A DNA stretch of 64,000 bases from Rhodobacter sp. NTK016B (lineage in GTDB: Bacteria > Pseudomonadota > Alphaproteobacteria > Rhodobacterales > Rhodobacteraceae): positions 62,001 to 126,000 of the forward strand of contig NZ_JAFKOK010000012.1 of assembly GCF_017303295.1 (NCBI RefSeq), given 5' to 3'. Both the position numbers and the translations under genes were made by a program. Numbering within the stretch: position 1 is the stretch's first letter; every line of letters starts with the position of its first letter. Positions 1 through 64,000 of the stretch are shown here, piece after piece. Under the pieces are notes generated by a model. It saw nothing but the letters and a program-made list of their open reading frames with translations, did not search any database and was not told where the DNA came from.

Positions 1-415
1 CAGTCAGGCCGAGGAAGCGCTGCTGCTCGACCGAACCCGGCTCGGTATCGCCCTGAATGACGATCAGGCGCTTGAGCATGTTGCGGTATTCGCCCGGAAC
101 TTCCTGCCACGCGGGCTGGCCCATATGTTCGCCGCAGGGGATGACACGGCCCTCGACCTCGGGCGCCAGCAGAACGCCCCAGCGGTATTCCGGCATCTTC
201 ACGTAGTCGAACTTGGCCCAGCCTTTCGGGTCAACCGAAACGGCGGTGCGCAGATAGACCATGCTCTTCTGGAAGTTCTGCGGGATCAGGTCGTTCCACC
301 AGTTGATGTAACCGGGGTGCCATTTCTCGAGCGCCTTGAGCACGCGCTTGTCCGACGACAGGCCCACATTGTTGGGGATCTGGGTGTCGTAGCTGACATT
401 GATGAGGTCGATCAT
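1..415 (-). CDS. boxB: Benzoyl-CoA 2,3-epoxidase subunit B (BoxB), 3'-truncated by window edge
   Basis: Oxygenase component that, with reductase BoxA, epoxidises benzoyl-CoA in the aerobic box pathway of benzoate degradation (cytoplasmic, di-iron). Only the first 138 codons are present. The start (MIDLINVSYDTQIPNN) and the stretches PEYRWG, WQEVPGEYR and VIQGDTEPGSVEQQR match the BoxB family as I know it. The ATG at 415 has a strong GGAGGAG ribosome site. It lies downstream of boxC in the same direction, separated by 98 bp that hold a REP-like inverted pair. The di-iron ligands lie outside the window. Confidence 0.92.
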   Translation of the reverse strand, partial: MIDLINVSYDTQIPNNVGLSSDKRVLKALEKWHPGYINWWNDLIPQNFQKSMVYLRTAVSVDPKGWAKFDYVKMPEYRWGVLLAPEVEGRVIPCGEHMGQPAWQEVPGEYRNMLKRLIVIQGDTEPGSVEQQRFLGLT

Positions 416-434
416 GGGTTCTCCTCCAGGGGAT

Positions 435-507
435 GGTGCGTGCAATCACGCACCCTACAGTGTTGGCCTGATGCGGTGACGTTGTAGGGTGCGTGCTTGC
501 ACGCACC
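435..507. repeat. REP/BIME-like inverted repeat pair between boxC and boxB
   Basis: Two 25-nt arms, 435-459 (GGTGCGTGCAATCACGCACC plus CTACA) and 483-507, are inverted copies that match at 24 of 25 positions. They are separated by 23 nt. Each arm is itself an imperfect palindrome (GGTGCGTG...CACGCACC). This gives a nested cruciform or hairpin that could stabilise or attenuate the box mRNA. The layout is that of paired REP elements (BIME). I did not notice another copy in the window. Confidence 0.75.
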
Positions 508-513
508 GCTGCG

Positions 514-2172
514 TCAAACGCGCTGCATGTTGTAATCGCCGCGCACGCCCGTGCCGTAGCGCTGCAGCGCGCCGTCGGTGCCGGTGGCGTTGGGACGGTT
601 GAAGATCCAGTTCTGCCACGCGGTCAGGCGACCGAAGATCCGGGTTTCCATCGTCTCGGGGCCGGCAAAGCGCAGATTGGCTTCCATGCCGGTCATCGCG
701 TCGGGGCTGAACGAGGCACGCTCTTCCATGAAGATGCGGATCTCGTCTTCCCAGTCGATGTCGTCGAAGGCTTCGGTCACAAGGCCCGCTTCCATCGCGT
801 CATCGGCTTCCATCGCCTCGCCCAGCTTGCCCTTGAGCGTCTCGACCGCCTCGGGCTCGCCCAGAAAGCGGGTTTCCAGACGGGTCAGATCGTTGCCCAT
901 CGGGAAGGGGCCGAAATTGCCCTCGGAAAGCGTGACGGTGGCGACCGGGCGGTTGTCGCCTTCGAACTCGCCATCCATCATGTAGCTGCGGTCCGAGGCC
1001 CAGAGCAGTTCGGCGAGGAAGCCCGCATAGCACGAGCCGTTCTCGACCAACGCCACCAGCGACCGCGAGGTCACGTCGACGCGCTTCAGGACGCGCTTCC
1101 AGTATTGCAGGATCTCGCCCGCCAGCCAGTGATCCTTGTTCTCCAACATGAAGGCTTCATGCGCCAGCACGGCTTCCGCGTCGCCCTGCGTGCGGAACGC
1201 CACAAGGCCCAGTTCCATCTCGTTGAGGCGCAGCTCAAGGATCGCGTCGTCGAATTCCCGCGCAAGGCGCAGCATCCACGACTGATCGCCCTCGGCGACC
1301 AGATCCTCGACCGAGGCCGGGACGTCGCGGTCGGGGCCGTTCAGCGTGATAGTGACCTTGCGGCCTTCGCGGTCCACATCGACCTCGACCAGCGAGTAGT
1401 GGATCGAGCCGTTGTCATCGATCGTCTTTTTCAGCGGGTTCAGCGCAATGCCGGTGCCGGTCGCCTTATCCGAGGCGGCGGCGAATTCCTTCGCGCGCTC
1501 GGCGACGATGTCGTCGAATTTCGAGGTCGCGACGACCTCGTCCACCAGCCGCCATTGCTTGGCGCGCTTGCCCTTGATGCCTTCTTCCAGCGAGCAGAAG
1601 ATGTCGGCCAGATCGCGGCGCACCTTGCGCTTGTCGGTGACGCGGGTCAGCCCGCCGGTGCCGGGCAGCACGGCCAAGAGCGGCACTTCGGGCAAAGCCA
1701 CGGACGAGGTGCTGTCATCGACCAGCATGATGTGGTTGCAGGCCAGCGCCAGCTCATAGCCGCCCCCGGCGCAGGCGCCTTTCACGGCGGCGACGTATTT
1801 CTGACCCGAATCGGCTTCGGCGGCTTCGAATGTGTTGCGGGTCTCGTTGGTGAATTTGCAGAAGTTCACCTTGTGGGCATGGGTCGCGCCGCCCAGCATG
1901 CGGATATTGGCCCCGGCGCAGAACACCTTGTCCTTGCCCGAGCGCATGACGACCACCTTCACCTCGGGATGTTCGAAGCGCATACGCTGCACAACATCCG
2001 CCAGCTCGATATCGACGCCCAGATCGTACGAGTTCAGCTTGAGCTGGTAGCCGTCGAACAGCCCGCCATTCTCGTCCACATCCATGGTCAGGTTGGCCAC
2101 GTCGCCGTCGTAATCCACGCGCCAGTGGCGGTACATGGACGGGTTGGTCTGGAAGTCGATTCGCTTGGTCAC
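514..2172 (-). CDS. boxC: Benzoyl-CoA-dihydrodiol lyase (BoxC)
   Basis: Ring-cleaving enzyme of the box pathway: it converts 2,3-epoxybenzoyl-CoA (with water) to 3,4-dehydroadipyl-CoA semialdehyde and formate. The 552 aa are usual for BoxC, which is a long crotonase-superfamily protein. Crotonase-type oxyanion segments are visible: CAGANIRMLGG (about residues 85-95) and GACAGGGYELALA (about 132-144). It lies between a DUF309 gene and boxB, all in one direction, so it is probably in the same transcription unit. The 138-bp gap upstream holds several TGCA half-sites and might carry a secondary promoter. Confidence 0.95.
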   Translation of the reverse strand: MTKRIDFQTNPSMYRHWRVDYDGDVANLTMDVDENGGLFDGYQLKLNSYDLGVDIELADVVQRMRFEHPEVKVVVMRSGKDKVFCAGANIRMLGGATHAHKVNFCKFTNETRNTFEAAEADSGQKYVAAVKGACAGGGYELALACNHIMLVDDSTSSVALPEVPLLAVLPGTGGLTRVTDKRKVRRDLADIFCSLEEGIKGKRAKQWRLVDEVVATSKFDDIVAERAKEFAAASDKATGTGIALNPLKKTIDDNGSIHYSLVEVDVDREGRKVTITLNGPDRDVPASVEDLVAEGDQSWMLRLAREFDDAILELRLNEMELGLVAFRTQGDAEAVLAHEAFMLENKDHWLAGEILQYWKRVLKRVDVTSRSLVALVENGSCYAGFLAELLWASDRSYMMDGEFEGDNRPVATVTLSEGNFGPFPMGNDLTRLETRFLGEPEAVETLKGKLGEAMEADDAMEAGLVTEAFDDIDWEDEIRIFMEERASFSPDAMTGMEANLRFAGPETMETRIFGRLTAWQNWIFNRPNATGTDGALQRYGTGVRGDYNMQRV

Positions 2173-2310
2173 TGGGGGTCCTCCCTGGAATCCGCCGGCT
2201 GCCTTGTGGATTGCACAATAATGCCGACGAGGTGAGCGGTAAATACCTAAATTGGCCGTTTCAATGCATCATATCGCCGATTGCGCGGGCGTTGTCACGC
2301 AAAAATAGCA

Positions 2311-2742
2311 TTATAATGCACTTTCTTGCTCCGCTTGCTGGCGCATCGAGGCGACTCGGGGCCGTGTTACGCCCATCACGGCGGCGTTGCCGGGGCCGAA
2401 AGCCTCGGACAGCGCGGCATTGGCAAGCGGCAGGATCCGCGACGCCGCCTGCGCACGCCCCATCCGGGCCTTCAGGGCGGCATTGGCAAGCTGGATCAGC
2501 CCGCGCAGCAGGTGGCGTTCCGCGCTGGCCGGGGGCAGGGCCATCCAGACGGGCTCCCAGATTTCGTGGGCTTCCCAGTAATAGCGGGCCGCGAAAGCCT
2601 CGAACCCGGCGCTGAAGGCCGGGCTTCGGGCCAGCCGTTCCGGGTCGTCGCTGTCGAGCCCGACGCGCAGCGGGGCGAAGATCGCAGGGTCCGGGCGCGG
2701 GTTACGGCCCGGATGATGCGGCGCGTCGGGAAAGTCGATCAT
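2311..2742 (-). CDS. DUF309 domain protein
   Basis: A 143-aa helical protein with the DUF309 signature: FEAFAARYYWEAHEIWEPVW followed by LLRGLIQLANAALK. DUF309 proteins are small, all-helical and of unknown biochemical role. The start at 2742 (MIDFPDAPHH) is chosen because it is 10 bp after the stop of the upstream hydrolase gene; frames opening earlier would run into that gene. Its place within the box operon suggests co-transcription, but a role in benzoate metabolism is not evident. It may be an accessory passenger. Confidence 0.75.
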   Translation of the reverse strand: MIDFPDAPHHPGRNPRPDPAIFAPLRVGLDSDDPERLARSPAFSAGFEAFAARYYWEAHEIWEPVWMALPPASAERHLLRGLIQLANAALKARMGRAQAASRILPLANAALSEAFGPGNAAVMGVTRPRVASMRQQAEQESAL

Positions 2743-2752
2743 GCGCGCGCGG

Positions 2753-3565
2753 TCATGCCCCTTCGGGCATGGCCGCCTCGTGCGCCATGAGCCGCTGCGC
2801 GAAGAACGCGACCGCATCCAGCACCGCCTGCGGCTGGTCGATATGCGGGGCATGGCGGCAATCGTCGAGCGCCAGCACATCCACGGGCGCATAAGAGCGG
2901 GTGGCGATCTCGTCGACCTGCTTCATCGTCCCGTACTGGTCCTGATGGCCCTGGATCACCAGCGCCGGGATACGCAGATAGTCGATGACCTCGCTGACAT
3001 CCCAGCGCTTGAAATCGGGATTGAGCCACGCGTCGTTCCAGCCGCGGAACGTCGCTTCCGGGTCGCGGTGATACTTGCCCATCTTTGCCGCCATTTCGGG
3101 GCCGAACGCGGCACCCGCGCGGGCGATTTCCGCAAGGCCCATCTCTTCGGTGAAGACATGCGGCGCCATCAGAACGATCCCGCGGGTGCGAAAATCCTCG
3201 ACCCGTCCGGCATATTCCAACGCGATGGTCGCGCCGTCGGAATGGCCCATCAGGATCACGCTGTCCGCGCCAATCGCGTCCAGCACGTCGGGCATCACGC
3301 CGGTTGCCTGCCGGGTCATGTAATCGACCGGGAAGGGCAGGTCGCCCGCTTCCGACTGGCCGTAATTCTCGCGCGAGAAGGCGAAGACGCCCAGCCCCGT
3401 GGCCTGCGCCAGTTTCTCGGGGAAGTCGCGCCATAGCGCCAGCGATCCCAGCCCCTCGTGCAGAAGCACGATCACCGGGCCCGCGTCGCGGTCGCCCCAG
3501 CAGGCCCATTCCAGATCCTTGCCGCCCGCTGTGAAGCGGCCTTTTCCAGCGTTCCAGTCGATCAT
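2753..3565 (-). CDS. Alpha/beta hydrolase of the box cluster
   Basis: A 270-aa alpha/beta hydrolase. The oxyanion region VIVLLHEGLGSL is near residues 31-42, the nucleophile elbow GHSDG has Ser109, and the late catalytic His is probably in CRHAPH (about 245). Alpha/beta hydrolases, sometimes called lactonases, are common in box clusters. One proposed role is handling the lactone or enol side products of ring cleavage, but this sequence does not prove the substrate. The ATG at 3565 overlaps the stop of the benzoate-CoA ligase gene by 4 nt (ATGA), which indicates translational coupling and sets the start. Confidence 0.8.
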   Translation of the reverse strand: MIDWNAGKGRFTAGGKDLEWACWGDRDAGPVIVLLHEGLGSLALWRDFPEKLAQATGLGVFAFSRENYGQSEAGDLPFPVDYMTRQATGVMPDVLDAIGADSVILMGHSDGATIALEYAGRVEDFRTRGIVLMAPHVFTEEMGLAEIARAGAAFGPEMAAKMGKYHRDPEATFRGWNDAWLNPDFKRWDVSEVIDYLRIPALVIQGHQDQYGTMKQVDEIATRSYAPVDVLALDDCRHAPHIDQPQAVLDAVAFFAQRLMAHEAAMPEGA

Positions 3566-5112
3566 TCCGCAGGCTCCGATGCGCGTAGCTTGAAGCGCTG
3601 GATCTTGCCGGTGGCGGTCTTGGGAAGTTCGTCCACCACCGAGACCCAGCGCGGGTATTTCCACATGCCGATCTTGGCCTTCACATGCTCTTTCAGCGCG
3701 TCGAGATCGATCTCGGCGCCCTCTTTCAGAACGATGAAGGCGGCGGGTTTGATGAGGTCTTTCTCATCGGCGCGGGCCACCACGGCGGCTTCGAGGATGC
3801 CGGGGAATTCCACCAGCGCCTGTTCCACTTCGAACGGGCTGACCCAGATGCCCGAGACCTTGAACATGTCGTCGGTGCGGCCGCAATAAACGAAGCGGCC
3901 TTCCTTTGTGCGCTCGTATTTGTCGCCGGTGCGGGTCCAGTGTCCCTGAAAGGTGCTCATGCTTTTCGACCGGCGGTTCCAGTAGCCTTCGGCGCTGGAC
4001 GGGCCGCGCACCAGAAGTTCGCCGACATCGCCCTCGGCCACGTCTTCGTCGTGTTCGTCGACCAGCCGCACCTCGTAGCCCGGCACCGCGACGCCTGACG
4101 TGCCATAGGCGATGTCGCCGGGGCGGTTGGACAGGAAGATGTGCAGCATTTCGGTCGAACCGACGCCGTCGACGATCTCTGCCGCCCACAGCTTTTCCCA
4201 GCGTTCGCCGATATCGCGCGGCAGCGCTTCGCCCGCCGAGGTACAGATCCGCACGCAATGAACGGGCGCGGTGCCCGCCTTTTCCTGCGCCGCCACGAGG
4301 GCCGCGTAGAGCGTGGGTACACCGCAGAAGATCGTCGGCTTTTCCTGTGCGAGAATGTCGAATACCGCGTCAGGGGTGGGGCGCCCGCCGAACAGAACGG
4401 TGGTGGCGCCCACCGACATCGGGAAGGACATGCCGTTGCCCAGACCATAGGCGAAGAACAGTTTCGCGGCGGAAAACACGGTGTCGTCTTCGCGAATGCC
4501 CAGCACCTGCGCGCCGAACGTGTCCGAGGTCGCTTTCAGGCTGGAATGTACGTGGCGCACGCCCTTGGGCACGCCCGTCGATCCCGAGGAATAGAGCCAG
4601 AAGGCCAGTTCGTCGGCCTCTGCATCGACCGTGTCGACCGGCTGCGCGCCGTCCATGAAGGTGTCGTAGCTGACGCATTCGGTGCCGTCGCAATCGCGGG
4701 CCTTGCCGATCACCACGACCGCGCGCAAGAAGCGGTTGCCGTCGATCGCGGGTTTCACCGTGTCCCAGAGCTGTTCCGAGACGACAAGGATCGAGGCGCG
4801 GCTGTCATTGAGGATCGATTCGTAGACCGAAGCGGAGAGCAGCGTGTTCAGCGGCACGGGGATCGCGCCGGCCTTCATCGCGCCCCAGAACACCACCGGA
4901 AACTCGATCTGATCGCGCACGATCATCGCGATCCGCTCTTCGCGCCGCACGCCATGCCGCTCAAGCGCGCCGCCAAAGCGCGCGGCCTGCTCGGCCAGTT
5001 CGCCATAGGTCAGGCTGCGCTTTGCGCCGTCGGCCTCGCGGAACGCGGTCTTGGCTGCCCGGCCTTCGTCCAGGTGGCGGTCTACGAAATAGACGGCTGC
5101 GTTTTCGTTCAT
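3562..5112 (-). CDS. bclA: Benzoate-CoA ligase
   Basis: Activates benzoate to benzoyl-CoA with ATP and CoA, the entry step of the box pathway. This is a 516-aa ANL-superfamily adenylate-forming enzyme. The phosphate loop SSGSTGVPKG is near residues 175-184, the Y/F-G-x-T-E motif appears as DGVGSTEM, and the C-terminal PKTATGK carries the catalytic lysine (about 503). The N-terminus (AAVYFVDRHLDEG) is typical of benzoate-CoA ligases. The ATG at 5112 is preceded by GGAGGAG, which decides it over an in-frame ATG eight codons upstream. First gene of the operon. Confidence 0.93.
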   Translation of the reverse strand: MNENAAVYFVDRHLDEGRAAKTAFREADGAKRSLTYGELAEQAARFGGALERHGVRREERIAMIVRDQIEFPVVFWGAMKAGAIPVPLNTLLSASVYESILNDSRASILVVSEQLWDTVKPAIDGNRFLRAVVVIGKARDCDGTECVSYDTFMDGAQPVDTVDAEADELAFWLYSSGSTGVPKGVRHVHSSLKATSDTFGAQVLGIREDDTVFSAAKLFFAYGLGNGMSFPMSVGATTVLFGGRPTPDAVFDILAQEKPTIFCGVPTLYAALVAAQEKAGTAPVHCVRICTSAGEALPRDIGERWEKLWAAEIVDGVGSTEMLHIFLSNRPGDIAYGTSGVAVPGYEVRLVDEHDEDVAEGDVGELLVRGPSSAEGYWNRRSKSMSTFQGHWTRTGDKYERTKEGRFVYCGRTDDMFKVSGIWVSPFEVEQALVEFPGILEAAVVARADEKDLIKPAAFIVLKEGAEIDLDALKEHVKAKIGMWKYPRWVSVVDELPKTATGKIQRFKLRASEPAE

Positions 5113-5179
5113 GCTGTTCTCCTCCCGCGCGGGCACGGCCTCTCCTCAGGCCGGGCGCGAGTCGCGCCGCCGCTATGCT

Positions 5180-5240
5180 ATATAGTGCAACTTCGGCGGG
5201 GGAATGCAAGAGTGATATCCATGGTGTGCATTTTGTTGCA
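5180..5240 (-). promoter_or_regulatory. Putative box-operon promoter with TGCA-type (BoxR/BzdR-like) operators
   Basis: On the minus strand a -35-like TTGCAT (5209-5204) and a -10-like CTATAT (5185-5180), 18 nt apart, sit upstream of the ligase gene. TGCA tetramers occur at 5186-5189 (next to the -10) and 5205-5208 (inside the -35), and as a spaced pair TGCA-N6-TGCA at 5227-5240. TGCA-containing repeats are the reported recognition elements of the XRE-type regulators BzdR/BoxR of aromatic-CoA pathways. No boxR gene is in the window. The site call is inference from pattern and position. Confidence 0.55.
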
Positions 5241-5290
5241 CAAGCTTAACCGGGCCGCGGCAGGGCGCGCAAACGCAGGATTGCCCGCCC

Positions 5291-5458
5291 ATGACGAGGG
5301 AGCACGGCCTTACCTATGGCAAACACGGCAACAAGCTGAAGGGCGCGGTGGAGGGCGCGCAGGCCGACGAGAGGGCCGCTCGGACGGCGCTGGGGCACGC
5401 TGAGGGCAAGCTGAGCGCAAGGCGAAGTCCCGCCGAACACGTTTTCATGACCTTGTGA
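5291..5458 (+). CDS. Small CsbD-like ORF, possibly degenerate
   Basis: A 55-codon frame whose middle (GNKLKGAVEGAQ and AEGKL) resembles the repeated N-x-x-KG and AEGK pattern of the CsbD stress-protein family. The C-terminal part (SARRSPAEHVFMTL) does not look like CsbD and may reflect a frameshift. There is no convincing ribosome site. It fills part of the 420-bp gap between the ligase gene and the PNPOx gene. It could be a decayed stress gene or a chance frame. Confidence 0.3.
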   Translation: MTREHGLTYGKHGNKLKGAVEGAQADERAARTALGHAEGKLSARRSPAEHVFMTL

Positions 5459-5533
5459 CGGGCGCCGGACCGGGAACAGTCGGGCCAAGCGTCGCGTTGT
5501 CTGTACAAATCTCTTATGAAGAAAGGACAGACG

Positions 5534-6034
5534 ATGAATGCCTATGCCTCCATCGTAGCTCATCCGCGCGACGCGCTGAAGGAAGGGCTGGAACGCGTCC
5601 GGGCCGGTATGCTGGGCGTCGACGGGTCCTCGCAGCACATGCAGCCGATGACGCATTTCCCCGACTGGGATGCGAACCGCATCTGGTTCCTGACCTCGAA
5701 AGACACCGATCTGGTTCGGTCGCTCAAGGCCGGGTCGCCCGCGAAGTTCTGCGTGACCGATCAGGAACACGGCTTCGATACCTGCATCAAGGGCCACCTG
5801 ACCGAAGACCTTAATCGGGCCAAGCTGGACGAATACTGGTCGCCGGTCGCCGGTGCGTGGTTTCAGGGCGGCAAGGACGACCCCAAGCTGACCATGCTGC
5901 GCCTTGATCTGGTCGATGCGGCCCTTTGGGGATCGAGCGACAGCCTCGTCAAATTCGGCTTCGAGATCCTCAAGGCCAATATGAACGAGGACGAAACCCC
6001 CGATATCGGTGCGCATACCATCCTGCGCTTCTGA
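5534..6034 (+). CDS. Pyridoxamine 5'-phosphate oxidase-fold (general stress protein 26-like) protein
   Basis: A 166-aa protein with the flavin-binding split-barrel pattern: MTHFPDWDANRIWFLTSKDTDLV then PAKFCVTDQEH. This matches general stress protein 26/PNPOx-like proteins, which bind FMN or related cofactors. Substrate unknown. The start at 5534 follows AAGGA with 7-nt spacing; the in-frame ATG six codons earlier lacks such a site. It is monocistronic and converges on the BrkB gene with a 3-bp gap. Confidence 0.75.
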   Translation: MNAYASIVAHPRDALKEGLERVRAGMLGVDGSSQHMQPMTHFPDWDANRIWFLTSKDTDLVRSLKAGSPAKFCVTDQEHGFDTCIKGHLTEDLNRAKLDEYWSPVAGAWFQGGKDDPKLTMLRLDLVDAALWGSSDSLVKFGFEILKANMNEDETPDIGAHTILRF

Positions 6035-6037
6035 TCC

Positions 6038-6964
6038 TCAGTCGTGGGGAATACGCTCGATCGACGTGACGGACGGCGGGGTTTCAGCCTCGTCGTCCCG
6101 TCGCGCATGGATCACCGCTTCGAGCGCGGCGTTCAGCTCGGCCCCGAGAAGGATCACATAGGCCGACAGCCAGAGCCATGTGAGCAACACGATCACCCCG
6201 GTCAGCGCGCCGAAGCTTTCCTGATAGCTCGCGAAATTCTCGGCGTAGAGCGAGAATCCGGCTGATGCGACAACCCACAACAGGCAGGCCACCACGGCAC
6301 CCGGCAATGTCCAGTGCCAGCGATGGTGCCGGCGGTCCGGCCCATAGCGATAGATCACCGCGATGCCGATGGTCGAGATCGTGAACAAGACCACCCAGCG
6401 CGCGATCGAGATCCAGTTCTGCAGGTTCAGGTCCAGCGGAACGAATTTCAGGATCGCCGGAATGACCGCAATCGACCCCATGCCCAAGAGCACGCCGGTA
6501 ATGACGAAGATCGACAGGATCACGATGGCGACCCAGCGCATGATGAAGGTGCGCCCTTCGACCCGGTCGAAGGCCACGTTCAACCCCTGCACCAGATGGC
6601 GCATCCCCCGCGCGGTGGAATAGAGCGCGACGAACAGGCCGATCCCGGCGGCGAGACCCAGCGATGACGAATCCGCCGCGACGACGGAATTCGCCTGATC
6701 GACGATCAGCTGCGCGGCGCTTGGCGGCATTCCGGCGGTGGCAGTGGCCACGGGGCTGGTGATTTCCTCGGGCGTGAAGAAGATGCCGAGCAGCGCCAGA
6801 ACCGACCCCATCGCGGGAAAGATCGCCAGAAGCGCGTAAAAGGCGATACCCGCCGCAAGAAGGCCGATCTGATCGGTGACCATCTCGTTATACATCCGGC
6901 CGATGACCTGCCGTATCAGGCGCCAGCGCGAATTGCGCGGCGGCATGCCGATACCCGCCCTCAT
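6038..6964 (-). CDS. YihY/BrkB family inner-membrane protein
   Basis: A 308-aa polytopic membrane protein of the YihY/virulence factor BrkB family, of uncertain function. The family pattern is visible: DQIGLLAAGIAFYALLAIFPA near residue 30, the central segment ARGMRHLVQGLNVAFD, and the C-terminal LLTWLWLSAYVILLGAELNA, with about six hydrophobic segments. The ATG at 6964 overlaps the pdeM stop as ATGA, which argues for translational coupling to the repair operon upstream. A functional link to repair is not otherwise indicated. Confidence 0.85.
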   Translation of the reverse strand: MRAGIGMPPRNSRWRLIRQVIGRMYNEMVTDQIGLLAAGIAFYALLAIFPAMGSVLALLGIFFTPEEITSPVATATAGMPPSAAQLIVDQANSVVAADSSSLGLAAGIGLFVALYSTARGMRHLVQGLNVAFDRVEGRTFIMRWVAIVILSIFVITGVLLGMGSIAVIPAILKFVPLDLNLQNWISIARWVVLFTISTIGIAVIYRYGPDRRHHRWHWTLPGAVVACLLWVVASAGFSLYAENFASYQESFGALTGVIVLLTWLWLSAYVILLGAELNAALEAVIHARRDDEAETPPSVTSIERIPHD

Positions 6965-7620
6965 GCCCGGCGCCGCGCGGTTTGATGCCCGATCGGGCGC
7001 GACAGGATCTTCGACCCGCAAAGCAGCGCGATGCCGGGACCGACCAGCGTATCGAGCGGCGCGGACTCGCAATCGAGCCCGCCGGTATAGGTTCCGAAGG
7101 CGGGCAGGATCAGATGATCGGCGCCGACAAGGAAAGCCGGGCGCGCACGACCCGCCAGCCGCGCCTTGGGATGGTAATGGCCGCTGATATCGGGGCCTGT
7201 CTCGGCAATATGTCTCAGGGTCAGACCTTTTTCATGAATTTCCGAAGTAACGCTGCCGAAAGCCGGTAGCGCCTTTTCATCGTGATTGCCGGTGATCCAG
7301 CACCAGTTCCGCCCTTGCGCCATCGCGGCAAGCCGCGCCCTGTCGCTGGCGCGCAGGGCGTCGGGGGCGGCGGCGTCTTCGAATGCGTCCCCCAGCGACA
7401 CCAGCCGGGCCACCGGCAGGGCGTCCAGTTCGGCCGCCAGTTTGGTGATCGTGTCCTCGGTTTCGTGCGGGGGCAGCAGTGCCCCGCCGCGCGCGGCCAT
7501 TCGGGCCGATTTGCCCAGATGCAGATCCGCCACGATCAGCCAGCGCAGTTCGGGCCACCACAGCGCGCCGGATGGTCGGGCCTCGAACACCTGTCCGGCG
7601 AAGTCCACGCGCCGCGTCAT
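6961..7620 (-). CDS. pdeM: Ligase-associated DNA damage response endonuclease PdeM
   Basis: A calcineurin-like metallophosphoesterase of 219 aa. The phosphoesterase motifs are ADLHLGK (about 31-37), GDAFED (about 76), GNHD (about 112) and GHYHPKA (about 146). The family is the conserved fourth member of the Lhr-ligase-exonuclease repair module and has been shown in Pseudomonas to be a manganese-dependent DNA 3'-phosphatase/phosphodiesterase. The start overlaps the stop of the helicase gene (ATGA). Confidence 0.9.
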   Translation of the reverse strand: MTRRVDFAGQVFEARPSGALWWPELRWLIVADLHLGKSARMAARGGALLPPHETEDTITKLAAELDALPVARLVSLGDAFEDAAAPDALRASDRARLAAMAQGRNWCWITGNHDEKALPAFGSVTSEIHEKGLTLRHIAETGPDISGHYHPKARLAGRARPAFLVGADHLILPAFGTYTGGLDCESAPLDTLVGPGIALLCGSKILSRPIGHQTARRRA

Positions 7621-9995
7621 GCCAGTCCCGCCTCGCGCATCAGGCGCTCGGCTTCGCGCTCCATCATCCGCTCGCGGCCTTCGCCATCGACCGAGACGCG
7701 CCCAATCTCCAGCAAAAGCGGCGCCGAAAGCGGCGTCACATGCGGTGCGCGCGCATGGTCGATGAGGGGGTTGGAGCGCAGCATATCCTCGATCCGGTCG
7801 TAATCCACCAGTCCCCGCCGCGCCTCGTCACGGGTGATCCGCAACAGCAGGTGGTCGGGGTCGTGCCTGCGCAACGTGTCATGGATGATGTCCGAGGAAA
7901 AGGTCGCCTGCTTGCCCGAGCGCCTTTGCCCCGGCAAGTTGCGCTGCATCAGCCCCGCAATCGTCGCAACGCTGCGAAACGTGCGTTTGATGAGCGAGTT
8001 ATGGGCAAGCCAGTCGTCAAACCCGTCCTGCAGGGTATCGGCGCGCAACAGCAGGGCCGGGTCGTCGACCGGATCGACCGACCAGATCATCAGCGCGTAA
8101 TCGGTGGTGACGAAGCCCAGCGGGCCAAGGCCCATCGCCTCCATCCGGCGCGAGATCAGCAGGCCCAGCGTCTGATGCGCGTTGCGGCCCGCAAAGCCCC
8201 AGATCGTCAGATGCCATTGCCCGCCGCGCGGAAAGCTCTCGCAAGCCAGAACGCCCGCGCGCGGCAGGACGGACAGGCGGCGCTGCATATCCAGCCAGTC
8301 GCGGATATCCGCGGGCAGCCGATGCCAGTCTTCCGGCTCGCCGATCAGCGCCTGGACCCGGTGCGACACCTGCAGGCTGCTGGCCATCTTCACGCCGCTA
8401 TAGACCGCGATCCGGGGTTGTTTGCGCGGGGTATTCTGCACCTCGACCACCATCTCGCGCAGGCGCTCGAAAGCCACCACGCGACCGCCGATCAGAAACA
8501 TGTCGCCGGGTTCCAGCGAAGCAGCGAAGCTTTCCTCGACCGTGCCCAGCGGCGCGCCGCCGCGCGCGCGGGCCATTCGGACATTCAGCTGTTCGGGATC
8601 GGTGATCGTGCCGATATTCATCCGGATCAGCTTTGCCGAGCGCGGATCGCGCAGATACCAGAGCCCTTTGCGTACCATCAGCCGCTGCCAGCGGTCGTAG
8701 GCTTTCAGCGCGTAGCCGCCCGTGGCGCAGAAATCGAGACAGGCGTCGAACTGCGCACGCGTCAGGGTCTGGTACGGGCCAGAGCTTCGGAATTCCTCGA
8801 ACAAGGCGTCGGCCTCGAATGGCCCCGCGCAGGCGGTCAGCAGGATATGCTGGCACAGTACATCCAGCGGGCCGGGCCCGTGCGGCTGGCCGTCCAGATC
8901 GCGTGCCTGCACTGCCTCCAGCGCGACGATGCTCTCGATCACCTCGAAGCGGTTCGCTGGCACCAGCCGCGCGCGCGAGGGGGCGTCATAGCGGTGGTTC
9001 GACCGCCCGATCCGCTGCACCAGCCGCGTGACCAGCTTCGGCGCCCCGACCTGCAGCACCAGATCCACATCGCCCCAGTCGATCCCCAGATCCAGCGAGC
9101 CGGTGCAGACCACCGCCCTGAGCGCCCCCTCGGCCATCGCCTGTTCTACCCGTTGCCGCGCCTCGCGCGAGAGCGAGCCGTGATGCAGGCCGATGGGCAG
9201 GTTGTCGGGGTTGGCCTCCCACAATTGCTGGAAGAACAGTTCGGCCTGCGCGCGGGTATTGACGAAAATCAGCGTCATGCGCGCCTGCGCCACCGCCGCC
9301 ATCACGTCGGGCACCGCGTAATGCGCGTTGCCACCGGCCCAGGGCGGCGGCTCCGAGGTCGGGAGCATGGCGATATCCGGCGCGGGCCCAGGATCGGCGC
9401 GCAGGATCTCGGCGCCGCCCATGAACGCGGCCAGCGCCTCGGGGTCGGACACCGTGGCCGACAGGCCGGTTACGGTCAGGCCCGGCGCCAGACTGCGAAG
9501 TCGCGCGATGCCCAGCATGGTCTGATCGCCGCGCTTCGATTCCGCCAGCGCGTGGATCTCGTCCACCACCACCCGCTTCAGGGATTTGAAAATCTTCGGC
9601 GCTTCCGGGTAGCTGGTCATCAGCGCCAGAGATTCCGGTGTCGTCAGCAGGATGTTCGGCGGATCGACCCGCTGGCGCGCGCGTTTGGCGCTCGACGTGT
9701 CGCCGGTGCGGTCCTCGATCCGGACCTTCAGCCCCATCTCGGAGACCGGCGCGGCGAGGTTGCGCGCTATGTCGGCGGTGAGCGCCTTCAGGGGCGACAG
9801 GTAGAGCGTGTGCAGCCCCTCGCCGCCGTTGGCCAGATCGACGAGCGAGGGAAGGAACCCCGCCAACGTCTTGCCCCCGCCCGTTGGCGCGATCAGCAGC
9901 GTGTCGCCCTTCGCCGCCAGCAGCGCCAGCTGGTGGGGATGCGGTTGCCATCCTCGCGCGGCGAACCAGTCGCGGAAGCGATCGGGCAGGCTCAT
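7617..9995 (-). CDS. Ligase-associated DEXH-box helicase (Lhr-like)
   Basis: A 792-aa superfamily 2 helicase. Walker A APTGGGKT is at about 36-43, DEIH at 145-148, motif III is GLSATVSDP, and motif VI is VQRIGRSNHR. It is shorter than full-length Lhr (about 1,500 aa), consistent with the bacterial Lhr-core/ligase-associated subgroup, a 3'-to-5' ssDNA-dependent ATPase/helicase. It is translationally coupled (ATGA overlaps) to the ligase gene upstream and pdeM downstream. Confidence 0.92.
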   Translation of the reverse strand: MSLPDRFRDWFAARGWQPHPHQLALLAAKGDTLLIAPTGGGKTLAGFLPSLVDLANGGEGLHTLYLSPLKALTADIARNLAAPVSEMGLKVRIEDRTGDTSSAKRARQRVDPPNILLTTPESLALMTSYPEAPKIFKSLKRVVVDEIHALAESKRGDQTMLGIARLRSLAPGLTVTGLSATVSDPEALAAFMGGAEILRADPGPAPDIAMLPTSEPPPWAGGNAHYAVPDVMAAVAQARMTLIFVNTRAQAELFFQQLWEANPDNLPIGLHHGSLSREARQRVEQAMAEGALRAVVCTGSLDLGIDWGDVDLVLQVGAPKLVTRLVQRIGRSNHRYDAPSRARLVPANRFEVIESIVALEAVQARDLDGQPHGPGPLDVLCQHILLTACAGPFEADALFEEFRSSGPYQTLTRAQFDACLDFCATGGYALKAYDRWQRLMVRKGLWYLRDPRSAKLIRMNIGTITDPEQLNVRMARARGGAPLGTVEESFAASLEPGDMFLIGGRVVAFERLREMVVEVQNTPRKQPRIAVYSGVKMASSLQVSHRVQALIGEPEDWHRLPADIRDWLDMQRRLSVLPRAGVLACESFPRGGQWHLTIWGFAGRNAHQTLGLLISRRMEAMGLGPLGFVTTDYALMIWSVDPVDDPALLLRADTLQDGFDDWLAHNSLIKRTFRSVATIAGLMQRNLPGQRRSGKQATFSSDIIHDTLRRHDPDHLLLRITRDEARRGLVDYDRIEDMLRSNPLIDHARAPHVTPLSAPLLLEIGRVSVDGEGRERMMEREAERLMREAGLA

Positions 9996-11563
9996 GCGCC
10001 CATCCCGTCAAGGATGTCGGTCAGCGCGGTCAGGCGGTCGGCTTCGCCTGCGGGTTTGTCCCAGCGGATGCGGCTGATGCGCGGAAACCGCATCGCCACG
10101 CCGGATTTGTGCCGGGTCGAGCGGTTGAGCCCTTCAAAGGCCACCTCGACCACCAGCGTCGCCTTGAGCGAGCGGACCGGGCCGAAACGGTCGATCGTGT
10201 TCGCGCGAACGAACCGATCGAGGCGGTTGAGCTCTTCATCCGTGAAGCCGGAATACGCCTTGCCCACCGGCACCAGCGTATCGCCGTCCCAAAGCCCGAA
10301 GGTGAAATCCGAGTAGAAGCCCGAGCGTTTGCCGTGACCGCGCTGGGCATACAAGATCACCGCGTCGACGATCATCGGGTCGCGCTTCCATTTGAACCAC
10401 GGCCCGCGCGGGCGACCGGCGGTATAGGCGCTGTCGAGACGTTTCAGCATCACGCCCTCGATCACCGCCGCCGGGGGATCGGCCCTTAGCGCGGCAAGAC
10501 CGTCCCAATCGGTGAATTCCAGCCGTTCTGAGACGTCGAAGCGCGGCTCGTCCAGATCCGCAAGCGCCTGTTCCAGTCGCAGGCGGCGCTCGGACCAGGG
10601 CAGGGGGCGCATGTCTTCGCCCGCCCATGTCATCACATCGTAGATCCTGACCGCGGCGGGATGGCTGGACAGGATCGCCTTGGTCGGTGCCTTGCGGCCT
10701 AGCCGTTTCTGAAGGTCGCTGAACGGCGCGACGCTGGTGTCGCGCTTTATCAGAAGCTCGCCGTCCAGAGCGCCGTCGAAGCACATCCGCTCGACGATAT
10801 CGGGAAAGGACCCCGAAATATCCTCGCCCGTTCGGGTGTACAGCTTGGCGGTGCCCCCCTCGGACACGGCCTGAATGCGGATCCCGTCCCATTTCCACTC
10901 GGCGGCATAGGCGGCAGGGTCCAGCGCGCTCAGATCCTCTTGGGTGACGGGCGTGGACAGCATCACCGGACGGAACGGCGCGCGGGCGGTGACTTCGGGA
11001 CGCGGACCGCCTTCGAGCCATGTGAAAAGCGGGGCGAAGGGCGGCTCGAACCCGGACCAGAGTTCTTCGATGTCCTCGATAGGCACCTGCCCGATCCGGG
11101 CCAGCCCGGTCAGCGCCAACCGGGTCGAGATGCCCACCCGCAGCGCGCCGGTCACCAGCTTGATCAGCGCAAAACGCTCGGACGGGCCCAGTTCATCCAG
11201 CCAGCGGGTCATCAACCCCGGCACATCGGTCTTGCCGGCATCCGACAGGGCAACGACGATTTCGGTCAGCGGGATGTCGCGGCCCGTGCCGCGTTCGGGC
11301 CAGATCAGCGCGATGGTCTCGGCCAGATCGCCGACATAGTGATAGGACATCGCGAACAGCTCGGGATCCACGCGCTCGCCCACCAGCGCTCTGAGCAGCG
11401 CAGGTTTGGCCTGCCCGGTCTCAAGCCCGCCGGTCAGGGCGGCCAGTGCATAGCCGCGATCCGGGTCGGGCGTGTCGCGGAAATACCGCTCAAGCAGCGC
11501 GAGTTTGGCGTTGCGTCCGGGCGTGAAGGCCAGCCGCTCGAGCAGATCGGCAAAGGCCTTCAT
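9992..11563 (-). CDS. ATP-dependent DNA ligase of the repair module
   Basis: A 523-aa ligase. An N-terminal DNA-binding region (about 1-190) precedes the adenylation domain with motif I EWKWDG (nucleophilic Lys224), and an OB-fold domain follows, ending in the FEGLNRSTRHKSG and FPRISRIRWDKPAGEAD segments typical of cis-type ATP ligases in this cluster. It seals nicks using ATP and acts alongside the replicative NAD-dependent LigA, which is not in the window. Start and stop overlap the neighbouring genes by 4 nt. Confidence 0.93.
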   Translation of the reverse strand: MKAFADLLERLAFTPGRNAKLALLERYFRDTPDPDRGYALAALTGGLETGQAKPALLRALVGERVDPELFAMSYHYVGDLAETIALIWPERGTGRDIPLTEIVVALSDAGKTDVPGLMTRWLDELGPSERFALIKLVTGALRVGISTRLALTGLARIGQVPIEDIEELWSGFEPPFAPLFTWLEGGPRPEVTARAPFRPVMLSTPVTQEDLSALDPAAYAAEWKWDGIRIQAVSEGGTAKLYTRTGEDISGSFPDIVERMCFDGALDGELLIKRDTSVAPFSDLQKRLGRKAPTKAILSSHPAAVRIYDVMTWAGEDMRPLPWSERRLRLEQALADLDEPRFDVSERLEFTDWDGLAALRADPPAAVIEGVMLKRLDSAYTAGRPRGPWFKWKRDPMIVDAVILYAQRGHGKRSGFYSDFTFGLWDGDTLVPVGKAYSGFTDEELNRLDRFVRANTIDRFGPVRSLKATLVVEVAFEGLNRSTRHKSGVAMRFPRISRIRWDKPAGEADRLTALTDILDGMGA

Positions 11564-12573
11564 TCCGCGTCATCCTCGTAGCCCACCAGATGCAGAGGCC
11601 GGGCGCGGCGCTGTTCCAGCTCGGCCCATCGCATCAGCGCGTCGTCGCGGCCATGGGTGATCCAGAATTCCGCCGGGTTCAGCTCGCGCAGGGTGCGGGT
11701 CAGATCGGGCCAGTCGACATGATCGGAAATGACCAGCGGCATCTCGACCCCCCGTTGCCGGACCCGCCCCCGGATCTGCATCCAGCCCGAGGCGAAGCCG
11801 ATCACCGGATCGCTGAAGCGCTGCACCCACGGGCTGGAAAAGGCCGAAGGCGGCGCGATGACCACCGCTTCGCGCAATGTCTTAGCCTCGGCCTTGTACA
11901 TCGTGGCCGGGCGCAGGTCGCCCAGCGGCACGCCCTGTTCGATGTGATACTCGCACAGCCGTTGCAGCGCGCCGTGGATATAGATCGGTGCGTCATAGCC
12001 TGCCTGCCGCAGCAGCATGATGACCCGCTGAGCCTTGCCCAGTGCATAGGCGCCGATCAGATGCGCGCGCTCAGGGAAGGCGCGGACCGAGGCCAGCAGG
12101 CGCGCGATCTCGTCCTGCGGCGGCGGGTGGTGGAAGACCGGCAGCGCAAAGGTGGCTTCGGTCACGAACAGATCGCAAGGAACGGGTTCGAAGGGCGCAC
12201 AGGCGGGATTGTCCACCCGCGAGTAATCACCCGAAACGACGGCGGTCACGCCACCCTGCCGCAGCGCCACCTGACACGAGCCGATCACATGCCCTGCGGG
12301 GTGAAAGCTGACCTCGACCCCGCCCAGATCCATTCGCCCCTCGGCGGCCTGCGTGACCCGCGCGAACTCGGCCCCGTAGCGGATCGCCATGATGTCGAGC
12401 GTCTGGCGCGAGGCCAGCACGGTGTCGTGCCCGGCACGGGCGTGATCGGCGTGACCATGGGTGATCAGTGCGCGCGCCACCGGGCGCACCGGGTCGATAT
12501 GGAAATCGCCGGCGGGGCAATACAGCCCCTCGGGACGGGGCAAAAGCAGCTGGGTAAACGAGTCGCTCTGCAT
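11560..12573 (-). CDS. Ligase-associated exonuclease (metallo-beta-lactamase/beta-CASP fold)
   Basis: A 337-aa metallo-beta-lactamase-fold nuclease, a distant relative of SNM1/Artemis and CPSF73. The metal motif HGHADH is at 39-44, and further ligand candidates are HPAGHVIGS, SGDY and the C-terminal SDHVDW/THGRDD segments. It is the first gene of the repair operon; the next three genes follow with 4-nt overlaps. I find no LexA-type GTTC-N7-GTTC box in the 160 bp upstream, so SOS control is not supported here. Confidence 0.9.
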   Translation of the reverse strand: MQSDSFTQLLLPRPEGLYCPAGDFHIDPVRPVARALITHGHADHARAGHDTVLASRQTLDIMAIRYGAEFARVTQAAEGRMDLGGVEVSFHPAGHVIGSCQVALRQGGVTAVVSGDYSRVDNPACAPFEPVPCDLFVTEATFALPVFHHPPPQDEIARLLASVRAFPERAHLIGAYALGKAQRVIMLLRQAGYDAPIYIHGALQRLCEYHIEQGVPLGDLRPATMYKAEAKTLREAVVIAPPSAFSSPWVQRFSDPVIGFASGWMQIRGRVRQRGVEMPLVISDHVDWPDLTRTLRELNPAEFWITHGRDDALMRWAELEQRRARPLHLVGYEDDAE

Positions 12574-12670
12574 GTGACCTGTCTTCTGCGGTGTCCTTTG
12601 GCTGCGCGAGCGTGTACCATGCCCGCGATGCTCTGCAGGCGCGCTGTCGTCTGCACAGGCTGCTGCGCCC

Positions 12671-12702
12671 GTTGAAACCTTTTCAACCCGGCAGTGTTAT
12701 AG
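12671..12702 (+). promoter_or_regulatory. Putative promoter with inverted-repeat operator
   Basis: A perfect 7-bp inverted repeat, GTTGAAA-CCT-TTTCAAC (12671-12687), overlaps a -35-like TTGAAA. A -10-like TTATAG at 12697-12702 follows after 19 nt. It lies 33 bp upstream of the peptidase gene. The 160-bp region between the divergent exonuclease and peptidase genes has no other feature I recognise. Confidence 0.4.
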
Positions 12703-12734
12703 TGGTGCCCCGTCACCAAGTCTCAAGGTCCGCC

Positions 12735-13739
12735 ATGCGCCGCTTTCGTTGTCCTTCGTGTCAGCACGAAGTGTTCTTCGCCAATACCTCGTGTCTCAAT
12801 TGCGGCACGGTGCTGATCTACAAGCCCGGTGCCGGTTTTTCCGTCAGCACGGAGGATTCCGTGCCTTGCGCGAACCGCGACAGCATCGGCTGCAACTGGA
12901 TCGCCGATGAGGGGCAGGATCTGTGCCTGTCCTGCGCGCATACGGTTGTGGTCCCCGATCTCAGCATCGACGGCAATCTCGACCGCTGGGCACGGATCGA
13001 AGCGGCGAAACGCCCGGTCATGCGCTCGCTGTTCCATATGGGGCTGCCGCTGCGCGACGCGGACGGCAACCCTGCCCCGGTTTTCCAGCTCAAGGGCGAT
13101 CCTGTCGATCGCAACAGGCCGCGGGTGCTGACGGGCCATGCCCGCGGAACCATCACGCTCAACATCGAAGAGGCCGATGACGATCAGCGTGAATCGATGC
13201 GCAGTGCCATGGGCGAGCCCTATCGCACCCTGTCGGGCCATTTCCGTCACGAAGTCGGGCACCATTTCTGGGCCCTGCTGACCGAGGCCGATCCAAACGC
13301 GCTGGACGAATTGCGCACGGTTTTCGGCGATGACCGGCAGGATTACGGCGAGGCGCTTGAGGCGCATTATCGCAACGGTCCGCCGCCCGACTGGGAAAAG
13401 CGCTTCATCTCGGCCTATGCCAGTTCGCATCCATGGGAAGATTTCGCTGAAACCTGGGCGCATGTGATGCACCTGCTCGACGGGATCGAAACGGCGCGTG
13501 CCTTCAATCTGATCCCCGGCGACCTGCCGCTCGACCCGGCCGATCTGATCGCGCTGCCGATGGCGCATCTGGCCAAGGCGTGGATCGAATTGTCGGTGGC
13601 GCTGAATGTGGTCAATCAGGCGATGGGGCACGAGACGTTCTATCCCTTCGTGCTCAACCGCGCGGTCATCGCCAAGATGGAAGCGGTGCGCCGGCTGATC
13701 GCCGGCTCCAGCCTTGTCCAACCCCGCGAGGCCGCCTGA
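12735..13739 (+). CDS. Putative zinc-ribbon, zinc-binding metallopeptidase
   Basis: A 334-aa protein. The N-terminal zinc ribbon has CPSC (6-9) and CLNC (20-23). The gluzincin-type motif HEVGH (172-176) is followed by a later acidic helix (PWEDFAETWAHVMH) that could supply the third metal ligand. This matches the family annotated as putative zinc-binding metallopeptidases, widespread in alphaproteobacteria and of unknown substrate. There is no signal peptide, so it is probably cytoplasmic. The stop abuts the ATG of the deaminase gene, implying one transcript. Confidence 0.8.
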   Translation: MRRFRCPSCQHEVFFANTSCLNCGTVLIYKPGAGFSVSTEDSVPCANRDSIGCNWIADEGQDLCLSCAHTVVVPDLSIDGNLDRWARIEAAKRPVMRSLFHMGLPLRDADGNPAPVFQLKGDPVDRNRPRVLTGHARGTITLNIEEADDDQRESMRSAMGEPYRTLSGHFRHEVGHHFWALLTEADPNALDELRTVFGDDRQDYGEALEAHYRNGPPPDWEKRFISAYASSHPWEDFAETWAHVMHLLDGIETARAFNLIPGDLPLDPADLIALPMAHLAKAWIELSVALNVVNQAMGHETFYPFVLNRAVIAKMEAVRRLIAGSSLVQPREAA

Positions 13740-14204
13740 ATGCACAATGTCACGGATGCCGAACGCGCCGCCATGGCGGAACTGGTTCGACGCGCGCATG
13801 ATGCCTCGCACGAGCCGGGCAAGGCGGGGATCGCCGCCGCGTTGCTGTGCGACGGCGAGATCATCGCCGAGGGCGCGAATCATGTCCATCTGCAGAACAA
13901 CCCCACGCTGCACGCCGAAATCGTCGCGCTCGGTCGCGCGGCAGAGGCGCTGGACCGGCCCGACCTGTCGGATTGCACCCTGCTCAGCACCCTGCAGCCC
14001 TGCGAGATGTGCCTCGCCGCGATGCGTTTCGCGGGTATCAACCGGGTGATCTTTGCTGCCCGGCAGGAAAACGTGCCGCCCCGATATTTCGCCTTTCCAC
14101 ACCTTAAACTCAGCGATTTCCTCGGCCCTGACGCACGGTTCAAGGCCGTCGGCGGGTTGATGGAGGCCGAGGTGCTGCCGCTCTACGAACACGGGCAGGA
14201 ATAG
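13740..14204 (+). CDS. Nucleoside/cytidine deaminase family protein
   Basis: A 154-aa zinc-dependent deaminase. HAE (58-60) supplies the zinc His and the proton-shuttling Glu, and PCEMC (87-91) supplies the two zinc cysteines. It belongs to the tRNA-adenosine/guanine deaminase-like (CMP/dCMP deaminase) superfamily; whether the substrate is a free base, nucleoside or nucleotide cannot be told. It directly follows the peptidase gene with no gap. Confidence 0.8.
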   Translation: MHNVTDAERAAMAELVRRAHDASHEPGKAGIAAALLCDGEIIAEGANHVHLQNNPTLHAEIVALGRAAEALDRPDLSDCTLLSTLQPCEMCLAAMRFAGINRVIFAARQENVPPRYFAFPHLKLSDFLGPDARFKAVGGLMEAEVLPLYEHGQE

Positions 14205-14247
14205 CACCGCCCAAGACCGCCGCCATCGGGTGTCATGGAAGTGTCAC

Positions 14248-14281
14248 TTGAATGCAAAAATGATTCCTGTATTCCGGAATC
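14248..14281 (+). promoter_or_regulatory. Promoter/operator of the ars operon
   Basis: An inverted repeat GATTCC-N8-GGAATC (14262-14267 and 14276-14281) ends at the base before the start codon of the regulator gene. A -35-like TTGAAT (14248-14253) and a weak -10-like TATTCC (14270-14275) would put the transcription start at or next to the ATG. I see no Shine-Dalgarno sequence, so the message may be leaderless. An autorepressor bound here would cover the -10 and the start site. Confidence 0.5.
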
Positions 14282-15100
14282 ATGGAAACGAATGACGCCG
14301 CCCTCGCCTTCTCGACCCTCGGCCATCCCGGCCGCCTGTCGGTGTTCCGGCTTCTGATGCGCTTCGCCCCGCGCGGCGTGCGCCCGACCGAGATCGCCGC
14401 CGCGCTGGATCTCAAGGCGAACACGCTGTCGCACCACCTCGCCGATCTGTCCGCTGCCGGGCTGGTCCGCGCCGAACGGCAAGGCCGCAATCTGTTCTAT
14501 GCGGTCGAGATGGACCGCGCCGAGGCGCTGGTCGGCTATCTGGTGCTCGATCTCGGGCGCGGGCGGCCACAGCTCGCCTCGCCGCTGCAGGCCCCCGAAA
14601 CGCCGCCCGACCGTGTCTTCAACGTCCTCTTCCTGTGCACCGGGAACTCGGCCCGCTCGCTGCTGGCCGAGGCTCTTTTGCGCGATCTGGGGCAGGGCCG
14701 TTTCCGGGCGTTTTCGGCGGGTACCCATCCGCGCGCGCAGCCGCATCCGCTGACGCTGGACCTGCTGAAGCGCAACGATCACGACATCACCGGGCTGCGC
14801 TCCAAATCCGTTGCCGAGTTCCGCCAGCCTGACGCGCCCTCGCTCGATTTCGTCTTCACCGTCTGCGATTCCGCCGCCGCCGAAGATTGCCCGCCCTGGC
14901 CCGGACAGCCGATTTCCGCCCATTGGGGGCTGCCCGACCCCGCCGGGGCCGAGGGCAGCGAGGCCGAGCGCGCCCTTGCCTTTGCCCGGACCTATGCCGC
15001 GCTGCACCGCCGGATCACCGCCTTTGTCGCCCTGCCGCTTGCCACGCTCGACCGGATGGCGCTGCAGGACGGTGTCGACGACCTATCAATCCTGACCTGA
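14282..15100 (+). CDS. ArsR-type regulator fused to ArsC-like (low-MW phosphatase) arsenate reductase
   Basis: 272 aa in two domains. Residues 1-100 are an ArsR-family winged helix ([21 protein letters not shown]). Residues about 112-250 are a low-molecular-weight phosphatase/ArsC domain with a CX5R loop, CTGNSAR (C119-R125). C195 and C203 lie at spacings close to the C10/C82/C89 redox triad of thioredoxin-linked ArsC. The ArsR half has no cysteine at all, so canonical As(III) sensing by ArsR thiols is excluded. It heads an operon with GAPDH and ArsJ genes. Likely an arsenate-pathway autorepressor that may also be an enzyme. Confidence 0.85.
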
Positions 15101-15110
15101 AGGAGCCGCC

Positions 15111-16121
15111 ATGCCCCGCATCGCCCTCAACGGCCTCGGCCGGATCGGAAAACTCGTGCTGCGCGATCTCGTCGACAGCGGCATCGCCGGGGATATCGTT
15201 CTGCTCAACGATCCGGTCGGAGATGCCGAGCAACACGCGCTGCTTCTGGAATTCGACAGCGTGCATGGCCGCTGGCCCCGCGCCATCACGGCGGGCGACG
15301 GCGGCCTCGGGATCGGCGGCATCCAGATGCGCCTGACCGCCCACCGCCGGATCGAGGATCTGCCGCTTGCCGAAATGGGCGTCGATCTGGTCATAGACTG
15401 TACGGGCGTGTTCAAGACCGGCGCCAAACTGCAGCCCTATCTCGACGCCGGGGTGAAGAAGGTGGTGATTTCGGCGCCCGTGAAGGACGGCGGCGCGCTG
15501 AACCTCGTCTACGGCATCAACCACGATCTTTACGACCCCGCGCAGCACAACCTTGTCACGGCGGCGTCCTGCACCACCAATTGCCTCGCCCCGGTGGTCA
15601 AGGTGATCCATGAGGGGCTGGGTATCCGCCATGGCTCGATCACCACGATCCACGATGTGACCAACACCCAGACCATCGTCGACCGCCCCGCCAAGGACAT
15701 GCGCCGCGCGCGCTCGGCCCTGACCAACCTGATCCCCACCACCACCGGATCGGCCAGTGCCATCACGCTCATCTACCCTGAGCTCAACGGCAAGCTGAAC
15801 GGCCATGCGGTGCGCGTGCCGCTGCTCAACGGCTCGCTCACCGACTGCGTCTTCGAAGTCGAGCGTGAAACCGACGCGGAATCCGTCAACGCCCTGTTCA
15901 AATCCGCCGCCGAGGGCCCGCTCAAAGGCATCCTCGGCTACGAAACGCGCCCCCTCGTCTCGTCCGATTTCACCAACGACCCGCGCTCGTCGATCATCGA
16001 CGCGCCCTCGACGATGGTGGTGAACGGCACGCAGGTGAAGATCTACGCCTGGTACGACAATGAATGGGGCTATGCCTGCCGGCTGGGCGACATCGCCCGC
16101 ATGGTCGCCGCCGCTCTCTGA
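15111..16121 (+). CDS. ArsJ-associated glyceraldehyde-3-phosphate dehydrogenase
   Basis: 336 aa; type I GAPDH with the Rossmann start LNGLGRIGK and the catalytic ASCTTNC (Cys154). Next to arsJ, this enzyme class makes 1-arseno-3-phosphoglycerate from glyceraldehyde-3-phosphate and arsenate, the substrate for ArsJ export. The start at 15111 follows GAAGGAG and lies 10 bp after the regulator gene. A glycolytic role in general metabolism is possible but less likely from this context. Confidence 0.9.
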
Positions 16122-16135
16122 TCTTCACTTTGTCT

Positions 16136-16173
16136 CAAATACTCTCGGGGGTCCGGGGGCAGACAGCCCCCGG
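16136..16173 (+). repeat. Intergenic hairpin repeat with AGACA loop (copy 1)
   Basis: Between the GAPDH and arsJ genes lies AAATACTCTCGGGGG followed by the perfect 8-bp hairpin CCGGGGGC-AGACA-GCCCCCGG (16153-16173). An inverted relative with the same loop lies at 49740-49793. Being inside an operon it is probably an RNA stability or attenuation element rather than a full terminator. Confidence 0.6.
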
Positions 16174-16201
16174 TTCCGCACTCTCCGCCCGGAGCGCCGC
16201 C

Positions 16202-17422
16202 ATGCATGTTGCCCATCCCATTCGCGCCTATGCCGCCGTCACCGCCGCCTATTGGGCCTTCATGCTCACCGACGGCGCGCTCAGGATGCTGGTGCTGTTG
16301 CAGTTCAACGCACTGGGCTTCAGCCCGGTGCAGCTGGCCTGGCTGTTCCTGCTTTACGAGGTCGCGGGGATCATCACCAATCTCTACGCGGGCTTCCTGG
16401 CCGCGCGGTTCGGGCTGGCCGCGACGCTCTATGCCGGCCTCGGCTTGCAGATCGCCGCCCTGCTGGCGTTGACGCAGCTTGATCCGGGCTGGTCCATCGC
16501 GGCCTCAGTCGTCTTTGTCATGGCGGTGCAGGGCGTGTCGGGCGTGGCCAAGGATCTGGCCAAGATGTCGTCGAAATCCGCCGTCAAGCTGCTGGCGCCC
16601 GAAGGCGGGCTGTTTCGCTGGGTGGCGGTGCTGACCGGCTCGAAGAACGCGGTCAAGGGCGCGGGCTTTTTCCTCGGCGCGGCGCTGCTGGCGCTGGCGG
16701 GCTTTGCCGCGTCGCTGTGGGTCATGGCCGGTGTGCTGGCCGTCATCCTGCTGGCGGTGGCGCTGTTCCTGCCACCGGGCCTGCCCGCCAAGGACAAGAG
16801 CGCGACCTTCGCGGGCTGGCGGTCGTCCGATCCGCGCGTGAACCGGTTGTCACTGGCGCGGATGTTCCTGTTCGGCGCGCGCGACGTGTGGTTCGTGGTC
16901 GGCATCCCGGTCTATTTCCACGCGGTCCTGTCGGATGGCACCGACGAGGGGCGGCGCACGGCATTCTTCATCGTCGGCGGTTTCATGGCTTTGTGGATCA
17001 TCGGCTACGGCGCCGTGCAGGCGCTGGCGCCGCGTATCCTGCGCGAGGGCGACACCACGGCCAAGGCGATCCGATGGGCCGGGTTTCTGGTGCCGATCCC
17101 GCTGGCGTTGGCGCTGGCGGCGTGGCTGGCGGGCGGGCCGCAGGACTGGCTGACCGTGACGTTGATTGCGGGCCTGTTGCTGTTCGGCTTCGTCTTCGCG
17201 GTCAATTCCTCGGTCCATTCCTACCTGATCCTTGCCTTCGGACAGGCCGACCGCATCACCCGCGACGTGGGCTTTTACTACATGTCGAACGCCGCCGGGC
17301 GGCTTCTGGGCACGCTGTTGTCGGGCGTCAGCTATCAGCTGGGCGGAGTGGTCCTGTGTCTGGCCGTGGCCGGGGCGATGGCGGCGCTGGCCTGGCTGGC
17401 GACGCTGCGGCTGCGGGCCTAG
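16202..17422 (+). CDS. arsJ: Organoarsenical efflux MFS transporter ArsJ
   Basis: A 406-aa major facilitator protein with about 12 hydrophobic segments. It matches ArsJ by sequence character (YWAFMLTDGALRMLVLLQF at the N-terminus, SGVAKDLAKMSSKSAVK after TM4) and by its place after the GAPDH gene. ArsJ exports 1-arseno-3-phosphoglycerate, which then decays to arsenate outside, giving As(V) resistance together with GAPDH. The start at 16202 is the ATG before the first membrane segment. Its 3' end overlaps the convergent DUF4130 gene by 95 bp. Confidence 0.92.
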   Translation: MHVAHPIRAYAAVTAAYWAFMLTDGALRMLVLLQFNALGFSPVQLAWLFLLYEVAGIITNLYAGFLAARFGLAATLYAGLGLQIAALLALTQLDPGWSIAASVVFVMAVQGVSGVAKDLAKMSSKSAVKLLAPEGGLFRWVAVLTGSKNAVKGAGFFLGAALLALAGFAASLWVMAGVLAVILLAVALFLPPGLPAKDKSATFAGWRSSDPRVNRLSLARMFLFGARDVWFVVGIPVYFHAVLSDGTDEGRRTAFFIVGGFMALWIIGYGAVQALAPRILREGDTTAKAIRWAGFLVPIPLALALAAWLAGGPQDWLTVTLIAGLLLFGFVFAVNSSVHSYLILAFGQADRITRDVGFYYMSNAAGRLLGTLLSGVSYQLGGVVLCLAVAGAMAALAWLATLRLRA

Positions 17423-18188
17423 AGCGTTCGATCATTTCCAGCTCGCGCCCGCGTGCGCCGGCGATCAACTCGGGGATCAGCGCGGTTTCGGGCATATTCT
17501 TCCAGTATTTCTTGGGCATTTCCGACAGCATCGCCTTGGTCATCAGACGCGCCGGGTTGAAAATCGAGCGGTAATAGGTCTGCCAGACCGCCTCGACCGG
17601 GTCGTCCGAGGGGGCATCGCCCTTGGCGGCGGGTGGCCCCTCGGACAGCGTTTCGCCGTCCCAGTGCAGGCAGCCCAGCGGCGTCAGGATCGACCAGCGC
17701 ATCGTGGCGAAGCGGCCGGTGAAGAAACCGGCATTGGCGCGCAGGATGTGGTGTTCGGGCTCGAACCACGCGACATAGCGCGGGCCGTCATCGTCCTGCA
17801 TCTGCCGGAACCGCACGAAGGCGCGCATTTTGTGGATGTCGCGCCGCACCTGCCGCTCCAGCATCGTCACCCGGCGCAGCGCCGTGTCCGCGCGGTCGCC
17901 CATCATGCCGGGCTGGCATAGAACGCGCAGCAGCAGCGCATAGAGCAGGGCCCAGCGTTGCGGCTCGGCATGCAGCAGCGCGCGGCTGGCCAAGGCCATG
18001 AAGGATTTCGGCACGCTCAGCGCGCCGCCTGCAGGGATCGCTTGCGCCGTCTCGCCGAACAGGTCGCCGGCAGCGTCGCCCACCTGCCAGAGCACCTGAT
18101 CTGCAGGCACCCCGGCGCAGGCCAGCCCGCGCGCGGCCTCGCGCCAGCCGTCGATGTCATCCTCGCGCGCCAGCCGGACGACGTGCAT
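17328..18188 (-). CDS. DUF4130 putative DNA repair/metabolism protein (TIGR03915 type)
   Basis: 286 aa. The core carries the DUF4130 pattern (LLYALLLRVLCQPGMM; FVRFRQMQ; YVAWFEPEHHIL; RFATMRWSILTP; YYRSIFNPARL; MPKKYWKNMPET). The family is known as an obligate partner of the radical SAM protein encoded just upstream, and the same domain is found fused to some uracil-DNA glycosylase-like (UdgX) proteins. The last 30 or so residues are Pro/Arg/Ala-rich and lie opposite the end of arsJ. The start overlaps the radical SAM stop (TGATG). Biochemical activity unknown. Confidence 0.85.
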   Translation of the reverse strand: MHVVRLAREDDIDGWREAARGLACAGVPADQVLWQVGDAAGDLFGETAQAIPAGGALSVPKSFMALASRALLHAEPQRWALLYALLLRVLCQPGMMGDRADTALRRVTMLERQVRRDIHKMRAFVRFRQMQDDDGPRYVAWFEPEHHILRANAGFFTGRFATMRWSILTPLGCLHWDGETLSEGPPAAKGDAPSDDPVEAVWQTYYRSIFNPARLMTKAMLSEMPKKYWKNMPETALIPELIAGARGRELEMIERSRPAAAASPARPAPPSPRPRPDTGPLRPADS

Positions 18189-19426
18189 CAGAACAGCTCC
18201 AGCTGCACGGATTTCGGTTTGACCAGCGCTGACAGATCCTCGCGGTCGGCCAGCGCCACCGGGCGCCAGTCGGCGGCGATCAGGAACGGCCTGAGCTTGG
18301 TGATCGACGTGGTCATGCGCCCCAGATCGGCCAGCGTCAGGCTGCGGTGACGGCGCGCGGCGAGGATGTTCTTCACCGCCCGCGTGCCCAGCCCCGGCAC
18401 CCGCAGCAGCATCTCGCGCGGGGCGCGGTTCACGTCGACTGGAAAGGCATCGCGGAATTTCAGCGCCCATGCGAGTTTCGGGTCGATATCGAGGGGCAGC
18501 ATTCCGCTGTCATCGGCGGCGGCCTGCACCTCGGTCGGGGCAAAGCCATAGAACCGCATCAGCCAGTCGGATTGATAAAGCCGGTGCTCGCGCATCAGCG
18601 GCGGGCGCTTCAGCGGCAGCACGGCCGAGGCATCGGGGATCGGACTGAAGGCTGAGTAATAGACCCGCTTGAGCGAAAAGCGCTGGTACAGCCCCGAGGC
18701 CCGCCCGACGATATCGCGGTCGGTGGCGGCGTCCGCACCGACGATCATCTGCGTCGATTGCCCCGAGGGCGCGAAGCGCGGCGCGTGGCGGTAGCGTTTG
18801 CGCGCGTCCTTGCCGTCGAGAATGGCGGTCTTCATCCCGTCCATCGCGCCCTCGATCCGGGGTTCGGATTTCTCGGGCGCAAGGCGGGTCAGACCGTCGC
18901 GGGTGGGCAGTTCCACGTTGATCGACACCCGGTCGGCATGGACGCCTGCCGCATGGATCAGCGCGGGATCGGCGTCGGGGATGGTCTTCAGGTGAATGTA
19001 GCCGCGGAAATGATGGTCCTGCCGCAGGCTGCGCGCGACCTCGACGATCTGTTCCATCGTGTAGTCGGGCGACTGGATGATGCCCGAGGACAGGAACAGC
19101 CCCTCGATGTAATTGCGGCGATAGAAATCCAGCGTCAGATCCACGACTTCCCGTGCCGTGAATCGTGCCCGCCGTGTGTTCGAGGATTTGCGGTTGATGC
19201 AGTAATGACAGTCGAAGATGCAGGCATTGGCCAGCAGGATCTTCAGCAGCGAAATGCAGCGCCCGTCCGGGGTATAGGCGTGGCAGATGCCGCTGCCGGT
19301 GGTCGAGCCGATGCCCTTGCCCCCTTTCGAATCGCGCTTGGTTGCGCCGGACGACGCGCAAGAGGCATCATATTTCGCGGCATCGGCAAGAATGCCGAGT
19401 TTTCCGGCCAGATCGAGACGGGACAT
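18188..19426 (-). CDS. Putative DNA modification/repair radical SAM protein (TIGR03916 type)
   Basis: 412 aa. The radical SAM CX3CX2C cluster motif is CIFDCHYC (C69, C73, C76). A C-terminal helix-hairpin-helix (REMLLRVPGLGTRAVKNILA) suggests DNA binding. The family pairs with the DUF4130 protein and is predicted to act on DNA; the reaction is not established. I chose ATG 19426 (MSRLDLAGKL) over an upstream TTG. A GAAC-N7-GAAC box lies 30 bp upstream, pointing to SOS control. Confidence 0.88.
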   Translation of the reverse strand: MSRLDLAGKLGILADAAKYDASCASSGATKRDSKGGKGIGSTTGSGICHAYTPDGRCISLLKILLANACIFDCHYCINRKSSNTRRARFTAREVVDLTLDFYRRNYIEGLFLSSGIIQSPDYTMEQIVEVARSLRQDHHFRGYIHLKTIPDADPALIHAAGVHADRVSINVELPTRDGLTRLAPEKSEPRIEGAMDGMKTAILDGKDARKRYRHAPRFAPSGQSTQMIVGADAATDRDIVGRASGLYQRFSLKRVYYSAFSPIPDASAVLPLKRPPLMREHRLYQSDWLMRFYGFAPTEVQAAADDSGMLPLDIDPKLAWALKFRDAFPVDVNRAPREMLLRVPGLGTRAVKNILAARRHRSLTLADLGRMTTSITKLRPFLIAADWRPVALADREDLSALVKPKSVQLELF

Positions 19427-19455
19427 GGGGCTGCTCAACGGGTTGTTTTGGGTCC

Positions 19456-19470
19456 GAACATAACATGAAC
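19456..19470 (-). promoter_or_regulatory. LexA (SOS) box, alphaproteobacterial type
   Basis: The + strand reads GAAC-ATAACAT-GAAC, so the gene strand reads GTTC-ATGTTAT-GTTC. This is exactly the direct-repeat GTTC-N7-GTTC form recognised by LexA in Rhodobacter and other alphaproteobacteria. It starts 30 bp before the radical SAM start codon and overlaps a -35-like TTGTTC. Function is inferred from the exact match and position. Confidence 0.75.
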
Positions 19471-19559
19471 AAATGCCCGAGTCATCGGGCTACGCGCTTG
19501 TGCGCGGCGCTTGACGCCTGCACCCGTCCGCCGCAGCCTGCGCGTCAGGGGGAAATGGC

Positions 19560-20333
19560 ATGACGGCACAGGGACAAACGGGGCTTTACGCGGAACGCGG
19601 CGGTTCGGGCGATCGGCTGGTCGTGCTGTTGCACGGGCTGGGCGCGACCGGCGCGGTCTGGCACCGGGTCGCGCCGCTGATCGCGGCGCGCGGCTGCCGC
19701 TGGATCGCCCCGGATCTGCGCGGGCACGGGGCCTCACAGCTTGGCGGGCCGTTCGGTTTTGGCAATCATGCCGCCGATGTCACCGCGCTGCTGGCGGACG
19801 AGGACCCGGAAAAGACGCTTCTTCTGTGTCATTCCTTTGGCGGCGTGGTCGGGGCGCTGGCGTCTGGCGGGCTGTTCGGTCTGCCCCCCGCGCGGCTGGT
19901 GACACTGGGCACGAAGCTCGACTGGGACGACGAGGAAATCGCCGGGGCCCATGCGCTTGCCGTCAAACCCACACGGGTTTTCGCGACCGAGGCCGACGCC
20001 CGCGAGCGCTTCGCCAAGGTGTCGGGGCTCTGGGGCCTTGTTCCGCCCGACGGGCCCGAAGTCGCGCCCGAAATGGCGCGCGGTGTGGTCGCCGAGGGCG
20101 GGGGATACCGGCTGGCCATGGATCCGCGCGTCTTCACTGCCGTGGGTCCGCACATCGATGCGATCTTCGCGGCGGTCAAGGCGCCGCTGCGGGTCGCGGC
20201 GGGAAGTGATGACCCGATGGTCAGCCTGTCCGCGATGCAGCGTCACGATACCGGGGCCGTTCAGCTGGCGGGTCAGCCGCACAATGCCCATGTCACCGCT
20301 CCCGACGCGGTGGTGTCGCTGCTTCTGGATTAA
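19560..20333 (+). CDS. Alpha/beta hydrolase
   Basis: 257 aa. The HGLG oxyanion motif is at 25-28, the nucleophile elbow CHSFGG has Ser92, the acid is probably Asp near DDPM (about 218), and the base His is in QPHNAHVT near the C-terminus. Substrate unknown; the fold serves esterases, lactonases and haloperoxidase-like enzymes. GGGGGAA precedes the ATG. It stands alone and converges on the DsbA-like gene 16 bp away. Confidence 0.75.
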   Translation: MTAQGQTGLYAERGGSGDRLVVLLHGLGATGAVWHRVAPLIAARGCRWIAPDLRGHGASQLGGPFGFGNHAADVTALLADEDPEKTLLLCHSFGGVVGALASGGLFGLPPARLVTLGTKLDWDDEEIAGAHALAVKPTRVFATEADARERFAKVSGLWGLVPPDGPEVAPEMARGVVAEGGGYRLAMDPRVFTAVGPHIDAIFAAVKAPLRVAAGSDDPMVSLSAMQRHDTGAVQLAGQPHNAHVTAPDAVVSLLLD

Positions 20334-20349
20334 CGCGGTTCCTGGCGTG

Positions 20350-20964
20350 TCACGCCCGCGCATCGGCGATGGCGGCTTCCAGCTCGGGCAGGTCCATCGC
20401 GCCGTGGAACTGCGCGCTGCCGATCACGAAAGAGGGGGTGCCGTAAAAGCCGAAAGTCTCGGCTTGCGCGGCGTTGCGCGCCAGCAGCGGATCCCAGCGC
20501 GCGCGATTCTCGTCATAGGCGGCCATCGCCTCGTCTGGAGAGACCACGCTGCCCACGATATCGGCGATCACGTCGAAAGCCAGCTCGCCGCGTGTCTCCA
20601 TCAGCGCGTGATTGACCTCGGCATACTGACCCAGCGAGGCCGCGCCCAGAGCCAGCTGCGCGGCATAGACCGAGGCCACGCCGAAAACCGGCCAGTCCTT
20701 GAGCACCAGCCGGGTATTGCCGTCGCGGGCGACAAGATCGGTGATGAGCGGATGCATCGCTTTGCAAAACCCGCATTGGTAATCGAAATACTCGACCAGC
20801 GTGACGTCGCCATCGGGATTGCCCAGCACCGGCGCGTCGGGATCGAAGCGCACCAGGTCCGCCGTTTCCTGCGCGAACAGCGCGCGCGGCGTGGCCATGC
20901 CAAGCACGCCCAGAGCCGAAGCCTGCGCAAGAAAGGCGCGGCGATGCGGGTTGCGAAGGGGCAT
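20350..20964 (-). CDS. DsbA-family thiol oxidoreductase, predicted Tat-exported
   Basis: 204 aa. A twin-arginine-like leader (HRRAFLAQASALGVLGMA, residues 8-25) precedes a thioredoxin-fold domain with active site CGFC (64-67) and the cis-Pro segment FGFYGTPSFVIG. It is probably a periplasmic disulfide oxidoreductase of the DsbA/Com1 type. The start at 20964 has AGGAG at good spacing; the frame stays open further upstream but runs into the tRNA. Confidence 0.85.
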   Translation of the reverse strand: MPLRNPHRRAFLAQASALGVLGMATPRALFAQETADLVRFDPDAPVLGNPDGDVTLVEYFDYQCGFCKAMHPLITDLVARDGNTRLVLKDWPVFGVASVYAAQLALGAASLGQYAEVNHALMETRGELAFDVIADIVGSVVSPDEAMAAYDENRARWDPLLARNAAQAETFGFYGTPSFVIGSAQFHGAMDLPELEAAIADARA

Positions 20965-21084
20965 GGGCGTCTCCTGTCCGGTTCTGCCATGAATAATCGT
21001 CTGCAACAGCGCAGGATCAAGGGCGCTGCGTGGTTGCAGCACCCGGTTCGGCGAAGATCGGCGTGGGAGGTGGTGAGAGAAGAA

Positions 21085-21160
21085 TGGTGCCGCTGAAGGG
21101 ACTCGAACCCCCGACCCCATCATTACGAATGACGTGCTCTACCAGCTGAGCTACAGCGGC
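21085..21160 (-). tRNA. tRNA-Thr (anticodon CGT)
   Basis: A 76-nt cloverleaf read on the minus strand: acceptor GCCGCTG pairs with CAGCGGC, the D arm is GCTC...GAGC, the anticodon stem CGTCA/TGATG encloses the loop TTCGTAA, and the T arm is GGGGG-TTCGAGT-CCCTT. The anticodon CGT (complement of 21125-21127) reads ACG threonine codons. The CCA end is encoded (21085-21087). Confidence 0.97.
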
Positions 21161-21288
21161 ACTCTTCTCGGTCCGGCCCTGAAAGGGCCATCGCGGGCAT
21201 CGTCTAAACGATTGCCGGGCAGTGTCAATTGGAAGCCTGAGACTTCCCGGCCCGGCGCCGCGAACGGGCTGCTCTTAGCACCGGGCCC

Positions 21289-21311
21289 GGGGCGTATCCA
21301 GCCCCTTTTTT
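21289..21311 (+). terminator. Orphan plus-strand intrinsic terminator
   Basis: GGGGC (21289-21293), a 7-nt loop, GCCCC (21301-21305), then six T. It works only on the plus strand, yet both neighbouring features (tRNA-Thr and the hemY-like gene) are on the minus strand. The nearest upstream plus-strand gene ends about 950 bp away. It may end an unannotated small transcript. Confidence 0.4.
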
Positions 21312-21346
21312 CGGCCCGGCGCGTTCCCTTGCAGGCTGTGCCCGGC

Positions 21347-22963
21347 TTACAGACCCATCCGCCGTGTCTGTGCCAGATCGATGACCTTCTGATCCTCGCC
21401 CTCGGCGTCGGGATCGGCGGATTGCGTGTCTTCGGCCTTCTGGCTCTGCGGTTTGTCCTCAGCGGTGTCCGCATCTTGGGGCGTCGCGGCGGGGGCCTCG
21501 GTCACGGGTTCTTCCACCTCGGGCGCGGGCGCTTCTGGCTCGGGGTCGATGGTTTCCGCCTCGGCGGCGGCTTCGGCCTCGGCCGGGGGCAGGGCGCCGA
21601 CGATCAGCGGCAGCATCTCGGTCCCGGTCGCGCTGGGCCCCGACGTGTCGGCGGTTTCCTTCCACGACAGCGTGTCGAAAGCGCCGCAATGGCCGCAGAT
21701 CGCCTGCCACGACGCGTGCTCATGCGCGCAGTTATCGCAGACCCATTGCGGGCCTTTCGGCGCGATCAGCGCGCGGGCCAGCCAGCCCCGCACCACCGCG
21801 TCGGGCGAGCCTTCGCCGCGTTCGATGGCGGCCATGATGGTCATCACGCGCTGCGTCGGATGCGATTCGTGCAGGGTGCCGATGGCGCGGCGGGCGGCCG
21901 GGAAATCCTCGGCCGCGATGAGCAGCTCGGCACGGGTCATCTGCGCTTCGGGCCCCGGAACCGTCGAGAGCAGCCACTCAAACCGGGTGGCGCGCTGGGC
22001 GGCGGTTTCATCGGGCGCAATGGCGGCATAGGCCTGCGCCAGTTCGGGATGCGGCTGCGCTTTCCACGCGCGGCGGATCACCTTGGAAGCCGGATTGGGC
22101 TTGCCGCGACTGGCCAACGCACGGGCGGCAGCGGCGGCGGCTGGGATCAGCTCGGGCGATTCCTTGTTCGCCTCGATCGCCAGATCCTGTGCGACCTGAG
22201 TGTTGCCCTTGGCGTCTTCGGCGGCGGCCTGCTGCAGGGTCAGCACGGCATCGCGGCGCTTGTAGACGGGCTTGGGCAGCCGCCCGGTGCGCGACGTTTC
22301 CAGAAGCGTCTTGCGCGCGCCCGGCCAGTCACCCGCCTGATTTTGCAGCGCCAGCAGCCGGTCCTGCGTCGGCGCATGGCCGGGACGGATGCTGAGCGCG
22401 GTCTCGGCCAGCTTGCGTGCCTTGGTGTCGTTGCCCGCTTCGACCTGCTGAGCCATCAGCCCCTGCACGCCAACAAACCGCGCGCGGTCATCGTCGAGCA
22501 GGCGCTTGTAATACTCCTCGGCCATTTGGGTGTTGCCCTTGGTCTGCGCCGCCTGCGCGATCAGCAGGTTGGTGAGCGTCTGCTCTTCCATCAGGCTTTC
22601 GGCGCGGCGGCCCTTGTTCAGCGCCTTGTCGCCATCGCCCGCGGCCAGCGCGAGAAACCCGTCGGTCAGCGCGCCAAGGCCCCGCTTCTGGCGGTTACGC
22701 TCGAAATAGCGGCTGATCGCGGTGTCGTCGCCATTGATGAAACGCAACGTTGCGACCAGCAGTCCCGCGAGCTTCATCAGCAGCCACAGCAGGGCCACCA
22801 GCAGGATGGCGGCAATCGCCATCTGCACCGGCCCCAGCGTGAACTCGGTATTGGCGATGGCAATGCGCAGCCCGGCTTCCTGATTGGTGAGCGCCTCGAC
22901 ACCCAGCACGAGCCCCGCGACCACCGCGAGGAACAAAACGATCTTCAGTACGGTCCAGAACAT
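21347..22963 (-). CDS. HemY-like TPR membrane protein with zinc-ribbon
   Basis: 538 aa. Two N-terminal membrane helices (about 1-25 and 45-70) are followed by TPR-type helical repeats (HemY_N family). A CDNC...CGHC rubredoxin-like knuckle sits near residue 420, and an acidic Ala/Glu/Pro-rich tail ends the protein. Proteobacterial HemY proteins of this kind sit in the inner membrane near heme-biosynthesis genes and are not protoporphyrinogen oxidases. It lies 6 bp downstream of the Mic60-like gene in a hemD-mic60-hemY order. Confidence 0.85.
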   Translation of the reverse strand: MFWTVLKIVLFLAVVAGLVLGVEALTNQEAGLRIAIANTEFTLGPVQMAIAAILLVALLWLLMKLAGLLVATLRFINGDDTAISRYFERNRQKRGLGALTDGFLALAAGDGDKALNKGRRAESLMEEQTLTNLLIAQAAQTKGNTQMAEEYYKRLLDDDRARFVGVQGLMAQQVEAGNDTKARKLAETALSIRPGHAPTQDRLLALQNQAGDWPGARKTLLETSRTGRLPKPVYKRRDAVLTLQQAAAEDAKGNTQVAQDLAIEANKESPELIPAAAAAARALASRGKPNPASKVIRRAWKAQPHPELAQAYAAIAPDETAAQRATRFEWLLSTVPGPEAQMTRAELLIAAEDFPAARRAIGTLHESHPTQRVMTIMAAIERGEGSPDAVVRGWLARALIAPKGPQWVCDNCAHEHASWQAICGHCGAFDTLSWKETADTSGPSATGTEMLPLIVGALPPAEAEAAAEAETIDPEPEAPAPEVEEPVTEAPAATPQDADTAEDKPQSQKAEDTQSADPDAEGEDQKVIDLAQTRRMGL

Positions 22964-22969
22964 CGTCGG

Positions 22970-24526
22970 TTACTCCTCGTCACGATCGAGTTGCGCGCGG
23001 ACATCGTCCAACGCCTGAAGCACGCTCAGCCGGGTTTCGGCCTTGGCGCGCCACTGTGCCATTTCCGCCGCGGGGTCGCCCGTCAGCGTATCGAGTTCGC
23101 TCAGCGTTCCCGTGATGTCGCCCTGCCGCAGGGCGGCCTCGGCGCGCGACAGCACGGCATCCACATCATCGCCCGGGCGCGGCGCGAGCGAGCGCGCGCC
23201 GGTCTGGGCGCGGAAGAATTCGCTGACCCGTTCGCCGAGCGAGGCGTTTTCCGGGATCGGCTGCGCCGCCAGTGCCGCGCGCGCGGCGACCGAGAAGTCG
23301 TCTTGCAGCGTCGCAAGCGGGGTGATGCCGTCCGCCATCGCGTTCAGCGGCTCGGGCACTGCGTCGCCGATCGCGTCCTGCAGCCGCGTCAGGGCGTCAG
23401 GCGCGGGTTCGCCCGATTCGCTGGCGGCGGTCAGTTCGGCCAGCGCGCCGCGCGCGACGGTCCGGGCCTGACGGGCTTCGACATCTTCGGCCTGTGCCTC
23501 GACAGTGTCGGCGCGCTGTTGCAGCGCCGCCTCGGCATCGGCAGTGGCGGTCGAGACCGCGCTGTCGATGCGGCTGTCGATGCTCGCCTCAAGCTCGGCC
23601 AGTTGCGAGGTCAGCGCGCCGATGGCGGTGTTCATCGCCTCTTCGCTTACGCCGTCGCTCTCTTGCGATTCCAGCGCCGTCACGCGGTCTTGCAGCGGGG
23701 ACAGGTCGACGATGGCGCCCTGATCGCTTTCCAGTTCGCTTTCCAGCGCGGCAACGCGGTCTTCAAGCGGTTGCAGGTCCGACGCGGTCAGCCCGGTCGA
23801 CCGTGTTTCAAGCGCGCTCACCCGTTCGGCCAGATCGCTGTTGTCGGTGCCGCCCTGCCATCCGTTCGGCAGGAAGATCAGCACCGCCAGTGCGCCGAGA
23901 GCGGCAGCGACGAAGCCGCCCAGAATCATCGGCATCGCGCCGCCACCGCCCGAAGACGCGGGCGCGGCGGGGGGCGCGGGCGGCGGCGTGTGCCCTGTGC
24001 TTTCGACCGATGGCGCGGTCGCGGTTTCTGCGGGGGTCATGGTCACCCCCGGCTTGCGCGGATCGCCGCCCGGTGCCGGCGTGCCCGCAGGCAGCCGCGC
24101 GGGGGCCGCGCTGTCGTCCGAGGCGGTCAGAGCCGGATCCGCCGCGCTGACAGGCGGCTCGGCGGCGTCGGCGGGTGCGCTCGCCTCTTGCGTGTCTTCG
24201 ACGCCTTCGATCAGGTCGGGCGTCTTGGCGGGCGGGGTTTCCGGCGTGGGCGCCAGTTCGGGGCCGGTCGTGTCGTCTTCGGCATTTGCCGACGTCACGC
24301 TGTCAGACGATGAGCGCGCGGCGGCCGTCTTGCTGCGCGCGCCGCTTTTCGTGCCCGCGCTCTTGGATGTGTTCTTGGCCGAGCCTTTGGCGCTGCCCTT
24401 GGCCGTGCCGGGCGATGACGGCGTGGCGGGCGCGGTGTCGGCGCCCGTCCCGTCGGTGTCGTCGATGGCTTCCGCCTTGCCCCCTGGGGTCTCTGCCTTG
24501 GGTCGGCTACGCGTATTACGGGCCAT
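22970..24526 (-). CDS. Mic60/mitofilin-like inner-membrane protein
   Basis: 518 aa. A long disordered Ala/Ser/Thr/Pro-rich N-terminal region (1-195) precedes one membrane helix (MILGGFVAAALGALAVLIF, about 200-218). A coiled-coil segment (about 228-355) and a C-terminal helical domain like the mitofilin signature (about 400-515) follow. Alphaproteobacterial Mic60 homologues occupy this place next to hemD/hemY and shape intracytoplasmic membranes. The unusual N-terminal topology (large cytoplasmic tail) fits. A TGGAGG site precedes the ATG. Confidence 0.8.
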   Translation of the reverse strand: MARNTRSRPKAETPGGKAEAIDDTDGTGADTAPATPSSPGTAKGSAKGSAKNTSKSAGTKSGARSKTAAARSSSDSVTSANAEDDTTGPELAPTPETPPAKTPDLIEGVEDTQEASAPADAAEPPVSAADPALTASDDSAAPARLPAGTPAPGGDPRKPGVTMTPAETATAPSVESTGHTPPPAPPAAPASSGGGGAMPMILGGFVAAALGALAVLIFLPNGWQGGTDNSDLAERVSALETRSTGLTASDLQPLEDRVAALESELESDQGAIVDLSPLQDRVTALESQESDGVSEEAMNTAIGALTSQLAELEASIDSRIDSAVSTATADAEAALQQRADTVEAQAEDVEARQARTVARGALAELTAASESGEPAPDALTRLQDAIGDAVPEPLNAMADGITPLATLQDDFSVAARAALAAQPIPENASLGERVSEFFRAQTGARSLAPRPGDDVDAVLSRAEAALRQGDITGTLSELDTLTGDPAAEMAQWRAKAETRLSVLQALDDVRAQLDRDEE

Positions 24527-24599
24527 CGATACCTCCAGTCACGTTCGCGGCGCCAGAACCGGGCACCTTTCTGAGTCTTAGCCTGCCCCCATCGGGGTC

Positions 24600-25310
24600 T
24601 CAAGCCGCCGGGGCGTCCTGCGACATCGCTTCCGCCAACGCAGCGATGACCGCGTCGCCATTCGGGGCCTCGGCGATGATTGCACGGGCACGCAGCGAAC
24701 GGGGCAGGGCGTCGGCGCAGGCTTCACTGATTGCCACGGGCACAAGTCCGGACAGGGATACAACCCCCGGCTGCCGCGCAAGTTCCGTCGCGGCGCGCGG
24801 TGAATAGAGCGGCGCGAAGATGCGTCCGGCGCGGGCGAGCCTGTCGGGCAAACCGGGCGGGAACGGTTTCGCGCGCGATTCGTAGACCGCGACGCTGCGG
24901 ATCTCGAGTTCCGGCAGCGCCGCGACGACGTCGCGCGACCAGTGCACGCCATGGGCATAGACCAGCGGCCCCTCGGGGTGTTCGGATCGCAGCGCGTCGA
25001 TCAACTCGCCCGCTTCGGCCCCGGCGGCCACCGCGTCGAACCCGGCCGCGCGCGCGGCGGCGGCGGTCTTGCGCCAGACGCACCACGCTTTCAGTGGCGG
25101 CAACGGCGGCAATGCGGGCACGGCATTGGCCGAGGTCAGGATCAGCCCTTTCGCCCCTTCGAACACCGCCGGGTCATAGGGCGCGGGCGCGACACCGAAG
25201 AGCGGCGCGATGATCGGCTCGTGCGCGGGGCAGCGATCCTGCGCCGTTTTCGCCGACACCGCGCTTTCGGGGTCGGGCCGTGTCCAGAGGATGAGGGGCA
25301 GCATCGGCAT
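24600..25310 (-). CDS. hemD: Uroporphyrinogen-III synthase
   Basis: About 236 aa. It cyclises hydroxymethylbilane with inversion of ring D to uroporphyrinogen III for heme, siroheme, cobalamin and bacteriochlorophyll. HemD proteins are poorly conserved; recognisable here are WTRP near the start, ILTSANAV, and the C-terminal [12 protein letters not shown] and [12 protein letters not shown] segments. Its order with Mic60 and HemY genes, divergent from tsaD, is the standard alphaproteobacterial arrangement. The start is uncertain: ATGs at 25322, 25310 and 25304 are all in frame. Confidence 0.85.
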
Positions 25311-25380
25311 GTCTCGTGGCATTGTCTGCGAAGAGCGCCGATGCTACCCCCGTCTAAAGGCCAGACGCAACCGGACGGAC

Positions 25381-26460
25381 ATGACTCGGACGCTGACAAT
25401 CCTCGGCATTGAATCGAGCTGCGACGATACCGGCGCGGCTGTGGTTCGCGCGGCTGACGGCGCGGCGCCCGAAATCCTTGCCAATATCGTTGCCGGCCAG
25501 ACCGAGCTGCACGCGGCCTTCGGCGGTGTCGTGCCGGAAATCGCCGCGCGTGCCCATGCCGAAAAGCTGGATCTGGTGATCGAAGAGGCTTTGGGCCGTG
25601 CGCGGCTGACGCTCTGCGATCTCGATGCCATCGCCGTCACCGCCGGGCCGGGGCTGATCGGCGGCGTGTTGTCGGGGGTGATGACCGCCAAGGGGCTGAG
25701 CGCTGCTACCGGCCTGCCGCTGGTCGGGGTGAACCATCTGGCCGGTCACGCGCTGACGCCACGGCTGACCGACGGGCTGGATTTTCCCTATCTGATGCTG
25801 CTGGTCTCGGGCGGGCATTGCCAATTCCTGCGTGTCGACGGGCCGGAAAGCTTTTCGCGCCTTGGCGGGACGATCGACGATGCGCCGGGCGAAGCATTCG
25901 ACAAATGCGCCAAGCTTCTGGGCCTGCCGCAACCGGGCGGTCCCGCAGTCGAGGCCGAGGCGAAGCAGGGCGATCCCAAGCGCTTCGCGTTCCCGCGCCC
26001 GCTTCTGGACCGGCCCGGCTGCGATCTGAGCTTTTCGGGCCTGAAAACCGCGCTGTTGCGCGCGCGCGATGCGGTGGTGGCCGACAAGGGCGGGCTGACC
26101 CGGCAGGACCGCGCGGATCTCTGCGCCGGGTTTCAGGCGGCGATTGCCGATGTGCTGGCCGAGAAATCCCGCCGCGCGCTGGCGCAATGCCCCGGCATCA
26201 CCGCTTTTGCGGTGGCGGGGGGCGTCGCGGCCAATGCCACGCTGCGCGAGCGGCTGACGGCAGCGGCGGGCGATATTCCCTTCGTTGCGCCGCCGCTTGC
26301 GCTGTGCACGGATAACGCCGCGATGATCGCCTGGGCCGGGCTGGAACGCCTGCGGCTCGGCGCGCAAGACGACATGACCCTGAGCGCCCGGCCCCGCTGG
26401 CCGCTTGACACTGCCGCCGCTCCGCTTATCGGCTCGGGCAAACGCGGCGCGAAAGCCTGA
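25381..26460 (+). CDS. tsaD: tRNA N6-adenosine threonylcarbamoyltransferase TsaD
   Basis: 359 aa; it transfers threonylcarbamoyl to A37 of ANN-decoding tRNAs together with TsaB/TsaE. Features: [12 protein letters not shown] at the N-terminus, the NHLAGH metal ligands His119 and His123, and the nucleotide motifs LVSGGH and AVAGGVAAN. Full family length. It is divergent from hemD across only 70 bp, so the two promoters overlap or lie close together. Confidence 0.97.
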
Positions 26461-26471
26461 GGAGAGACACC

Positions 26472-26744
26472 ATGCCCCTGTTTGCCCTGATCTGCACAGA
26501 CAAGGCCGAATGCGAAGAGCTTCGGAAAACCACCCGCGACGAACATCTCGGCTATCTCAACACGACCGGGAAAACGGTGATGGCGGGGCCGTTCCTTGAA
26601 GACGGCCACATGACCGGCTCGCTGGTGGTGATCGACGTGGCCGACCGCGCCGAGGCCGAGGATTGGGCGGCCAACGATCCCTATGCGCGGGCGGGTCTGT
26701 TCGCCAAGGTGCGCATCGAAGAATGGAAAAAGGTGATCGGCTGA
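26472..26744 (+). CDS. YciI family protein
   Basis: A 90-aa ferredoxin-like fold protein: FALICTDKAE at the start, TRDEHLGYL, GPFLEDGHMTGSLVVIDV and DPYARAGLF are the family's conserved stretches. YciI-like proteins have a putative active-site His/Asp but mostly unknown function. It lies 11 bp after tsaD with a GGAGAG ribosome site, so it is probably in the tsaD operon, and overlaps the next gene by 1 nt. Confidence 0.85.
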   Translation: MPLFALICTDKAECEELRKTTRDEHLGYLNTTGKTVMAGPFLEDGHMTGSLVVIDVADRAEAEDWAANDPYARAGLFAKVRIEEWKKVIG

Positions 26745-27157
26745 TGGCCCACTGGCTGATGAAATCCGAGCCCAACAAGTTCTCGTGGGATCAGCTGGTC
26801 GCCAAGGGCGAAGCGGGCGAGGAATGGGACGGCGTGCGCAACTATCAGGCGCGCAACAACATGCGCGCGATGGCACTGGGCGACACGGTGTTCTTCTACC
26901 ATTCGAATATCGGGCTGGAAGTCGTCGGCATCGCCGAAGTCTGCGCGCTGTCGCATCCCGACAGCACGACCGATGATCCGCGCTGGGATTGCGTCGATAT
27001 CCGCGCGGTCAAGCCGATGCCGCGTCCCGTCAGCCTGAAAGAGATCAAGGCCACGCCCGAGCTGTCCGAGATGTCGTTGGTGACGTCGATGCGGTTGTCG
27101 GTGCAGCCGGTGACCGAAGACGAATGGAAGCTCGTTTGCAAGATGGGCGGTCTGTAA
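26744..27157 (+). CDS. EVE domain protein
   Basis: A 137-aa PUA-like EVE domain: HWLMKSEPNKFSWDQL at the start, WDGVRNYQARNNMRAM, and FFYHSN. The EVE fold binds modified bases in RNA or DNA; alphaproteobacterial stand-alone EVE proteins resemble thymocyte nuclear protein 1. The ATG overlaps the yciI stop (TGATG). Being in a transcript with TsaD hints at RNA modification, but that is inference. Confidence 0.88.
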   Translation: MAHWLMKSEPNKFSWDQLVAKGEAGEEWDGVRNYQARNNMRAMALGDTVFFYHSNIGLEVVGIAEVCALSHPDSTTDDPRWDCVDIRAVKPMPRPVSLKEIKATPELSEMSLVTSMRLSVQPVTEDEWKLVCKMGGL

Positions 27158-27257
27158 GGCACGGCGCGTGGCCCGAGAAAATCCGGGTGTCACTTACAAC
27201 TTCCCAGCGACGGATTGTCGCGCTAGCCTGCGGGAAAAGCGTAAGGGAGCGCAATTT

Positions 27258-27653
27258 ATGGATTTTCTCGCAGTCATCGTAACGGCGGTGGTGGGCTTTG
27301 CCATCGGCGCTCTGTGGTACGGCGTATTCTCGCGGGCTTGGGTGGCGGCGTCGGGCGTGCCCACCGACGACAAGGGCGCGCCGCGCGACAGCGCCAATCC
27401 TGTGACCTATCTCGGCGCCTATCTCTGCATCCTGCTCGTTGTGGGCATGATGCGCCATATCTTCACCATGTCCGCCGTCGTCTCGGTCAATGACGGCGTC
27501 GTCGCGGGGCTGGGGATCGGGCTGTTCCTGATCGCGCCGTGGATCGCGCTGAACATCTTCTTTTCGCAGCGTCCCAAGGTGCTGATCCTGATCGACGGCG
27601 GTTACGCGGCGATTGCCTGCGCGATCATGGGCGGTGTGCTGGTGTTGTTCTGA
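27258..27653 (+). CDS. DUF1761-like small membrane protein
   Basis: 131 aa with four predicted membrane segments (3-24, 54-72, 82-103, 110-130). The N-terminal VVGFAIGALWYGVFSRAW matches the DUF1761 pattern of small integral membrane proteins of unknown role. The start at 27258 follows GGGAG. It is translationally coupled (TGATG) to the HD-domain gene. Confidence 0.65.
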   Translation: MDFLAVIVTAVVGFAIGALWYGVFSRAWVAASGVPTDDKGAPRDSANPVTYLGAYLCILLVVGMMRHIFTMSAVVSVNDGVVAGLGIGLFLIAPWIALNIFFSQRPKVLILIDGGYAAIACAIMGGVLVLF

Positions 27654-28255
27654 TGTCCGGGCAGACGGTTTCCTTCACCCGCATGAAAGACGGCACGGCC
27701 GAGGATTACGCGCTACTGGCCGAGCTGGAAAAACCCTTTATCGCCACCACCGCCGAGCGCGTCCTTGCCGAGCTTGCCCGTCACGGCGAGGCGACGCTGG
27801 AAGGCTATCGTATCACGCGGCTCGAGCACGGATTGCAGGCCGCGACCCGGGCCGAGCGCGATGGGGCCGATCTCGACTGGATTGTCGGCGCCTTGCTGCA
27901 CGATATCGGCGACGGGCTGGCCCCGCAGAACCACGACCGTTTCTCGGCCGAGGTGATCCGCCCCTTCGTGCGCTGGGATGTCGCCTGGGTGGTCGAGCAT
28001 CACGGGATTTTCCAGATGCTCTATTACGGCCATCATTATGGCTGGGACCGTAACGCGCGCGAGCGGTTCCGCGACCATCCCTGTTTCGATGCCTGCGCCG
28101 AATTCTGCGAGCGCTGGGATCAATCCTCGTTCGATCCGGACTATGACAGCCTTCCGCTGGACCATTTCGCGCCGATGGTACGCGAGGTCTTCGGGCGCAA
28201 GGCTTATGATCCTGCCGTGATCTGCGAGGGCGAGGTGACGACGCTGACGGTGTAA
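27653..28255 (+). CDS. HD-domain protein, PhnZ/TmpB-like (possible di-iron oxygenase)
   Basis: A 200-aa HD-fold protein. Candidate metal ligands are His59 in ITRLEHGLQAA, His83-Asp84 in LLHDIGD, His94, and His116/His117 in VEHHG. The spacing of LEH(G/S)LQ and (A/G)ALLHD(I/L)G resembles PhnZ, a mixed-valent di-iron oxygenase that cleaves organophosphonates, more than ordinary HD phosphohydrolases. No phosphonate gene is nearby, so substrate is open. It follows the DUF1761 gene with a 1-nt overlap. Confidence 0.65.
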   Translation: MSGQTVSFTRMKDGTAEDYALLAELEKPFIATTAERVLAELARHGEATLEGYRITRLEHGLQAATRAERDGADLDWIVGALLHDIGDGLAPQNHDRFSAEVIRPFVRWDVAWVVEHHGIFQMLYYGHHYGWDRNARERFRDHPCFDACAEFCERWDQSSFDPDYDSLPLDHFAPMVREVFGRKAYDPAVICEGEVTTLTV

Positions 28256-28289
28256 ACCCGTCCGCGCCTTAAATCCCGGAATTGGGCGG

Positions 28290-29009
28290 TCAGGCCGCGC
28301 CTTTGCCCATCCGGCGGCGCAGGACCAGCATCGCCACAAACAGCACGGCCCCCAGCGCGGCAAGGCCCGCAACCGGCGTGTTGAGCGGATCGCCATTGCG
28401 TACCACGACCGCGATCAGCGCCCAGATCAGCGCCAGCGCGTAGCCCGGCGCGCGCATCACCCGCGACTGCACCACAAGCCCCAGAACCAGCGCGATCATC
28501 AGCGCGACAAGCGCTGCGGGCGTGGCGTCCATGATGCCCCAGCCTGCCAGCAGCAGACCGACCGAAACCGACGCCGCCGCCGTCAGCCAGCCCGCATAGG
28601 TGGCGATGGGCGCCTGAAACCACCAGCGATCACGCTTGGGCGTCTTGAACAGCGCGACCAGAGCGGTCGCCAGCATCGCCCAGATCAGCACCGTCGCACC
28701 AATCGGCGTACGCTCGGCCAGCGCCAGCCAGAACGTGCCCATGGCAAGGCTGGCCAGCAGCCAGGGCCGGGCGGGCTGCCATGCCGGATGCTCAGGACGC
28801 TTGATGAGACCAAACACCGCCGACAGGATCAGCCAGACATAGAGCAGCCCCCAGATCGAAAAGGCATAGCCTGCGGGCTGTACCGGCGGGTTTTCCTGCG
28901 GCACCGGGAACAGGCTGGGATCGAAGCCTGCGAAGCTGGTGACGAAGAACGGCGACACGGCGAAGGTCACCGAGACGACAAGGGTCAGGATGGCAAGCAA
29001 GCGCGACAT
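28290..29009 (-). CDS. TspO/MBR-like membrane protein
   Basis: 239 aa, about seven membrane segments. The stretch PAGYAFSIWGLLYVWL (about 46-61) and the Trp-rich character recall TspO/translocator relatives, but the protein is longer than classical TspO (about 160 aa). Role unknown. It converges on the HD gene with a 34-bp gap. Confidence 0.5.
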   Translation of the reverse strand: MSRLLAILTLVVSVTFAVSPFFVTSFAGFDPSLFPVPQENPPVQPAGYAFSIWGLLYVWLILSAVFGLIKRPEHPAWQPARPWLLASLAMGTFWLALAERTPIGATVLIWAMLATALVALFKTPKRDRWWFQAPIATYAGWLTAAASVSVGLLLAGWGIMDATPAALVALMIALVLGLVVQSRVMRAPGYALALIWALIAVVVRNGDPLNTPVAGLAALGAVLFVAMLVLRRRMGKGAA

Positions 29010-29107
29010 GATGGAACCTCGGGTATCGGAGGGGCAGAGGCGCCCTTGACAGGGATGTAACCTTGAAAGGCCAAGTTCAACAGCATTTTCATCCGCGCAA
29101 CCCGCGC

Positions 29108-30076
29108 TCAGGCAAGCCCCAGCTCGGCCAGCGTGGCCTGAAGATCCAGCGTCCCGGGTTCGATCCCGTCGCGCAGCATCCGCACGGCCAGCGCCATCAG
29201 CGCATCGTTGACCGGGGTTTTCACGCCATGCAGGCGGCCCAGATAGCAGATCTCGCCGTTCATGTAGTCGGTCTCGACCGAATTGCCGCGCTGGAAGCTC
29301 TGCAGGGTCGAATTCGACATCGCGGGCGCGCCGGGAACCTCGCGCAGGTTCATGTATTTCTCGCGCCGCTCGTCCTTGGTGCTGACATCGACGAAATCGA
29401 TGCCAGCGGCTTTGTAGACAGCGATGGCTTCGCTTTGCGCGGCCTTGCGCAACGCGCCATCCGGCGCCGAGGGACCAAAGGCCGCGCCCGAGATATTACC
29501 GAGATTGAGCAGCAGCTTGCCGTATTTCGACGCCATCACGTCGGGCTTCACGAACGCCGCGAAACCGGCGGGCCAGAGCAGCTCGACCAGCGCTTCGTCG
29601 GCGGCGTCGGAGCCTTTCGGAAAACGGCCGATATCGAACATCCCCAGCTTGGGCGTGCAATGCGAAACGACTTCGCCGGGGGTCAGGTAGGTGCCCGGCA
29701 GCATCACCGTCATGCCGTGCACGTTGGGGAACATCCGCAGCGCCAGAGGCTCGTTCGCGACGCCGTTCTGGGTGCAGAAGATCGGCTGATCGGTCACGCC
29801 CGCCATCCGCAGCGCTTCCAGCGCGGGCTGGGTGTCCTGCGTCTTCATGCACAGAAGGATTGCGTCATCGGGGCGAAAGTCGATCTCAGCCGGCGAGCCG
29901 ACCATCGGTACCGCGATCACCTCGTCCATGTCGGGGCTCATCACCCGCAGGCCCTTGGCCTGAACCGCCTCAAGCATCCGGCCCCGCGCGATGCCGATCA
30001 CCTCGGCCCCCGATTTCGCCAGCGCGCCCGCCAGTACCCCGCCGATCGCGCCGACCCCGTAGACGATGATGCGCAT
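29108..30076 (-). CDS. Ketopantoate reductase (PanE/ApbA) family protein
   Basis: 322 aa. The N-terminal Rossmann motif GVGAIGGVLAG binds NADPH, and a C-terminal helical dimer domain has the conserved K (SKYGKLLLNLGN) and TDYMNGEI segments. It may make pantoate for coenzyme A or act on another 2-keto acid; several paralogues usually exist, so panE itself is not claimed. AGGAGGC precedes the ATG. Confidence 0.8.
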   Translation of the reverse strand: MRIIVYGVGAIGGVLAGALAKSGAEVIGIARGRMLEAVQAKGLRVMSPDMDEVIAVPMVGSPAEIDFRPDDAILLCMKTQDTQPALEALRMAGVTDQPIFCTQNGVANEPLALRMFPNVHGMTVMLPGTYLTPGEVVSHCTPKLGMFDIGRFPKGSDAADEALVELLWPAGFAAFVKPDVMASKYGKLLLNLGNISGAAFGPSAPDGALRKAAQSEAIAVYKAAGIDFVDVSTKDERREKYMNLREVPGAPAMSNSTLQSFQRGNSVETDYMNGEICYLGRLHGVKTPVNDALMALAVRMLRDGIEPGTLDLQATLAELGLA

Positions 30077-30234
30077 GTAAGCCTCCTGTCCGTTTGCCGG
30101 TGTTATGGCCCCAAGTTCGCGCGGGCCGCAAGCAAGATGGTGAACAGGTTCATGATTGCGCGGGGGCAGGGCAGGCGCGGGGCAGGAACTGGGCGCTCTC
30201 GCTGCCTTGCGCTGAGTTCGGGGGCGAAAACGCA

Positions 30235-30258
30235 AACGGAGGCCCGGGGGCCTCCGTT
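30235..30258 (-). terminator. Terminator of ahcY
   Basis: A perfect 11-bp inverted repeat AACGGAGGCCC/GGGCCTCCGTT, followed on the minus strand by TGCGTTTT. It lies 29 bp after the ahcY stop. A second short hairpin (TCCCGG-TTG-CCGGGA, 30272-30286) lies between it and the stop codon. Confidence 0.8.
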
Positions 30259-30286
30259 CTGTCGTGGCAGGTCCCGGTTGCCGGGA

Positions 30287-31687
30287 TCAGTAGCGGTAAT
30301 GCTCGGACTTGTAGGGGCCGTTGACGGTGACGCCGATGTACTCCGCCTGTTCGGTCTTCAGCTCGGTCAGCTTGACGCCGATCCGGTCCAGATGCAGGCG
30401 CGCGACCTTTTCGTCCAGATGCTTGGGCAGGATGTAGACACCCGGCGCGTATTCGCCCTTCTTCGTCCACAGCTCGATCTGCGCAAGCACCTGATTGGTG
30501 AACGAGGCCGACATCACGAAGGACGGGTGCCCGGTCGCGTTGCCGAGGTTCAGCAGGCGGCCCTGGCTCAGCAGGATCATGCGATTGCCCGTGGGCATCT
30601 CGATCATGTCCACCTGATCCTTGATGTTGGTCCATTTGTGGTTCTTCAGCGCGGCGACCTGAATTTCGTTGTCGAAATGGCCGATATTGCCGACGATCGC
30701 CATGTCCTTCATCTCGCGCATATGCTCGAGACGGATGACATCCTTGTTGCCGGTGGTGGTGATGAAGATGTCCGCCGTTGCGGCCACGTCTTCCAGCGTG
30801 ACGACTTCGAAGCCGTCCATCGCCGCCTGAAGCGCGCAGATCGGGTCGATCTCGGTCACTTTCACCCGCGCGCCCGCGCCGCGCAGCGAGGCGGCCGAGC
30901 CTTTGCCCACATCGCCATAGCCGCAAACCACGGCCACCTTGCCGGCCATCATCGTGTCGGTCGCGCGGCGGATGCCGTCGACCAGCGATTCCTTGCAGCC
31001 GTACTTGTTGTCGAATTTCGACTTGGTGACCGAGTCGTTGACGTTGATCGCCGGGAAGGGCAGCAGGCCCTTCTTGTGCAGGTCATAGAGACGGTGAACG
31101 CCGGTGGTGGTTTCTTCCGACACGCCCTGAATTTCGGCGCGCTGCTTGGTGAACCAGCCGGGCGAGGCCGCCAGACGCTTCTTGATCTGCGCGAACAGCG
31201 CCTCTTCCTCTTCCGAGGTCGGCACGTCGATCAGGCCCGTTTCCCCGGCTTCGACGCGCGCGCCCAGCAGGATGTAGAGCGTGGCGTCGCCGCCATCGTC
31301 GAGGATCATGTTGGCCGTGCCGCCTTCACCGCCGAACTGGAAGATCCGGTCGGTGTATTCCCAGTATTCGACCAGCGTTTCGCCCTTGATGGCGAAGACC
31401 GGCGTGCCGGTCGCGGCGATGGCAGCGGCGGCGTGGTCCTGCGTCGAATAGATATTGCACGAAGCCCAGCGGACATCCGCGCCGAGGGCCTTGAGCGTCT
31501 CGATCAGCACGGCGGTCTGAACGGTCATGTGCAGCGAGCCCGCGATCTTCGCGCCCTTGAGGGGCTTCGAGGTGCCGAACTCGTCGCGGCAGGCCATCAG
31601 GCCGGGCATTTCGGTTTCGGCGATGTCCAGTTCCTTGCGGCCGAATTCCGCAAGCGAGATGTCCTTGACGATGTAGTCCGCAGCCAT
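30287..31687 (-). CDS. ahcY: S-adenosylhomocysteinase
   Basis: 466 aa; it hydrolyses S-adenosylhomocysteine to adenosine and homocysteine in the activated methyl cycle, using tightly bound NAD. Visible are the substrate-site segments [13 protein letters not shown] and [13 protein letters not shown], the NAD fold [12 protein letters not shown], and the C-terminal KSEHYRY. It includes the roughly 40-residue insertion ([11 protein letters not shown] region) found in bacterial enzymes. AGGAG precedes the start codon. Confidence 0.97.
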
Positions 31688-31734
31688 GTCCGGCTCCTGT
31701 TATGTCCTTATTTTGAAGCTCAGATAACACTGCG

Positions 31735-31763
31735 CCCCCGATGCGGCAATGCCGCGCCGGGGG
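31735..31763 (-). other. Nested stem-loop upstream of ahcY
   Basis: On the minus strand CCCCCG-GC-GCGGC-ATT-GCCGC-AT-CGGGGG forms an 11-bp stem with a small 2x2 internal loop. A -35-like TTGCCG inside it and a -10-like TATCTG 17 nt on suggest that it overlaps the promoter rather than the mRNA leader. It could therefore be a DNA-level site or the terminator of the small gene upstream, not a riboswitch. Confidence 0.4.
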
Positions 31764-31837
31764 ACAGGGTTTCGCAAGGGTTTATCGCCGGAAAGACCGG
31801 GCGGCGCACAGAGCGCTGCAAGGAGCGCGGCAACAGG

Positions 31838-32014
31838 TCAGAACCTGTCAGACCAGCTCTCACCCGGAAGCCGGCCCGAACGCGCGCTGACGGGGGCATC
31901 GTCGAACCACGGCAGGGTCGAGCGCCGGTCGCGCTGCTGCGGCGCAGCTTTGCGCTCGGGTTGCGTTTCGGTCCGGGTGGCAACGCGGAAGGCGGAATTC
32001 AGAATGCCGAACAT
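31838..32014 (-). CDS. Small hypothetical protein (58 aa)
   Basis: A 58-aa basic protein (MFGILNSAFRVATRTETQ...) with a Ser/Arg-rich C-terminus ending WSDRF and no membrane segment. The start is supported by AAGGAG at 8 nt, the best ribosome site in the region. It sits between ahcY and a divergent LysR gene. I recognise no domain; similar small proteins of this start occur in Rhodobacterales, but the function is unknown. Confidence 0.6.
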   Translation of the reverse strand: MFGILNSAFRVATRTETQPERKAAPQQRDRRSTLPWFDDAPVSARSGRLPGESWSDRF

Positions 32015-32106
32015 GAGGGATCTCCTTGGGGTGGCATGGCGTGTTCTTGACTGTTCCCTATGTGCCAAATCCCGCCGTGATTCTGAAGTTCGGATGGTTT
32101 TTGTTA

Positions 32107-32123
32107 TGTTAGCTGTGCTAACA
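32107..32123 (+). promoter_or_regulatory. Palindromic LysR-type operator
   Basis: TGTTAGC-TGT-GCTAACA is a perfect 7-bp inverted repeat, 7 bp before the LysR start codon and in the region divergent from the 58-aa gene. The T-N(n)-A dyad shape fits a LysR-type binding site, probably autoregulatory. Confidence 0.55.
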
Positions 32124-32130
32124 ATACAGG

Positions 32131-33030
32131 ATGGACTGGAAAGAGATTCCCTCGCTCTCGGCCTTGCGGGCCTTTGACGCGCTGGCGCGGCTGGGCAGCC
32201 TGTCCGCCGCCGCCCGCGATCTTAACGTGACCCATGCCGCGATCTCGCAGCATCTGCGGCAGCTCGAATCCGAGTTCGGCGAACCTCTGGCCCGGCGCGA
32301 AGGGCAGGGCATGGCGCTGACCGAGGCCGGGATGGAGCTGGCCGCCGCGCTTGGCGACGGGTTCGGCCGCATCGCCGAGGGTGTGACGCGCCTGCGCGAC
32401 CGCAATCGGGTACGGCCGGTGGTGGTGGCGCTGACCCCTTCTTTCGCCGAAAGCTGGCTGATGCCGCGCATCGGCGGTTTCTGGGCGTCGCATCCGGATG
32501 TCGAGGTGCGGCTGGTGCCCGGCATCGCGCTGGCCGATCTGCGCCGCGACGGGATCGATCTTGCGATCCGCTTCGGACAGGGGAACTGGCCGGGGCTCGA
32601 GGCCGAGCCCGTGACCGAGAACCGCTTCTCGGTCGTCGCGGCGCCAAGCTATGACAAGGCGCGCAGCCTCGCAGATCTGGGCAAGCTGAAGGCGCATGAC
32701 TGGTTCTTTTCCACGGGCTCCAGCGAGCAAAGGCTGTGGGGCGCGGTGATCGGCGTGAATTTCGAAACCGTGGGCGCGCGCGAACTGGCCAACAACGGGA
32801 TGGTCGTCAGCGCGGTGCGCGCCGGGCTGGGCCTGTCCATTCAGGCCTCGGCGCTGGTCGAGCCGGATATCCGCTCGGGCCAGATGGTCCGCCTGTACGA
32901 AGGCGACGGCGACGGGCTGGGCTATTACATCGTGTCGCGCCCGGGCTCGCTGTCGCCCGGCGCACGGTTGTTCCGGCAATGGCTCAGGCGCACCGCGCGG
33001 GCGGAAGGCGCGGGCAAGGGGCCGCTTTAG
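32131..33030 (+). CDS. LysR-family regulator, GcvA-like
   Basis: 299 aa. An N-terminal winged helix (ALRAFDALARLGSLSAAARDLNVTHAAISQHLRQLE) is followed by a periplasmic-binding-like effector domain (about 92-290). SFAESWLMPRIGGF and the DLAIRFGQGNWPG stretch resemble the GcvA subgroup. Effector unknown. The target may be the divergent 58-aa gene, its own promoter, or the converging MFS gene, whose end overlaps it by 4 bp. Confidence 0.85.
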   Translation: MDWKEIPSLSALRAFDALARLGSLSAAARDLNVTHAAISQHLRQLESEFGEPLARREGQGMALTEAGMELAAALGDGFGRIAEGVTRLRDRNRVRPVVVALTPSFAESWLMPRIGGFWASHPDVEVRLVPGIALADLRRDGIDLAIRFGQGNWPGLEAEPVTENRFSVVAAPSYDKARSLADLGKLKAHDWFFSTGSSEQRLWGAVIGVNFETVGARELANNGMVVSAVRAGLGLSIQASALVEPDIRSGQMVRLYEGDGDGLGYYIVSRPGSLSPGARLFRQWLRRTARAEGAGKGPL

Positions 33031-34292
33031 GCCCTCGCTTCGTTCAGGCGCGGCAGGAAGACGGCCAGCAGGCCCAGCACCGGCAGGAAGCTGCAGATCT
33101 TGTAGACCGTGGCGATGCTGGTTGCGTCCGCCACCAGCCCCAGCGCGGCCGCCGCGATGCCGCCGATCCCGAAGGCCATGCCGAAGAAGACCCCGGCGAT
33201 CAGACCGACGCGGCCCGGCACCAGCTCTTGCGCGAAGACGACGATCGCCGGAAAGGCCGAGGACAGGATAAAGCCGATGAACACCGTCATCACGCCAGTC
33301 CAGAACAGGTCGAGATAGGGCAGCGCCAGCGTGAAGGGCAGCACGCCCAGGATCGAGATCCAGATCACCGCCCGCGTGCCGATCCGGTCGCCGATCACGC
33401 CGCCGAAGATCACGCCCGCCGCCGCCGCCGCAAGGAACAGGAACAGCATCATCTGCGCTTCCTGCGCGCTGAGCCCGAAGCGATCGATCAGGAAGAAGGT
33501 ATAATAGGCGCTGATCGAGGCCATGTAGACGTTTTTGGTAAAGGTCAGGAAGGCCAGCACCACGATGGTAATCACCACCACGCGGCGCGGCAAACCATGT
33601 TCGCGCGCGGGAGCGGTGCGTTTCTTCTTGCGGCGATGCTCGGCCTGCCAGCGCCCGACGAGGCTGAGGATCGTCATGCCCACCAGCGCCAGCGCCGCGA
33701 ACCACGCGACCGACCCGCGGCCCAGCGGCACGACGATGAACGCGGCCAGCAGCGGCCCCGCCGCATGCCCGGCATTCCCGCCGACCTGAAACATCGACTG
33801 CGCGGTGCCGAATTTGCGCCCGGCGGCGGTGCGGGTGACGCGGCTCGCTTCGGGGTGGAACACCGCCGAGCCGATACCAATCAGCGACGCGCCGGCCAGC
33901 AGGTAGGGATAGGACGGCGCATTGGCCAAAAGCAGCAGCCCCACCATGGTCGAGCCCATGCCGACGGTCAGCGATTGCGAGAACGGGTAGCGGTCGGTCA
34001 GCGTGCCGACCAGCGGCTGCAGGACCGAGGCGGTGCCCATGAACGCGAAGGTCATCAGGCCGATCTGCGTGAAGTTCAGCGCGAATTCGTCGCGCAGCAG
34101 CGGATAGCTTGCCGACAGCACCGATTGCATCACATCGTTGATGAAGTGACACAGCGCAATCGACATCAGAACCAGATACTGCGTCTTCAGCACGGCGTCG
34201 CCCTGCAGGGGCATTTCGGCCGCGGCGGGAACGGGGCCGGGCAGGGGCCCGGACAAGGACACCGTCGCTTGCGGAATGCTGGAATCGGCCAT
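33027..34292 (-). CDS. MFS transporter, fosmidomycin-resistance (Fsr)-like
   Basis: 421 aa, 12 hydrophobic segments after a 35-residue cytoplasmic tail. HFINDVMQSVLSASYPLLRD at TM1, GTASVLQPLVGTLTDRYP at the MFS loop, and FHPEASR after TM4 are Fsr-subfamily features. Fsr proteins export fosmidomycin and other compounds; the native substrate here is unknown. It is divergent from tamA. Confidence 0.82.
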   Translation of the reverse strand: MADSSIPQATVSLSGPLPGPVPAAAEMPLQGDAVLKTQYLVLMSIALCHFINDVMQSVLSASYPLLRDEFALNFTQIGLMTFAFMGTASVLQPLVGTLTDRYPFSQSLTVGMGSTMVGLLLLANAPSYPYLLAGASLIGIGSAVFHPEASRVTRTAAGRKFGTAQSMFQVGGNAGHAAGPLLAAFIVVPLGRGSVAWFAALALVGMTILSLVGRWQAEHRRKKKRTAPAREHGLPRRVVVITIVVLAFLTFTKNVYMASISAYYTFFLIDRFGLSAQEAQMMLFLFLAAAAAGVIFGGVIGDRIGTRAVIWISILGVLPFTLALPYLDLFWTGVMTVFIGFILSSAFPAIVVFAQELVPGRVGLIAGVFFGMAFGIGGIAAAALGLVADATSIATVYKICSFLPVLGLLAVFLPRLNEARA

Positions 34293-34485
34293 GGCTGGTC
34301 CTTCACATGTGCAGGGGTGACATGATCGTGTGGTGCCGCAAGGTCAAGCTCTGGTCAATGCGCTTTCGCAAGGCACCTTTCCGCCACAGCACGAAAGCGG
34401 CGCGGGCCTGTCGTCACTCTGTTGTTGTGACATCGGGGCCTTTATGCGACATCTGCTTCAAAAGGCGGTACAAAGAGGACAGCGC

Positions 34486-36390
34486 GTGACACACGCGACG
34501 GCAGGACGGCGGATCATACCGCGCGCCGCCGGGGGCCCTGAATCCCGGCGCGAACAGGCGCTCAGACGGTTGCTCGGTCAGCCCGGACCCGGGCGCAGGC
34601 TCGCCATGGCGGCTGCCATGGCGCTGGCTTTGCCATTTGCGGGGACTCTTCCGGCCAAGGCGCTCGAAAGCATTGAGCTGAACGCACCCGGGGCCTCGGA
34701 CACGCTGATCGAGACGCTGCGCGCCAGCTCGCTTCTGCTGACCGCCGAGGGATCCGAGCGGACCGATCCGCTGGATCTGATGGCCGCCGCGCGGGCGGAA
34801 TATGGCCGTCTTATCAACCTGCTCTACGAAGATGCCTATTACGCGCCGGTGATCCATGTGCGCGTCGACGGGCGCGAGGCGGCGGATATCTCGCCGCTCA
34901 ATAATCCCGGGCGCATCGACAACATCGTCATCGACATCGCGCTGGGCCCGCAATTTACCTTCGGCGAGATCGCCATCGCGCCGCTGGCGCCCGGTACCGA
35001 ACTGCCCGCCGAATTCGCCCCCGGTCAGCCTGCCCGCAGCACCGTCGTGCGCGCCGCCCTGAGTGCGGCGATGGATGCCTGGCGCGAGCAGGGGCACGCG
35101 CTGGTGGAATCCGTGGGCCAGCAGGTCGTCGCCAATCACAATGCGCAGGCGCTCGATGTGCGCGTGTCGTTGGCGCCGGGGCCGCGGCTGAATGTCGGCA
35201 CCGTGATCCCCGAGGGGAATGAGCGGACGCGCGACCGCCGCGTCGTCGCCATCGCCGGTCTGCGCCGGGGTGAGCTTCACACGCCCGAGAGCATTGCTGA
35301 CGCCGAGACCCGGCTGCGCCAGACCGGCGCGTTTTCGTCCGTGGTGCTGGAAACCGCCGAGACGCCCAATCCCGATGGCACCGTCGATGTCACCGCCAGC
35401 GTGGAAGAAGCATTGCCGCGCCGCATCGGTTTCGGCGCCGAGCTCGACAGCGAGAACGGCGTCGGTCTGAGCGGTTTCTGGCTGCACCGTAATCTTCTGG
35501 GCGGGGCCGAGCGTTTGCGGCTCGAAGCCGAGATCGACGGCATCGCCGCGCAGGTCGGCGGTCTGGGCTTCACCCTGTCGGCGCTTTATACGCGCCCGGC
35601 CACGTTCAACCGCGACACGGATATGGAGCTGGGCCTGCACGCCGTGCGGATGAGCGAGCGCGACTACGACGCCGACGCTTACGAGGCCAGCGCCTCGCTC
35701 GTGCGGCGCTTCAGCGACACGCTTACCGTCAGCGGCGGGATCAACCTGCGTTTCGAGACCGCCGATTATTCCGGTCTGGACCGGGATTTCGGCACGCTCG
35801 GTGTGCCGGTTTCGGCCACCTATGACACCCGTGACGAGCCGTTGAACGCCACGCAGGGCTATTACCTGTGGTCCGAGGCGATGCCCTATCTGGGCTTCGC
35901 GCAAGCCGATAGCGGGCTGCGGCTGCGTTTCGACGGCCGCATCTATAACGATGTCGGAACCGACGGGCGGATCGTGCTGGCCGCGCGCGCGCAACTGGGG
36001 GCGGTTCTGGGGGCGGCCACCGACGCCACGCCGCGCGGCTATCTGTTCTATTCCGGCGGCGGCGGCACGGTGCGGGGCCTGCCCTATCAATCGCTGGGCG
36101 TGACCACCAACGGCGTCGATTCCGGCGGTCGGGGCTTTGCGGCGCTGTCGGCCGAACTGCGCGTCCGGGTGCGCGAAAGCTATTCCATCGTCGCCTTCGC
36201 GGATGCGGGCGCCGTGTCTTCCGGTGCGTTCTCGGGCGTTTACGGATGGCAGGCGGGCGGCGGCATCGGGCTGCGCTATGATACCCCCATTGGCCCGCTG
36301 CGGTTGGATGTGGCGGTGCCGATCCGCCGCAATGCCAGCGTGTCGGGCAATGATTTCCAACTCTACCTTGGCATTGGCCAGGCGTTTTAA
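34486..36390 (+). CDS. tamA: Autotransporter/translocation assembly outer-membrane protein TamA
   Basis: About 634 aa. A Sec-type hydrophobic leader (AMAAAMALALPFAGTLPAKA) leads to POTRA-like domains and a C-terminal 16-strand Omp85 barrel, with GGGTVRGLPYQSLG matching the lid-lock/VRGF loop region. With TamB it forms the inner-to-outer membrane bridge for outer-membrane protein or phospholipid traffic. Start choice: a GTG at 34486 with AGAGGA upstream; an ATG at 34444 and ATGs just before the leader (34606, 34618) are alternatives. It overlaps tamB by 1 nt. Confidence 0.9.
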   Translation: MTHATAGRRIIPRAAGGPESRREQALRRLLGQPGPGRRLAMAAAMALALPFAGTLPAKALESIELNAPGASDTLIETLRASSLLLTAEGSERTDPLDLMAAARAEYGRLINLLYEDAYYAPVIHVRVDGREAADISPLNNPGRIDNIVIDIALGPQFTFGEIAIAPLAPGTELPAEFAPGQPARSTVVRAALSAAMDAWREQGHALVESVGQQVVANHNAQALDVRVSLAPGPRLNVGTVIPEGNERTRDRRVVAIAGLRRGELHTPESIADAETRLRQTGAFSSVVLETAETPNPDGTVDVTASVEEALPRRIGFGAELDSENGVGLSGFWLHRNLLGGAERLRLEAEIDGIAAQVGGLGFTLSALYTRPATFNRDTDMELGLHAVRMSERDYDADAYEASASLVRRFSDTLTVSGGINLRFETADYSGLDRDFGTLGVPVSATYDTRDEPLNATQGYYLWSEAMPYLGFAQADSGLRLRFDGRIYNDVGTDGRIVLAARAQLGAVLGAATDATPRGYLFYSGGGGTVRGLPYQSLGVTTNGVDSGGRGFAALSAELRVRVRESYSIVAFADAGAVSSGAFSGVYGWQAGGGIGLRYDTPIGPLRLDVAVPIRRNASVSGNDFQLYLGIGQAF

Positions 36391-39300
36391 TGACCCGAAA
36401 ACCACTCTCTGAAACGGGCGGACCGGCACCGAGGCCGCGCCGTCCCCGCTGGCGCTGGCTGGCGATGATCCTGACCCTGCTGACGCTGGCCGCGACCCCG
36501 GTCCTGCCGCAGAACGAAGACGAGGATGTCGGCATCCTTGCCGGAATGCTGCAAGACATGCTGTCGGATGCCGGGCGCGACGTGCGCATCCGGGGCTTCG
36601 AGGGCGCGCTGTCCTCGCGCGCCACCGTGTCCGAAATCTCGATTTCCGACGATCAGGGCGTCTGGCTGACGCTGATCGATGTCGTGATCGACTGGAACCG
36701 AAGCGCCTTGTTCGACCGCCGCGTGCAGGTCAACGAACTCAGCGCCGGGCGGATCGAACTGGCGCGGCTGCCGGTCACGAACGCGGCGGATACGCCCGCG
36801 ATGCCCAGCCGCACGGCGCGTCCCGATTTCGCCCTGCCCGAGCTGCCCGTGTCGGTGAATATCGGTGAAGTCCGGGCCGATGTCGTCGCGCTGGGCGCCT
36901 CGATTCTGGGCGAAGCGGCGGAGTTCACCCTGACCGGCAGCGCCCAGCTTCAGGGCGGACAAGGCGAAGCCAGTTTCGATGCGCATCGGACCGACGGGGC
37001 GGGCGGGCAATTCGTCTTTTCCGGCAATTTCGACAACGAAACGCGCGAGCTGCGGCTCAATCTCGATCTGAGCGAAGGCGAGGGCGGGCTGGTCACGACG
37101 ATGCTCAACATCCCCGGCAAGCCCGCTCTGGGCCTGTCTATCTCGGGGCAGGGGCCGATCAGCACCTTCGAGGCCGATATCGCCCTGTCGACCGATGGCA
37201 CCGAGCGCGTCAGCGGCAGTTTTTCGTTCATCGATGAATCGCCCGATACCAGCCTGCTGACCGGCGGCGGTTTCAGCCTTGATATCGCCGGTGATCTGCG
37301 CCCGCTGCTGGCCGCCGATCTGCATCCGTTCTTCGGCGATCAGGCCAGCCTGCGCGCCACGGGACAGCGCGACGAAGACGGCGAAATCACGCTGCCCGAA
37401 CTGAGTATTTCGACCGGCGCAATGCAAGTCGATGGCAGCGCGGCGATCAGCCCGCAGGGCCTGCCGCGCCGCGTGCAGCTTGTGGCCGGGATCATGCGCG
37501 ATGACGGCGAGCCAACGGTTCTGCCGGGCAGCGGCGGTGCGGCGATGCTGCAAAGCGCCACGCTGCATATCGGCTTTGACGAGGATGTCTCGCGCGACTG
37601 GTCGCTCAGCGCCGAGGTGGACACGCTGGATCTGACGCAGGCGACGCTTGGTTCGACCACGCTGTCGGGACGCGGACGTCTGGGCACCAGCGTCGTGGGC
37701 GACGGCTCGCCCCTATTCGAGGGCGTGTTCGAATTTGCTGCGCAGGACATCGAGGCCCGCGATCCGGACGTGCAGCGCGCGCTCGGGGATCAGTTTCTGG
37801 GCCTCATCAGCCTGAGCCTGACCTCGGCGGGCGATCCGCTGGAACTGACCGGCCTGACCTTCGAAGGCGATACCGTCTCGCTGACAGCTTACGGCTCGCT
37901 CGAAGGGCTTAATTTCACCGGCTTCACCGAACTCGAAGCGCCCGACCTGTCGGTTTTCTCGGGCCTCGCGCAGCGGCCCGTGGGCGGCCATGCACTGGCC
38001 ACCATCGACGGGTCGGTCAACGCGCTGACCGGGGCGTTCGATCTCGGGGCCGAGCTGACCACCACCGATCTGTCGGTGGGTATCGCCGAGGCCGACGCGC
38101 TGCTGGCCGGACAGGCCGGGATCCAGCTGTCGATCCGCCGCGATACTGAAGGCACGACTTTACGCAATCTCGATCTGCGGGCGGGCACGCTGCAACTGAA
38201 TGCTGAAGGCTCGCTGGAACCCAGCGCCGCCGATATCGCTGCGCGTCTGGTGGCCAGCGACCTGTCGCGGCTTGGTCCGGGCTATGGCGGACAGGCGCGG
38301 CTCGATGCGACGCTGACCACAACCGAGGTGGCGACGCGGCTGCAGCTTGACGGGTCGGTCATCGACCTTGCGCTGGCCGATCTGCCAGCGGCGCAGATCG
38401 TCGGCGGCATCTTCACCGGCTCGAACAACCTGCGGGCGGATCTGTCGCTGGTCGATGGTGTTACCGAGGTCAGCGAACTGACGCTGACCGGCCCCCGTCT
38501 GGATCTCGAAGCCGAGGGCAGCTATTCCGCCGAGCGTCCGGACCTGACGCTGCGGCTCAACCGGCTTGATGTCGCGGCTTTGCGGCCGGGCGGGCGTGGG
38601 CAGATCTCGGGCCGGGCCGAGATGAATGGCGAGGACGGCACGACCCGTTTCGGCCTGTTCATCGACGGGCAGGGACCGATCGTGACCGGCATCGATCCGG
38701 TCGATGCGCTGGTCGGCACCGGGCTGCATCTGGAAGCGCGCGCCACCGCCACGCCCGACGGCGCGCTGACTATCGACACCGCGCGGCTCGATGCGGATGG
38801 CGTGCGGGCGTCGATCACCGGGGCGCAGCAATCCACGGGCGAGGCGCGCTTCGCCATCGAGGCGGCTTTGCAGAATATCGGGCGACTGGCGCCGGGTCTT
38901 GCGGGCAATCTGACGCTGGCGGGCGATGTCGCGCGCGCGGCGGGCGATACGGGCTACCGCGTGGATCTGCGCGCGTCCGGCCCGCAAGGCATGACCGCCA
39001 CGGCGCGCGGGCGGGTGAACGAGGATTTCACCATGGCCGTGCAGCTTGACGGTCAGGTACAAAGCCAGCTTCTGAACGCGATGCTGGAACCCGCCAGCGT
39101 CTCTGGTCTTATCCGTTTCAACGGCTCGATCAACGGCGCGCCGGGGATCGACGCGTTGCGCATGAATGTGTCACTCAGCAACGGGCGCTACGCATTGCCC
39201 GCCGCTGGCATCGCCTTTGCCGATGTCTCGGCTCAGGCGCAACTCGACGGGCTGGCCGCGCAGGTTCAGCTTGAGGGCCGCTCGTTGTCGGGCGGCAGCG

Positions 39301-40322
39301 GGACGGTCAGCGGGCGCATCCGGCTTGATCAGGGGGCGGATGCCGATCTGAGCGTGCAGGTGCGCAATCTTGTCGTGCAGCAGGCCAACCTGTTCGATGC
39401 GCGGGTGTCGGGGACCGTCCGGCTTGTGGGCCAGATCGGCCGCAACGCGCTGGTATCGGGCGACGTGACGCTGGACGAGGCCGAGATCCGCATCCCCAAC
39501 TCGCCGCTTGGCCGCGCGGGCTTCGGGCTGCAGAATCTCAGCCATGTGGGCGAAGACGCGGCCAGCCTGCGCACGCGGGTCAATGCGGGGATCGCCACAG
39601 GCACACGCGTAGGCTCGGCGCCGGTGCCGCTGCGGCTGGATCTGCGGATCAACGCGCCCAGCGGTGTGTTCGTGCGCGGGCGGGGGCTGGATGCCGAATT
39701 GGCCGGGACGCTCCGGCTTGGCGGGACGACCCGCGCCGTGGTGCCTGCGGGCGATTTCACGCTGGTGCGCGGGCGTCTGGACCTGCTGGGCAATCGCTTC
39801 ACGCTGACCGATGGTTCGGCCAGCATGATCGGCAGCTTCATGCCCTTCATCACGCTGATCGCCACGACCGAAAGCGAAGGGGTCGTGACCTCGATCACCG
39901 TGACCGGGCAGGCGAACAGCCCCGAGATCGAATTCTCTTCCGTGCCCGATTTGCCCGATGACGAGATCCTCGCCCGCCTGATCTTCGGGCGCGCGCTGAC
40001 CTCGCTCAGCCCGTTTCAGGCGGCGCAGCTGGCGCTGTCGGTGGCGACGCTGACCGGGCGGGCGGACAATTCGATCATCAGCCGCACGCGGGAATCCCTG
40101 GGCCTCGACGATCTCGACTTCACCGTCAATGACGAGGGCACGACCGAACTGCGCGCCGGTCGGCGCATCAGCGATCAGCTCTATACGGACGTAACGGTCG
40201 ATGCGACGGGCGAAAGCGAAGTGTCGATCAATCTGGATCTGACCGACAGCATCACGCTGCGCGGCAGCGCCGACAGCGAAGGCGGCTCGTCGGTCGGCAT
40301 TTTCTTCGAGCGGGATTACTAA
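36390..40322 (+). CDS. tamB: Translocation/assembly module protein TamB
   Basis: 1310 aa, a normal TamB length. One N-terminal membrane anchor (WLAMILTLLTLAATPVLP, about 23-40) precedes a very long beta-helical AsmA/TamB-type body, and the conserved C-terminal DUF490 domain contains ISRTRESLGLDDL and TDSITLRGSADSEG. It spans the periplasm and docks on TamA. The ATG overlaps the tamA stop (TAATG), so the pair is co-translated. Confidence 0.95.
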   Translation: MTRKPLSETGGPAPRPRRPRWRWLAMILTLLTLAATPVLPQNEDEDVGILAGMLQDMLSDAGRDVRIRGFEGALSSRATVSEISISDDQGVWLTLIDVVIDWNRSALFDRRVQVNELSAGRIELARLPVTNAADTPAMPSRTARPDFALPELPVSVNIGEVRADVVALGASILGEAAEFTLTGSAQLQGGQGEASFDAHRTDGAGGQFVFSGNFDNETRELRLNLDLSEGEGGLVTTMLNIPGKPALGLSISGQGPISTFEADIALSTDGTERVSGSFSFIDESPDTSLLTGGGFSLDIAGDLRPLLAADLHPFFGDQASLRATGQRDEDGEITLPELSISTGAMQVDGSAAISPQGLPRRVQLVAGIMRDDGEPTVLPGSGGAAMLQSATLHIGFDEDVSRDWSLSAEVDTLDLTQATLGSTTLSGRGRLGTSVVGDGSPLFEGVFEFAAQDIEARDPDVQRALGDQFLGLISLSLTSAGDPLELTGLTFEGDTVSLTAYGSLEGLNFTGFTELEAPDLSVFSGLAQRPVGGHALATIDGSVNALTGAFDLGAELTTTDLSVGIAEADALLAGQAGIQLSIRRDTEGTTLRNLDLRAGTLQLNAEGSLEPSAADIAARLVASDLSRLGPGYGGQARLDATLTTTEVATRLQLDGSVIDLALADLPAAQIVGGIFTGSNNLRADLSLVDGVTEVSELTLTGPRLDLEAEGSYSAERPDLTLRLNRLDVAALRPGGRGQISGRAEMNGEDGTTRFGLFIDGQGPIVTGIDPVDALVGTGLHLEARATATPDGALTIDTARLDADGVRASITGAQQSTGEARFAIEAALQNIGRLAPGLAGNLTLAGDVARAAGDTGYRVDLRASGPQGMTATARGRVNEDFTMAVQLDGQVQSQLLNAMLEPASVSGLIRFNGSINGAPGIDALRMNVSLSNGRYALPAAGIAFADVSAQAQLDGLAAQVQLEGRSLSGGSGTVSGRIRLDQGADADLSVQVRNLVVQQANLFDARVSGTVRLVGQIGRNALVSGDVTLDEAEIRIPNSPLGRAGFGLQNLSHVGEDAASLRTRVNAGIATGTRVGSAPVPLRLDLRINAPSGVFVRGRGLDAELAGTLRLGGTTRAVVPAGDFTLVRGRLDLLGNRFTLTDGSASMIGSFMPFITLIATTESEGVVTSITVTGQANSPEIEFSSVPDLPDDEILARLIFGRALTSLSPFQAAQLALSVATLTGRADNSIISRTRESLGLDDLDFTVNDEGTTELRAGRRISDQLYTDVTVDATGESEVSINLDLTDSITLRGSADSEGGSSVGIFFERDY

Positions 40323-40328
40323 AGGCCA

Positions 40329-40349
40329 CGCCCCGGTCGCACCGGGGCG
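40329..40349. terminator. Hairpin between convergent tamB and GST genes
   Basis: CGCCCCGGT-CGC-ACCGGGGCG, a perfect 9-bp stem 6 bp after the tamB stop. It has no T-tract, so it is a terminator or stability hairpin acting on one or both strands. A direct repeat GGGGGCTCAGT follows at about 40356-40376, reaching the GST stop codon. Confidence 0.55.
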
Positions 40350-40373
40350 GGCCGTTGGGGGCTCAGTGGGGGC

Positions 40374-40976
40374 TCAGTTCTTGGACATCGTCGCCTTGAA
40401 GGCCGGGCGCGCGGTCACGCGTTCGAAATACTCGACCAGCGTGGGCTCGGTGACCTCGAATTTCGCCGATTTCGCCCAGAGCAGGCAATGGCCCAGCACG
40501 ATATCGGCTATGGTGAAGTTTTCGCCCATCAGATAGGGGCCATCGCCCATCCGCCGCGCCATGCTGCTCTGGTTGCGCGAGAATTCCCAGCGCAGCGATT
40601 CCTTCACCTCGGGCACGCGCTTGTCTTCGGGCAGGATGAAGCTGTGCCGCGCGGCGGTCCACAGCACCGAGTCGAATTCATCGAGCGCGCAATGCAGCAG
40701 CATGTCCTGCCGCGCGCGGGCCAGCGTGCCGGCGCGGGCGGTGAACTGATCATGGGCATCGGCGAGATAGTTCAGGATCGCCGTGGAATCGGTGATCGGC
40801 TCGCCCTCAACCAGCAGAACGGGCACCTTGCCGCGCGGGTAATGGCGCACCACGTCGTCGCTATGCGGCTTCACGCCGAGATGCTCATACGGCACACCCA
40901 GCTCTTCCAGCATCCAGACCGCACGGGCGGCCCGGGTCGATGCAGCGCCGATCAGGGTGTAATTCGGGGTGGACAT
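40374..40976 (-). CDS. Glutathione S-transferase family protein
   Basis: 200 aa. An N-terminal thioredoxin-like domain (STRAARAVWMLEELGVPYE; RGKVPVLLVEG with cis-Pro; DSTAILNYL for gamma-Glu binding) precedes the helical C-terminal domain with the N-capping stretch FTIADIVLGHCLLWA. Substrate unknown. AAGGAGGAG precedes the ATG. Monocistronic, downstream of holA on the same strand. Confidence 0.88.
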   Translation of the reverse strand: MSTPNYTLIGAASTRAARAVWMLEELGVPYEHLGVKPHSDDVVRHYPRGKVPVLLVEGEPITDSTAILNYLADAHDQFTARAGTLARARQDMLLHCALDEFDSVLWTAARHSFILPEDKRVPEVKESLRWEFSRNQSSMARRMGDGPYLMGENFTIADIVLGHCLLWAKSAKFEVTEPTLVEYFERVTARPAFKATMSKN

Positions 40977-41050
40977 GCGCGCTCCTCCTTGGCAGTCGGG
41001 CGGCATCAAGCCATGCGCGGGGCGCACAGGCAACCCCGCCGCTGCGTCAT

Positions 41051-42076
41051 TCAGCGGCGTCCGGCCAGCCGGCAGAGCCGGACCAATGCGCGTTCGGCAA
41101 GCGCGCGCGTCGGTGCGCGGGTCGACGAGCGCAGCACCAGATCGGTTTCCGTCAGCCCGCGCAGGGCCTCTTCCACGCGGGGCAGGGACCACATCTTGGC
41201 CTGCCGGAGCAGCTTGTCGCGGCGCGGGCCGAAAACCGGGGGGCGCAGCGTGCCGATGGCCTGACTGGGCCCGCCCGGCGCGCTGACCAGCGCATGCAGC
41301 ACCCGGAAGTGACGCGCGGCGCCGATGAACACCGCGACCGGCTGCACGCCCTGCGCCGATAGCCGCGACAGGACCGGCGCCAGTTCGCCCACCCGTCCCT
41401 CGGCCACCACGTCGAGCACATCGTCGATATCGGCCTCGTTCGATTGCGGGGCCAGCAGGGCGACTTCCGCCGGGCTGAGCGGCGTGTCGTCGTTGAGCTT
41501 GTAGAGCGAGATCCGCGTCAGCGTCTGGCGGAAATCGCCGGGTTCCAGCATCTGGCCCAAAGCCAGCAGGTCGCGCATCGTCTCGTCGGGGATCTGCGTC
41601 AGCCCGGCCTCGCGCAGCATGGCCTCGATCTCGGCCCGGCCGGGCGGATCGTCATAGACGGCAAGACACAGCGCGCGCTTGTCGCCTTCGAACAGCTTGC
41701 GCAGCTTCGAGCCGGGGGTGAGCTGCCCGGCGGTGGCGACGATCATCGCATCGCCCTCGGCCCATTCGGCAAGCGCGGATTTCAGGGCGTTGACGGCGTG
41801 GTCATTGGCTTCGTCGATGACCAGCGCGCGGGGGCCGGGAAAAAAGCCCTGCGCCTTGATCGCGTCGACCGCGCCCGAACCGTCCTTGCGCAGGTCGCTG
41901 CCGGTCAGACGGGTAAGGCGCATTTCGCTGTCGCCGTTGGGGCCGACATGCGCGGCGACGACCTTGGCGCGGCGCTCGGCCACCCGCATCGCATCGGCAC
42001 CATAGATCAGAAGCCCCGGCACGCGCGGATCGGGACGGCTGAGAAACCCGGTCGCATCGCGGGGAGAAAGCTTCAT
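41051..42076 (-). CDS. holA: DNA polymerase III delta subunit
   Basis: 341 aa clamp-loader subunit that opens the beta clamp. The N-terminal LLIYGADAMRVAERRAKVVA is a degenerate AAA+ P-loop region, with ALVIDEAND in place of Walker B; the collar domain follows. The order leuS-lptE-holA is standard in proteobacteria. The ATG overlaps the lptE stop (ATGA). Confidence 0.93.
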   Translation of the reverse strand: MKLSPRDATGFLSRPDPRVPGLLIYGADAMRVAERRAKVVAAHVGPNGDSEMRLTRLTGSDLRKDGSGAVDAIKAQGFFPGPRALVIDEANDHAVNALKSALAEWAEGDAMIVATAGQLTPGSKLRKLFEGDKRALCLAVYDDPPGRAEIEAMLREAGLTQIPDETMRDLLALGQMLEPGDFRQTLTRISLYKLNDDTPLSPAEVALLAPQSNEADIDDVLDVVAEGRVGELAPVLSRLSAQGVQPVAVFIGAARHFRVLHALVSAPGGPSQAIGTLRPPVFGPRRDKLLRQAKMWSLPRVEEALRGLTETDLVLRSSTRAPTRALAERALVRLCRLAGRR

Positions 42077-42568
42077 TCCGCGGTAAGGCCCGGCTCGGTG
42101 TAAAGGCGCGTGACGACCGAATCGGCCAGCATCCGCATCAGGCGCGACTCGGCATCCTCGGCAGCGGTGAAGCTGGCAAGCTGGGTGCCGGTGGTCGAAT
42201 AGGCGGTGTTGCCCGCGACCTCGCCCTGCGCGACGGTCTGGCCGGACGCGGTGTCCGTCAGGGTAAAGGCAGCGGTGCCGAAGATCTGCACGCGTGTCGC
42301 GCCGAAATCCTGCACGTCACCGCCGCCGACTTCCTCGGTTTCGATCGTGTAGGCGAGCGCATAGCGCGGCGCCGTGGGCGGGCCGAGGATCTCTTCGACC
42401 GCGCGCAGGAACTGAAAGTCCGAGCGGGAGACCGGATCATCGACACGCACAGCGTTGCGCAACGCCGTGCCCGCGCCGCCCGGCCCATAAACCGGCGTAA
42501 AGCCGCAGCCCGCCAGCGCAAGCGCCCCGGCAAGCCCGAGGAAACCCCGTCTGTTCAATGTTCTGGTC

Positions 42569-42582
<14 letters not shown>
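42073..42582 (-). CDS. lptE: LPS-assembly lipoprotein LptE
   Basis: 169 aa. The lipobox LALAGC puts the lipidated cysteine at 26, followed by GFTPVYG, the LptE hallmark. It forms the plug inside LptD for lipopolysaccharide insertion at the outer membrane. The ATG at 42582 lies inside the end of leuS (14-nt overlap); a TTG at 42558 nearer the leader is an alternative start. Confidence 0.9.
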
Positions 42583-45124
<2,542 letters not shown>

Positions 45125-45164
45125 GCGGATTCCTGCGAAGTGTAAGGGCCGGACGAATGAAAAG

Positions 45165-45183
45165 GCCGGGCGAAACGCCCGGC
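45165..45183 (-). terminator. Terminator of the DUF3576 gene
   Basis: GCCGGGCG-AAA-CGCCCGGC on the + strand; read on the minus strand, an 8-bp stem with a TTT loop followed by CTTTTCATT. It lies between the DUF3576 gene and leuS, so leuS needs its own promoter or read-through. Confidence 0.8.
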
Positions 45184-45245
45184 GGTGTCTTACTCTCGAA
45201 CGCGCAGGGATTCCAGCACGGGAATATCCCTGACGCGATTCGGGC

Positions 45246-45737
45246 TCAGAGCCCCAGCTCGCGGATGCGGATCTGGCGGGCGCGGGTGAGGATGGCGTTC
45301 TCTACCGCGCGCACGGTTTCGGCGCTGGCCGGGCCGTTGCGGGTGATCAGCGCCACGTTGAGCGAGCGCGCATCGAGCGCGGCATCCGTCACCGCGATAG
45401 TCGCGCGGTAGGGGCGCCCGCCGCCCGGCGGCGTGCCGTAGCCCGTGGTGATCACGCCCGAGAACGGATCCACCTGTTCGACCGGCAGGAAGTCGAGCAC
45501 TTCCAGCGAGGCGGTCCAGATATAGCGGTTCACCGTCAGAACGGTCGACGGATCCTCGCGCCCCGAGAACAGGTCCCAGATCGAGTCGGTGGACCCGGTT
45601 TCCTCGACGCGCTGCTGAAGCGCCTCGTCGCGGGCGGCATCGCCGCCACCGCGGAAGAAGCTGCCTCCGCCGCATCCCGCAAGCGCGAGAGAGATAACGA
45701 GGGCCGCAATGACCTGCATCGCCGGTTTCGTGCTCAT
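45246..45737 (-). CDS. DUF3576 lipoprotein
   Basis: 163 aa. A signal peptide with lipobox LALAGC (lipidated Cys22) and a Gly-rich linker come before the DUF3576 domain ([32 protein letters not shown]). These lipoproteins are conserved in alphaproteobacteria next to leuS/lptE, of unknown function; an outer-membrane role is plausible. Confidence 0.88.
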
Positions 45738-46329
45738 GGGTCCGTCACCCTTGTTGTCGTCCACCAATGCTTCATGAGGCCCCGCCTGCCTGCCCGAAGG
45801 CTGTCCTTTTGCAAAGACGCATGCGTGGCGTCCCAAGACGCGCACCGCGTGTCTACCCGAGCGGAGGTTGGCGAACAAGGGTCGGCGCGTCCGGCCGCCC
45901 GCCTGCTCACCAGCTATTCATCCCTACGCGCCCGCGCGTGCCCGCATGTGCGCGAGAGGCTTCTATGCCTGCCGGGCTGTGCCGCGCCGATTCCCCGGCA
46001 CATCCCTGCGCCACTTCCGGCGGCGCTTTGCCTCGAAACGGGCAGCGCGTGCGATTCTCTTTCGTCCGCGGTCGCATGGCTCTGGTGGCGGGCGCGGGAT
46101 GGGATAAGATGGCAAAAGCGGCTGAAAACCACCGTCCGGGCGGCGTTGCGGCACCCGAATCCTGTCCCGGAAAGCCCGGTGGAAACAGCGGCGTGGCAAT
46201 TCTGCATCACAAATCGACGGAGTTCCGGGGGTGTTTGTGCGTATCTTGCATTGGGGGGGCAAAGGCGAGAAACAGACACAGACCCAGCTTGCGGACAAGG
46301 TGGGCAGTTATAACGCAACGAGGGAAACC
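45738..46329. other. 592-bp gap upstream of porin 1
   Basis: Open frames of up to 188 codons exist here, but they are Arg/Cys/Pro-rich and unlike proteins. I see no convincing -35/-10 pair and no strong hairpin. The proximal part, from about 46200 (a GGGGTGTTTGTGCGTATCTT stretch) to the ATG at 46330, probably holds the porin promoter and a leader of up to about 90 nt with GAGGGA as ribosome site. Confidence 0.4.
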
Positions 46330-47226
46330 ATGAAGAAAATTCTTCTCGCTTCGACCGCCCTGGTCCTGTCGGCCGGCCTGGCCCACGCCCAAGGCCTGAC
46401 CATCACCGGCGAAGGCCGCATGGGTGTCTTCTTCCAAGACAACGGTTTCGTGTCGGCTTGGACGCAAGAAAACCGCCTGACCCTGAACTTCAACGTCTCG
46501 GTCGAAGCCGATCACGGCCTGACCTTCGGCGCTTGGACCCGTGCCCGTACCCAGTCGACCAACTGGGGCAGCTACGCCGGCATCTTCTCGGGCTCGCGCG
46601 TTTGGGTTGAAGCTTCGGGCCTGCGCCTGACCTTCGGCAACATCGACGGCGCGATCCGTGGCGCTGGCGTTGCGATGGGCTACGGCGGCGGCTGCGGCAT
46701 CGGCTACGAAGGCGGCACCCTGTGCGGTGACTCGCTCGGCCTGGTCGGCAACGGCACCGTGTCGCAAGGTCAGTCGTCGACCGGCGTCGGCCCGGGCTCG
46801 CGTACCCGCATCGACTACACCTTCGGTGAAACCCGTGTCGCTCTGTCGCACGACCGTAACGGCAACACCGAGCTGGGTGTTCGCACCTCGTTCGACGCCT
46901 TCACCGTTGCTCTGGGCTACTCGGACGGCGACGCGTTCATCTTCGGCGACGTCTGGACCATTTCGGGCCACTACGACGGCGGTTCGTGGGGCGTTGGCGC
47001 TCTGATCACCGACTTCGCTGGTTGGACCAACTACGCCATCTCGGGCAACGTGAACCTGGGCGGCGGCGACCTGTACGGCTTCGTCGGCCAACTGTACGAC
47101 GACGCCACCTACGGCATCAGCTACGGCTACGACCTGGGCGGCGGCGCCACCCTGACCGTCGGTGCCGAGCACACCGCCTACAACGACGTGACCTTCGGTT
47201 CGGTCGGCGTTGCCTTCACGTTCTGA
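46330..47226 (+). CDS. Porin 1 (Rhodobacter-type outer-membrane beta-barrel)
   Basis: 298 aa. A signal peptide (MKKILLASTALVLSAGLAHA) is followed by a barrel of short amphipathic strands ending in the outer-membrane sorting signal VGVAFTF. Forms general diffusion trimers. Codon choice is strongly biased (CGT, GCT and GTT where neighbours use CGC, GCG and GTG), as expected for one of the most abundant proteins of the cell. The downstream terminator is strong. It is paralogous to the next gene. Confidence 0.9.
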   Translation: MKKILLASTALVLSAGLAHAQGLTITGEGRMGVFFQDNGFVSAWTQENRLTLNFNVSVEADHGLTFGAWTRARTQSTNWGSYAGIFSGSRVWVEASGLRLTFGNIDGAIRGAGVAMGYGGGCGIGYEGGTLCGDSLGLVGNGTVSQGQSSTGVGPGSRTRIDYTFGETRVALSHDRNGNTELGVRTSFDAFTVALGYSDGDAFIFGDVWTISGHYDGGSWGVGALITDFAGWTNYAISGNVNLGGGDLYGFVGQLYDDATYGISYGYDLGGGATLTVGAEHTAYNDVTFGSVGVAFTF

Positions 47227-47250
47227 TCCAGAACGCGACGGACTTTTGGA

Positions 47251-47280
47251 AGAGCGGGCTTCGGCCCGCTCTTTCTTTTT
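47251..47280 (+). terminator. Intrinsic terminator of porin 1
   Basis: AGAGCGGGC-TTCG-GCCCGCTCT (9-bp stem, UUCG tetraloop) followed by TTCTTTTT. Confidence 0.92.
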
Positions 47281-47459
47281 GCGCGAAGCTGAACTGCGCC
47301 ATTTTCCCGTGGGCCGACCGGCAGCCGGGCCGGGACAACGACCCGGGGCGCGGCAGCTGAGTTTCCGGATCACCCCGATCCCCGACACTTTGACATTTCA
47401 CCGATGTTCGTTTTCCGGGCAGGGCCAACGGCGCTGCGCGTTTCAAAGGCGCGGGCTGC

Positions 47460-47488
47460 TTGCGATCTGCTGCACCCGCTCGGAATAT
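47460..47488 (+). promoter_or_regulatory. Putative promoter of porin 2
   Basis: TTGCGA (47460-47465) and GAATAT (47483-47488) are 17 nt apart. This leaves a leader of about 110 nt before the porin 2 ATG, including a small GTTGC...GCAAC stem at 47489-47504. The 379-bp gap between the porins holds no gene. Confidence 0.4.
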
Positions 47489-47605
47489 GTTGCTGCGCCG
47501 CAACAAAACTCGTCAGTGTAAAAGAAGGTTCACGTTTCCTCTCGTAGCGCCATGCAAAATACCTGACAAAAACACTCAGGACAAACTTTGCGAGAGCGCA
47601 CAACA

Positions 47606-48469
47606 ATGAAAAACCTCCTCCTCGCCACCACGGCCCTGATCGCTTCGGCGACCATCGCCAATGCGCAGGCCGTCACCATCTCGGGCGAAGGCCGCATGGG
47701 CGTCATCGCCTTTCACGGCCCGGTCTTCGGCGTCTGGAGCTGGGCGCAGGAAAACCAGCTTTCGCTCGACTTCAACGTCGCCATCGAAGCGGATCACGGC
47801 TTGAGCTTCGGCGCGCTCACCACCGCCGAGATCGCCAATGGGTCGGTCGGCGTCTTTTCGGGCTCGTCCGTGTGGGTCGAGGCCAACGGCCTGACCCTGA
47901 CCTTCGGCAATACGCCGGGCGCCGTCTATACCGCTGGCCTTGCCGTCGATACCTGCCTTGTCGGCTATGAAGGCGGCACGATCTGCGGTGACGATGCGGG
48001 CGCCGATCTGGCTTTCGTCGATTCGGACACCGACGGGGTTGGTCCGGCCAACGTGACCGCCGCCTATGCTTTCGGCGACACCACCGTTGCCGTCTCGCAC
48101 GAACGCACCACCGGCGAAACCGAAGTCGCGGCGATGACCTCGTTCGACGCGTTCACCGTCGCTGCCGGTTACACGACCTTCGCGTCGGGCATCTGGACCG
48201 TGTCGGGCCATTACGATGGCGGCTCGTGGGGCGTGGGCGCACTGGTCGTGTCGGACGGCTCGACCACCAATTACACCGTGTCGGGTAATGTCGCGCTCTA
48301 TGGCGGCGCGCTCTACGGTTATGTTGGACGCGAATTCGGCGGCCAGACCTATGGTCTGAGCTATGGCTACGATCTGGGCGGCGGCGCCACCCTGACCGCG
48401 GGTGTCGAACATTGGGATATCGGCGCGGGCGCGACTTCGGCCTCGATGGGCGTGGCGTTCACGTTCTGA
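47606..48469 (+). CDS. Porin 2 (paralogue of porin 1)
   Basis: 287 aa. Signal peptide MKNLLLATTALIASATIANA, then a barrel sharing many stretches with porin 1 (ISGEGRMGV, GYEGGTICGDD, SGHYDGGSWGVGAL, YGYDLGGGATLT) and the same final MGVAFTF. Its codon use is ordinary, unlike porin 1, so it is probably expressed less or only under certain conditions. A tandem duplication with separate promoter and terminator. Confidence 0.9.
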   Translation: MKNLLLATTALIASATIANAQAVTISGEGRMGVIAFHGPVFGVWSWAQENQLSLDFNVAIEADHGLSFGALTTAEIANGSVGVFSGSSVWVEANGLTLTFGNTPGAVYTAGLAVDTCLVGYEGGTICGDDAGADLAFVDSDTDGVGPANVTAAYAFGDTTVAVSHERTTGETEVAAMTSFDAFTVAAGYTTFASGIWTVSGHYDGGSWGVGALVVSDGSTTNYTVSGNVALYGGALYGYVGREFGGQTYGLSYGYDLGGGATLTAGVEHWDIGAGATSASMGVAFTF

Positions 48470-48490
48470 ACCACCCCCGAGACGCGTTTG

Positions 48491-48514
48491 AACGGGCCCG
48501 TTTGCGGGCCCGTT
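48491..48514 (+). terminator. Intrinsic terminator of porin 2
   Basis: AACGGGCCCG-TTTG-CGGGCCCGTT, a perfect 10-bp stem followed by CTTGTGTT. Confidence 0.85.
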
Positions 48515-48656
48515 CTTGTGTTGCGCGCCGTGCTGCCTTGCGAGCGTGACCGCTGCGCACGCGATCGTGTGAGCGGAGCGCCGCTCAGACAGCGCGCGCT
48601 GCATTCCGTTTGTGTGAGAGAAATGATACAGTTAGGAACATTTTCAGTTGGTTCTC

Positions 48657-48956
48657 ATGCGCAACATCATTCTCGCTTCCGCTCTGACCCTGCTCGCCGC
48701 GCCTGCGGTCGGGCAGACTTATGTGGTCCATTCCTTTGATTCGCGTTTCGGTGTCGGCTATTCAAGTGACCCGAATTCCAGCCAATCGTCGCTGCAGCCG
48801 CTCTATCAGGGGCGCTACAATGCCAGCTTCCGCCATACGTCGGATACCGGCGTGATGTTCCGCTTCGATCTGGGCGTGACGGTGGGCAATCTGCCCGACC
48901 GGCCGCTCAATGACCGCGACAATCACGGCGAAGCGCTGCCCGTTTCCCAGAACTGA
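48657..48956 (+). CDS. Small exported protein downstream of porins
   Basis: 99 aa. Signal peptide MRNIILASALTLLAAPAVG with cleavage near AVGQ-TY, then a mature part rich in Ser/Asn/Tyr with alternating pattern (YNASFRHTSDTGVMFRFDLGVTVGNL). It looks like one or two beta-strands of an outer-membrane barrel and may be a porin-derived remnant or a periplasmic companion. Function unknown. A short AT-rich run (GATACAGTTAGGAACATTTTC) precedes it. Confidence 0.6.
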   Translation: MRNIILASALTLLAAPAVGQTYVVHSFDSRFGVGYSSDPNSSQSSLQPLYQGRYNASFRHTSDTGVMFRFDLGVTVGNLPDRPLNDRDNHGEALPVSQN

Positions 48957-49065
48957 CCGTTCCAGACCCGTTCATCTGAGACGCGACGGGACGCAGAGCG
49001 ATTTACATCCCCGGCCCGCTGTGGCTTCCTCGCGGCACGCCGCAGATGGATGCTCCGGAGGTCCC

Positions 49066-49722
49066 ATGTCGCTGAAAGATATCAATGATCGTCTGAAAGC
49101 CGCCGAGGCCCGCGCGGGCCGCGCGCCGGGATCGGTCACGCTGATCGCCGTGTCGAAGGTGCAGCCGGTCGAGCGCGTGCGGGACGTTCTGGCGCAGGGA
49201 CAGCGCATCTTCGGCGAGAACCGCGTGCAAGAGGCACAGGGCCGCTGGCCGTCGCTGATGCAGACGCATGACGATATCTCGCTGCACCTGATCGGTCCCC
49301 TGCAAAGCAACAAGACCCGTGCGGCGATGGAAATGTTCGATGCGATCCATTCGGTCGACCGGCTGAAGCTGGCCGAGACGATTGCGCGGATCGCCGACGA
49401 GATCGGCAGTTGCCCGGACCTGTTCGTGCAGGTCAATACCGGCGCCGAGTCGCAGAAGGCTGGTGTGCTGCCCGACGATACCGATACGCTGGTTACGCAG
49501 ATCCGCGATCTGTCGCTGCCGCTGGAAGGGCTGATGTGCATCCCGCCCGTCGATCAGGACCCGGCCGCGCATTTCGAGCTGTTGCAGGCGCTGGCGGCGC
49601 GCAATGGCCTTGAGGGGCTGTCGATGGGCATGTCGGACGATTTCGAAACCGCGATCGCGCATGGCGCCACGCATGTGCGCGTGGGTTCGGCGATTTTCGG
49701 CGAGCGGGTTTACCAGGGCTGA
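49066..49722 (+). CDS. YggS/PROSC-family PLP-binding protein
   Basis: 218 aa. The PLP lysine is Lys31 in IAVSKVQPVE; FGENRVQEAQGRW, HLIGPLQSNKTR, LFVQVNTGAESQKAG and LSMGMSDDFETAIAHGATHVRVGSAIFG are the family blocks. It buffers and delivers pyridoxal phosphate in the cytoplasm. The start at 49066 follows GGAGG. Confidence 0.95.
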   Translation: MSLKDINDRLKAAEARAGRAPGSVTLIAVSKVQPVERVRDVLAQGQRIFGENRVQEAQGRWPSLMQTHDDISLHLIGPLQSNKTRAAMEMFDAIHSVDRLKLAETIARIADEIGSCPDLFVQVNTGAESQKAGVLPDDTDTLVTQIRDLSLPLEGLMCIPPVDQDPAAHFELLQALAARNGLEGLSMGMSDDFETAIAHGATHVRVGSAIFGERVYQG

Positions 49723-49739
49723 GGCACGTTCGCCGGGGA

Positions 49740-49793
49740 AGGGGGGCTGTCTGCCCCCCTCGGCCTGCGGCCTCACCCCCCCGAGGATATTTA
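49740..49793 (-). repeat. Intergenic hairpin repeat with AGACA loop (copy 2)
   Basis: On the minus strand: AAATATCCTCGGGGG, a spacer, then AGGGGGGC-type stem with loop AGACA (49740-49760). It is the inverse of the copy at 16136-16173: same loop and left flank, different spacer. It lies between the converging yggS and L,D-transpeptidase genes, where it could end either transcript. Confidence 0.6.
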
Positions 49794-50324
49794 TGGATCA
49801 AAGATGCCGGATGCGGGCGGGACAACGATTTCCGTGCCGATCTTCACGCGCGCGGCGATCCACAAAAGGTCTTCGCGCGCGAAAGCGAGGCAGCCGGCGG
49901 TCGGATAACCGGGGCGGCGCCATGTATGGACGAAGATCGCCGAGCCCTTGCCGGGACGGGCCTTGGGGTAGTTCCAGTCGGTGACGAGGATCAGGTCATA
50001 CATCGGGTCAGCGCGGCGCAGGCGTTCATGGCTGGCCTTGAGCGGCGCGCGCACCGGGTGGTTATAGGCCGGATGCGCGGGGTCGTCGCACCACAGATCG
50101 CGCGGGCCGATGGGGTCGGCCCAGCGGGGCAGGGCGCGGGCTGGCAGCCGGTCGGGGCGGTAGAGCAGGCCGAGGATCCGGTGGCGGCCTGACGGTGTGG
50201 CCCCGTCGCCTTCGCGCTTGGCGTCGCGGATCCCGCCGCGACCGATCACACAGGGAAAGCGGCGTCCGGCGAACAGAACCCCCGTGGGCGTGAGGTGAAG
50301 GGCGTCGTATCTGACGCCCTTCAC
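49791..50324 (-). CDS. YkuD-type L,D-transpeptidase domain protein
   Basis: 177 aa. The catalytic block [17 protein letters not shown] gives His133 and the nucleophile Cys145 (HX11C), a variant of the YkuD motif with Thr in place of Ser. No signal peptide is visible, so location and the peptidoglycan substrate are uncertain. The start is a GTG overlapping the ribA stop (GTGA), so it is coupled to the gene upstream. Confidence 0.82.
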
Positions 50325-51385
50325 AGCAGGTGGCCCGATTTCGCCGCCTTGGTTGCGAGATAGGCGGCGTTTTCGTCCGTCAGACCCACTTTCAGGGGCA
50401 CGCGCTCGACCACGTCGATCCCGCCGGTTTCCAGCATCGACACCTTGCGCGGATTGTTGGTCAGCAGCCGGACCTGCGAAAAGCCCAGCTTGCGCAGAAG
50501 TTCGGCGCCGAGGCGGAAATCGCGCTCGTCATCTTCGAATCCCAGCCGGTGATTGGCCTCGACCGTGTCGAAGCCCTGATCTTGCAGCGAATAGGCGCGC
50601 ATCTTGTTGGCAAGCCCGATGCCGCGCCCCTCCTGATTGAGATACAGCAGCACGCCCGCTCCCTGCGCCTGCATCGCGGCCAGCGCGGCGTGCAGCTGCG
50701 GGCCGCAATCGCATTTGAGCGAGCCCAGTACGTCGCCCGTAAAGCAGGCGGAATGCAGCCGCGCAAGGACCGGCGCGTCGCGCAGGGGTTTGCCGACCTC
50801 GACTGCGTAATGCTCGGTCCCGCCGTCCTGTGGTCGGAAGACATGGAGCCGCCCCACGCCCGCGAGCCGCATCGGCAGCCGCGCGGCGATGACCGGGTCG
50901 AGCCGGGTTTCGGGCGCCTGCGTTTCGGCGATGGTCAGCTGCGTCAGGCCTTCGGGTGGTTCTGCGCCGGTCACGATCAGCGCGGCGGGCAGAAGCTGGG
51001 CGGATTTGACCAGCCGGATCGCCGCGCGGTGCAGATCGGCGGTGCCGTCGCGCTGGGATTGCATCGGCCCCTTCATCGGGTGGGTCAGGTCGTCGGCAGG
51101 ATCGGCAAGGGCCTCGACCCAGCGGGCATCGACATCGGCGGGGACGATGATGCGGGCCAGATCGCCGTCATAGGCGCGGGCCTTCAGCGTGGCGGCGCGA
51201 TGCTCGGTCAGGGCGACCACCGGCTGGCCGAGCCTGCGCAGCGCGTCGAGCCGGGCATCGTCAAGCGTTTCGGCGGCGACGATCAGCGCGGTCTGCGGGC
51301 CGTCCGACAGCATCACGGGCAAACCCACGCGCAGGTCGGCGCGCGCGCGGTTGAGGCGTTCGAGAGGGCCGGGTGACAGCGACAT
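50321..51385 (-). CDS. ribA: GTP cyclohydrolase II with degenerate N-terminal domain
   Basis: 354 aa. The C-terminal 190 residues are RibA: zinc cysteines C214, C225 and C227 ([17 protein letters not shown]), [15 protein letters not shown], and LLTNNPRKV. RibA opens GTP for riboflavin synthesis. The N-terminal 160 residues sit where RibB (DHBP synthase) is found in fusions, and begin like it ([17 protein letters not shown]), but lack the acidic catalytic motif and the RxGHTEA block, so this half looks catalytically dead. Confidence 0.9.
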
Positions 51386-51556
51386 GATCCGCCTTCGACT
51401 GAAACAATTCACCCGTGGATGTAAGACACCGGCGGGGAAATTGAAACATAAGCCGGGCATCCGACACGAGCGCGTGAGAAATACCGCCGTCGCTTGAACG
51501 AACCGCGCCGCTACAACACCTTATGGGTAACAGACCGCGAGCCCGAGGACGGACCC

Positions 51557-52243
51557 ATGGCCAAACTGAACAAGATTCTGCTTGTCGACGATGACGAAGA
51601 CCTGCGCGAGGCGCTTGCCGAACAACTGGTCGATACCGAGGAATTCGATACCTTCGAAGCCGGTGACGGCGCTTCGGGGATGGAGCGCGTGCGCGACGAG
51701 CAGTTCGATCTGGTGATCCTTGATGTAGGGCTGCCCGACACCGATGGCCGCGAGCTGTGCAAGCGGATGCGCAAGGCTGGGGTGAAATGCCCGGTAATCA
51801 TGCTCACGGGGCAGGATTCGGATGCCGACATGATCCTTGGGCTCGATTCGGGCGCGAATGATTATGTCACCAAGCCGTTCAAGTTTCCCGTGCTTCTGGC
51901 CCGGATCCGCGCGCAGCTGCGCCAGCATGAGCAATCCGAGAATGCGGTGTTCCAGCTGGGTGACTACCAGTTCAAACCCGCGCAGAAGATGCTGGTCGAT
52001 GAAAAGGACCGCAAGATCCGCCTGACCGAGAAGGAAACCAATATCCTCAAGTTCCTGTACCGCGCGCCCGACGGGCTTGCCCCGCGCGAGGTGCTGCTGC
52101 ACGAGGTCTGGGGATACAATGCGGGCGTTACGACCCACACGCTTGAGACGCATATCTACCGGCTGCGTCAAAAGATTGAATCCGACCCGTCGAATGCGCG
52201 GCTTCTGGTGACCGAGCCGGGCGGATATCGGCTGGTTCCCTGA
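51557..52243 (+). CDS. cenR: OmpR-type response regulator, CenR-like
   Basis: 228 aa. The receiver domain has acidic pocket DDDED (11-15), phospho-acceptor Asp56 and Lys in YVTKPF; the OmpR winged helix spans about 125-225. LVDDDEDLREALAEQL and SDADMILGLDSGANDYVTKPF resemble CenR, the alphaproteobacterial regulator of cell-envelope genes. No histidine kinase gene is adjacent, so it is an orphan here. The start at 51557 avoids an upstream in-frame extension. Confidence 0.8.
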   Translation: MAKLNKILLVDDDEDLREALAEQLVDTEEFDTFEAGDGASGMERVRDEQFDLVILDVGLPDTDGRELCKRMRKAGVKCPVIMLTGQDSDADMILGLDSGANDYVTKPFKFPVLLARIRAQLRQHEQSENAVFQLGDYQFKPAQKMLVDEKDRKIRLTEKETNILKFLYRAPDGLAPREVLLHEVWGYNAGVTTHTLETHIYRLRQKIESDPSNARLLVTEPGGYRLVP

Positions 52244-52260
52244 GGCCCGATTCAGGCGGG

Positions 52261-52291
52261 CAGCGGTTTACCCTAAGGTAACGTCCCGCTG
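52261..52291 (+). other. Stem-loop after the response-regulator gene
   Basis: CAGCGG (52261-52266) pairs with CCGCTG (52286-52291), enclosing TTACC-CTAA-GGTAA (52268-52281). No T-tract follows. It may be the 3' end structure of the regulator mRNA or belong to the sRNA locus next to it. Confidence 0.4.
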
Positions 52292-52323
52292 TCATTGTGG
52301 CTTCATGGGTTTTCTCATCCCCT

Positions 52324-52390
52324 GCGTGTCGGGGTCATGACACGCTCCTCCCTGTTGGACTGGTCCGGGCTTCGGCCCGGACCTTTTTTT
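52324..52390 (+). ncRNA. Candidate small RNA 1 with anti-SD linker
   Basis: Stem GCGTGTC/GACACGC (52324-52345, 8-nt loop), then the single-stranded stretch TCCTCCCTGTTGGACT (52346-52361), then the terminator GGTCCGGGC-TTCG-GCCCGGACC plus seven T (52362-52390). CCTCC is complementary to ribosome binding sites. The 5' end is unknown. A second locus with the same linker lies 190 bp on. Confidence 0.6.
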
Positions 52391-52426
52391 CTTGGCGCGG
52401 GCACGCGTCCGCACGGGGCGACGGCG

Positions 52427-52442
52427 GGCCGGTTGACCGGCC
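52427..52442 (+). other. Hairpin between the two sRNA candidates
   Basis: GGCCGG-TTGA-CCGGCC, a perfect 6-bp stem with a four-base loop, followed by TTCCCC. Role unclear; it lies just upstream of the promoter-like TTGACC at 52469. Confidence 0.35.
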
Positions 52443-52468
52443 TTCCCCGGAAAAATGACCTCAAAGGG

Positions 52469-52587
52469 TTGACCCGGCAATTTCCGTGACTTGATCTATC
52501 TTAATGTGGCGCGTTCGCCGCAGAGGTAACGAGTCAATTCTCCCTGTTGGACTCGGGCCCCGCCGCAGCTGCGCGGGGCCTTTTTTT
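52469..52587 (+). ncRNA. Candidate small RNA 2 with promoter and anti-SD linker
   Basis: A -35-like TTGACC (52469-52474) and -10-like TGATCT (52492-52497), 17 nt apart, would start RNA near 52504. The RNA would hold a 6-bp stem GTGGCG-CGTT-CGCCGC (52506-52521), a linker ending TCTCCCTGTTGGACT (52539-52553), and the terminator GGCCCCGC...GCGGGGCC (52556-52580) plus seven T. Length about 80 nt. The 14 bases CTCCCTGTTGGACT are identical to candidate 1. Confidence 0.6.
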
Positions 52588-52729
52588 CACCCCGTTCGTG
52601 GCCTGTCGCCCGGCGGGCGAACCCGTAGGATTCGGGTTTTGCCCCGGCGGGCGAGCGTGTAGACCCACAGGGTGCAAAGAAACGGGCGCGAGGCGCCCGC
52701 GCGACAGTTCGGGCGCGAAAGGAAATCCC
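52588..52729 (+). other. Leader region of exoIII gene
   Basis: Contains a hairpin AACCCG/CGGGTT (about 52620-52638), a repeated CCCGGCGGGCGA, and a strong hairpin CGGGCGC-GAG-GCGCCCG (52683-52699) about 30 nt before the exoIII ATG. No open frame that looks coding. Confidence 0.4.
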
Positions 52730-53518
52730 ATGCCGTTCACCCTTGCCACCTGGAACATCAATTCCGTCCGCCTGCGCAGCCCGCTGGTGCAGAAATTCCT
52801 GACCGAGGAAGCGCCCGACGTGCTGTGCCTGCAGGAATGCAAAAGCCCGGTCGACAAGATCCCGCTCGCCGATTTCGAGGCTCTGGGCTACGGCCACATG
52901 GTTGCGCGTGGGCAAAAAGGGTACAACGGCGTGGCCATCCTGTCGCGTCTGCCGCTCGAAGATGCGGGGCATATCGACTGGTGCCAGAAGGGCGATGCGC
53001 GCCATGTCGCGGCCCGGCTGGAAAACGGCGTGACGATCCACAATTGTTATGTTCCCGCCGGTGGCGACGTTCCCGACCGCAGCGTCAACGACAAGTTCGG
53101 TCACAAGCTGGATTTCGTGGCCGAGATGCGCGACGTGTTCCGTGATTCGCTGCCCGAGAAGTCGATCCTCGTGGGGGATCTGAACATCGCCCCGCGCGAG
53201 GATGACGTGTGGAGCCACAAGCAGCTTCTGAAGGTGGTCAGCCACACGCCCGTCGAGATCGAAGCGTTTGAAGAGGCCCGCGCGGCGGGCAAATGGGTCG
53301 ATATCACCCGGCAGGACATCCCCGAGGGGCAGGTCTATTCGTGGTGGTCCTATCGCTCGCCCGACTGGGACGCGGCGGATAAGGGGCGCAGGCTGGATCA
53401 TATCTGGGCCAGCGGCGATATCGGCGCGGCGGGCCATTCCTCGCGCATTCTGCGCCATGTGCGGGGCTGGGAAAAACCGTCGGACCACGCGCCGGTGCTG
53501 GCCACGTTCGACATCTGA
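52730..53518 (+). CDS. xth: Exodeoxyribonuclease III / AP endonuclease
   Basis: 262 aa of the EEP fold. Motifs: TWNINSVRLR, LCLQECK (catalytic Glu), YVPAGGD, VGDLNIAPREDDVW, RLDHIWAS, and the terminal SDHAPV (catalytic His). Repairs abasic sites and removes 3' blocks. The start at 52730 follows AAAGGA. Confidence 0.94.
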   Translation: MPFTLATWNINSVRLRSPLVQKFLTEEAPDVLCLQECKSPVDKIPLADFEALGYGHMVARGQKGYNGVAILSRLPLEDAGHIDWCQKGDARHVAARLENGVTIHNCYVPAGGDVPDRSVNDKFGHKLDFVAEMRDVFRDSLPEKSILVGDLNIAPREDDVWSHKQLLKVVSHTPVEIEAFEEARAAGKWVDITRQDIPEGQVYSWWSYRSPDWDAADKGRRLDHIWASGDIGAAGHSSRILRHVRGWEKPSDHAPVLATFDI

Positions 53519-53523
53519 TTGTC

Positions 53524-53548
53524 GGGGCCGCCCCTGCCGGGCGGCCCC
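53524..53548. terminator. Bidirectional terminator between exoIII and DoeA-like genes
   Basis: GGGGCCGCCC-CTGCC-GGGCGGCCCC, a perfect 10-bp stem in the 36-bp gap between two converging genes; no T-tract. Confidence 0.7.
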
Positions 53549-53554
53549 GCTTCG

Positions 53555-54751
53555 TCAGTGCTTGATCAGCATCTTGCGCGGCAGGTCGCAGAAGACCTCG
53601 GGCGCGGCATCGGTGATGGCGATGGATTCGGTGGTCTCGTAACCCCAGGTATCCATCCACAGGCCGGTCATGAAGTGAAAAGTCATGCCCGGCTCCAGCT
53701 CGGTCATGTCGCCGCGGCGCAGCGACATCGTGCGCTCGCCCCAGTCGGGCGGATAGCTCAGCCCGATGGAATAGCCGCAGCGATTGTCCTTGATGATGTC
53801 GCGCTTTTCCAGCGACTTGAAGAACGCGTCGGCGATGTGGTGGCAGGTATTGCCCGCCCGCGCGGCGTCCAGTCCGGCCTCCATCCCCTCGATCACCGCT
53901 TTTTCGGCTTCCAGAATCTCCTGCGGCGGCTTGCCCAGAAAGATCGTCCGCGACAGTGGGACGTGATAGCGCTGATAGCACCCGGCGATTTCGAAGAACG
54001 TGCCTTCGTTCTCTTTCATCGGCAGGTCGTCCCATGTCAGGTGCGGCGCGGCGGCATCGGGGCCTGACGGCAGCAGCGGCACGATGGCGGGGTAATCGCC
54101 GCCATGCCCGTACCATTCGTCATAGCGCAGCCCCGCATCGTAGATTTCGGCCACCAGATCGCATTTGCGGATCCCGACCTCGATCTTGTCGGCGATGCGG
54201 TGGTGCATCCGCTCGACGATCCGCGCGGCCTGCCGCATGTATTCCAGCTCTTTCTCGGACTTCACCGCGCGTTCCCAGTTGATGAAGCCGGTCGCGTCCT
54301 TGAACTTCGCGTTGGGCAGGCCGTTCTGCAGCCGCTCATAGGCGCGGGCCGAGAACCAGTAATTGTCCATCTCGACGCCGATCGTGCCCTTGTCCCAGCT
54401 CTTTTCGATCAGCTGTTCGCACAGATATTCCATCGGGTGGCATTCGGTCGACTGCACGTAATGGTCGGGATAGCCGATGACGTTGTCGCGCTGGATCCAG
54501 ACGGTGCGGTAGGCGCCCTGCGCGTCCTGCTGGCGGCCGAACCAGATCGGCTCGCCCACCGGGCCGACGATGACGCATTGATGGACATAGAAGGACCAGC
54601 CCCCATAGCCTGACACCCAGGACATGTTCGATGGATCGCTCAGGATCAGCATGTCGAAGCCCTGGGCTTCCATCTTCAGGCGCAGCTTCGACAGCCGCTG
54701 ATTGTACTCTTCGGTGGTATAGCGCTCGGGCGTGCGTTGCAGCTTGTTCAT
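53555..54751 (-). CDS. doeA: Ectoine hydrolase-like M24 family protein (DoeA/EutD)
   Basis: 398 aa, creatinase/aminopeptidase P fold. The stretches LILSDPSNMSWVSGYGGWSFYVHQCVI, YVQSTECHPMEYL and HGGDYPAIVPLLPSG match DoeA/EutD, which opens the ectoine ring to N-acetyl-diaminobutyrate without the usual metal centre; here too canonical M24 Asp ligands seem replaced (FFEIAGCY). It is divergent from an AsnC regulator. No DoeB/EutE deacetylase gene is in the window, so a related substrate is possible. Confidence 0.75.
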   Translation of the reverse strand: MNKLQRTPERYTTEEYNQRLSKLRLKMEAQGFDMLILSDPSNMSWVSGYGGWSFYVHQCVIVGPVGEPIWFGRQQDAQGAYRTVWIQRDNVIGYPDHYVQSTECHPMEYLCEQLIEKSWDKGTIGVEMDNYWFSARAYERLQNGLPNAKFKDATGFINWERAVKSEKELEYMRQAARIVERMHHRIADKIEVGIRKCDLVAEIYDAGLRYDEWYGHGGDYPAIVPLLPSGPDAAAPHLTWDDLPMKENEGTFFEIAGCYQRYHVPLSRTIFLGKPPQEILEAEKAVIEGMEAGLDAARAGNTCHHIADAFFKSLEKRDIIKDNRCGYSIGLSYPPDWGERTMSLRRGDMTELEPGMTFHFMTGLWMDTWGYETTESIAITDAAPEVFCDLPRKMLIKH

Positions 54752-54896
54752 AGGGGGCTTTCGCTGGACAGGCGTTGAAGGGCCGTCGGACTTGCCGATA
54801 CCGCCACCCTGTCGCTCAGAACCTGACCTAGCAAGCCTTGGATCGGAAAAAACTGTCATGAACGCGCTCGCGCCCGTTCCGGTCGTCTATTGGACA

Positions 54897-54913
54897 CGCG
54901 ATTGACAATCGCG
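54897..54913. promoter_or_regulatory. Perfect 17-bp palindrome: candidate AsnC/Lrp operator
   Basis: CGCGATTG-A-CAATCGCG lies in the 184-bp region between the divergent DoeA-like and AsnC genes, 22 bp before the AsnC start codon. A TTGACA hexamer is part of it. The length and symmetry fit the sites of Lrp/AsnC regulators. Confidence 0.6.
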
Positions 54914-54935
54914 CCCCGGCCCGGATCATGGCGGG

Positions 54936-55412
54936 ATGGATACGCGCCTCGACGACAGGGACATCGCCATACTGGCCATTCTCAGCCGCGAAGGCCGAAT
55001 CGCCAAGACCGAGCTTGCGGCGCGGGTGAACTTGTCGCCGACGCCGGCCTGGGACCGGATGAAGCGGCTGGAGCAGGCCGGGCTTATCCGGGGCTACCGG
55101 GCGGATGTCGATCTCGAACGGCTGGGACCGCATGTGCAGGTATTCGTCACGCTCGAGCTCGACAGCCACAAGGCCGAGAATTTCCAGCATTTCGAGCGTG
55201 TCGTCGCCCGGATCGAGGCGATCACCGGCTGCTGGGCGATAGGCGGTGGCTATGATTACCTGATGCAGGTGGTCACGACCGACGTGGCCGCGTTTCAGGA
55301 CCTGATGGACGGGCTGCTGGAAAGCCGCGCGGGCGTGCGGCGGTATTACAGCTACATCGTCACCAAGCCGGTCAAGAATGTCCCGCCCGCGCTGGCCTTG
55401 CTGGGTGGTTGA
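54936..55412 (+). CDS. Lrp/AsnC-family regulator (DoeX-like)
   Basis: 158 aa. An N-terminal HTH (LDDRDIAILAILSREGRIAKTELAARVNLSPTPAWDRMKRLEQAG) precedes a RAM ligand-binding domain (HVQVFVTLELDSHK; CWAIGGGYDYLMQVV). The DoeX/AsnC regulator of ectoine-catabolic clusters has the same position between doeA/eutD and an aldehyde dehydrogenase gene. Likely controls both divergent genes via the palindrome at 54897-54913. Confidence 0.85.
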   Translation: MDTRLDDRDIAILAILSREGRIAKTELAARVNLSPTPAWDRMKRLEQAGLIRGYRADVDLERLGPHVQVFVTLELDSHKAENFQHFERVVARIEAITGCWAIGGGYDYLMQVVTTDVAAFQDLMDGLLESRAGVRRYYSYIVTKPVKNVPPALALLGG

Positions 55413-55537
55413 CGCGCAGGTCAGGTGATCTTTCGGGGTCCCGCGCCGGGAACAGAGGAATCCTCTGCCCGGGCCGCGCGGAACAGGCAGAGTCTCTGGC
55501 GCCCGCGCGCGACGATGGCCCCGACAAAGGAGCCCCC

Positions 55538-56995
55538 ATGACCCAGATGCGCCCCACCCCGACCCCCTGGATTTCCGACACTGCCCTGCTGTGTACCGAA
55601 GGCGACTTCCCCGGACAGGGGCGGCTGGCCGTGCGCGACCCCGCGACCGGCGATCTGGTCGCGCAGGTCGCGATGTCCGACGCCACTGGCGCGCGCGCGG
55701 CGGTCGATGCCGCCGATGCCGCCTTCCCGCTCTGGGCCGGGATGCTGCCGCAGGACCGCGCGCGGCTATTGCATGGGTGGCACGACCGGATCATCGCCGC
55801 GAAAGAGGATCTCGCGCGGATCATGGTGGCCGAGCAGGGCAAGCCGATCTCCGAGGCGCGCGGCGAAATCGATTACGCCGCCAGCTTCGTGCAGTTCTAT
55901 GCCGAGGAAGCGCTGCGCCCGAATATCGAGGGCGTCACCAGCCATCTGCCCGATGCCGAGATGGAGCTGTGGCGCGAACCCGTGGGCGTGGCCGCGCTGA
56001 TCACGCCGTGGAACTTCCCCTCGGCGATGATCACCCGAAAGGCCGCCGCCGCTCTGGCTGCGGGCTGCACCGTGGTCATCCATCCGTCGGCCGAGACGCC
56101 GCTGTCGGCGCTGGCGCTGGCGGAACTGGCGCGCCAGGCGGGCCTGCCCGATGGCGTCATGAGCACCGTGGTGGGCGACGCGCCCGCGATCGTCGGGGAA
56201 TGGACGGCGGATCAGCGGGTGCGCGCGCTGTCCTTCACCGGCTCGACCGAGGTCGGGCGCCTGCTGTATCGCCAATCCGCCGATACCGTGAAGCGGCTGG
56301 TGCTGGAACTGGGCGGGCACGCGCCGTTCATCGTCTTTCCCAGCGCCGATCTCGACCGGGCTGTGGCCGAGGCGGTGAAGGCCAAGTTCGCCACCTCGGG
56401 GCAGGATTGCCTTGGCGCGAACCGTTTCTACGTCCACCGCGATGTCTATGACGCCTTCTGCACCCGCTTCACCGCCGCGGTTGAGGCGCTGAGCATGGGG
56501 CGGGGCATGGACGACCCCGATATCGGCCCGCTCATCAACGAGAAAGCCATCGCCAAGCAGATCGAGCAGGTCGAAGACGCGCTGTCGAAGGGCGCGCGGC
56601 TGCTGACCGGCGGCAAGGTGGCTGCGGACAAGGGGCCGCTGTTTTTCGCGCCCACCGTTCTGGCCGATGTCCCCGACAGCGCCCTTATCATGAGCCAGGA
56701 GAATTTCGGCCCCGTCGCCCCTGTCACCCCTTTCGATACCGAGGAAGAGGTCACTGCGCGCGCCAATGACACCGAATACGGGCTGGTCGCCTATGTTCAC
56801 AGTCAGGACCCGCGCCGGATCTACCGCATGACCCGCGCGCTGCAATTCGGCATGGTGGCGGTCAACCGCACCAAGGTCACCGGCGCGCCCATTCCCTTCG
56901 GCGGCGTCAAGCAGTCCGGGCTGGGGCGCGAAGGCGCGCGGCAGGGGCTCGAAGCCTTCACAGATATCAAATATGTCTGCCGCGACTGGGGCTGA
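55538..56995 (+). CDS. NAD(P)-dependent semialdehyde dehydrogenase
   Basis: 485 aa aldehyde dehydrogenase. Catalytic Cys291 (GQDCLGANR), general base Glu257 (LELGG), TPWNFPSAM and SFTGSTEVG. Closest in style to succinate-semialdehyde dehydrogenases (Ssd) or the aspartate-semialdehyde dehydrogenase of ectoine catabolism. Odd: the coenzyme-site lysine (usually KP(A/S)) is His182 in VVIHPSAETP. The start at 55538 has AAAGGAG. Confidence 0.85.
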   Translation: MTQMRPTPTPWISDTALLCTEGDFPGQGRLAVRDPATGDLVAQVAMSDATGARAAVDAADAAFPLWAGMLPQDRARLLHGWHDRIIAAKEDLARIMVAEQGKPISEARGEIDYAASFVQFYAEEALRPNIEGVTSHLPDAEMELWREPVGVAALITPWNFPSAMITRKAAAALAAGCTVVIHPSAETPLSALALAELARQAGLPDGVMSTVVGDAPAIVGEWTADQRVRALSFTGSTEVGRLLYRQSADTVKRLVLELGGHAPFIVFPSADLDRAVAEAVKAKFATSGQDCLGANRFYVHRDVYDAFCTRFTAAVEALSMGRGMDDPDIGPLINEKAIAKQIEQVEDALSKGARLLTGGKVAADKGPLFFAPTVLADVPDSALIMSQENFGPVAPVTPFDTEEEVTARANDTEYGLVAYVHSQDPRRIYRMTRALQFGMVAVNRTKVTGAPIPFGGVKQSGLGREGARQGLEAFTDIKYVCRDWG

Positions 56996-57055
56996 AACCG
57001 GGGCTGACGATTTTCTGCGGGCCGGCGCTCTTGCAGGCCGGGCCGCAGACCCCAC

Positions 57056-57409
57056 ATGAAGACGATGCGCCAACAGTTTGACCCCGTCCTGACCCTGCTG
57101 CGCCTGCTGCTTGTGGTCAGCGGGGTTGTGGCCTTGGGGCCTGCGACGGGCGTGATGCAGCCGCCTCAGGTGCAGGCGGGCGAAGCCTCGGCGCAGGCGC
57201 AGACACGAGGCGCGACGGGCCTCGCTGTCGCCCGGGCTTATGCGCCCGAAGCCGCCGATCCCGCGACCGATCTGGCCGGGCTGCTGCCCGATCCGCTGAG
57301 TATCGCGCGCCCGCAAAGCCATGCACGCCTTGTCCTTCCCCCGCAGGGCGCCGTGTCGCGTCCGGTCGCGTGGCTGCGTCCGCAGGCCCGCGCGCCGCCC
57401 CTCGCGTGA
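57056..57409 (+). CDS. Small hypothetical exported protein
   Basis: 117 aa. An N-terminal hydrophobic segment (LTLLRLLLVVSGVVALGPA, about 12-30) is followed by an Ala/Pro/Gln-rich region of low complexity. Could be exported or a chance frame; no strong ribosome site. Not recognised. Confidence 0.35.
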   Translation: MKTMRQQFDPVLTLLRLLLVVSGVVALGPATGVMQPPQVQAGEASAQAQTRGATGLAVARAYAPEAADPATDLAGLLPDPLSIARPQSHARLVLPPQGAVSRPVAWLRPQARAPPLA

Positions 57410-57507
57410 TCCGTCACCGCCGCGCAACGCTGCACGGCATGAACCGATCACCAGCGCCGTGTTCGCTGCCCGAGGGCCGCATGGCGTCTGACACGCGAGT
57501 GACTGCA

Positions 57508-57597
57508 ATGACCTCTCCCCTGATGAAGAAGATCGTTTTCGCCCTGATGATGGCCACCATGGCCGCAGGGACGCTGGCGCAGGCCTTTACCGGCTGA
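57508..57597 (+). CDS. Very short exported peptide (29 aa)
   Basis: [18 protein letters not shown] followed by [11 protein letters not shown]: a nearly complete Sec signal peptide with an AQA cleavage-like end and only a few mature residues. It directly precedes a strong terminator. Either a mini-peptide/leader gene or the remains of a secreted protein. An alternative start is 57523. Confidence 0.4.
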
Positions 57598-57620
57598 TAC
57601 CGGCGCGCTGACGAAAAAAC

Positions 57621-57653
57621 GGGCAGAAAGGGCGCGGCTCTTTCTGCCCTTTT
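57621..57653. terminator. Strong terminator before the sulP leader
   Basis: GGGCAGAAAG-N9-CTTTCTGCCC (57621-57630 and 57640-57649), a 10-bp stem followed by TTTT and preceded by AAAAAAC, so it can work on both strands. Confidence 0.85.
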
Positions 57654-57663
57654 CCGTTCTGGC

Positions 57664-57855
57664 CTCGTGCTGACCCTATCCGGGGCTCGCCGTGGTTGGC
57701 AGCCGTCACGAATCCGTGTATGCCGCAGGGCAGCGAACACGGATCCGGGTGCAAGCCCCGGATGGCTATTCCGGCCGCCGATCCGCCGGACAACCTGACC
57801 GACTAAGACCAGGAAAACGGCGGGGACCGCCCCGCCGGGACGGGAAACGACTGAC
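57664..57855 (+). ncRNA. Structured 5' leader of sulP: candidate riboswitch or cis-RNA
   Basis: Nested pairing: outer stem ATCCGGGGCT (57678-57687) with AGCCCCGGAT (57754-57763), inner stem ATCCGTGT (57712-57719) with ACACGGAT (57737-57744), a hairpin TCCGGC/GCCGGA (57770-57790), and a GC hairpin CGGCGGGG-ACCG-CCCCGCCG (57818-57837) 18 nt before the sulP ATG. All these helices are perfect. A cis-RNA class named sul1 has been described upstream of sulfate-permease genes in alphaproteobacteria; I cannot verify a match. Confidence 0.6.
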
Positions 57856-59346
57856 ATGATGACCCTCGACCAGTATCGCAGGGAGTGGTTCGGCAATATG
57901 CGTGCCGATCTTCTCTCGGGCCTTGTGGTGGCGCTTGCGCTGATCCCCGAAGCCATCGCCTTTTCACTCATCGCCGGTGTCGACCCCAAGGTCGGCCTTT
58001 ACGCCAGCTTCTCGATTGCCGTTCTGGTGGCGATCACCGGCGGGCGGCCCGGCATGATCTCGGCCGCGACCGCCGCGACCGCCGTTCTGATGGTCACGCT
58101 GGTGCGCGATCACGGGCTGGAATACCTGCTGGCCGCGACCGTGCTGGCGGGGGTGATCCAGATCGCCATGGGCCTGTTGAAACTGGGCTTCGTGATGCGC
58201 TGGGTGTCGAAATCGGTGATGACCGGCTTCGTCAACGCGCTGGCGATCCTGATTTTCATGGCGCAATTGCCCGAGCTCGACCCGCGCGACGTCACATGGG
58301 TGACCTATGTGCTGGTCGCGGCCTCGCTGGCGATCATCTATCTGTTCCCGCGCATCACCAAGGCGATCCCCTCGCCGCTGGTCACCATCATCGTGCTGAC
58401 CGCGCTGACGATGGCATTCGGCTGGGACGTGCGGACCGTGGCCGATATGGGCGAGCTGCCCGATGCGCTGCCCATCTTCCTGCTGCCCGATGTGCCGCTC
58501 AATCTCGAGACGCTGATGATCATCCTGCCCTATTCGCTGGCTGTCGCCGTGGTGGGGATTCTGGAAAGCCTGATGACGCAGCAGCTGGTCGATGACCTGA
58601 CCGACACCAAGACCGACCGCAATCAGGAATGCATCGGTCAGGGCGTCGCGAATTTCTGCACCGGCTTCATCGGCGGCATGGCGGGCTGCGCGATGATCGG
58701 CCAGTCGATGATCAACGTGAAATCCGGTGGGCGCGGGCGGCTGTCGTGTTTCACGGCGGGCGTCGTGCTGCTGATCCTTGTCGTGTTCCTTGGCGAATGG
58801 GTGGGGCAGATCCCGATGCCAGCCTTGGTGGCGATCATGATCATGGTGTCGATCGGCACCTTTTCGTGGTCCTCGATCGGGACGCTCAGAACGCATCCGC
58901 GCTCGTCGTCGGTGGTGATGCTGGCGACGGTCGTTGCCGTGGTCTGGACCCATAACCTTGCCATTGGCGTGCTGGTGGGTGTGCTTCTGTCGGGCATCTT
59001 CTTTGCCGCGAAGATCGCGCAGCTGTTCCGCGTCACCTCGACCATCTCGCCCGACGGGCGCGAGCGGACCTATCGGGTCGAGGGCCAGATGTTCTATGGT
59101 TCGGTCGAAGATTTCATGGCCGCTTTCGACTTCAAGGAAGCGCTGGAGCGTGTCGTGATCGACGTGTCGGCGGCGCATATCTGGGATATTTCCAGCGTTC
59201 AGGCGCTCGACATGGCGGTGCTCAAATTCCGCCGTGACGGGGCCGAGGTCGAGATCGTTGGCATGAACGAAGCGTCCGAGACTATGGTCGACAAACTGGC
59301 GATTCATGACAAACCCGGCGCGATGGACACTCTGAGCGCGCATTGA
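57856..59346 (+). CDS. SulP family anion permease with STAS domain
   Basis: 496 aa. About 10-12 membrane helices with the SulP signature ([23 protein letters not shown]), then a cytosolic STAS domain (about 400-485). Candidate substrates are bicarbonate (BicA-like), sulfate or other anions. It is co-directional with a universal stress protein gene 14 bp downstream, the common SulP-UspA pairing. The long structured leader suggests RNA-level control. Confidence 0.9.
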
Positions 59347-59360
59347 GAGAGGGAAAGACC

Positions 59361-60212
59361 ATGGAAAAGATTATCGCCCTCGTCGATGGCTCGATCTATT
59401 CGGCCAGCGTCTGCGAACATGCCGCATGGATCGCGCAGCGCACCGGCGCGCCGGTTGAGCTGGTTCATGTGCTGGGGCGCCGCGAGGCCGCCGACAAGCA
59501 CGATCTGTCCGGCGCCATCGCGCTGGGCGCTCGCACGCAGCTTATGCAAGAGCTGGCCGAGCTTGACGCGCAGCGCGCCAAGCTGGTGGGCCACCGGGGC
59601 CGCGCGATTCTCGACGATGCGCGCGCGCTGGTGGAAAAGGCGGGCGCGACCGATGTCACCACCCGCCTGCGTCACGGGGATCTGGTCGATGCCGTGGCCG
59701 AGACCGAGGCCGAAGCCCGCGTGATCCTGATTGGCAAGCGCGGCGAGGCTGCGGATTTCGCGAAGGGGCATCTGGGGTCCAATCTGGAACGGATCGTGCG
59801 CGCCTCGCATAAACCCGTTTTCGTGGCCTCGCGCGCGTTCAGGCCGATCGAGAAGGTTCTGGTGGCCTATGACGGCGGCTCATCGGCGATGAAGGCGGTG
59901 GACCATATCGCCCGCTCGTCGCTGTTCCCGCGGCTGCAGGTTCATCTGGTGACCGTGGGTTCGCACAGCGCCGAACTGGCGGGCGGGCTTGAGGATGCGA
60001 AGGCGATGCTGCGCAGCGCCGGGATCGAAGCCACGACCGCAATCGTTCCCGGTCAGCCCGAAAAGGCGCTGGGCGAGATGGTCGAGCGGGACGGGTTCGA
60101 CATGCTGGTCATGGGCGCTTACGGCCATTCGCGCATCCGCAGCCTGATCATCGGCTCGACCACCACCGAAATGGTGCGGTCGTGCAAGGTGCCGGTCGTC
60201 TTGATGCGTTAA
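59361..60212 (+). CDS. Universal stress protein with two Usp domains
   Basis: 283 aa. Two tandem Usp folds: 1-145 and 152-283. The second has an ATP-binding G-x2-G-x9-G-S/T pattern (GAYGHSRIRSLIIGST), the first a weaker one. Paired with the SulP transporter. The start at 59361 follows GAGAGGGA. It overlaps the converging XRE gene by 4 bp. Confidence 0.9.
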   Translation: MEKIIALVDGSIYSASVCEHAAWIAQRTGAPVELVHVLGRREAADKHDLSGAIALGARTQLMQELAELDAQRAKLVGHRGRAILDDARALVEKAGATDVTTRLRHGDLVDAVAETEAEARVILIGKRGEAADFAKGHLGSNLERIVRASHKPVFVASRAFRPIEKVLVAYDGGSSAMKAVDHIARSSLFPRLQVHLVTVGSHSAELAGGLEDAKAMLRSAGIEATTAIVPGQPEKALGEMVERDGFDMLVMGAYGHSRIRSLIIGSTTTEMVRSCKVPVVLMR

Positions 60213-60880
60213 TCGGGCGTGCTCTCGGATGCGCCGTTCACCGGCGCATCCCCGCTCAGCTCGGACGCTTCGAAATCTGTGCAGACCACCAGAATCCGCA
60301 CATCCTCGGCGCCGGCCGAGGCATAAAGATGCCCGCGCGAGCTGTCGAAATACGCGCTGTCGCCCTGACGCAGGACGACGGGCGCCTTGCCCTCGGCATA
60401 GACCGTGACGGCACCATCCAGCACCATCAGGAATTCCTGCCCCGGATGGCGGACGAAATCGTCGAAATCCATCAGGTCATGGGCTTTCAGCGTGCCCAGC
60501 ATCGGCATCATCGCCTTGTTGCGCAATTCGGGAAACAGCATCTCGTAGACGTAGTTGCGCGTTTCCTGCCGCTTGAACGTCCCTTTCGGTGCCACCGCGA
60601 AGCTGCCCGGCTGAAACGCCGCGCCCTCGGCGCTGAGCAATTCGGCCATGTCGATGCCCAGACCCTTAGCCAATTGCCGCATCCGGTCATAGGTCAGCGA
60701 GATCAGCCCGCGCTCGGCTTTCGAGATCGTGCTCACCGCCAGCCCCGAACGTTCGGCCAGATCGCTTAAGGTCCAGCCGCGATCCCGGCGCAGGTCAAGC
60801 AGCCTGCGCCCGAACTCGGCGCGCTGGGCGTCGGGCATGTCGGCGGCGGTTTTCCGGGGCGCGGCATCGTTGGGGCTCAT
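60209..60880 (-). CDS. XRE-type regulator with C-terminal cupin
   Basis: 223 aa. N-terminal HTH_3 (LLDLRRDRGWTLSDLAERSGLAVSTISKAERG, about 27-58), C-terminal cupin barrel (about 125-205; HPGQEFLMVLDGAV, DSAYFDSSRGH). Such proteins repress catabolic operons and sense small ligands, e.g. amino acids or polyamines. It is divergent from the FAD oxidoreductase/TRAP genes, with 16-bp repeats between. Confidence 0.9.
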   Translation of the reverse strand: MSPNDAAPRKTAADMPDAQRAEFGRRLLDLRRDRGWTLSDLAERSGLAVSTISKAERGLISLTYDRMRQLAKGLGIDMAELLSAEGAAFQPGSFAVAPKGTFKRQETRNYVYEMLFPELRNKAMMPMLGTLKAHDLMDFDDFVRHPGQEFLMVLDGAVTVYAEGKAPVVLRQGDSAYFDSSRGHLYASAGAEDVRILVVCTDFEASELSGDAPVNGASESTPD

Positions 60881-60920
60881 GCCCTGACCATACGCGGATC
60901 GGGGGAGCGAGCAAACGAAT

Positions 60921-60957
60921 TTTCGTATTGGAAAAAATGTCTTTCGTATTGGAAAAA
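60921..60957. promoter_or_regulatory. Tandem 16-bp direct repeats: candidate operator for XRE-cupin regulator
   Basis: TTTCGTATTGGAAAAA occurs at 60921-60936 and again at 60942-60957, a 21-bp period (two helical turns). Each copy contains the dyad TTTC-N6-GAAA. They lie in the 114-bp region between divergent genes, placed to control both. Confidence 0.75.
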
Positions 60958-60994
60958 CCGTGTTAGCGTGACGGAAACGTGATCAAGGGCGAAG

Positions 60995-62125
60995 ATGAGA
61001 CCGATGGAAAAACGCGGGATCGTTGTGATCGGCGCCGGGATTGCCGGGGCTTCCGTTGCGGCAGAACTGGCAGGGTCCGGGCAGGACGTGCTGCTGCTCG
61101 AGCGGGAGATGGCGCCGGGTTATCACACCACCGGGCGGTCGGCGGCTCTCTATGCGCCCAGCTATGGCCCCAAGGTCATCCGTGCGCTGACGCGGGCGTC
61201 GCGCGCGGCATTTCAGGCGCCGCCCACCGCCGAGCGTCCGCATCCGTTGCTGAAGCCGCGCGGCGTGTTGTTCCTTGCCCGCCCCGATCAGGCCGACAGC
61301 TTCGATGCGATGGCTGCGGAAATGGACCTTACCCGCCTGACGCCTGCTCAAGCGCTCAAGCGTCTCCCGCTTCTGCGCTCCGAGGCGCTGCACGGCGCGC
61401 TTGAGGACGAGCAGGCCGCCGATATCGATGTCGATGCGCTGCACCGCCAGTATCTGCGCCAGCTTACCGCGATGGGGGGCGAGATGCGCCTGCGGGCCGA
61501 GGTGACGGGCCTGTCGCGCGACGGCGCGGGCTGGCGCATCGAAACGCCCCTGGGGGCGATCGCAGCGGATATCGTGGTCAATGCCTCGGGCGCCTGGGCC
61601 GATGACCTGGCGCGCGCGGCGGGCGTCGCGCCCGTGGGGCTGGTGCCCAAGCGGCGCACGGCGATCCTTGTCAGCCCGCCTGTGGGGGCCGAGGTCGATG
61701 GCTGGCCGATGGCGGTCGATATCGACGAGCAGTTCTACCTGCGCCCGGATGCCGGGAAGCTGCTGCTCTCGCCCGCCGACGAAACCCCGTCCGCCCCCTG
61801 CGACGCACAGCCCGATGAATGGGATGTCGCCGTCTGCGTCGATCGCATCCAGACCGCGTTCGACCTCCCGGTGCGGCGGATCGAGCACAAATGGGCGGGG
61901 CTGCGCAGCTTCGTCGCCGACAAGGCGCCGGTCGTGGGCTATGCCGCCGATGCGCCCGGTTTCTTCTGGCTGGCAGGGCAGGGGGGCTATGGCATCCAGT
62001 CGGCGCCCGCGCTGGCCCGCGCCGCCGCCGCGTTGGTTCTGGGGCAGCCTATCCCGCCCGATATCGCCGCCGAGGGTGTCACCGCAGACGCGCTCGCCCC
62101 CCGTCGCGAGGCTTTGGTCGCATGA
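60995..62125 (+). CDS. FAD-dependent amine/D-amino-acid oxidoreductase (DAO family)
   Basis: 376 aa. FAD motif GIVVIGAGIAGASVAAEL (8-25), then substrate-domain segments (GYHTTGRSAALY; DIVVNASGAWADDL) and the C-terminal FAD loop WLAGQGGYGIQSAPAL. DAO family members include glycine oxidase, DadA-like dehydrogenases and sarcosine oxidases. Substrate unknown; neighbouring TRAP genes suggest an imported amine or acid. Starts at 60995 or 61004 are both possible. Confidence 0.85.
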   Translation: MRPMEKRGIVVIGAGIAGASVAAELAGSGQDVLLLEREMAPGYHTTGRSAALYAPSYGPKVIRALTRASRAAFQAPPTAERPHPLLKPRGVLFLARPDQADSFDAMAAEMDLTRLTPAQALKRLPLLRSEALHGALEDEQAADIDVDALHRQYLRQLTAMGGEMRLRAEVTGLSRDGAGWRIETPLGAIAADIVVNASGAWADDLARAAGVAPVGLVPKRRTAILVSPPVGAEVDGWPMAVDIDEQFYLRPDAGKLLLSPADETPSAPCDAQPDEWDVAVCVDRIQTAFDLPVRRIEHKWAGLRSFVADKAPVVGYAADAPGFFWLAGQGGYGIQSAPALARAAAALVLGQPIPPDIAAEGVTADALAPRREALVA

Positions 62126-63408
62126 TCTGGGCTGCTCCCGTTCTCGGTGCCGTGCTGCTTGCCTCGGGGCTGGCGATTGCCTATGTCATCGGCGCCTCGG
62201 CGGTGGTGGCCTTCTTCGCCACCGGGCAAGAGCGCTATCTCGCCATCCTGCCGCAGCAGATATTCTCGAAAATCGACGTCTTCGCGCTGATGGCGATGCC
62301 GCTGTTCATTCTGGCGGGCGAGATCATGAACCGGGGCGGCGTCACGCGGGTTCTGATCCGGCTGGCCATGGCGCTGGTGGGGCGTCTGCCGGGCGGGCTG
62401 GGCCATGTGAACGTGATGACCTCGGTGTTCTTCGCGGGCATTTCGGGCTCGGCCGTGGCCGACAGCGCGGCGGTGTCGAACACGCTGGTTCCGGCCATGC
62501 GCGAGCAGGGCTACACGCTGACCTATGCAGGCGCGATCACGGCGGCTTCGTCGATCATCGGCCCGATCGTGCCGCCGTCGATCGTGATGATCTTCTACGG
62601 CGCGCTGATGAATACCTCGGTCACCGCGCTGTTTATCGCGGGGATCGTGCCGGGGTTGTTGCTGGCCGTCGCGCTGATGCTCACCAACAGCTATTTCGCG
62701 TGGCGCGATGGCCATCCGCGCGCGGCCAAGGGCGAGTTGCCGGCATTTTTCCCGACCTTTCTGAACGCTTTGCCCGCGCTGTGTATCCCCGGCATCATTC
62801 TGGGCGGTATCGTGTTCGGCCTGATGACCCCGACCGAAGCCGCCGCCGTCGCCGTGGTTGCCGCCGCGCTGGCAGGCATGGCGTACGAGCGCATGACCAT
62901 CGCGGCGCTGCTCGAAGCGCTCAAGCGCACGGCCATGCTGTCGGGTTCGATCTTCATGCTGATCTCGGCGGTGTCGGCGCTGGGCTATCTGGGCGCGCTT
63001 GAACGTCTGCCCGAGGCCATCGCCGACATGGTCACCGGCGCGGGGCTTGGCCCGGTCGAGTATATGCTGCTGCTGAACGTGGTTTTCCTTGTCGCGGGGA
63101 TGGTTCTCGACACGCCCGTAGCGCTGGCGCTTCTGGTGCCGCTGCTGGCGCCCGTCGCGCTGGAACAGGGCGCGGACCCGGTCCATCTGGGCATCGTCTT
63201 GTGCTTCAACCTGACGCTGGGTCTGCTGACCCCGCCGCTGGGGGGCTGCCTGATCATCGTCAGCACCGTGACCGGCATCAATTACTGGCGTCTTGCGCGC
63301 GCGGTCTTCCCGTTTCTCGTGGTCGAGATCGCCGTTCTGGGCGTGCTGATCTGGCTGCCCGAGGTGACGCTGTGGCTGCCAAGGATGCTGGGCTTCATCG
63401 GGACTTAG
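62122..63408 (+). CDS. TRAP transporter large permease (DctM/SiaM type)
   Basis: 428 aa, about 12 hydrophobic segments. Features include AMPLFILAGEIMN, FFAGISGSAVADSAAVSN, IGPIVPPSIVMIFYG and LGLLTPPLGGCL, the DctM family signatures. The start at 62122 overlaps the oxidoreductase stop (ATGA). The small DctQ subunit gene is not between this gene and dctP. Confidence 0.92.
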   Translation: MIWAAPVLGAVLLASGLAIAYVIGASAVVAFFATGQERYLAILPQQIFSKIDVFALMAMPLFILAGEIMNRGGVTRVLIRLAMALVGRLPGGLGHVNVMTSVFFAGISGSAVADSAAVSNTLVPAMREQGYTLTYAGAITAASSIIGPIVPPSIVMIFYGALMNTSVTALFIAGIVPGLLLAVALMLTNSYFAWRDGHPRAAKGELPAFFPTFLNALPALCIPGIILGGIVFGLMTPTEAAAVAVVAAALAGMAYERMTIAALLEALKRTAMLSGSIFMLISAVSALGYLGALERLPEAIADMVTGAGLGPVEYMLLLNVVFLVAGMVLDTPVALALLVPLLAPVALEQGADPVHLGIVLCFNLTLGLLTPPLGGCLIIVSTVTGINYWRLARAVFPFLVVEIAVLGVLIWLPEVTLWLPRMLGFIGT

Positions 63409-63461
63409 GCCCTTAGCCTGCTTTTCAACCAACCAGACAACGACAACATGGAGGAAACACA

Positions 63462-64000
63462 ATGAAAAAGCTGCTGATTACCGCATCGATCCTCGCGGCG
63501 CTCGCCGCCGGGGGCGCGCAGGCGCAGGTGAAGGTCTCGCTCGACAGTCCCGCCGATCTCGACGGCTCGGGCACCTATGTCTGGGCGCATGCCTTCTCGA
63601 CCTATCTCAACGAGCACGGCATCGAGGCCGAGGAATACCAGCGCGGCGCGCTGGGCGGCGATGACGAGGTCTTCGATCAGGTCACGCAAGGTCTTGTCGA
63701 GGTCGCGATGGCGCCGCTCGGCATCACTTCGTCGCTCGACACGCTGATCAACGGTCTGCGTCTGCCCTATTTCTTCAGCGGCATGGAGCAGATCGACCAC
63801 GCGCTTTACGAAAACGGCATGCTCGCGCAGATCAACGAGCCGCTTCTGTCGCATGGCGTGCGCGTCGCGGGCGTCGTGACAGTCGGTCCGGCGGCGGGGA
63901 TCTTCAACACCCGTCACCCCATCGCCTCGATGGAGGATATGTCGGACCTGCGGATGCGGGCGCTCGACGAGGCGCAGATCGAGCTGTTCCAGGCCTGGGG
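63462..64000 (+). CDS. TRAP transporter substrate-binding protein (DctP), 3'-truncated
   Basis: First 179 codons. Signal peptide MKKLLITASILAALAAGGAQA, then the DctP fold (GALGGDDEVFDQVTQGLVEVAMAPLG; LPYFFSGMEQIDHALY; DLRMRALDEAQIELFQAWG). It binds the substrate in the periplasm. RBS GGAGG is at good spacing. The gene continues past the window. Confidence 0.93.
   Translation, partial: MKKLLITASILAALAAGGAQAQVKVSLDSPADLDGSGTYVWAHAFSTYLNEHGIEAEEYQRGALGGDDEVFDQVTQGLVEVAMAPLGITSSLDTLINGLRLPYFFSGMEQIDHALYENGMLAQINEPLLSHGVRVAGVVTVGPAAGIFNTRHPIASMEDMSDLRMRALDEAQIELFQAW

Follow-up and report, generated by a model that had tools for sequence, protein, structure and literature searches.

Between the gene of an OmpR-type response regulator and that of an exonuclease III-like protein in Rhodobacter sp. 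NTK016B, direct reading of the sequence finds the same 14 bases, CTCCCTGTTGGACT, twice on the forward strand within 264 bp. What are the two units that carry this 14-mer, what drives them, and what might the repeated sequence, which we refer to as the seed, pair with? An earlier note on this DNA had described two tandem candidate small RNA (sRNA) genes, each with a linker that contains 14 identical bases and a terminator ending in seven T, and direct reading confirms that layout, the terminators being GC-rich. The neighbors that it named also stand as far as domains go. All positions refer to the 64,000-nucleotide stretch of DNA that we analyzed (the window), and the features of the locus are as follows.

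51557-52243 (+): gene of an OmpR-type response regulator, with unit 1 in its 3' UTR (Pfam PF00072, 99.4 bits; PF00486, 69.6 bits)
52317-52390 (+): unit 1, the SorX sRNA, ending at its T-tract (RF02784, 85.6 bits; fold z -4.3)
52348-52361 (+): first seed copy, CTCCCTGTTGGACT (read directly; 13-mer in 368 of 394 family genomes)
52362-52390 (+): terminator of unit 1, stem 52362-52383, seven T at 52384-52390 (sequence, fold)
52491-52504 (+): candidate Fnr/Crp-family box TTGATCTATCTTAA (8 of 10 consensus letters, center 42 nt before the second seed)
52505-52522 (+): hairpin TGTGGCG-CGTT-CGCCGCA (TGTGGCGCGTTCGCCGCA), the 5' stem of unit 2 in the earlier note (fold; position relative to the box)
52540-52587 (+): unit 2, a tandem SorX/SorY paralogue (SorY and SorX scores below threshold; fold z -4.2)
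52540-52553 (+): second seed copy, CTCCCTGTTGGACT (read directly)
52556-52587 (+): terminator of unit 2, stem about 52556-52580, seven T at 52581-52587 (sequence, fold)
52730-53518 (+): exonuclease III-like gene, downstream (PF03372, Exo_endo_phos, 96.6 bits)

SorX and a tandem relative that carries the same seed

An Rfam scan identifies unit 1 as the already described sRNA SorX (RF02784), which the earlier note had missed. The match at 52317-52388 covers the model from end to end (1-73 of 73) and scores 85.6 bits, above the gathering threshold of 46.6, and the RNA begins at 52317 in the 3' UTR of the regulator gene, whose stop lies at 52243. SorX of Rhodobacter sphaeroides, the RNA RSs2461 (PMC5036791), likewise belongs to the 3' UTR of a gene for an OmpR-type regulator (RSP_0847), with published RNase E processing and Hfq binding; the 5' end of pre-SorX has been placed at 2,598,182 on chromosome 1 of strain 2.4.1 (PMC6238624). 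Unit 1 resembles this RNA in the full-length model, the host 3' UTR, the seed, and the terminator. The Rfam match rules out unit 1 as a new RNA family. The CcsR-type RNAs with CCUCCUCCC, as the earlier note describes them, also have a CU-rich anti-Shine-Dalgarno-like motif, but the motif is a different one and the gene upstream here encodes a response regulator instead of a DUF1127 protein; the contrast drawn in that note is thus right for the host gene, and the units are not of the CcsR type.

Unit 2 is a tandem relative of SorX and SorY that is not a member of either family by the curated thresholds. With the thresholds opened, it scores 32.1 of the 111 bits set for SorY (RF02651, RSs1543), with which ACCUCCCUGUUGGACUU is held in common, and 26.5 of the 46.6 bits set for SorX. 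It differs from SorX in that it lacks the SorX hairpin, lies farther from the regulator gene, and is preceded by a candidate Fnr box. Nothing speaks in favor of unit 2 as PcrZ, for which the scan returned no row, although Rfam may contain no PcrZ model. A literature search, beyond whose reach lay most subscription papers including the original SorX/SorY papers, found no paper on a tandem copy or a sponge of SorX or SorY, and unit 2 is apparently an undescribed tandem copy.

Both units fold better than shuffled sequences, with z scores of -4.3 for 52317-52391, -2.7 for 52505-52589, and -4.2 for 52530-52589. The 5' end of unit 2 probably lies near the seed, but the RNA could also be longer and begin at about 52505. 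The small 5' stem that the earlier note gave to this unit does exist as the hairpin at 52505-52522, but it sits between the candidate Fnr box and the seed and may belong to the promoter rather than to the RNA; judging from the position of the box, it would be a promoter part if transcription starts near the seed. The same note took the linker to be single stranded, which does not hold for unit 2, where the minimum-energy fold pairs CGAGUC..GGACUCG and leaves UCUCCCU as the loop.

The chance origin of two identical 14-mers within 264 bp is very unlikely by our own, uncomputed estimate. The genome of 4.84 Mb contains only three copies of the 13-mer CTCCCTGTTGGAC, one in each unit and one on another contig (L003). 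Among all families this third copy scores best with SorY, at 55.7 bits against the threshold of 111. Its segment 1463-1535 (-) also aligns with the rhizobial suhB/MmgR family (RF00519), which lacks the GUU(G) part of the seed, through CCUCCCU..GACUU and the terminator, with a score of 33.5 bits, below the threshold of 41. A distant relationship between Sor RNAs and MmgR is therefore possible.

Within the family, the exact 13-mer is present in 368 of 394 genomes, and the same 13-mer read backwards in 11 by our count. In the copies that we read, both the stems and the terminator stems vary around a constant seed, which bears out the earlier view of two sRNA genes whose linker, rather than their differing stems, is the conserved part and is suited to pairing. 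The outcome that the note had named as refuting, a linker that is not conserved in relatives whose terminators are, is therefore not observed, with the proviso that the copies compared were found through the seed. At 80 named exonuclease III loci, taken with up to 3 kb of flank and in some cases less, one exact copy is found in 43, two in 2, three in 1, and none in 34.

Two small groups of exact matches stand apart. Near position 1501 of L234, L223, L225, and L226, the 13-mer has by eye no evident terminator and is perhaps coding; these are probably chance matches, so per-genome copy numbers are slightly inflated. Near position 1501 of L136, L186, and L232, the seed follows a TTGACTA-type, sigma70-like promoter with no clear SorX/SorY hairpin, perhaps representing yet another class of seed RNA.

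A conserved complement of the seed upstream of ialB

The earlier note had proposed that the CUCC(C) core of the linker could pair with ribosome binding sites. Our sample contains two genomes of the genus, that of the window and G222, and in both we searched for complements of the seed with at most one mismatch to GTCCAACAGGGAG. The search returned 8 and 9 matches in all, of which the seeds account for 3 and 4, and the remaining 5 + 5 near-complete complements compare with 3 + 4 for the sequence read backwards. Because the search is about as productive backwards, long complements are not enriched in general, and long pairing with ribosome binding sites is unsupported. The sequence GGCCAACAGGGAG occurs once in each of the two genomes, in differing contexts.

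One near-complement, GTCCGACAGGGAG, lies in the same gene context in both genomes, and it belongs to an sRNA-like gene rather than to the start of an mRNA. In the window genome this stand-alone gene, which we call the anti-seed gene, is located outside the window on contig 9 (L301, 1484-1572), where an MFS gene and an IalB gene flank it. No Rfam family matches it at the gathering threshold, and with thresholds opened its best score is 18.7 bits against a family threshold of 50. By blastn, the anti-seed gene is found in 75 of 120 family genomes, with no blast match in plasmids.

We read 31 anti-seed sequences: the two just described, from the window genome and from G222, plus the 29 top-scoring blastn matches among the rest, a set that leans to well-conserved copies. 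Their common core is AAGTCGGCCAGTCCGACRGGGAG followed by an A-rich stretch, and the 13-mer occurs as GTCCGACAGGGAG in 18, GTCCGACGGGGAG in 10, and GTCCGGCAGGGAG in 3. In all 31, GTCCGRCRGGGAG pairs with the seed at 13 of 13 positions when G.U pairs are allowed, and the sequences differ here only by A-to-G changes that face a U; the complementarity is as extended as a sponge would need. In 30 of the 31 loci, the core is preceded by TTGAC and, 17 bp farther on, a -10-like element.

Cofolding predicts the expected helix between the anti-seed RNA and each of SorX, unit 2, and SorY. The cofolding gain with the anti-seed RNA is -16.1 kcal/mol for SorX, -16.2 for unit 2 taken from 52532, -16.8 for SorY, and -11.9 for the longer unit 2. 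The duplex of the first 40 nt of the anti-seed RNA with SorX, at -40.7 kcal/mol, is narrowly better than each of 1000 dinucleotide shuffles, the best of which reaches -40.1. In genomes where the anti-seed gene is known, we compared 34 seed copies with it: the longest unbroken pairing spans 13-14 nt for 25 of them and 15-20 nt for the other 9. Because the loop base beside the 13-mer varies, we do not take pairing of more than about 14 nt to be general. The anti-seed complement lies partly inside a 5-bp hairpin, and since the seed hardly varies, it shows no true covariation with the anti-seed.

By blast, the anti-seed gene is found in none of 11 genomes without an exact seed and in 75 of 109 with one, the 120 genomes being, from the listing, presumably G000-G119. 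A pattern search over 253 genomes gave 2 of 18 without the seed and 165 of 235 with it; relatedness is uncontrolled in both comparisons. The pattern admits only A or G at two variable places, and its backwards control occurs in 16 genomes by our count, so some of the 167 matches are due to chance. One of the two genomes that have the pattern without a seed, G102, has an atypical loop, and its match may be chance. Divergent genomes could also lose both signals.

On the strand of the anti-seed gene and 102-187 nt before it, 21 of the 31 loci have a further class of seed-like element (at most two mismatches) that is followed by terminator-like sequence (L313, L314, L316-L319, L321, L323-L327, L330-L334, L336-L338, and L340), and the downstream control gave 0 of 31. 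Thirteen of these 21 elements read CTCCCTGTCAGAC, whose pairing with the anti-seed has a single A.C mismatch. Four further loci found through the exact seed (L005, L033, L219, and L238) display this arrangement of two genes; no seed-like neighbor lies upstream of the anti-seed gene in the window genome or in G222. That the two RNAs, seed and anti-seed, are encoded side by side speaks for a functional link.

Could the element instead be part of an mRNA, the 5' leader or attenuator of ialB, and thus a regulated target of SorX, SorY, and unit 2? In the 8 loci inspected out of the 31, an IalB-like gene does follow it in the same orientation after 143-301 nt (IalB being confirmed by Pfam in the window genome and assigned by eye in the others). 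A terminator-like hairpin separates it from ialB, however, and the promoter before the core resembles that of a gene of its own, although a leader could have both. We consider the leader a reasonable alternative, if a somewhat doubtful one, and prefer a separate anti-seed RNA.

RNAs that act on other sRNAs have precedents in R. sphaeroides. In that species PcrX is a sponge of PcrZ. StsR of the same species pairs with another sRNA, UpsM (PMC8307010), as the anti-seed RNA is proposed to do. The anti-seed RNA differs from both in that it would face a whole family of RNAs that share a seed and often lies beside a seed-like element. It may be distinct from StsR itself, which is RpoH-dependent, whereas the promoter here is sigma70-like. 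The literature search found no partner RNA of SorX or SorY of the anti-seed kind.

Fnr-type boxes upstream of seed copies

Many seed copies are preceded by a strict box, defined as TTGAY-N4-RTCAA. This box followed by the seed is found in 11, 61, and 1 of the 394 genomes at gaps of 25-55, 56-86, and 87-117 nt, respectively, and the backwards control for these three bins gave no match among the matches listed. Upstream of the 50 exact seed units at the 80 named loci, 19 strict boxes occur within 300 nt, exclusively at 43-47 nt (6) or 64-81 nt (13), where about 0.03 would be expected per 14 positions over all 50 units. The far position corresponds to about -41.5 relative to the SorX 5' end, and the near position to about -41.5 relative to a start at the seed. 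By eye, several near-position copies have a -10-like element 28-30 nt past the center of the box. In our reading of the 11 genomes of the near bin, a SorX-like hairpin is kept directly after the box in 5 and not in 6.

To compare copies within one locus, we took from the loci retrieved the 23, including that of the window, in which a stretch of 2.5 kb carries two or three exact seeds in the same orientation; these multi-copy loci were partly picked for their several copies. A box with at most one mismatch stands before the last (downstream) copy in 9 of these loci and before an earlier copy in none. When two mismatches are allowed at 40-83 nt, the last copy has a box in 11 of 23, and the sole box at an earlier copy, in L100, has two mismatches. 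Where a locus has both kinds of copy, the Fnr box accompanies the downstream one, as it does in the window. In 12 of the 23 loci no copy has a box with at most two mismatches, and the Fnr arrangement is therefore not general.

At the locus itself, TTGATCTATCTTAA is the only box with at most two mismatches in the 300 nt upstream of the second seed, and unit 1 has none. Boxes of this quality, with the Y/R freedom, occur at 8.9e-4 per window position, giving about a 0.7% chance of one within a given 8 positions. The window's box matches TTGAT-N4-ATCAA at 8 of 10 letters, and with its two mismatches the window genome is absent from all three strict-box searches. The relative G222, whose SorX scores 91.8 bits, has a second seed copy 327 nt downstream of SorX, with a perfect 10-of-10 box, TTGATTTGGATCAA, at exactly the same distance of 42 nt. 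The distance recurs in L021. By eye, the -10 element is weak both at unit 2 and at the copy in G222. Each of the two genomes encodes a protein with the N-terminal cysteines CGSCPIRHRAVCARC and an ETVSR helix, which we call FnrL-like from these motifs rather than from a family model.

Published ChIP-seq of FnrL in R. sphaeroides reports binding within the putative RSs2461 promoter, the effect of which was not measurable by its authors (PMC4263372). This binding and the comparative positions together support an Fnr input at the SorX locus; the ChIP site speaks for the locus and not for unit 2. Control of unit 2 by Fnr in this genome is likely from the placement of its box, and is weakened by the imperfect box and the poor -10. 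Unit 2 would then be a low-oxygen, Fnr-switched RNA, as is the Fnr-activated FnrS of Escherichia coli; the authors of the ChIP-seq study report no sequence similarity between RSs2461 and FnrS (PMC4263372).

Two other readings of unit 2 bear on this assignment. Its driver might not be FnrL but another regulator of the Crp/Fnr family, of the nitric-oxide type, or a stress sigma factor. Boxes of the Fnr/Crp kind are common to several regulators, and Crp-family helix-turn-helix matches over the cut-off number 14, divided between the window genome (8) and G222 (6). In R. sphaeroides, moreover, SorX and SorY are described as RpoH-dependent stress RNAs (PMC5036791). FnrL binding at SorX was measured in that species, however, and an FnrL-like protein is present in both genomes, so we regard a different driver as unlikely.

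Alternatively, unit 2 could be a decaying SorX duplicate, promoterless and reached by read-through only, with a seed kept because the duplication is recent. The degenerate box and weak -10 (by eye) in the window, the family scores below threshold, and the 12 multi-copy loci devoid of such a box would all fit a decaying copy. G222, however, retains the seed and a terminator, and its perfect box is exactly as far from the seed, while the rest of the unit differs; some other genera have the same arrangement. A recent copy would also retain the SorX hairpin, which unit 2 has lost, and we find decay quite improbable. That both units are ordinary terminators similar by chance, a reading with nothing behind it beyond the general frequency of terminators, is refuted by the SorX match and by the presence of the 13-mer in 368 of 394 genomes.

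A possible seed/anti-seed circuit

The account that we favor takes unit 1 as SorX and unit 2 as its tandem paralogue, with the same seed, its own terminator, and probably its own promoter of the Fnr type. A Crp/Fnr-family regulator, most likely FnrL, would bind at about -41.5 and activate unit 2, the RNA of which would start almost at the seed. Both units would act in trans on common targets through CUCCCUGUUGGACU, unit 1 serving as the stress or 3'-UTR branch and unit 2 as the low-oxygen branch; the published target of SorX is a polyamine transporter mRNA, which SorX represses. The RNA of the sRNA-like gene upstream of ialB would carry the complement GUCCGACAGGGAG, through which it probably base-pairs with SorX, SorY, and unit 2 at their seed, and it would be either a sponge or a partner repressed by the seed RNAs. 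From the sequences we infer the transcripts, the Fnr control in this genome, and the pairing in cells with its direction, and we judge the explanation as a whole to be fairly probable.

A broader circuit across the Rhodobacteraceae is a more tentative proposal. In it, the seed would be supplied by SorX, SorY, the Fnr-driven tandem copy, and the copy on the ialB side, and one sigma70-driven sRNA with the complement would counteract them all. If this is true, oxidative-stress and low-oxygen inputs would meet on one set of targets with a tunable threshold, and the published, unexplained binding of FnrL at RSs2461 would gain a function. In the published work on which we draw, SorX has so far been studied as a stress RNA of one species. 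Were the seed the output of both stress and Fnr-type promoters and opposed by a conserved complement, the Sor RNAs would constitute a small, family-wide regulatory network.

Elsewhere in the window, a sul1 RNA motif (RF03058) is present at 57738-57795 (+) with a score of 76.3 bits, just upstream of a transporter-like open reading frame (57856-59346) that is presumably SulP-like.
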